Source of the DNA: a virus
IMG/VR virus record: IMGVR_UViG_3300009180_000207
Coordinates: 1 to 24,771 of that record
Direction: 5' to 3' (one strand)
Length of the DNA: 24,771 bases
The notes under the pieces were generated by a model, which saw only the letters and a program-made list of their open reading frames with translations, was not told the DNA's origin and did not search any database. Both the position numbers and the translations under genes were made by a program. Numbering within the stretch: position 1 is the stretch's first letter; each line of letters begins with the position of its first letter. Below, in pieces: positions 1-24,771 of the stretch.

Positions 1-427
1 CAATTGCACTATCAGCAACTTTTTCGGTGATAAGAGCTTCTTCATCAAGTTCCCGACAATGGATTTTGAGCTGTCGAATAGCCTCAAAATAAACTTTTAA
101 ATTTTCACAGATGTCATGCACCGCACGAGCTTGAAACTCCTCATAACTTAACTCTGGCTTGGCTTTTTTTGCCACAGGTTTTGAAACTTTGGTTGCTGCA
201 ACTGCTAGTGGTGCATCCTCAACTTGTTTAGTGCCGCCAAAAAGTCTAGCAATCCAGCCCCAGAGTCCCGTAACTGTTTCGTAAGTCTCTTTAACTTGCC
301 CAACAATACCTTCCACTTCAGACTTAGCATCATCAATAAATGCTTTACCTTCTGAGAGCATTTGACAGCCAGCGCGTATAGCACCGACTGCACTCTGTGC
401 CATAAGAAGGAGACTGATTGGGTCCAC
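1..427 (-). CDS. Unknown phage protein, 3' end beyond window (lysis-region neighbour)
   Basis: The frame is open for 142 codons to the left edge and no stop is seen, so the product is C-terminally incomplete here. I start it at GTG 427, one base after the stop of the small membrane protein upstream; the alternative is ATG 403 in the same frame, but that would remove the hydrophobic VDPISLLLMAQ opening and neither start has a good Shine-Dalgarno. The protein has a hydrophobic, small-residue N-terminus, an aromatic amphipathic patch (GLWGWIARLFGG, about residues 54-65), an Ala/Lys/Pro linker (about 71-91) and a charged helical C-terminal part. I do not recognise a catalytic motif. Its place just after a holin-like gene suggests a lysis or membrane-associated role, which is inference. 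Confidence 0.7.
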   Translation of the reverse strand, partial: MDPISLLLMAQSAVGAIRAGCQMLSEGKAFIDDAKSEVEGIVGQVKETYETVTGLWGWIARLFGGTKQVEDAPLAVAATKVSKPVAKKAKPELSYEEFQARAVHDICENLKVYFEAIRQLKIHCRELDEEALITEKVADSAI

Positions 428-428
428 A

Positions 429-608
429 TTACTTTGTGTGATTTATTAGCATAAAGACAGCGCCACCCATGCTCATAATCATTGCGCCAGCGCACGTAAT
501 CATGATGGTTTCCATGCGTTTTAACCTGGCGTTGATGATTTCATAACGCAAAGCACAAACTTCTTCATGCGTTGAAAGTCTTGCGTCAGTTGCGTCAATT
601 GTTGTCAT
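429..608 (-). CDS. Small membrane protein, XhlA/holin-like (59 aa)
   Basis: A 59-residue protein that starts at ATG 608, sharing one base with the TAA stop of the preceding gene (TAATG). Residues 1-33 are polar and helical (ARLSTHEEVCALRYEIINAR), and residues about 35-56 form one hydrophobic segment rich in Met, Gly and Ala (IMITCAGAMIMSMGGAVFML), followed by a short polar tail. This layout, a cytoplasmic heptad-like helix followed by one C-terminal membrane span, is that of the XhlA family of phage lysis-associated proteins, which cooperate with holins. It lies directly after the fibre genes, the usual position of lysis cassettes. Holin, holin accessory or another small membrane protein remain possible. 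Confidence 0.7.
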   Translation of the reverse strand: MTTIDATDARLSTHEEVCALRYEIINARLKRMETIMITCAGAMIMSMGGAVFMLINHTK

Positions 609-898
609 TACTCACCCCAAGGCAAACCAGTAGCCTTAACAGGATTGCGCTGTGCTTCAATCTGAGCAGTCAATGCAGCCTCAACTGTTGCCTCGCCTAG
701 CTTGTCTTTTACCCATGCAATCACTTGTGCTTCAGTCAGAGATGCAAAGGGTGTTGTAGGTGTACCGTCTTCGTAGTTGATAGTGCCGTAGGTGGATGCT
801 GAGAAGTCACCGTCTACCTTGGTGACGTTGTAATGCACAGTAGTGACAAAACCGTCAGAAGTGTTGCGGTCGAGTTGGTTGATAGTCCATGTAGTCAT
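608..898 (-). CDS. Conserved small phage protein downstream of the fibre (96 aa)
   Basis: A 96-residue protein opening MTTWTINQLDRNTSDGF. The first two thirds look like a beta sandwich or meander (TTVHYNVTKVDGDFSAS then TYGTINYED), and the last third is helical (LTEAQVIAWVKDKLGEATVEAALTAQIEAQ) ending in PWGE. I recognise this pattern as a small conserved protein found next to tail-fibre genes in many phages of environmental bacteria, but not its function. It follows the S74-type fibre with only three bases between and overlaps the holin-like gene by one base, so it is co-expressed with the fibre. A fibre-associated or assembly role is plausible from position only. Confidence 0.75.
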   Translation of the reverse strand: MTTWTINQLDRNTSDGFVTTVHYNVTKVDGDFSASTYGTINYEDGTPTTPFASLTEAQVIAWVKDKLGEATVEAALTAQIEAQRNPVKATGLPWGE

Positions 899-901
899 AT
901 A

Positions 902-2161
902 TTAGGCTTCCAATGCTGTGATACGGGCTGTAAGGGATGTAATGAGGGCTTGTTGTTCTTGGATGGCTTTGACAAGTGTTGGAATCAGTGTTTCGTGATT
1001 AATGTTCTTGTATTCAATGCCGTCACCACCAGCTTTTGATGTACTGACACATTCAGGAAATACTTGTTCAAATTCTTGGGCAATAAAACCAGCAGCGTTT
1101 TTCTTGTCTTGTCCTTTTCCTTCTTTCCAATCAAAACGTCGAGGTTTAAGGGCCATGATTGAATCAAGACCTGTGTCAATGTCACGTACATTTTCTTTTA
1201 AACGCTCGTCTGAAATTGCAGTAATAACAATACTTGTAGCATGAACAGTACCACTGTAATCTACATAGAAACGATAGGCGGATGCTGATGTTGAATATAA
1301 AACATACGAGGCGTATGTATTTGTAGAAGATGCAGCAGAACATTGAATAAAAGGAACATTAGTTGCACTACCATTTACACCAGAAACAACAATTCCTGGC
1401 GTTGTTGCAACAGTAGTTGTAGTCCCCACCAGCAAGTTACCACTAGCATCAAGCGTCATTGCTTGGGTGAAGGTGATGGCGTTACCTGCTGTGCCTGATG
1501 CTGCGTTGAACCATTGGTGTTGTCCTGCACCTTGTCCGTAATATGAAGCGTAACCAGTTGCTTTGTAAATGCTGTTTGTGCCGTTGTAGTAAGCGTTGTA
1601 GTAAACAGAAGTTCCATAACTTGCGGATACACCACCAACAATAGAGCCGTTTCCTACATCAATGCCTTTCAAATTTGACCACAAAGCACTAGGAGTAACA
1701 CCCACACCTACGTTTTGTGAGCTGTCAATAGTGACTGCGTTAGTTCCGTTTGTAGAAAATCCAAGCGTGTTAGCCGCAGGAAGATACATCCCGTTGCCTG
1801 TTACGCTTGTACCCGTAGGGATTAGCTTAGTTCCCGTAATAGTGCTAGAGCCTGTGATAGCACCCGTGACGCCCAACGTAGTCCCAATGTTGGCTGCTTT
1901 AGCAACACCAAGACCGCCATCAGTAATGATTGAGCCTGAAGTAGACGTAGTGGAATCTGTAGTAAGCGTAGACCGCAAACCAGCCGCAAAAGGAATCTGA
2001 GCCGTTGTAGCTGTTTGACCGTCTTTTGTAATAGCGGTAGTCAGTCCTGTTGCTAAGTCAGCAGTAAGCGCATTAAACGCCGATGCTGTGATGACCGTAC
2101 CCGCTACAACTGGTTGACCAGAAGTGTTGATTTGAAAAACGCCAGAGCCGTTGTAACTCAT
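902..2161 (-). CDS. Tail fibre/spike protein with C-terminal S74 self-cleaving chaperone
   Basis: A 419-residue receptor-binding type protein. Residues 1-15 resemble the short virion-attachment start of environmental phage fibres (MSYNGSGVFQINTSGQP). Residues about 16-310 are Gly/Ser/Thr/Asn-rich beta repeats (for example GSIITDGGLGVAKAANIGTT and NAVTIDSSQNVGVG). The C-terminal 103 residues are a Peptidase_S74 intramolecular chaperone: SDERLKENV begins at Ser317, with Lys322 five residues later as in the endosialidase Ser/Lys dyad, followed by LKPRRFDWKEG, AAGFIAQEFEQVFPE and a trimeric coiled coil (LVKAIQEQQALITSLTARITALEA, split here only in meaning). In this family the chaperone drives trimer folding and then cuts itself off just before the Ser. 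AAGGAC lies seven bases upstream of the ATG. Fibre or spike enzyme activity cannot be told by eye. Confidence 0.88.
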   Translation of the reverse strand: MSYNGSGVFQINTSGQPVVAGTVITASAFNALTADLATGLTTAITKDGQTATTAQIPFAAGLRSTLTTDSTTSTSGSIITDGGLGVAKAANIGTTLGVTGAITGSSTITGTKLIPTGTSVTGNGMYLPAANTLGFSTNGTNAVTIDSSQNVGVGVTPSALWSNLKGIDVGNGSIVGGVSASYGTSVYYNAYYNGTNSIYKATGYASYYGQGAGQHQWFNAASGTAGNAITFTQAMTLDASGNLLVGTTTTVATTPGIVVSGVNGSATNVPFIQCSAASSTNTYASYVLYSTSASAYRFYVDYSGTVHATSIVITAISDERLKENVRDIDTGLDSIMALKPRRFDWKEGKGQDKKNAAGFIAQEFEQVFPECVSTSKAGGDGIEYKNINHETLIPTLVKAIQEQQALITSLTARITALEA

Positions 2162-2170
2162 GATTAGTCC

Positions 2171-4000
2171 TTATTTTGTCAATGCTTTTGTCAAAGCATC
2201 ATAGTTGACTGCTTCGTTTATTTGTTTGTTTAGCGCGCTTGTTTCTGCCATTTCTGACGCTGTTTTGGCTAAAGGAAAATTCATTTTTGCCAACTTGTCT
2301 AAGCCTCTCAACACAACATTACCTGTGTTGGAATAGTTGACAGCACCTTCAGGCTTAATCACAGCGTCTTTGATTGCGTCACGCAACTCAACCAATGTTT
2401 CTCGACCCTGTTTGCCAAACATATACGTTAATTTATCTTCACGATCTAGAGTTTCAATTGCCGAGTTCAGCTTAGCAAAAGACAACTTACCGCTTGAGTT
2501 TTTAGTTAGCTGATCTTTAAGATATTGAATGGTTTGACCTTGTAGTTCTGCATAAGCCTGTCTACCTTCTGCGCCGCCTTTCTTCAAGAGCTTAGTAACA
2601 GTCCTCATTTCCTCTAAAGAACCATCCAAAACGATGTGGCTAAACACATCATCTAGCGCAACGGCTCGATCTGCATACCCGCCGCGAGTGCCAAGAAGTT
2701 TAGCCACCCGATATGTGTTTTCAAAGTCGTTAGCCAACTCTTTACGTTGTGTTCTAGCAGCACGATAAAGATCACCGCCAGCACCCTCAGTCATGTCATT
2801 GATCACGCCTTTGACGCGACCCATATAAACCGCTGATTGTTCGCCAGGCTTAGAAAGACTACCCGCAGCTTGGTACAAGTTTTCTATGTCATCAATCGTG
2901 ATTTGCCCACCCGTAGACTTCTTTAGAGCATCTAACTTGGCTGCAATTGTTTGGATTTGAGGAACAGAAATTCCCTCTGGTGCGTTATCTGCCAACCATT
3001 TTTCTAATGGCGCAGTATCAACCACTTGTTTGGTTTCTCCCGCTTCCCTTGCGGCTTGGTACGCTTGATCTACTTTGAGTTTTTTGTCATCAAATTGCTT
3101 GACCACATTTTTGTCAACCAAAGAGCCAATTTTTCTATAGGCATCAGGGTCTGCATACTCTGCACCAGTTTGATTAGACAATTGCTCAAAACGCCGCAAA
3201 ATATCGCCTTTTTGACCTTCCTTAAACTGAATCAAGGCTTTGGCAAGTTCTGGCTTTTCTTTGGCAATGTCAGACTCAAATTGCAATTGACCTAAATCGC
3301 CTGTTTGTTCGCCTTTGGTTAAACGTATTTTTTGTTCATTAGCTCTAGTCTGACGGGCTAACGACTCATCCACAGAAGCAGCACCCATGCCCTGCATCTT
3401 TGGTTCTGGCGCTCTTAGCAATGCAGCCATTTTTTGAGCCGTTGGAGAGGCTTGAGCAACAATAGAAGTTGCTTGTCGTACAGCAGGGCCTGTAAGGGTA
3501 GAAAGTGCCGTTCCTGCGCTTGTTAAAGGCGTTGGAGGCACAGAGCCTAAAACCTTTGCCATTGTGTCAACAACCTCTGGCCCTGTTTCTGTTCGTGGTT
3601 GATAGAACTGCCGATTAACCATTTGCGCGGCTTCTTCGCCCGCTTGACGACCTTGTGGAGTGCCATAACCACCCACAGCTTCGCCGTACATCCGAGCAAT
3701 AGGATTAGCTACTAAGCGACCAATGTTGCCAGCGACAATTGCAGGGGCTTCAACATAACCCATGATCTTGTCTTGCATTGTTGGTTCTGGACGGGCTTGC
3801 GATGTGCTTACTTGTCCAGGTATTTGATTTACCATTTGTTGAGGCGCAACCATAGATGCAGAAGTCAGACCAACTTGTTTATAAAACTGGTCTTTTGGTA
3901 TGTCAGCATAGAATTTTTTATGCAAAGCATCTGCCAATGCCGCATCAGGCATATCGCTGTATTGAGGATACTGACTGCGAACTTCTGCTAGTGTTGCCAT
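2171..4000 (-). CDS. Putative internal virion/ejection protein (609 aa)
   Basis: A large, mostly helical protein. The N-terminus (VRSQYPQYSDMPDAALADAL then HKKFYADIPKDQFYKQVGL, residues about 7-45) is a short helical module that I have seen at the start of many phage ejection-type and internal virion proteins. A Gly/Ala/Pro-rich stretch follows (about residues 85-180, including VANPIARMYGEAVGGYGTP), possibly membrane-interactive, then long charged helices to the end. It is the third of three consecutive helical proteins between the gp10-like gene and the fibre, matching the P22 gp7-gp20-gp16 arrangement of proteins injected with DNA. The start overlaps the previous stop by one base. I see no lysozyme or transglycosylase motif. 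The ejection role is inferred from position and composition. Confidence 0.72.
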   Translation of the reverse strand: MATLAEVRSQYPQYSDMPDAALADALHKKFYADIPKDQFYKQVGLTSASMVAPQQMVNQIPGQVSTSQARPEPTMQDKIMGYVEAPAIVAGNIGRLVANPIARMYGEAVGGYGTPQGRQAGEEAAQMVNRQFYQPRTETGPEVVDTMAKVLGSVPPTPLTSAGTALSTLTGPAVRQATSIVAQASPTAQKMAALLRAPEPKMQGMGAASVDESLARQTRANEQKIRLTKGEQTGDLGQLQFESDIAKEKPELAKALIQFKEGQKGDILRRFEQLSNQTGAEYADPDAYRKIGSLVDKNVVKQFDDKKLKVDQAYQAAREAGETKQVVDTAPLEKWLADNAPEGISVPQIQTIAAKLDALKKSTGGQITIDDIENLYQAAGSLSKPGEQSAVYMGRVKGVINDMTEGAGGDLYRAARTQRKELANDFENTYRVAKLLGTRGGYADRAVALDDVFSHIVLDGSLEEMRTVTKLLKKGGAEGRQAYAELQGQTIQYLKDQLTKNSSGKLSFAKLNSAIETLDREDKLTYMFGKQGRETLVELRDAIKDAVIKPEGAVNYSNTGNVVLRGLDKLAKMNFPLAKTASEMAETSALNKQINEAVNYDALTKALTK

Positions 4001-5400
4001 TATCTTATTCCTAGTGGGTCAGCTTGTGGGGCAATGTTTCGCGCGCCTTGAGGCCCTGCTTGAATGCCCATAGCTTTAATCGCCAATTCTCTAGCATCTT
4101 GCTTTTGCTTGATAACTTGAGCCGTGTCACCCGCTTGTGGAAAATATTTCTTTTCCTCATTAGCAAATTCAGACGCGCCAATAGCAGCACCCGATTCTTT
4201 GCGTAAGACTGCCGTAATGAAGTTTCTACGGGCTTGGTCAACTTGTTGTTGCTCAGAACTTGGGCCACCCAAAAAGGTTGGCAATGGGTTAATTAGCGCA
4301 TTTGTGGCCTCTTGAAGTTTGTCACCAATAAAAGGAGTCAAACCGACTGTTCCACCAATTGCAGAACGAACTATGCCAGTATTGGTAACGCCTTTCTTTT
4401 CCAAATCTGTCAGTAACTTGTTGGCTTCTGCCATTCTCATGCCGTAAGCCGTAGCGTTACCTTGCGATTCAGTCAAAGGTTTCGGCACAATTTGTTCAAG
4501 TGCAACCGCTTTAGCCACTTCTTGTTGTGCTTTTGGTGACAAGCCCGACAAAGGCGTGTAGCCTGTCTGAGCCGTTGGCATAGCTGGATTAACCGCATTA
4601 GGCGCAGCAGAAACATTGGGCGCAGCAGGGGCAGCAATAGGTTGAGGTGCTCGACCACCCGCTTGCATTCCAGTATCAAAGAATAGTTGTTGCGCGCTAA
4701 TTCCAATTCTTGCCGCTTCATTAGCAAGTGTGGCTTTTTGACTTGCCGACAATTGGTTAAATGCGCGATCTGCTTGCTCTTTATCTTGTGCAAGTTTAGC
4801 CGCAGTATCAACGCTAATAGACTCAGTAACAGGGCCAAGATCAACGCGCTTGCCTGTTTCTGTAAGACCAATGCGGTGAGTTTTACCGTCCACCAATTCA
4901 ACTTTAAAGTCTTTGATCTTGTCTTGAGCAAACATCTGAGACAACATAGCACCACCCGCACCTTGCAAGGTCGGATTCTGTGAGCCAAGGGCAAGTGCCA
5001 TAGCTTTTTGTCTGTCAGGGGCTTGTGCTGGTTGGATATACCCACCCATTTCGCCTTCTGGAGACACGCCTTGCGGTGCGCCTTGCGGTGCAGGGCCAGC
5101 CAATTCCCTTGCTGGAGTGCCTTGCATTGCGCCTAAAAAACTCTGCAAGTCTGCTTGGTTTTGTCCTTGGTACTTTTCAGCCAAGTCTTTATATTCTTGC
5201 AACGCGCCTTTTTCCTCTTTGCCAGCCATGTAGCCTTGGAGGATTTTGGCAAGGCCGCCGTAATGACTAGCTCTAACGCCTGCTTGTTGTGGCAATTCCA
5301 TAGGCTGCATGGCCTGTTGACTCAACAATTGAGCCATTTGCAATCTGCGCTGAACTGCCGCAGTTTCTGGGGCGTATGGACTTAAATTAACTTCAGGCAT
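4000..5400 (-). CDS. Putative internal virion/ejection protein (466 aa)
   Basis: A Gln/Ala-rich helical protein with low-complexity Pro/Gly/Ala sections (PAPQGAPQGVSPEGEMGGY near residues 103-121, and APQPIAAPAAPNVSAAPNA near 251-269). The C-terminal third is better ordered: NPLPTFLGGPSSEQQQVDQA, then RRNFITAVLRKESGAAIGAS and EFANEEKKYFPQAGDTAQVI. This end is a pattern I associate with conserved phage structural proteins of ejection clusters. The middle of the trio 361-466-609 aa corresponds in position to P22 gp20. The start is ATG 5400, with AAGGAAC eight bases or so upstream. It ends in TAATG shared with the next gene. Function is inferred, not seen. Confidence 0.72.
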   Translation of the reverse strand: MPEVNLSPYAPETAAVQRRLQMAQLLSQQAMQPMELPQQAGVRASHYGGLAKILQGYMAGKEEKGALQEYKDLAEKYQGQNQADLQSFLGAMQGTPARELAGPAPQGAPQGVSPEGEMGGYIQPAQAPDRQKAMALALGSQNPTLQGAGGAMLSQMFAQDKIKDFKVELVDGKTHRIGLTETGKRVDLGPVTESISVDTAAKLAQDKEQADRAFNQLSASQKATLANEAARIGISAQQLFFDTGMQAGGRAPQPIAAPAAPNVSAAPNAVNPAMPTAQTGYTPLSGLSPKAQQEVAKAVALEQIVPKPLTESQGNATAYGMRMAEANKLLTDLEKKGVTNTGIVRSAIGGTVGLTPFIGDKLQEATNALINPLPTFLGGPSSEQQQVDQARRNFITAVLRKESGAAIGASEFANEEKKYFPQAGDTAQVIKQKQDARELAIKAMGIQAGPQGARNIAPQADPLGIR

Positions 5401-5409
5401 TTTTGTTCC

Positions 5410-6495
5410 TTATGCAAAGGCTTTAGCGCTAGCACCACCCAAACTATACAGACCAGCCAAATTCTGGTTGTAAGTGCCAGTTTGTTGGTTATACAAGTTT
5501 TGATTAAATGCGCCTTGTTGAGCCGTAGCGTTAGCAATCGGTGCAGCAGCCACGTTTGCGCCTGTGTACTGTTGGAATTGAGGATTTTGAATCTGTGAAC
5601 CACTCATCAGCGCGTTGATCTCATTGAGAGGCAATTGACGTTGAGTAATTGCTTGTGCCAAAGCCTGTTGTTGGGCAGTGTTACCAAATTGAGCCGCTTG
5701 TTGGTTTTGGTTAAAGTTTTGTGCAATAGCAGCGTTTCCTGCTTGCTGATTTGCTAAGTTAGCGTTAAATCCTGCAAGTCTGGATTCGTTTCCAAACTGA
5801 CCAGTAGTCAATGCTTGACCGTAGCCCTGAGCATTTGCGCTCATATCTAAGCCTAAACCTTGCAAAACAGCTTGTGTGCGTTGATCGTTTTCTTGTTGAG
5901 CCAACAATGTAGCCGCGTTGTCGTAGGCTTCAGTGCCAGGGCGCAAACCTTGGTTAATCAACTGCGTTTCTGTGCTTACTCTGTTTCTTTGCAATTGAGG
6001 CTCTAGGCGAGACATGATTGCTTCTTGTGCCGTTGTGCCTGCGTTTATAGGCATTTGAGCAACATTGCTAGTGTCAAGCGTATACGATAGATTTGGCCCT
6101 GCCACACCACCTTGTGCTTGTCCAACAGGGGCAAGTGAAGTCTGAACCGATGGCCCACCAAACGAAAAGGGCGTGTTAAACACCTCACCAGCATTAGTTA
6201 CGCCCTTGTTACCTAACTGAGCCAATCCATACTGACCTTGTTGTTGTTCGTTTAACGTCTTTTGCGCTTCAGGCGTTAGCGTTTGCGTAATGGTTGGCGT
6301 GTCACCATCGTAAGTAACCGTTTGATTACCGTAAGGGGAAAAGATGTTGGGATTAGATAACTTTGCCGTAGCCCTTGCCGCTTCTAAGTTAGCTACGCCT
6401 TGCTCTTTAGCCGCGCCCGTGTAGTCAGGGGCGGCAGGCGCCGCAGGCGGTGAGCCAAACAAAAGGTTAGTAAGTCCACCAAATAATCCAGCCAT
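5410..6495 (-). CDS. Putative internal virion/ejection protein, Gln/Asn-rich (361 aa)
   Basis: The N-terminus MAGLFGGLTNLLFGSPPAA is glycine-rich and hydrophobic, like the membrane-active starts of phage DNA-transfer proteins. The centre (about residues 160-240) is helical, with LEPQLQRNRVSTETQLINQG and LRPGTEAYDNAATLLAQQEN, a pattern common in these proteins. The last 130 residues are very rich in Gln and Asn (AIAQNFNQNQQAAQFGNTAQ). It follows the gp10-like gene and precedes two more helical proteins, the position of P22 gp7. The Shine-Dalgarno AAGGGGAT stands just upstream of the ATG. The ejection role is inference from composition and position; a scaffold-like or other internal protein is an alternative. 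Confidence 0.7.
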   Translation of the reverse strand: MAGLFGGLTNLLFGSPPAAPAAPDYTGAAKEQGVANLEAARATAKLSNPNIFSPYGNQTVTYDGDTPTITQTLTPEAQKTLNEQQQGQYGLAQLGNKGVTNAGEVFNTPFSFGGPSVQTSLAPVGQAQGGVAGPNLSYTLDTSNVAQMPINAGTTAQEAIMSRLEPQLQRNRVSTETQLINQGLRPGTEAYDNAATLLAQQENDQRTQAVLQGLGLDMSANAQGYGQALTTGQFGNESRLAGFNANLANQQAGNAAIAQNFNQNQQAAQFGNTAQQQALAQAITQRQLPLNEINALMSGSQIQNPQFQQYTGANVAAAPIANATAQQGAFNQNLYNQQTGTYNQNLAGLYSLGGASAKAFA

Positions 6496-6505
6496 ATCTA
6501 TCCCC

Positions 6506-8062
6506 TTAAAGAGTACCGCCGCCAGCGAAAACTAGATCGCTTGCAACCCATTGCAATTGTATTCCTTGGCTTGCACTTTTAATCAGCGGTGCAAACGAAT
6601 AACCGATTTCTGTGACCCCTTGCCATTGAGCGTTAGGTACTAATCCATCGCCCCAAATGCCTGTGTCCCAAAGTGAAGTGTTCCAAACGGCATAAGTCTC
6701 AACCGTGAAATCTAAAGGCACACTTTGATCTAATGTGTTGTAGTCCACATTGACGTTGCCATAGATTTCAGGGACTCCGCTTGTAAACAAGTGATAGCGA
6801 ATCATCTCGCATTGTTTCTGATTGGCTTTGCCATACGTCTGAAAAGACTGCAAGCCAAACGATTGAATCGCTGACCCGTTGTCAGAGTTTGTATTCCAAG
6901 CCTGACCAACAAAACCATTACCACCAAAATAAGGGTTGTCTTGATACAAGACCCAACAGTTAGCCTCCCAACCCGTAAAGTTGCACCAAGACTTAGTGAT
7001 GTTGTTCATCACATACTGCTGTTGGTTCAAGTTTTCTTGAACTGGTACGTTCATGATCAACTGATTTTCTTTCGGAAAATACAGCAAACACCAACCAAAG
7101 TTGTTTGAGTAGCTAGAAATAGCCGAACTCATTGCGTATTGGATTTTATTAGTGATCGAGACTCTTGGGTCTAATCGACTACTTTGGAGTGCGCCAGACA
7201 TAGGCACAACACCGTCCTGAGTAATGATTAAAAGGTCACCACCAAACTTAACCCAACATCTCGCACCAATAGGCGCTCCAACTGTATAAACACCGATTAA
7301 AGAGATTCCTGTGGGTGTTGTGGGGTCTGTTAGCCTCCAAACCAATACTTCGCCCTTAGACGTAATAAACGCCAAGTAATCGTCCATGCCGTAACCAGCA
7401 TCTAACGTCCAAGTCATCCCTGCTACTAGATAGCCACCCATTTGGACAAGGGAAGACATATCCAAAGCAGTCGCCGCGCCAGCAATGGCGTTAATCGGCA
7501 AGTACCAGGCTTTCAAACTTTGTTTTTGAATCAACCAAATGCGGTTTTTAAACAGGTTGATGTTTGTGCAGTTTGCCGTGTTTACGCCAGTAATGTCATA
7601 TCCCGCACCGTCACCATCTGCGTGCCATGCCGACCCGTCATAGCTTCTGAGCTTGTCAGCGCCGTTGACCATCATCAAATAAGAGCCGCCCGTGTTTGTG
7701 AAGTTTACGTTTTGCCACCGAGCGTTTGTCAAGCCTGAAAGGTCAGCCGCACCCACTGCGCCTGCTGACGTTACGTTATAAACCTTAGTGCCAACCGCAG
7801 CAAACAGTTTGTCTTGCGTTCCAGAGGAATAAGCCATTACGCTTTCAACTTGGCCCGTCATGCCCGTGGCGTGTTGGGTATAGCCGTTTCTCAAAATAAC
7901 CGAGTTTGTGCCAGGCCACCAATTCTGAAGCGTAACCGCATCTTCAACAGCCATAGAACCAAGAGAATCTCTGGCATTCCAACCGCCAATAGGCGCAGGA
8001 ATAGTCACCACAGACGATGTTTGCGTCTTTAGCTTGGCGTATTTTGAATATTGTTTAAGCAT
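6506..8062 (-). CDS. Putative P22 gp10-like tail accessory/DNA-stabilisation protein
   Basis: A 518-residue beta-rich protein. It begins with IPAPIGGWNARDSLGSMAVE and TLQNWWPGTNSVILRNGYTQ (about residues 22-65), then repeated blade-like segments: DKLFAAVGTKVYNVTSAGA, LMMVNGADKLRSYDGSAWH, INLFKNRIWLIQKQS, YLAFITSKGEVLVWRL and DLLIITQDGVVPMSG. Such recurring short beta strands with Gly turns suggest a beta propeller. P22 gp10 (472 aa) is the tail factor that closes the portal channel after packaging, and this gene has the same position, after the adaptor and before the ejection proteins. The ATG directly abuts the previous TAG stop, so translation is likely coupled. The assignment rests on order and architecture, not on a clear signature. 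Confidence 0.65.
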   Translation of the reverse strand: MLKQYSKYAKLKTQTSSVVTIPAPIGGWNARDSLGSMAVEDAVTLQNWWPGTNSVILRNGYTQHATGMTGQVESVMAYSSGTQDKLFAAVGTKVYNVTSAGAVGAADLSGLTNARWQNVNFTNTGGSYLMMVNGADKLRSYDGSAWHADGDGAGYDITGVNTANCTNINLFKNRIWLIQKQSLKAWYLPINAIAGAATALDMSSLVQMGGYLVAGMTWTLDAGYGMDDYLAFITSKGEVLVWRLTDPTTPTGISLIGVYTVGAPIGARCWVKFGGDLLIITQDGVVPMSGALQSSRLDPRVSITNKIQYAMSSAISSYSNNFGWCLLYFPKENQLIMNVPVQENLNQQQYVMNNITKSWCNFTGWEANCWVLYQDNPYFGGNGFVGQAWNTNSDNGSAIQSFGLQSFQTYGKANQKQCEMIRYHLFTSGVPEIYGNVNVDYNTLDQSVPLDFTVETYAVWNTSLWDTGIWGDGLVPNAQWQGVTEIGYSFAPLIKSASQGIQLQWVASDLVFAGGGTL

Positions 8063-8224
8063 CTACTTGCTTTTCTTTTCGGGCTTTGCTGTTTTAGCAG
8101 ATTCCTTAAAGGCTTTGGCAGTAGGTGCGCCTTCTGTGCCAGGCTTACGCATCTTCTCGCCAGACCCTGCGGCTATTCTTTCTCTCTTTGCCTGAATGTT
8201 GGCATACAAACCATCTAATTTCAT
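8063..8224 (-). CDS. Conserved tiny phage protein (53 aa)
   Basis: A 53-residue basic protein, MKLDGLYANIQAKRERIAAG followed by SGEKMRKPGTEGAPTAKAFK and a Lys-rich tail ending KPEKKSK. It has a perfect AAGGAG Shine-Dalgarno six bases before ATG 8224 and its stop directly abuts the start of the gp10-like gene, so it is a real gene despite its size. I recognise the central YANIxAKRERIxxGSGEKMR pattern as widespread in short-tailed phages at this same place between adaptor and tail factor genes, but know of no function. The Arg/Lys-rich composition suggests binding to nucleic acid or to an acidic virion surface; this is inference. Confidence 0.85.
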   Translation of the reverse strand: MKLDGLYANIQAKRERIAAGSGEKMRKPGTEGAPTAKAFKESAKTAKPEKKSK

Positions 8225-8233
8225 AACATCTCC

Positions 8234-9151
8234 TTAAACGCTAGGCCAATTGCCATCTTGAACAGACCAAGGCCCAACAAGTTGATTCATTCCCACTGGT
8301 GCTAGAGACATAGACGGGACAGGAACGTCTTGAGCCTTACAGTAACTCAGCGCCCTAGTGAATTCCCCTAGTTCAATGCCGTAATCTAGCTTTTTAGCTT
8401 TTAAGAAGTAAAACTTCAAGCCAGCCATCATCAAATCATCAGGGAAAATACAAGTGTCAGAATCAAGCGTAAATGCGTTTTTTGACCCTTGGTCTGAGCC
8501 TGAAGCACAAACCCAATAGTTAGAAACGTACTCAAATGAGAAGTTGTAAACAGTCGTCAACGCCTGAAAAATACGGAATTTGTTGTTGTAAATCCGATAG
8601 CGTTCGCGTGGGCCAATTGAGATGATGCCGCCTTGCAAGAACTGCCAATCCTGAGAGGACTTAGTGCCCAAGTTTCTCCAGTGGTCTGTTCTGTCCCAGT
8701 TGGTGTCCGAGATCATTCGGTCATAGCCTGTGGGAAGGTCGTAATCCTGCTTGGCAAACGTCATAGAAACAGACGCTGTGGAAGTCGTTACAGGCGCGTT
8801 TAGCGTAACCTGAGTAGGTGAGTCAATCGTAAGAATCTCAGCGTAAGGCGTTTGTCCCGTCCCTGTAATCACATTACCAACTTGAAGTGACGATGTGCTT
8901 GGGATGTTTGTAATGATCGTAGAACCAGCGGTAATGTTCCCCGTGGTGCTAATAGCAGGTTGTGTCTGCCAGATGTAGGCTTGAACTAGACGTTGCCATT
9001 CAAAGTCTCTGACTAAATCCTTACCCAAGCGTTGAGCAAGGGAAAGGAGTTGGATGGTCTGGTTGTTGGTAGACCCTATCACCACCGCTGGTTGAGTTAG
9101 ACCTAGTTCACCTGATACCTGATCAACCAATTCCAGCAGTGTGTAGGACAT
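8234..9151 (-). CDS. Putative head-to-tail adaptor (gp4/gp11-type connector protein)
   Basis: A 305-residue protein. The N-terminal helices (LLELVDQVSGELGL, then LSLAQRLGKDLVRDFEWQRL, residues 5-55) and the later segment YDLPTGYDRMISDTNWDRT (about 137-155) with SSQDWQFLQGGI match podovirus head-tail adaptor/tail tubular proteins, in which a helical bundle plugs under the portal. Residues about 66-133 form a Ser/Thr-rich beta insert (STTGNITAGSTIITNIPS, VGNVITGTGQ, QVTLNAPVTT), probably an Ig-like domain inserted between helices and exposed outside the connector. ATG 9151 abuts the previous TAA. It lies downstream of the capsid genes and upstream of the gp10-like factor, as expected for a connector. 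Confidence 0.72.
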   Translation of the reverse strand: MSYTLLELVDQVSGELGLTQPAVVIGSTNNQTIQLLSLAQRLGKDLVRDFEWQRLVQAYIWQTQPAISTTGNITAGSTIITNIPSTSSLQVGNVITGTGQTPYAEILTIDSPTQVTLNAPVTTSTASVSMTFAKQDYDLPTGYDRMISDTNWDRTDHWRNLGTKSSQDWQFLQGGIISIGPRERYRIYNNKFRIFQALTTVYNFSFEYVSNYWVCASGSDQGSKNAFTLDSDTCIFPDDLMMAGLKFYFLKAKKLDYGIELGEFTRALSYCKAQDVPVPSMSLAPVGMNQLVGPWSVQDGNWPSV

Positions 9152-9736
9152 TTATTCCACCGTTTCTTTTTTGGGTCTGCCTGCTTTTTTGGCAGATAAC
9201 TCGTTTACCAATGCGCGTAATTGTGCCATTTCTTCCTCTTGTTGTGCGAGCTTGGCATCAGTTTCTGCACGAATTTTATCGAACATTTGCGAATCTTGGG
9301 CAGCAGCAATAAACGCCTTAGCTTTGTCGCGCAAATCGTTAAAACCCATGATTTTGTTGCCAGCAGAGTCAGCAAGTTGGGCAAACTGGTCAATCGTGTA
9401 GATATGCAAAGCCTTAAATTCGGCTTTTTGCGTGTCTGACAGAATAGCCCACGCATCAATAGGCGTACCCGATACACGTTGTTCCTTCTTTTGCTGGAAA
9501 CGCGCCCACTCTACAGGGAAGTCTTCAATGTCAGTCTCGCGCATAGGACGGTCAACCACCAAAGTTGAGTCGCCTGGCACTAACTTCTTGAGAAAAATCT
9601 TCTCTTCAAAGATAGGACGTTTTTCAGTCATTGTCTTGAAGTTGTTTTGACGTTGAACAGTATGAAAAAACACCGCCATCTTGCCTCGGTTGTCTTCCAT
9701 AAAGCTCTCGTTTGTCCAGTTAGCATCGTGTTGCAT
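9152..9736 (-). CDS. Conserved phage structural-region protein with coiled coil and AT-hook-like tail
   Basis: A 194-residue protein with no recognised enzyme motif. Residues 1-65 are mixed (GKMAVFFHTVQRQNNFKTM, then KIFLKKLVPGDSTLVVDRPM), residues 75-150 are helical (RFQQKKEQRVSGTPIDAWAI and later), and about 155-185 is a coiled coil (DAKLAQQEEEMAQLRALVNE). It ends KKAGRPKKETVE, whose GRP core flanked by lysines resembles an AT-hook, so contact with packaged DNA is possible. It resumes the structural operon immediately after the sugar cassette and abuts the adaptor gene. AAGGGG stands upstream of ATG 9736. A head-completion role is inferred from position. Confidence 0.65.
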   Translation of the reverse strand: MQHDANWTNESFMEDNRGKMAVFFHTVQRQNNFKTMTEKRPIFEEKIFLKKLVPGDSTLVVDRPMRETDIEDFPVEWARFQQKKEQRVSGTPIDAWAILSDTQKAEFKALHIYTIDQFAQLADSAGNKIMGFNDLRDKAKAFIAAAQDSQMFDKIRAETDAKLAQQEEEMAQLRALVNELSAKKAGRPKKETVE

Positions 9737-9737
9737 A

Positions 9738-10475
9738 TTAACCCCTTTGTTTAAGAATTTTGGCAGTTTCCTGCATTAAACCATCACCGTGAAATATAAC
9801 CTCGGCATCCTGAGTTTTCAAGAAGTTTTCCATCTCAATCGCCGCTTGCACCATTTGTTTAGTAGTCTGAAAAATTCGCTCTCCAGCTTGAACCATTGTT
9901 TTATCTTGCTCTTTTCCCAAATGTTCCCCCGCGTGTCGCTGTTCTGTAAATGAATTATCCATCCCATATATGTTGAATTTTCGATAACCCAAGGCTGCAC
10001 ACACATTCATTGCTCTCATCCCTACGGATGAACCACCACCAATCAGGCTTTCCATCCCTTCGGGGTGATTTTCAGCAACCCAAGCCACAGTCTCTAAGTC
10101 ATCCCCGTTTACAAGATGCCAAATAGCCACGTTATGCCGTTTTAAAGCCTCAAAATAAGTCGGGTGACACACAGATGCCAAAAGATATTTTGTCGCCTTC
10201 TGGGGCTTCTTTAACATCCTAGCCTTATGTTCTCTAGGGTCACAGTCAATGTGCCAATCAGGGTTAATACCCTTCTCCACTAGAAAATCATGCGCTCCCG
10301 ATACAGTAACAATTGGTCGTTTTATGTGTTTCCAAGTGTCTTTTAGGCTTGGGCCATAACACACAATAGAAATCCATCGGTCATTGAACTTTGGCTTTTT
10401 CTTGAGCAAAGGCAGATGTAAGGCTTGCTCCATCTGCTCATGCCGTTCTTGGTTGGTTAAGACGCCTTTAAGCAT
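9738..10475 (-). CDS. DUF115 (MptE/Maf-like) family protein, stand-alone
   Basis: A 245-residue protein belonging to the DUF115/MptE-like family, which includes archaeal 6-hydroxymethyl-dihydropterin pyrophosphokinases and the Maf flagellin glycosylation proteins. Visible landmarks: ISIVCYGPSL (36-45), AHDFLVEKGINPDWHIDCDP (61-80), REHKARM, LLASVCHPTYF (98-108), VAIWHLVNGDD, LIGGGSSVGMRAM (144-156), and LGYRKFNIYGMDNSF (162-176). All of these recur in the first half of the 540-residue protein two genes upstream, so the two are paralogues. GAGG lies five bases upstream of ATG 10475, inside the end of the methyltransferase gene (19-nt overlap). In a virion operon a sugar-transfer role is more likely than folate biosynthesis; this is inference. 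Confidence 0.8.
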   Translation of the reverse strand: MLKGVLTNQERHEQMEQALHLPLLKKKPKFNDRWISIVCYGPSLKDTWKHIKRPIVTVSGAHDFLVEKGINPDWHIDCDPREHKARMLKKPQKATKYLLASVCHPTYFEALKRHNVAIWHLVNGDDLETVAWVAENHPEGMESLIGGGSSVGMRAMNVCAALGYRKFNIYGMDNSFTEQRHAGEHLGKEQDKTMVQAGERIFQTTKQMVQAAIEMENFLKTQDAEVIFHGDGLMQETAKILKQRG

Positions 10476-11059
10476 TCAATCCTCATATCTCGAAATGGAA
10501 AATGGTAGTTAGGCTCACAGAATTTAATCTCTGTCATGCCCACGGAAACCAACATATCGTGCAAGGGACGCTGAAACCAGCCCCACCTGTGGCACATAGC
10601 TTCGCTTTTGTGTTTAGGGTCGCCGTATAGGGCTGTCAAGGTCATAAAAGGCTGTAATGGTTCTCTGGTTTGTACGCAGTTGGTCACATACGCAAACACC
10701 TTGTCCATGCAGGGAAGCTCTAAGATCATCTTGCCGCCAGGCTTTAACACCCGTTTCCACTCGGTCAGCACATCAGCCACTTCCCACTCGTAAAAGTGTT
10801 CTAGAACGTGTATTGCAGCCACCGCATCGGCACTATCAGATGCTATTTCTAGCTTTCTCAGGTCACACTTTAGATCGGCAATGTCGGAATGCAGATCGAC
10901 ATTTATCCATCCGTCCCATTTCTTGTTTCCGCATCCAAGGTTGTACGCTGTTTCGTAAGTGTCTTCCACTTGTCGATTAGTGTTTTTGGCGAGAATTCGT
11001 CCGTCACGAACTTCTGCGCCGTGGATATGCGCTGGTTGACGTTCTGTGTCTGTGTCCAT
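10457..11059 (-). CDS. SAM-dependent class I methyltransferase
   Basis: A 200-residue methyltransferase of the Methyltransf_11 type. The SAM-binding motif is YNLGCGNKKWDGWINVDLHS (39-58), followed by the acidic CDLRKL, SADAVAAIHVLEHFYEWE (76-93) and WKRVLKPGGKMILELP (101-116). The variant LGCG...GWINVD with VLEHF is typical of methyltransferases found in glycan and glycosyltransferase clusters. ATG 11059 has a strong GAAGGA Shine-Dalgarno six bases upstream, although this makes a 157-nt overlap with the upstream gene in another frame. GTG 10969 (residue 31) would shorten the overlap but has no Shine-Dalgarno. Its neighbours, a GT-B and two DUF115 domains, suggest that it methylates a sugar or glycoconjugate rather than DNA; no DNA-recognition domain is visible. 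Confidence 0.85.
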   Translation of the reverse strand: MDTDTERQPAHIHGAEVRDGRILAKNTNRQVEDTYETAYNLGCGNKKWDGWINVDLHSDIADLKCDLRKLEIASDSADAVAAIHVLEHFYEWEVADVLTEWKRVLKPGGKMILELPCMDKVFAYVTNCVQTREPLQPFMTLTALYGDPKHKSEAMCHRWGWFQRPLHDMLVSVGMTEIKFCEPNYHFPFRDMRIECLKAS

Positions 11060-12525
11060 TTGATTCCTTCAAGAATATTGCCTACATAAATTTCGGGTAT
11101 GCCTAAGTCTCTTTCGCTGACCACAAAGCACCCTTGACGAATTGCCTCTACTGCCCTGTTTGGGCTTTTGTACTCTGCTGTTGCAGGCATCAAGACAATA
11201 TCTGCTTTTGCAAATTCCTCTAGCATGGTCTCATGCGACCAAGGGATAGCCCCGCCAAAGTTAGACACCACCCGTAGGTTGTAGCCTTCTAGATCGGGCA
11301 ATATTTTCTCAAGACTGTGCTTATTAACTGCGTGTCCGTACCATAAAAGGTTAAGACCGTTGCAATGCGGCTTTTCCTCTGGGTATTCATAAGGGTCACC
11401 AATTACCGTTGCATCCCGTCCGTGTTCCTTGATGATTTTGGCCATTATTTCGGTGTTACAGCTCACCGCATCGGCTAGGCGTAAGGCTTCCTTGTAATGC
11501 ACCCAATCAAAATGATCATCACAGAAATCAACAATAACCCACGCGCCACGGGCTTTAGCTTTGGCCATATCCATTAGCTCATTGGCTTGCGGTTTAGCAA
11601 AGATAAGCGTGTCAGCAGTAAAGTCGTTAAGGCTTGCCCATCCTTCACTCACAATCTTGGCACGATAGCGCCAGCTTGCTGAATTCTTGTCGCCCCAATG
11701 GATAAAAGAAACCCTGTCGTTAGGCTCTTTTTGTTTGTCAATCATCGCCTGAAGTTCAACAGCGTTTTGCTCACGCTTCTTGATAATCGCCTGAATCAGA
11801 CCATGCCCAAAGCCATAAAAATGTGCGTCTGGCAAATAATCGTAGTAGGTTTGAAAATGCTCGGCTTGCAAAGCCATAGAGGGATTGCAATAAAAAGTCT
11901 CGCCATCTTGCTCTATCCTTACTTCGGTAAGCGTGTCGCCTTCTTTAAGGCCAGACCCGTTGATTCTGAGCATATCGCCTGTTAGACAAGAATCAAACCC
12001 AAACAAAGAAAAATGTCGGTAGCCAAGGACGTAAAACAGCGATATAGCCCTTAATCCTGAAGTCGTGCCGCCACCTATCAACATTGCGTTTTTAGGTCTG
12101 TCTTGGCCTTTCATCACATACGGATGCCAGATCGTGACCTTATGCCCTTCCAAGTTGTCAAACATTGCCTTATGACATTGAGACGCAATCATGTATTCCA
12201 CATCCTTGTGAGGCTTGTAGAAAGAGATTCTGTGTTCTTGGGGGTCTATTGCTAGGGCGTAGTCAGGAATTACGCCTTGTGAGATTAACCAATCGTGCGC
12301 GTCTTTGATCGCCACGATTTTTGTGGTTTTGGCCATCTTTCTAATAACATCTATTTGCCCCGCCACGCTTGGCCCACTTGCCACTAGCGTGATCATTTCA
12401 TCTTTAGCAAGCTCTTGATTCTTTACTTGTGGAAAACCACGCGCTACCGCAGCTTCCATGTTCTGAAACAAAGTCTCATCGTCAGCAACGCACCGACCAA
12501 CGATTTTTAAAGGAACAAATGTCAT
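10903..12525 (-). CDS. Fusion of DUF115 (MptE/Maf-like) domain with GT-B glycosyltransferase
   Basis: A 540-residue two-domain protein. Residues about 45-245 are DUF115/MptE-like: ITLVASGPSV, AHDWLISQGVIPDYALAIDP (76-95), QEHRISFYKP, IASQCHKAMFDNL, LIGGGTTSGLRAI (149-161), LGYRHFSLFGFD. Residues about 271-520 are a GT-B glycosyltransferase: FIHWGDKNSASWRYRAKIV, WVIVDFCDDHFD, RLADAVSCNTEIMAKII, a second Rossmann half starting LNLLWYGHAVNKHSLEKIL, and SPNRAVEAIRQGCFVVSE (454-471), which has the donor-binding acidic helix pattern. Maf-type DUF115 proteins are linked to sugar transfer onto surface proteins, so the fusion is probably a bifunctional glycan-transfer enzyme. The Shine-Dalgarno lies in the 3' arm of a hairpin just upstream. 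The sugar and acceptor are unknown. Confidence 0.82.
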   Translation of the reverse strand: MTFVPLKIVGRCVADDETLFQNMEAAVARGFPQVKNQELAKDEMITLVASGPSVAGQIDVIRKMAKTTKIVAIKDAHDWLISQGVIPDYALAIDPQEHRISFYKPHKDVEYMIASQCHKAMFDNLEGHKVTIWHPYVMKGQDRPKNAMLIGGGTTSGLRAISLFYVLGYRHFSLFGFDSCLTGDMLRINGSGLKEGDTLTEVRIEQDGETFYCNPSMALQAEHFQTYYDYLPDAHFYGFGHGLIQAIIKKREQNAVELQAMIDKQKEPNDRVSFIHWGDKNSASWRYRAKIVSEGWASLNDFTADTLIFAKPQANELMDMAKAKARGAWVIVDFCDDHFDWVHYKEALRLADAVSCNTEIMAKIIKEHGRDATVIGDPYEYPEEKPHCNGLNLLWYGHAVNKHSLEKILPDLEGYNLRVVSNFGGAIPWSHETMLEEFAKADIVLMPATAEYKSPNRAVEAIRQGCFVVSERDLGIPEIYVGNILEGIKWTQTQNVNQRISTAQKFVTDEFSPKTLIDKWKTLTKQRTTLDAETRNGTDG

Positions 12526-12531
12526 TAGAAA

Positions 12532-12556
12532 GCCCTCTCCCTTATGAGGAAAGGGC
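12532..12556 (-). terminator. Terminator-like hairpin that covers the SD of the sugar cassette
   Basis: On the minus strand a 10-bp stem (GCCCTTTCCT paired with GGGAGAGGGC, two G-U pairs) closes a 5-nt loop (CATAA) and is followed by TTTCT. It lies in the only sizeable gap between the decoration-type gene and the DUF115-GT gene. The T tract is short, so termination would be partial. The 3' arm contains GGGAGAGGG, which is also the only Shine-Dalgarno for ATG 12525 (8 bases from GAGG). The structure could therefore lower both transcription and translation of the cassette. Confidence 0.6.
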
Positions 12557-12564
12557 GTCCACTT

Positions 12565-13098
12565 TTAGACTGGGTTAGAAGTCATCAAGCCTGCGTTATT
12601 GACAACGCAGAAAGGTGCAGAAGCAGAAGTGGCAGAAGTGTTTGCCACAATACCTTGGATGTAACCAGCCGACACAGTAGCATCGTCCAATTTACCAGCG
12701 GTTGAGGTTGTGTACAAAGGCACTTTAGGTTGGCAAGCAACCAACAAGTTGACTTTCAAAACGCCATTCAAGCCAATCCAACCGTAGTAGGAAGAAGCAA
12801 TAGCATTTTGAGCAAAGCCAACCATGTTGTAGCCCAATGCGGCAGCGTTAGTAGTTGTGACAGGCACAGCGCGGAGAACAGGAGTAGAACTCGCTGAATC
12901 GCCGTATGTGCTCATGATCACAGCGTCATAAGCTGCAATATCGGACTCGGCGCGAGCAAAAATGTAAACGCCGTTGTTGGTTGTGTTAACTCGTGTACCA
13001 GGGGTCACGGGAAACAAGGTTGTAGAACCAGCGGAGGTTGACGCATAAGTTGCGGTCAAGTCAACGCCAATTTTGCCATCGGTGATGTAATCAGCCAT
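12565..13098 (-). CDS. Putative capsid decoration/head protein (177 aa)
   Basis: A beta-rich 177-residue protein opening MADYITDGKIGVDLTATYAS and rich in Ala, Ser, Thr and Val. Clear strands include GVYIFARAESDIAAYDAVIM and LGYNMVGFAQNAIASSYYGW, and NGVLKVNLLVACQPKVPLYT. It contains no enzyme motif. It follows the major capsid gene with only five bases between and has GGAGTAAG upstream of ATG 13098. Small beta proteins at this position in phages usually are capsid cement or decoration proteins; the combination of a solvent-tolerant beta fold and the position makes this the best reading. A minor head protein is the alternative. It would be a natural acceptor for the glycosylation enzymes encoded next, but nothing in the sequence proves this. 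Confidence 0.65.
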   Translation of the reverse strand: MADYITDGKIGVDLTATYASTSAGSTTLFPVTPGTRVNTTNNGVYIFARAESDIAAYDAVIMSTYGDSASSTPVLRAVPVTTTNAAALGYNMVGFAQNAIASSYYGWIGLNGVLKVNLLVACQPKVPLYTTSTAGKLDDATVSAGYIQGIVANTSATSASAPFCVVNNAGLMTSNPV

Positions 13099-13103
13099 GA
13101 TTC

Positions 13104-14084
13104 TTACTCCGTCATAATGCCTTGGAACTGAAGTCCCGAGGCTGTCATGTTACCCGCCCAGCCAATCAAACGCACAATTGCGTCTTGGTTGGTACTCATA
13201 CGCTCATCGCCGATTGGGACGAAGTTGCGGTTTGCGTGAGGACGGAAGAAGATGTACTTCGTGTTCAGGAAGTAACCAGTAGAAGCAGGAATGTTTCCAC
13301 CAATACCACCGTCAAGCACTACATCTGCGTTCATGTACTTTGAAGCAACAAAGCCAAGTTCGGCCATTTTGCTTGAGCCAGGAAAACGCTGGATGTTTTG
13401 CAATGAAGACATGAAGAACGACCACAAGTTGTTGTCCAACAAGATCAAATCAACCACATCAGAGCCACGGCTTGTCTTGGCATACAAACGGTTAAAACCA
13501 GTTTGGATGTTAGATGCGCTTGCGCTTACGCCGAGATCGCTAGAGAAGTCGAAAGTCTGGTTTTGCCAGAAAGACCAAGATGCACGATCAATGCCGCCAA
13601 CCACACCTGTAGATGGGTTAGCAACAACCATCGCCTGCAAACCTGTGATCTGCTTGCCGTTGTTACCTGTACCGTCCGAGTAGATACCCGTAGAGATCAA
13701 GTTTTCAATGGAAGCCTCTGCAACGTCCAAACGTGCGTCAAACAAATCAATGATTTGCTCTTCGCCGCTGTTTTGCAACATCTCAAGACCGTTAATAGTG
13801 ACAGCCACCGCAGCTTGTTTAATCGGGAACTGAGCCGCACTGATCACATCCGCAGGGGAAATGTTCAGAACTTCAGCGCCTGAGTAGTACATGGCGGTAG
13901 AGTTTGCTTGGAACGACAATTCTTGCAGAATCGTAGAACCACCTGTGAAAGGCTTGTAACGGCCCTTCTCACGCAGGCGAGTCAGCAACGCATTGTTTTT
14001 TGTCACGTTATCAGCAACGATGCCAGAACGCGACTCAATGGTGGTAGCCAAAACGTCTGAGTAATTACTATTGGCGTATGCCAT
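13104..14084 (-). CDS. Major capsid protein (HK97-like fold)
   Basis: A 326-residue protein with the character of a phage major coat protein: an N-terminal segment with VLATTIESRSGIVADNVTKN and LLTRLREKGRYKPFTGGSTI (the start of the ordered shell domain), a spine region with FPIKQAAVAVTINGLEMLQN and DLFDARLDVAEASIENLIST, and a C-terminal part with MAELGFVASKYMNADVVLDG and YFLNTKYIFFRPHANRNFVP. It has the strongest translation signal in the block, AAGGAG eight bases before ATG 14084, as expected for the most abundant virion protein. It directly follows a scaffold-like gene and precedes a decoration-like one. The HK97 fold is inferred from length, order and pattern. Confidence 0.9.
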   Translation of the reverse strand: MAYANSNYSDVLATTIESRSGIVADNVTKNNALLTRLREKGRYKPFTGGSTILQELSFQANSTAMYYSGAEVLNISPADVISAAQFPIKQAAVAVTINGLEMLQNSGEEQIIDLFDARLDVAEASIENLISTGIYSDGTGNNGKQITGLQAMVVANPSTGVVGGIDRASWSFWQNQTFDFSSDLGVSASASNIQTGFNRLYAKTSRGSDVVDLILLDNNLWSFFMSSLQNIQRFPGSSKMAELGFVASKYMNADVVLDGGIGGNIPASTGYFLNTKYIFFRPHANRNFVPIGDERMSTNQDAIVRLIGWAGNMTASGLQFQGIMTE

Positions 14085-14091
14085 AAGAATT

Positions 14092-14097
14092 CTCCTT
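14092..14097 (-). promoter_or_regulatory. Strong Shine-Dalgarno of the major capsid gene
   Basis: AAGGAG on the minus strand, seven bases before ATG 14084, overlapping the last bases of the scaffold gene stop. It is one of the few perfect Shine-Dalgarno sites in the operon and fits a need for high capsid output from a shared transcript. Confidence 0.8.
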
Positions 14098-15133
14098 AGT
14101 AGTTCGCAGAGCGTAGCGCATTTGCGATGATTGCCCTGCGATCAGTTTGGTTTAATGCAGCATTCATGACCGAGCTTGGTGACCCTTTGACCTGAACCGC
14201 TGCCGCTTTTGCTCTCTGGGCTTGACTTTGGGCTTGCAATGACTGTTGCTGTTGAGCAAATATCTGTTGCGAAAGACTTGGGTCTAACCGAATGGCCGTG
14301 TCATATGCCAATTGCAATTTCTCGCGCTCGGACATATTCCCCGTGTCCCCTAGAACGTGCGGTGCTTGGAGAAGCGACAACATTCTGTCTTGGACTGCCT
14401 CGAAATGTGCATTCGCAGGGTCAGCCGCGAACTGCTGGATTACCGAGAGTGCTCGGCTTTCATTCTGTTTTTGCGCTTCATACTGACTCTGCGTGATGTG
14501 CTGAGTCAATTGTTGAACTTGTTGCGCTAGTTGATTGTAATGATTATCTTGCGTTGATGGTTGACCACCAAAATGTGCCGCAACCTGATCTAGCGGAATC
14601 TGAAATTGCTGAATCATTTGCGCCACAGCTTGAGATTTCTGCTGTGGTGTGCCTGTACGCAATAAAGCCGCTGTCTGTAAAAGTGGGGCAATAGCCGTAG
14701 CTGGTGTAGCGTTTTCGTTACGCAACATCCACTCATAAGGCTGGAATAGCTCAGTTATCGCTCTAGCCTCGGCATCACGAGTTTTATAGGTGTTAATACC
14801 ACGCTCAAAATCTGCCTCACGTTGGGCAATGGCTTGGCGTAACTCAGGCGGTGCTTTCTCCCAATGTGCTTTCATCTCTACCTTGAGAGACTTTGGCATT
14901 TCAGGGGCTTGGACAGCAGGCTTTTCTTTGTCTGGTGTTGGAAACTTAGCAGCGCGTTCTGCTTTTGGCTCTTTAGGCTCTTTGGCGTCTTTTTTCAACG
15001 CTTCACGAATAATGTCAGAACGACTTTGTGGCTCTGCTTTTGGCTCGGCCTTAGCTTCTATCGGCTCGGCCTTAATTTCTGGTTCGGGTGGAGTTGGGTC
15101 AATCGTGTCGGGTGCGACAACTTCGTTTTCCAT
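14096..15133 (-). CDS. Putative capsid scaffolding protein
   Basis: A 345-residue, highly charged and Gln-rich protein immediately upstream of the major capsid gene. Residues 1-75 are an acidic, Pro/Glu/Lys-rich unordered tail (IKAEPIEAKAEPKAEPQS). Next comes LKVEMKAHWEKAPPELRQAI with AQREADFERGINTYKTRDAE (about 83-125), a pattern common in podovirus scaffolds. Residues about 195-320 are Gln-rich helices (YNQLAQQVQQLTQHITQSQY), and the C-terminus QTDRRAIIANALRSANY is a short basic helix, as in scaffolds that bind coat protein through a basic end. AAGGATGAG lies before ATG 15133. The function is inferred from position, composition and architecture. Confidence 0.78.
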   Translation of the reverse strand: MENEVVAPDTIDPTPPEPEIKAEPIEAKAEPKAEPQSRSDIIREALKKDAKEPKEPKAERAAKFPTPDKEKPAVQAPEMPKSLKVEMKAHWEKAPPELRQAIAQREADFERGINTYKTRDAEARAITELFQPYEWMLRNENATPATAIAPLLQTAALLRTGTPQQKSQAVAQMIQQFQIPLDQVAAHFGGQPSTQDNHYNQLAQQVQQLTQHITQSQYEAQKQNESRALSVIQQFAADPANAHFEAVQDRMLSLLQAPHVLGDTGNMSEREKLQLAYDTAIRLDPSLSQQIFAQQQQSLQAQSQAQRAKAAAVQVKGSPSSVMNAALNQTDRRAIIANALRSANY

Positions 15134-15556
15134 TTATCTCATCCTTTTCATTTGGTCTAAAGTCATTTTAATCATCTCTTTGCGCTCAGGCATAGGGCGA
15201 TTATGCAACCTATTTGCCATTTCTACGTTAAGTCCACTCATTTTATGTGGGGCAATAGGCGCACCAGGGCGGTCAAACTCCTGAACCATTGCCACTTGAC
15301 CACGCAAACGCTCATTGTGAGCTGCTTTTTTCTTGTTCCATTCCTGCTGGGCATACTTCACATCTGAATGCCCCATCTCAATGGAATCAGTCCGTTTAAG
15401 GTGTTCACGCCATTGCACTCGGCCTTCAATCATCACCCCGTCTGGTGACATAAAAGGTGCAATATCGCCCATTACGGCATAACGCTCACTAGGTGGGCCA
15501 AGATGCTTTTCGTAGGCAGGTGTGCCGTCCGATGGAAAAACCCAAGTTTGTCTCAA
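15134..15556 (-). CDS. Unknown phage protein with TTG start (140 aa)
   Basis: The start codon is TTG, sharing TTGA with the previous stop, and GGAG lies five bases upstream; the next in-frame ATG is at residue 29 and would lose the conserved-looking opening (LRQTWVFPSDGTPAYEKHLG). The protein has a Pro/Gly-rich first half including MGDIAPFMSPDGVMIEGRVQ and a basic helical second half (KYAQQEWNKKKAAHNERLRG, ending DQMKRMR). I know of no function. It is one of three small genes between the fibre-like proteins and the scaffold and ends immediately before the scaffold ATG, so it is co-translated with capsid assembly genes. Confidence 0.72.
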   Translation of the reverse strand: MRQTWVFPSDGTPAYEKHLGPPSERYAVMGDIAPFMSPDGVMIEGRVQWREHLKRTDSIEMGHSDVKYAQQEWNKKKAAHNERLRGQVAMVQEFDRPGAPIAPHKMSGLNVEMANRLHNRPMPERKEMIKMTLDQMKRMR

Positions 15557-15909
15557 AGTAACTCCAATATCATTTGAATGTCTTGCTCATCACGCTCAAA
15601 ACGCACACGGCGGTCAAGTTCTTGAACCCGTTGCATTAACGCATCATAATCAATTGTGTTTTTTACTGCAATATCTATTGTTTGTTGTGGTGCGCTAGAG
15701 ATTTCCTCTCTAATTTCTGGCGGTAACCCAAAAATAGCCTCATGCAGCTTTTGTTTGCGTTGAGCTTCTAGCTCTCGCTCATGTTCCCACCGCTTGTCAC
15801 GTTCATCAAAGCCAAAATGCCCACCTATAGGGGTTTCGGTAATAACAGGGCTAACAACGCTTGAAATTGTTGCAAAAGGTAATTCCGCAAATGCCCCGTA
15901 TCCAAACAT
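15553..15909 (-). CDS. Unknown small phage protein (118 aa)
   Basis: The protein opens MFGYGAFAELPFATIS, a short Gly/aromatic/Ala motif found at the start of several phage proteins of unknown role. It continues with VVSPVITETPIGGHFGFDER and then a charged, helical body (KRWEHERELEAQRKQKLHEA, then ALMQRVQELDRRVRFERDEQ), probably a coiled coil, ending IQMILELL. AAGGAC stands about seven bases upstream of ATG 15909. It follows the 554-residue beta protein with nine bases between. No motif supports a function; a link between the fibre-like protein upstream and the virion would fit the layout but is speculation. Confidence 0.7.
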   Translation of the reverse strand: MFGYGAFAELPFATISSVVSPVITETPIGGHFGFDERDKRWEHERELEAQRKQKLHEAIFGLPPEIREEISSAPQQTIDIAVKNTIDYDALMQRVQELDRRVRFERDEQDIQMILELL

Positions 15910-15918
15910 TATTAGTCC

Positions 15919-17583
15919 TTAAACAAAAAACATTAAAAAGTTTCCGCTATTTAAAGTCAGGAAGTTCCAATTAGTGTTGTTGCCGCTGTTAGTCGAATTG
16001 TATGCGTTCCACGTACCGCCCGTAGCCGTTGAATCTTGAATGTTCATATAGTAGGCGTTAGTCGTTCCACTAGTTTTGTTGATCGTTCTTGCCGTTCCAG
16101 CCGTGTTGCTGTTAAACGTTACCAAGTTGCCCGCCGTTCCGCTTACGTTGAAAGTGTCTACTGTGAATGACGTTGTGCAAGCATGGGTAATGGTGCAGGG
16201 TTGAACCGTGTTGTTTAGCGTGGTGCATCTTGCTACGGTTGTTGCGCCTGTACCTAAGTAAAGCGTACCGCCAGAGGCTGACATTGTTAATGTGCCAAAT
16301 TGTGTTCCCGTGGCTCCTTGTGAACCACCAGCAAAACACCCTGTATTTGAAAAAACAATAGTTGAACTAGCAACGCTGTACGTTGTGCCTGAATTTGAAC
16401 CCACAAAACCAGTTGTGCTTGTTCCACCTGTAATTGTTACAGTAGATGTGCCAAGCGTAAGTGTTTTTGTATTAGTGTTGGCAAAGTTAAATGTTCCGCA
16501 AGTAACTGATTGATTGTTTGAATCAAATGTTCCGTTAACTAATCCAATATTCCTGCTAGTTCCAACCGTCAAAGCATCTTGTAATTGCCATGAACCGCCA
16601 ACACCGTTAAAAGCAATGGGAAAATCTAAATTCTGAGCATTGGTTGTAATTGTTCGGACAGTTGCACTAGTTGAACCAAATGTAGTTTGTAAAGTACCAG
16701 CGGTTAAACTCATGCCAGATGAAAAAATCAAATTACCGTAAATTGTTCTTGCCGTATTATTTAATGTACTTGAACAACCAGTAAAGTTTAAACCTAAATA
16801 AGACCCGCTAACCGACACTAAACTTCCAGTATCGCCCAATTGAATATTTAAAGTTATTGCAACTGCTTCGCTACCACCAGCGGTACTTCCGTTGTTGAAA
16901 GTTCTTGTAAAACCAGAGTTGGTGCTGGTATTAGGTACGTTGACTGTGGGCGTACCTGTGATTGTTAAGTTGGTTGCTGTGGCTACGTTCCACAGAGTTT
17001 GGTTACCTGTATTTGATGTACCGTTTAAAGATATTGAACCACCATTAAAAGCTAATGTTCTAGTGTTTGAATTGCTTGAACCAAATTGAAAACAAGAAGC
17101 CGTAAAGCCGCCAAGATTTAATGACCCGTTTGTAAGAGTTAAAGTGCTTGAACTAGAAAATGCAGTTCCTAATGTCCAACCGCCGCCAACACCATCAAAT
17201 ACAGTAGCACTGTTAAGTGACTTTCCGTTTAAACTTATTGTTTTGCCCGTCGATGTGGCTCTGAATGTAGTTGTACCTGAGTATGCTCTTGTAAAGTTTG
17301 TAGCGGGCCACAATAAACTACCATACACATCGAGAGCAACCGTACCCGCCAACGTCATTGTCCCGTCAACAGCGGTGGCATCAAAGTCGGCGCATGTTGC
17401 TGCCACAGTCGCCATCGTTACTGTGAACGCAGTCGTACCTACGTTGGAGTTGGCATCAAAGAATACGTTATCAGCGGACGTTGGGACAGACGCACCGACA
17501 ACCCCGCCTGATGAAGCAGACCAGTTTAAGGTATTTGTACCGTTCCAAGTACCTGTGCCGCCAACCCAGTATCTGTTTGCCAT
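15919..17583 (-). CDS. Beta-repeat fibre/adhesin-like structural protein (554 aa)
   Basis: A protein of almost pure Gly/Asn/Ser/Thr beta repeats, opening MANRYWVGGTGTWNGTNTLN, a start common in putative tail or surface proteins of environmental phages. It contains an internal duplication: about residues 109-197 (TISLNGKSLNSATVFDGVGG, then TNGSLNLGGF and NTRTLAFNGGS) match about 305-394 (TITTNAQNLDFPIAFNGVGG, VNGTFDSNNQ, NTKTLTLGTS), roughly 196 residues apart. It ends with WNAYNSTNSGNNTNWNF and a hydrophobic tail (FLMFFV). A beta-helix or solenoid with a role in adhesion is likely. The ATG shares one base with the stop of the 73-residue gene. Its place between portal and scaffold is unusual for a fibre. 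Confidence 0.7.
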   Translation of the reverse strand: MANRYWVGGTGTWNGTNTLNWSASSGGVVGASVPTSADNVFFDANSNVGTTAFTVTMATVAATCADFDATAVDGTMTLAGTVALDVYGSLLWPATNFTRAYSGTTTFRATSTGKTISLNGKSLNSATVFDGVGGGWTLGTAFSSSSTLTLTNGSLNLGGFTASCFQFGSSNSNTRTLAFNGGSISLNGTSNTGNQTLWNVATATNLTITGTPTVNVPNTSTNSGFTRTFNNGSTAGGSEAVAITLNIQLGDTGSLVSVSGSYLGLNFTGCSSTLNNTARTIYGNLIFSSGMSLTAGTLQTTFGSTSATVRTITTNAQNLDFPIAFNGVGGSWQLQDALTVGTSRNIGLVNGTFDSNNQSVTCGTFNFANTNTKTLTLGTSTVTITGGTSTTGFVGSNSGTTYSVASSTIVFSNTGCFAGGSQGATGTQFGTLTMSASGGTLYLGTGATTVARCTTLNNTVQPCTITHACTTSFTVDTFNVSGTAGNLVTFNSNTAGTARTINKTSGTTNAYYMNIQDSTATGGTWNAYNSTNSGNNTNWNFLTLNSGNFLMFFV

Positions 17584-17804
17584 TATTCAGCGGGGATGGG
17601 GTTGCCATCCTGATCGTACAAAACTTCGCCCTGCTCATCACGCATATAGTTTGGTGGCGGCGCTGTAATAGCTGTCAACCAGTTGTCAATACGAACTTGC
17701 TTCATTGCCTCCAACTCATTGTCCGTAAACGTGTGGTTGTCAGGAAGGTTTAACGCATCCCTGAAAATAATCCCGTTGTGGTCGTATTCAAAAATGATTT
17801 GCAT
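17583..17804 (-). CDS. Unknown small protein between two fibre-like genes (73 aa)
   Basis: A 73-residue acidic protein: MQIIFEYDHNGIIFRDALNL, then helical ELEAMKQVRIDNWLTAITAP and a C-terminal beta hairpin-like YMRDEQGEVLYDQDGNPIPA. Start at ATG 17804, one base after the previous stop, without a good Shine-Dalgarno, so coupling to the upstream gene is likely; the stop forms TAATG with the next start. The DxDGN pattern near the end recalls small tail-fibre accessory proteins, and its place between two fibre-like genes agrees with a fibre-assembly or attachment role. I cannot assign it to a family. Confidence 0.7.
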   Translation of the reverse strand: MQIIFEYDHNGIIFRDALNLPDNHTFTDNELEAMKQVRIDNWLTAITAPPPNYMRDEQGEVLYDQDGNPIPAE

Positions 17805-17805
17805 A

Positions 17806-18948
17806 TTAAGCCTGTGTAGTTACTGCAATGACATCCCAACGTGTGTTGTTGGCGTTGTAAATACATCCTACATAAGTGGTTTTATTGATTACCGTAGTTG
17901 TTGGCAAAGTTGTGCCAATTACGGTGTAAGTTGCGTCCCAAGTCAACGCTCTTGCTGTGCCGTTGTCCAGAATCCTGAATATTAATTTATTACCATCTAA
18001 AGGCGTTCCAGTTGGTGCGTTGATGCTCAAGGCAGACGCAAGGGCTGTATAAGCGTATACATCAGTTGTTGCAATGCTAGGCGTTAAAGATGTTGCTGTT
18101 GCCGCCGATGTTACTCTTGGGTTAGTTCTTCCAACTAACGTAGTAAACGTACCAGCAGCAGGGGTTGTAGCACCTACTGTAGCGCCGTTGATCGTGCCGC
18201 CTGTAATTGCCGCTGATGGAATGGTTACCGCGCCTGTGGTTTCAACAGTCATTGCATCTGTGGTATTTACAGCGCCATTGACAATAAAACTGATCTTTTG
18301 GCTATCCCATGAACCTAAAACAAGTGGCCCACCATACGACTCAACAAAAGTCGCTAACGGTGCTGAAAACCCGTTATTGGGAAACCCCGCAGCCGAATAA
18401 CTGTAGTTTGAGTTATTTATTCCAAGTTCGCCATAAGCCGTGTGACCACCATCGTTGACCGCATAGCTTGCATAACTTGTATTACTTGCGCTGGTGTTTT
18501 GCAGGCTTGTGTAGAGATATAACGGTTCGCTTGCGGTAAAACCAGCAATCACGCCTGAATCTGAGTGACCAGTTGCATCGCCTACATTTAAAGAACCAAC
18601 ATTAGTTGTGCCACTTGTGTAAGGAATCAAAACCCTGTTGTTGGCATCTTCATTGACCGACTTGCTTGCAGGGTATGTAACAAACACATCCTTTGAGCCT
18701 GCGCTAAAGTTGACCTTAGAGCCACCATTAGAAGACGAATAGATAGTATCCCTACTTAACGTCCCGCCGTAGTACGTCCCAATCCCGACCTCCCATTCAA
18801 GCCCTCGGTTGATTGTGTAATAGGTCGTATTGTTGTTACCAATGACTGAAAAAGACTGAAACCCTTGCACCGCGCCATCTAGGGTAATCGTGCCTGTTCC
18901 CGTGGTTTGAGTTGTCTCACGTACCCGATCAGCAAGAACTAAGCTCAT
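17806..18948 (-). CDS. Fibre-like virion protein (380 aa)
   Basis: The first 90 residues (MSLVLADRVRETTQTTGTGT, GAVQGFQSFSVIGNNNTTYY, WEVGIGTYYGGTLSRDTIYS) form a compact beta domain common at the N-terminus of environmental phage structural proteins. The middle is Ser/Asn/Gly-rich, and residues about 245-275 carry AITGGTINGATVGATTPAAG followed by TFTTL, a repeat signature of tail fibres. The last 90 residues (YTALASALSINAPTGTPLDG, LIFRILDNGTARALTWDATY) are another beta domain typical of fibre C-termini. ATG 18948 shares ATGA with the portal stop, with GGAG a few bases upstream. No chaperone of the S74 type is seen. Tail fibre or capsid-surface fibre are both possible. Confidence 0.72.
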   Translation of the reverse strand: MSLVLADRVRETTQTTGTGTITLDGAVQGFQSFSVIGNNNTTYYTINRGLEWEVGIGTYYGGTLSRDTIYSSSNGGSKVNFSAGSKDVFVTYPASKSVNEDANNRVLIPYTSGTTNVGSLNVGDATGHSDSGVIAGFTASEPLYLYTSLQNTSASNTSYASYAVNDGGHTAYGELGINNSNYSYSAAGFPNNGFSAPLATFVESYGGPLVLGSWDSQKISFIVNGAVNTTDAMTVETTGAVTIPSAAITGGTINGATVGATTPAAGTFTTLVGRTNPRVTSAATATSLTPSIATTDVYAYTALASALSINAPTGTPLDGNKLIFRILDNGTARALTWDATYTVIGTTLPTTTVINKTTYVGCIYNANNTRWDVIAVTTQA

Positions 18949-21248
18949 AGTGTCTCCACGCCTATTACTAGACCATCAGCACCCCTCACCACTTTCTTAG
19001 GCGCTCCGAGCTTTTTAACAGCCTCTCCAATGCCTTGCATGGTCTGTCCGTGTAGGTTAGCCATGTTGTCGGCAATCTGAGCCATTTGCATGACTGCATT
19101 CTGAACACCGACCCCTAGTTCTTGAGTGATCTTCTCAGATGCTGCTTGCTCTGCTTCTAGCATTTGTAGGTCAACGCCAGGGTTTGCACCGATTCGTGCC
19201 ACCAAAACCTTAGTCGCCGCATCCAGCTCGGCTTTCCAACGCTCATACTCCTCACGGCCTTGCATTTCTCTTGCCTTGACCTGAAGTTCGTTGTTAGCCA
19301 ATTGGATTGCAAACTGCTCTTTCATCTGCTCCAACTGTAAGTCTGCTTGCGTCTGCGCTTCTTGCATTTGCATCTCAAGTTGAGCCTTGGTCTGGGCAAG
19401 TTGCGCCTCGGCTTGCATCTTCATTTGCTCAGTTTGCGCTTGGGCTTGCATCCGCATTTGCTCTGCTTGTTGCTCGGCTTGTAGCTTCATCATCTCAGGA
19501 TTCTGTGGCGGTTGTGCCATAGCTTGTTGTGCTTTAGCCTGTAACGCCTTCATTGCCTGTTCAATTGCAGTCTCCAAGCCTCGGCCTGCACGATAACGTC
19601 TTACCAAGAATAAAAGCATTTCGCTCATCATTGGCAGCATTTCAGGGGCTTGCGACACCATTGGCAGGCTTGACTGCAAGAACGCACCAATAGCCTGGAC
19701 AGCCTCGGTAGCGTTTTGTTTGTCAGCTTGCTCGTCAATCTGGGCTAGGGTATCGGCCTCAACCTGAATGTGGAAGTCCCGAATCGTGCTGTTTGACAGC
19801 ATCTGAACCGCAGCTTGCAACATCTGTGGGTCTTGGCCTTCGGGGGTGTTCATAATCCCCGACATTTCCACAATCAACTCAGGCGGGTAGAACTTACAAA
19901 CAATCTGCGCCTTGATACGGAACAAATCGGTAGCAAATCGAGCCACATCGCCCTGAGTAGCCCTCAACCGTAGGCTTCCAAAGTTAGCTTTTAACTGTTG
20001 CGCGCCCAAAGTCTCACTTGCGTTAGTAGCACCCCTGAGAATGTCAGAGATACCGCAGATTTCGTAAATGTTTTGTTTAACAACTTCGCGGGATTGGTAA
20101 AGCTGTTGCAAGGTCTTAATGATTGCGCTGGTGTCCAGCATATCAATAGCGCCCTTGAGACCGCCTTTCTCGCTCATTGCCGCCCATGCGGTCACGGGGA
20201 ATAGCTTGTTATCCACGCCCTCGGTGAACAATCGTCCCAATTCCTTAAATTCAGCGTTAAACACACCGACTGCCTTACAAGCCTTCACCAACAGGTAAAT
20301 ACGCTGTGTCAGGTTGTCTAGTTCTTGCGCTTGGTCTTCATATTCGCAGTAATCAGGTACTGGAATCATTGAGCCGTTTGTCGTTGTGGCCAACAAAGGC
20401 TTAGGACAAGGGAAAAACTCCTCAAGTTCTAGCGGGTCGTCACGTTCATCAAGTGCTTGGGGATAACCCTTGGCAACCCAACAAACCTTCTTAGTGCGTT
20501 TGTTCCAAATTTCAGCGACTTTGGCTTTCTTGCCGTAAGTCGCCTTGGCTGTCATTGGGTTTTTAGCGTCAATGTCGTCATTCTGGTCGGTCAAAGGTAC
20601 GTTCTTGAACACATCACCAAAACGCTCTACGCCCTCTTCCTTGGTCATGTAAACCCAACGGCTCACCCACCAAACTTCATCCCATGTACGGGCTGGTGAA
20701 TGCAGGAAATCAGTCCAATAAACGTAATCAACAGGGCTGTGTGCCGAGTCAACGTGTTCGATTTCCTCAGTATTGGTGATTTCTGTGCCTTCTTGCTCTG
20801 GCTCATCAGGCAATTGACCCAAGATGATCGGCTCATAACGTACCCACGCTGTGCCTCGACCTGGCAACAAACGGTCTTCAACCACCCCACGCATTGCTGA
20901 GTCAAAGTCTCCAAACTGGGTTACTTCGTACTCAACCACGCGCTCAAGCATTGTGGAAGCCAAACGACCAACAGGGTCAGAATCCATATACCTACGCGAG
21001 ACTTCAGGCTTTGCCATCCGTCCGTAGAGTGCAGGGAATAGAACAGAAATGTTAGACCACAGGATGTTAAATTTCATCCTCGGCATTTCAATAGCGTCAC
21101 GTTCATCACGATAACGCCGCACGACTTTCTTGCCGCGCTTCTCCCACTTGTCAAAGACTTTTTGGGCTTGTTCTAGTTGGTCGTGCCAATACGGGCCTTG
21201 ATCGTCCTCATAAGCCTCTTGGTCTGCGTAGGAGCTGTCGAATGCCAT
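18945..21248 (-). CDS. Portal protein (P22-like, 767 aa)
   Basis: A 767-residue portal of the large P22/podovirus class (P22 portal is 725 aa). The N-terminal helices (WHDQLEQAQKVFDKWEKRGK) and MKFNILWSNISVLFPALYGR with MAKPEVSRRYMD (about residues 57-90) are typical of this family, as is the wing and crown region with PVTAWAAMSEKGGLKGAIDM, IYEICGISDILRGATNASET and LGAQQLKANFGSLRL. Residues about 590-675 are a long Gln/Met/Ala coiled coil (EQMRMQAQAQTEQMKMQAEA), which may form the C-terminal barrel inside the capsid, as in P22. It lies one base after the 89-residue gene and two genes downstream of terL, the normal place for a portal. Confidence 0.9.
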   Translation of the reverse strand: MAFDSSYADQEAYEDDQGPYWHDQLEQAQKVFDKWEKRGKKVVRRYRDERDAIEMPRMKFNILWSNISVLFPALYGRMAKPEVSRRYMDSDPVGRLASTMLERVVEYEVTQFGDFDSAMRGVVEDRLLPGRGTAWVRYEPIILGQLPDEPEQEGTEITNTEEIEHVDSAHSPVDYVYWTDFLHSPARTWDEVWWVSRWVYMTKEEGVERFGDVFKNVPLTDQNDDIDAKNPMTAKATYGKKAKVAEIWNKRTKKVCWVAKGYPQALDERDDPLELEEFFPCPKPLLATTTNGSMIPVPDYCEYEDQAQELDNLTQRIYLLVKACKAVGVFNAEFKELGRLFTEGVDNKLFPVTAWAAMSEKGGLKGAIDMLDTSAIIKTLQQLYQSREVVKQNIYEICGISDILRGATNASETLGAQQLKANFGSLRLRATQGDVARFATDLFRIKAQIVCKFYPPELIVEMSGIMNTPEGQDPQMLQAAVQMLSNSTIRDFHIQVEADTLAQIDEQADKQNATEAVQAIGAFLQSSLPMVSQAPEMLPMMSEMLLFLVRRYRAGRGLETAIEQAMKALQAKAQQAMAQPPQNPEMMKLQAEQQAEQMRMQAQAQTEQMKMQAEAQLAQTKAQLEMQMQEAQTQADLQLEQMKEQFAIQLANNELQVKAREMQGREEYERWKAELDAATKVLVARIGANPGVDLQMLEAEQAASEKITQELGVGVQNAVMQMAQIADNMANLHGQTMQGIGEAVKKLGAPKKVVRGADGLVIGVETL

Positions 21249-21249
21249 A

Positions 21250-21519
21250 TTAAGCTGCGTAGAAGAAGGTTACATCTATAGTGCCACCAATGGTTGCATA
21301 CAGACTGACGCCCACGTTAGCGGGGTAACGATGAAACCCGACTGCGGGAGTGATCGTGCCTGACATAACATCACCGCTTGCACCGCCGTTACGTAAAACA
21401 ATAGTGCCTGCACTTGTACTGTTGACGTAGAAACCGATTAACTGACATTGGCCATTGCTGACCGCGCCTGTTGCCGTGATGTTCTTATATCCACCGCATT
21501 CTGCTACTGGTTGGCTCAT
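21250..21519 (-). CDS. Small beta structural protein (89 aa)
   Basis: An 89-residue protein made of short beta strands: ITATGAVSNGQCQLIGFYVN, AGTIVLRNGGASGDVMSGTI, FHRYPANVGVSLYATIGGTI and DVTFFYAA. This looks like a single small beta sandwich or jelly roll, of a type seen as minor virion or head-fibre proteins in phages. ATG 21519 shares ATGA with the terL stop and has GAGGAGCGG directly upstream within the end of terL. It sits between terminase and portal. No specific function can be given; a decoration or spike-base domain is possible. Confidence 0.72.
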   Translation of the reverse strand: MSQPVAECGGYKNITATGAVSNGQCQLIGFYVNSTSAGTIVLRNGGASGDVMSGTITPAVGFHRYPANVGVSLYATIGGTIDVTFFYAA

Positions 21520-22835
21520 ATCCGCTCCTCTTTGTGTGTAGTTTCAAAGTCCCACAATTCATCCAAAGTGATCGTTTGCAGGGTCTTGCCTTTGGGTTGT
21601 GGCTCGTAGTTTTTATCTTGACGGTATGCCACGGCTAACATTCTAAACGCATCCGCAGGGTGTGAACACCAATCATGCCTTGGAGTTTGCCTAAATGTTT
21701 TCTTGTCCTCATCGTACTCCCTTTGGTACTGTCTGAGTGCCTCTAACCCCTCATCACAGATCGGGTCAAAGTAACACTTAGGCAGAATCATCCGCACCGC
21801 CTGGATACCGTCTTGAATGCCAATCTCAGGCACAATTGCCAGCTTGCTAAGACCACCTAAGTGCGTAGCAAGTTGCTCAAGGATTGATTTTCCTCCTGAT
21901 GCCAAGGTCTTAGCCCTAGCGTCATGCGGTAGGTAGTGCTTGGTGTAGCGATAGCCTTTAGCGTTCACAACATTTGCTATTTGCTCAATAGATGCCCCTG
22001 AAACTGCGTAGTAGTCCATAACGTGAAGTTCACCACGGACAATCTGATACCACCAGATCGCTGTGTCATCCCGATAACCTAAGTCCCATGCCGTAAATAC
22101 TGGCGCATCTGGGTCAAACTTCAGGTCTTGAATTCGCCCCTCGTCTTGGGCTTGGCGCATCTCTTGGCCATAAAACGCCCCAAGAATAGCCGCATCAAAG
22201 CTGCACTCATACTCTTGGTCGTACTGGTCTTGGCTTAGTTGCTCTTGGGCTGCTCTTAGCTCTGAGTCTGGCAATAGCTTAGAAACACTCGCAGGCAATC
22301 TCAACAAGAACCAATCAGGCGTAGTCTGGCTAACCCTGTAAATGTCGTGAAACTGATTCTTTCCCTTAGGCGTACCCCCAAACACTGCCCAACCTAGTCG
22401 GTCTGACAATGTAGGGCGAATGACGTTACCCCAAACGCTAGGCTTGAAGTCTCCATACTCATCAAGGTAAACCCCGTTAAAGCCTAGTCCACGCATGGCG
22501 TCAGCGTTATCCGACCCAAACAGCATGATCTTGGCCCCGTTGACCAACTCAACGCTTAAGTCTGCCTCATTGGTTGCCCTTGTGATTGGCGCTGCGTAAT
22601 ACTTCAGGTAATCCCATGCCACCCGTTTGGCTTGGCTTCTAAATGGGGCAATGTAAGCATACTGGGCCATTCTGTTGCCCTCAGTAATCGCTCTTTTAAT
22701 CAAATCATTGATAGCCGCTACCGTTTTTCCCGCCCTTCGATGTGCAACCAGACAAGACCAACGCTCTGTCCGATTGTGGAAAGGCATAAAAACCTTTCTC
22801 GGTGCATAGGGAAGGATTACTTCGCGCTTGCCCAT
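21516..22835 (-). CDS. terL: Terminase large subunit (packaging ATPase and nuclease)
   Basis: A 439-residue DNA-packaging motor. The ATPase half shows an arginine-type Walker A, LVAHRRAGKTVAA (29-41, Lys37), a Walker B GVYLDEYGDF (121-130, Asp125/Glu126) and the coupling motif VFGGTPKG (151-158). The nuclease half is RNase H-like: VFTAWDLGYRDDTAIWWYQI (246-265, first Asp 251), YLPHDARAK (301-309, Asp305) and DWCSHPADAFRMLAVAY (388-404, Asp395), which together supply the metal-binding acidic residues. It cuts concatemeric DNA and pumps it through the portal. It overlaps the terS-like gene by 19 nt and the 89-residue gene by 4 nt. All key residues seem present. Confidence 0.95.
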   Translation of the reverse strand: MGKREVILPYAPRKVFMPFHNRTERWSCLVAHRRAGKTVAAINDLIKRAITEGNRMAQYAYIAPFRSQAKRVAWDYLKYYAAPITRATNEADLSVELVNGAKIMLFGSDNADAMRGLGFNGVYLDEYGDFKPSVWGNVIRPTLSDRLGWAVFGGTPKGKNQFHDIYRVSQTTPDWFLLRLPASVSKLLPDSELRAAQEQLSQDQYDQEYECSFDAAILGAFYGQEMRQAQDEGRIQDLKFDPDAPVFTAWDLGYRDDTAIWWYQIVRGELHVMDYYAVSGASIEQIANVVNAKGYRYTKHYLPHDARAKTLASGGKSILEQLATHLGGLSKLAIVPEIGIQDGIQAVRMILPKCYFDPICDEGLEALRQYQREYDEDKKTFRQTPRHDWCSHPADAFRMLAVAYRQDKNYEPQPKGKTLQTITLDELWDFETTHKEERI

Positions 22836-23134
22836 GTCACTACCATTTCTATCGGGCCTTCATCAGCACCCGTGATCTCAGTCCTAGCTAACTTAGGTAC
22901 GTGATACTCAACTACGCTTTGAAATAGCTCAAACGCCTTGGCAGGGTTGGGTTTTATGTCTGCCTCTGGAATGCCATTAGCGACCTCATCAAGCCACTCT
23001 GTCAATCTGTGTGCGTTACCATCAACAAACAAAGCAATGGCCTCTCTAGCCTGTTGTGTGGTCTTGTTGGGCGTTCCTGCGACCCTACCACCAGCCTTCT
23101 TTCTAGATTTAACTACTTTAGTTTCACTTGTCAT
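22817..23134 (-). CDS. terS: Putative terminase small subunit
   Basis: A 105-residue protein immediately upstream of terL with 19 nt overlap. The N-terminus is basic (KSRKKAGGRVAGTPNKTTQQ, residues 9-28), as in DNA-binding small terminases, followed by helices AREAIALFVDGNAHRLTEWL and NPAKAFELFQSVVEYHVPKL, then a short tail after ARTEI. GGRxxGTPNK at the N-terminus and FELFQSVVEYHVPKLART near the C-terminus are shared by many phage proteins in this position. Small terminases recognise the packaging site and regulate TerL. The assignment rests mainly on position and the basic helical pattern, because these proteins diverge greatly. Confidence 0.75.
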   Translation of the reverse strand: MTSETKVVKSRKKAGGRVAGTPNKTTQQAREAIALFVDGNAHRLTEWLDEVANGIPEADIKPNPAKAFELFQSVVEYHVPKLARTEITGADEGPIEMVVTWASAK

Positions 23135-23138
23135 AGAA

Positions 23139-23297
23139 TTACTGCTTTTTAGCTAAGGCTTTTGCCATTTCTTGCTTTTTATCAGCGGCGGCAAACTCTT
23201 GTGCTACCGCGACAGGAATGTCGGCTTTCTTAGCAAACTCAGGGTTGTGTGCCGCAGCTTGCATAAATCGGGCTTGTTTGGCGCTGTGACTAGGCAT
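23139..23297 (-). CDS. Conserved tiny phage protein upstream of terS (52 aa)
   Basis: A 52-residue protein, MPSHSAKQARFMQAAAHNPE followed by FAKKADIPVAVAQEFAAADK and a Lys-rich end (AKALAKKQ). AAGGAA lies six bases before ATG 23297, and the start overlaps the end of the glycosyltransferase gene, so it is a real coupled gene. The pattern SxKQARFMxAAAHNPxFAKK..IP..VA.EF is one I recognise as very widespread in phages, often near terminase genes or other virion genes, with no known function. It is basic and helical. It lies between the GT8-like gene and terS. Confidence 0.85.
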   Translation of the reverse strand: MPSHSAKQARFMQAAAHNPEFAKKADIPVAVAQEFAAADKKQEMAKALAKKQ

Positions 23298-23967
23298 GAC
23301 TTTCCTTCATGTTTATCAGTCCGTTTAGCATTCTAGACTTGGTGTTAAACCATTGTTTTGAGTAGTCGCAGTTTGAATAATACGGGAATTCTGGGATTCC
23401 TAGCGTGTAATGAGCAATCTTTGCGTTTCCAAGGTCTTGCTCACCCACTAAAAAATTGTATTCCTTTGGCAGTTCACCAATCTGCTCGTCTTTTAGCCAC
23501 TCAAACCTATGTAGCTCTGAGCCTGCGTGATTGTCCACAAATTCAGGGGTTAGTTGCTTGTTTGCTAGATGTTCACAGTTCCAAAGAATCAGGCTTGACC
23601 AATTTTTTCTGGGGTAGTCCTCGTTCTTGGACTCCATTGCTGTGTTGATGTACTTCTTTTTATGCTTAGTTTTGTATTCATGTTTTACGACTTGGACAGC
23701 CTTGGTCGGGTCAAACAACTTGTCCAGATCGTCAATGTCGGACAACATAAGCATATCGCTTGCATCCATAAATATCGCCCTACCCTTGAATCCTGTAAAG
23801 TAAGGCACTAAGAATCTTTGGTAAATAAAAGTGTTTGACCCGTCTCTTTGCTTGCCAAAAAAAGGCGTGATCGCCACCGCTTCTGAGGTGCGCTCAATCA
23901 AGGATTGGGTAAAAACGTGATACCCAATGGCCTCTCTAGGGTCATAGCCTGCAAAAATTCTGATCAT
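23290..23967 (-). CDS. GT8-like glycosyltransferase (GT-A fold)
   Basis: A 225-residue protein opening MIRIFAGYDPREAIGYHVFT, the start of GT-A type transferases found in several aquatic phages. RAIFMDASDMLMLSDIDDLD (63-82) holds the metal/nucleotide-sugar DxD-type motif (Asp68/Asp71), NWSSLILWNCEH (122-133) corresponds to the NSGxxLxN segment of GT8 enzymes, and IAHYTLGIPEFPYYSNCDYS (184-203) to the C-terminal sugar-binding His region. It would transfer a sugar from a nucleotide-sugar donor to an unknown acceptor. It shares ATGA with the Dps-like gene. It may serve virion glycosylation together with the cassette at 9738-12525, or modify host surface glycans; its length is short for GT8 but complete. 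Confidence 0.8.
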   Translation of the reverse strand: MIRIFAGYDPREAIGYHVFTQSLIERTSEAVAITPFFGKQRDGSNTFIYQRFLVPYFTGFKGRAIFMDASDMLMLSDIDDLDKLFDPTKAVQVVKHEYKTKHKKKYINTAMESKNEDYPRKNWSSLILWNCEHLANKQLTPEFVDNHAGSELHRFEWLKDEQIGELPKEYNFLVGEQDLGNAKIAHYTLGIPEFPYYSNCDYSKQWFNTKSRMLNGLINMKESHA

Positions 23968-24341
23968 TTCAGCGTTAATTTGTAAAGCGTTGAGTCAATC
24001 AAACCTGCAATCTCATCAATGATGTTTTGCAACTGTGTCTCTTTTGGCATTGCCTTGCGATTCTTTTCCACATAATCAGAAATGCTTTCCATGTACCTTA
24101 CTGGGTCTTTAGCATTATGGAAATTTTCAGGAAAAGTTTTAATCTTTTCGTAGCAACCTGAATATGCTTCTGCAAACGAATCGGTCAATTCAATAATCTC
24201 AGGGTAATACGCACCCAATGCCATGTGAACCGCAAAAGAGTCGGTGGACAAATGCATGAAGTGGGTTACTGTGCCTGAATGAAGTAGCGTACTGATAAAG
24301 TCTGCTACATCTTTTTGATTGGGGTCTTTTTCGTAAGCCAT
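23964..24341 (-). CDS. Dps/ferritin-like helical protein (possibly DUF5856)
   Basis: A 125-residue helical protein. I start it at ATG 24341, which has AAGGAC six bases upstream; the longer frame to 24383 would read through a terminator stem and is rejected. HFMHLSTDSFAVH (27-39) followed by EIIELTDSFAEAY (48-60) aligns with the Dps signature: His27, His39, Asp54 and Glu58 have exactly the spacing of E. coli Dps H51, H63, D78 and E82. The fifth ligand (D67) is Gly43 here. The C-terminal helix TQLQNIIDEIAGLIDSTLYK fits a fourth bundle helix. I also recall a phage family called DUF5856 with this look. It may bind or oxidise iron, or only keep the fold. It heads the structural transcript after a terminator. 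Confidence 0.72.
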   Translation of the reverse strand: MAYEKDPNQKDVADFISTLLHSGTVTHFMHLSTDSFAVHMALGAYYPEIIELTDSFAEAYSGCYEKIKTFPENFHNAKDPVRYMESISDYVEKNRKAMPKETQLQNIIDEIAGLIDSTLYKLTLK

Positions 24342-24350
24342 ATTGTCCTT

Positions 24351-24371
24351 AAAAAACGGGGGCGAACCCCC
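24351..24371 (-). terminator. Rho-independent terminator with UUCG loop
   Basis: On the minus strand a perfect GGGGG/CCCCC stem (24371-24367 with 24362-24358) closes the extra-stable tetraloop TTCG and is followed by G and six Ts. It is a clean intrinsic terminator for transcripts coming from the nuclease gene side. The T tract touches the AAGGAC ribosome binding site of the Dps-like gene, so the next transcript either starts inside or reads through this site. Confidence 0.85.
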
Positions 24372-24389
24372 AAAGGTCGGCAACTGCTA

Positions 24390-24430
24390 CCAACACAATT
24401 CAAGACTATTCCAATCCTGATGTGTGTTGG
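24390..24430. repeat. 8-bp perfect inverted repeat in intergenic DNA
   Basis: CCAACACA at 24390-24397 and TGTGTTGG at 24423-24430 are perfect inverted copies with a 25-bp spacer. They lie in the 177-bp non-coding stretch between the nuclease gene and the structural block. An operator, or the base of an RNA structure upstream of the terminator, is possible. Confidence 0.5.
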
Positions 24431-24452
24431 ATTCAATTTGGTCTTTGACTAG

Positions 24453-24481
24453 GCAAGGTGGAAAGCCAGAAAAACCCTTGC
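24453..24481. repeat. 6-bp inverted repeat after the nuclease gene
   Basis: GCAAGG at 24453-24458 and CCTTGC at 24476-24481 are inverted copies with a 17-bp spacer. The stem is short and no T tract follows on the minus strand, so it is at most a weak hairpin downstream of the nuclease gene. Confidence 0.3.
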
Positions 24482-24518
24482 ATTGACATCCTTGAACGCT
24501 GGCTTAACATCCAACGCC

Positions 24519-24771
24519 CTAGATTTTAAGGTCTGGCAATGGAATGTCAACGGGCCAAAGGTTATTTTTAACCAATCTGTTAACTGTTTTTTGGTATGCC
24601 ATTTGCCACAGTAAGCGGCGCTGGTCTTTACTTAGCCTAGCGCCTGAATCTAGTTCCATGTGGCATTTTTGACACAAAGCGGCGGTAAATTCATCACTTG
24701 CTTTGATGCCCCTGCCCTTGCCGTGTTCAGCCCAATTACTGTGGGCGGCTTGTGTTTCGCCTTCTATGTGG
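24519..24771 (-). CDS. YbcO-like (DUF1364) phage nuclease, 5' end beyond window
   Basis: The last 83 codons of a gene that begins outside the window; it ends at TAG 24519. The visible part shows AAHSNWAEHGKGRGIKASDE (9-28) and FTAALCQKCHMELDSG (28-43). The conserved His, the GxGxGIKxxD segment and the CxxCHxELD zinc/HNH-like knuckle match the YbcO (DUF1364) family of small nucleases found in lambdoid prophages next to recombination and packaging genes. The remainder is helical (RRLLWQMAYQKTVNRLVKNN) with a Pro/Leu end. It would process phage recombination or replication intermediates. The upstream cysteines that complete the metal site are not in the window. Confidence 0.8.
   Translation of the reverse strand, partial: HIEGETQAAHSNWAEHGKGRGIKASDEFTAALCQKCHMELDSGARLSKDQRRLLWQMAYQKTVNRLVKNNLWPVDIPLPDLKI

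Follow-up and report, generated by a model that had tools for sequence, protein, structure and literature searches.

Why a freshwater phage carries a cluster of sugar-related genes among the genes for its head, and what these genes act on, is the question raised by this locus. The window, the whole 24,771 nucleotides analysed, is a 24.8-kb virus record. On its minus strand lie a DUF115-GT-B fusion (540 aa; 10903..12525), a class I SAM methyltransferase (200 aa; 10457..11059) and a stand-alone DUF115 protein (245 aa; 9738..10475). In the fusion, the Maf-like DUF115 domain comprises residues ~10–250 and the GT-B glycosyltransferase-like domain residues ~268–511. The cassette had been proposed in a sequence-only reading as three same-strand genes with overlaps of 157 and 19 nt, and coordinates and open reading frames agree with this description. 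The family assignments also hold in the HMM search. PF01973 is found above its curated cut-off (34.6 bits) in both the fusion (67.2 bits) and the 245-aa protein (62.2 bits), and Methyltransf_11 is found in the 200-aa protein with 41.2 bits (cut-off 21.2). A membrane-type hydrophobic segment is absent from all cassette enzymes.

The position of the cassette, bounded by a head "decoration" gene and the structural gene that follows it, is a variable slot. On the upstream side, the major capsid protein (13104..14084, minus strand; phrog_9953, E 3e-103) is 58% identical to that of Stenotrophomonas phage BUCT555 and is followed by the 177-aa decoration-type protein (12565..13098, minus strand), for which the match to phrog_29386 is weak (E 6e-5). 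The downstream border is formed by a 194-aa structural gene of the Mx8 p50 type (9152..9736, minus strand; phrog_20268, E 1.2e-13), beyond which lies a tail protein (8234–9151). The head operon is related to those of Myxococcus phages Mx8 and Mx9, BUCT555 and Bradyrhizobium phage ppBjS10J-1; the cassette is absent from the sister phages Mx8, Mx9 and ppBjS10J-1. In Mx8, Mx9 and ctMlz233 the order is capsid, decoration, p50-type and tail gene, with little or nothing in between. In BUCT555 the slot contains four genes, including a putative holin and endolysin. Among 134 loci with both borders, the distance from the capsid gene to the p50-type gene ranges from less than 100 nt to 6.2 kb. Judged by sequence appearance, five contigs (L372, L385, L269, L377 and L319) have large fibre-like proteins with repeats in the slot, and L362 has a GT-B-looking protein without a Pfam match.

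Within the family of the window the three genes stay together. From two scans of viral contigs 92 loci were gathered, and conservation was counted where the first gene is almost complete and is followed by more than 1 kb of DNA. The complete set is present in 79 of 79 such loci, which correspond to ~70 distinct contigs because nine contigs were fetched twice. The identity of the three proteins to those of the window ranges from ~95% down to ~60%. Thus, the full set occurs at the same locus in every relative with room for it, and the lack of co-occurrence that would have spoken against the sequence-only reading did not appear. The three-gene arrangement is not a matter of chance.

The longer of the two overlaps is conserved as well. 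These 157 nt (10903..11059, minus strand) encode the C-terminus of the GT-B domain in one frame and the N-terminus of the methyltransferase, including SAM-binding motif I, in the other. Of 79 full-length sets, 71 have an overlap of exactly 157 nt, and in the others it measures 133–148 nt. Of the single-change codons in the overlap, a fraction of 0.46 is synonymous when read as methyltransferase and of 0.31 when read as glycosyltransferase, compared with 0.88 in the part that encodes only the methyltransferase. Thus, the overlap is read in both frames, and both are constrained. A Shine-Dalgarno-like GAAGGA (11065..11070, minus strand) precedes the methyltransferase ATG at 11059, and a purine-rich motif is kept at this position in 73 loci. 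The methyltransferase gene in turn overlaps the stand-alone DUF115 gene by 19 nt.

Outside the family the slot is filled by related but rearranged genes. A single DUF115-methyltransferase fusion is found there in L391, L405–L410 and L433. In L258/L411 and L412 such a fusion is followed by a glycosyltransferase of 224–232 aa, and that of L411 matches phrog_1962 "glycosyltransferase" at 2.9e-35. In L169, a Sulfuricaulis metagenome contig, a GT-B-looking domain is fused to DUF115; the N-terminal half has no Pfam match and is read as a glycosyltransferase by sequence appearance. This contig is the only one found that belongs to a genome, and the Sulfuricaulis assembly is too distant to name the host of the window phage. 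Most arrangements include the methyltransferase as the recurring partner. When DUF115 is mapped on a tree of 88 capsid-protein clusters, it switches between present and absent at least six times.

The chemistry of the DUF115 proteins was approached through their fold. The AlphaFold (AF2) model of the 245-aa protein has a mean pLDDT of 83. Its best solved relative is the flagellin-modifying enzyme Maf (5mu5; PseD family), with a Foldseek E of 1.1e-6 and a Z of 20.8 over 217 residues at 2.8 Å. Lower scores are obtained for the 6-hydroxymethyl-7,8-dihydropterin pyrophosphokinase of the MptE type (8sd5, Z 14.1), SteA (10) and the GT42 sialyltransferases Cst-I/Cst-II (9.1–9.3). The ranking is unchanged for the N-terminal half of the fusion (residues 10–250; 5mu5, Z 16.0; 8sd5, 11.2), so that Maf is the top fold match for both DUF115 proteins. 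Sequence profiles agree with the fold. A profile built from five divergent phage DUF115 sequences matches Maf at 1.6e-10 and MptE at 0.0085. MptE shares the Pfam family and the general fold with the phage protein, but the match is clearly weaker on both counts. Furthermore, the DLDGD and HGDN stretches, which have an active-site role in MptE, are replaced in the alignment of the phage proteins with 8sd5 by DPREHK-like and CHP stretches. The models and profiles thus indicate that the DUF115 domains are closest to Maf rather than MptE, which makes a pterin-kinase function unlikely. A structure comparison showing only a pterin kinase-type active site would have contradicted the sequence-only reading, and such a picture did not emerge.

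The likeness to Maf is confined to the catalytic domain. Common to both are the G-x-G-P-S-L and G-x-D motifs and a histidine-bearing loop. The phage protein (245 aa) corresponds to the central domain only and lacks the N-terminal and the helical C-terminal domains of Maf; instead, phage DUF115 domains may be fused to GT-B or methyltransferase domains. In line with this, the NCBIfam PseD model (flagellin modification) matches the N-terminus of the fusion (E 6e-9) with 35 bits against a cut-off of 670, and only the middle of the model is covered; the full three-domain architecture of Maf/PseD is not found. The second DUF115 protein has no PseD match. Also different from Maf is the genomic setting, since flagellin and nonulosonate genes are absent near the phage cassette and the window contains no flagellin gene. 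GT42 enzymes are matched less closely: the best sequence match of the five-sequence profile has an E of 0.54, and the fold scores of Cst-I/Cst-II lie below those of Maf, level with thiamine pyrophosphokinases.

The two DUF115 domains of the cassette differ in one loop. In the 245-aa protein a conserved histidine-bearing loop, RHAGEH, with His181 and His185, follows the GMDxS motif. As in Maf, such a loop is present after G-x-D in nearly all phage DUF115 proteins (RHAGEH, SHAYDQ, KHVIHQ, HWHGDH). In all of the 12 sequences compared, the DUF115 domain of the fusion lacks the loop histidine. GT42 enzymes use a histidine in the region of this loop as catalytic base, and for this reason the stand-alone protein is the likelier catalyst of the two.

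The other enzymes are assigned with varying precision. The GT-B half of the fusion scores 19.8 bits with Glyco_trans_1_4, below the cut-off of 27; in a model of low confidence (pLDDT 65), residues 268–511 match several GT4-type chains with Z 8–9 and high r.m.s. deviation. Among NCBIfam models, the methyltransferase comes closest to that of the mycofactocin oligosaccharide methyltransferase MftM (E 3.3e-7, below cut-off). A further glycosyltransferase-like gene of the GT8 type (GT-A; 225 aa; 23290..23967, minus strand) with an FMDxSDM motif is located upstream of the terminase genes. It stands outside the cassette at 9738–12525, and the sequence-only reading had not linked it. The gene is present in 24 of 24 records of the window family, including the distant members L089 and L345, and is not found in the contigs L258, L391 and L362, the last of which is a short fragment. 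In contig G010, the relative of this gene has a match to Glyco_transf_8 that lies below cut-off (E 5.9e-4), and a sequence search of the GT8-like gene against solved structures yields no match. The gene is probably a further member of the pathway. Among 22 proteins of G010 scanned, none belongs to a family for the synthesis of nucleotide sugars or nonulosonates; a donor would therefore have to come from the host.

Similar genes are located beside unrelated capsid genes. In L428 and several of L413–L427, DUF115-like and methyltransferase genes lie behind a phrog_617 capsid gene, and in the siphovirus MW202621 the order is capsid, methyltransferase, DUF115-like gene; the DUF115-like proteins of all these phages score below the Pfam cut-off. 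In Pseudomonas phage PMG1 (D3 type) a phrog_4603 "alpha-2,3-sialyltransferase" gene is situated directly behind the major head protein gene, with a methyltransferase a few genes beyond. Behind the capsid gene of Tetraselmis virus S20 there are two phrog_4603 genes, a GT-D glycosyltransferase (PF08759, 3.4e-25) and a methyltransferase, interleaved with the head-tail adaptor. This set has nearly the composition of the window cassette, built from other blocks. PHROG 4603, which includes proteins of D3/PMG1, P1 (PmgP) and S20, is placed with the GT42 sialyltransferases, whose fold may be of the same class as that of the window proteins (Z ~9), and the D3-type and S20 genes are likewise placed directly behind the capsid gene. 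On the other hand, they resemble the window proteins in sequence only marginally, and the D3-type genes have neither a GT-B fusion nor a directly overlapping methyltransferase.

The sequence comparisons suggest that phrog_4603 and the window DUF115 proteins are distantly related. The DUF115 domain of L258 matches phrog_4603 at 3.7e-5, and the profile comparison bearing on this link reaches the protein of L428 at E 3e-4 with a probability of 39. In a tblastn search of 50,697 phage records with eight queries (the window fusion and its second DUF115 protein, L169, L391, L258, L439, L430 and L433), no DUF115 domain was found, and the methyltransferase parts alone gave matches; the more distant sialyltransferase-like genes surfaced only with the protein of L428 as query. 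For the DUF115-like protein of siphovirus L455, homology is argued from a Pfam match below cut-off (0.0022) and from motifs, since the direct profile comparison with the second DUF115 protein of the window is not significant.

A candidate target is encoded next to the cassette. The decoration family accompanies the capsid in each of the 9 clusters that carry DUF115 and in 26 of the 79 that do not (Fisher p 1.2e-4). With relatedness allowed for, ~3 informative independent pairs are left, all pointing in the same direction with a median p of 0.25; the association therefore serves as a hint to the target, and significance is not claimed. An enrichment of Ser and Thr is not observed in the decoration protein (18.5% with the cassette, 16.9% without). 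The 177-aa protein is a suggested target, and exposed head or fibre proteins from the same operon are the likeliest ones.

Taken together, the data incline us, somewhat beyond an even judgement, to regard the cassette as a phage glycan-modification module, most likely acting on a virion protein. The three cassette genes would form a cytoplasmic module, to which the GT8-like gene probably belongs as well and which would be made late together with the head proteins. For the stand-alone DUF115 protein, a Maf/GT42-like glycosyltransferase is the most likely identity. The host would make the activated donor, which by analogy would be CMP-linked and resemble sialic acid, and the enzyme would transfer the sugar to a hydroxyl of a virion protein or to a first sugar already attached to it. 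Another sugar may be added by the GT-B half of the fusion, and the methyltransferase may cap the glycan or methylate the protein. The DUF115 half of the fusion may bind the acceptor instead of catalysing, as the conserved loop histidine is absent. The purpose could be to shield or alter the particle surface. The analysis establishes which genes these are, how they are conserved, where they are placed, that they recur and which fold is predicted; the transferase activity, the sialic-acid-like donor, the order of the steps, the methylation of the glycan, the virion target and this purpose are what we infer for the module.

The same enzymes might act on other substrates. A host surface glycan (O-antigen, capsule or flagellin) could be modified during infection, for example to block other phages or to prevent the particle from adhering to debris. 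The usual substrates of Maf and GT42 enzymes are cell-surface molecules (PMC11339370; PMC9290775), and in other phages the slot houses lysis genes and enzymes. Since fibre-like or lysis genes occupy the slot elsewhere, position alone is no proof of a virion target. However, the genes lie within the late head operon and outside a lysogeny or early region, the cassette proteins carry no membrane-type segment, and the location next to head genes recurs in unrelated phages. Placement in the head operons of several unrelated phages thus favours a virion target, and we regard a role on the host surface as unlikely. It is also conceivable that methylation of a virion protein is the essential step and that the DUF115 and GT-B domains are mainly binding or scaffold modules. 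The recurrence of the methyltransferase and the loss of the loop histidine in the fusion are compatible with this, and glycosylated flagellins are lysine-methylated too (PMC9290775). Against it, the second DUF115 protein retains the conserved loop, and in several phages the module is extended by additional glycosyltransferase genes that differ in fold, which leaves such an arrangement rather improbable.

Two further readings dispense with a protein glycan. The name given to PF01973 by Pfam after MptE and the fold match to the Methanocaldococcus enzyme (8sd5) would agree with a pyrophosphokinase role of the DUF115 proteins, with a pterin or some other small molecule as substrate. With the far higher scores of Maf in fold and profile, the replaced active-site stretches and no pterin genes among the genes scanned, this function is very improbable. 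Phages are known to glycosylate their DNA, and a pair of glycosyltransferase and methyltransferase would fit the making of a modified nucleotide or DNA base. However, no thymidylate-synthase-like, hydroxylase or base-kinase gene is present among the genes scanned, the genes are positioned in the head operon and their nearest relatives are protein or sugar transferases. A product of this kind is hardly to be expected.

Modification of a virion protein by the phage itself, the preferred reading, has precedents. In mycobacteriophages, phage enzymes glycosylate the virion (Freeman et al. 2023, as cited in PMC12363180). For Che8 gp110 and Corndog gp38 it was shown experimentally that the phages' own glycosyltransferases modify their own capsid or tail proteins (PMC12363180). 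In contrast to these, the window system is known from its genes, and a Maf-like domain or a linked methyltransferase is not described for mycobacteriophages in the sources consulted (PMC12363180). Here, the glycosyltransferase-like genes, whose activity is predicted, are phage-encoded and stand between the decoration and p50-type genes. The literature searched does not join DUF115 or MptE-like proteins with phage particles. The sequence-only reading had taken a virion glycosylation pathway of this composition to be undescribed. This stands for the literature searched, in which the combination of Maf-like, GT-B and methyltransferase components and its slot are absent, while virion glycosylation itself was already known. 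The composition is less unique than assumed, as S20 carries a near-equivalent set behind its capsid gene.

A broader picture is possible and decidedly tentative: many unrelated tailed phages may carry, next to the capsid gene, a mobile, repeatedly reshuffled module of Maf/sialyltransferase-like, methyltransferase and glycosyltransferase genes that caps head proteins with a host-derived, methylated, sialic-acid-like sugar, with the freshwater family keeping its most elaborate version strictly. If true, phages apply a flagellin-type sugar chemistry to their own particles, and virion glycosylation, so far a matter of a few mycobacteriophages, would extend to common freshwater phages as well as to models such as D3. 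The unexplained "MptE-like" and "alpha-2,3-sialyltransferase" genes in phage head modules would gain a function. Phage genomes would then be read differently with respect to particle surfaces, receptor binding and recognition.

The GT-B fusion and the methyltransferase of the window share a two-frame coding overlap of 157 nt (10903–11059). This is long by the standard of phage gene overlaps and it spans functional parts of both encoded proteins. Its length is constant across most of the phage family. A GT8-like gene of 225 aa with an FMDxSDM motif (23290–23967, upstream of the terminase genes) is retained in all records of this family.

Within this group of phages, the slot between the capsid/decoration genes and the p50-type structural gene is hypervariable. 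In the compared loci L372, L385, L269, L377, L319 and L253 it is occupied by large repetitive, fibre-like or enzyme-like proteins.

The family of the gene at 6506–8062 is labelled 'amidase' by PHROG 5107. Its relatives are annotated as head closure or phage stabilization proteins, and the label looks wrong. A GNAT-like acetyltransferase gene is present at the adjacent site in relatives (e.g. 7291–7746 of contig G010), in Mx8 and in the Sulfuricaulis metagenome contig L169. It is absent from the corresponding site of the window (6496–6505), where the flanking genes almost adjoin. The capsid gene of L169 (3835–6326) is apparently interrupted by inserts. These hold GIY-YIG-like (3992–4522) and HNH-like (4719–5354, minus strand) endonuclease reading frames, which suggests that they are introns.

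In a separate phage group (L437–L445), a DUF115 gene (6824–7756 in L439) stands immediately before the genes for the terminase large subunit and the portal protein. In Tetraselmis virus S20 (2071–6987) a pair of sialyltransferase-like genes, a GT-D glycosyltransferase gene and a methyltransferase gene lie behind the capsid gene, with a head-tail adaptor interspersed among them. The head module of the D3-type Pseudomonas phage PMG1 (3560–8293) contains a gene of phrog_4603, labelled 'alpha-2,3-sialyltransferase', and a relative matches the PmgP region of P1 (4001–5055). This is a tractable laboratory system for the idea of a phage glycan-modification module, most likely acting on a virion protein.
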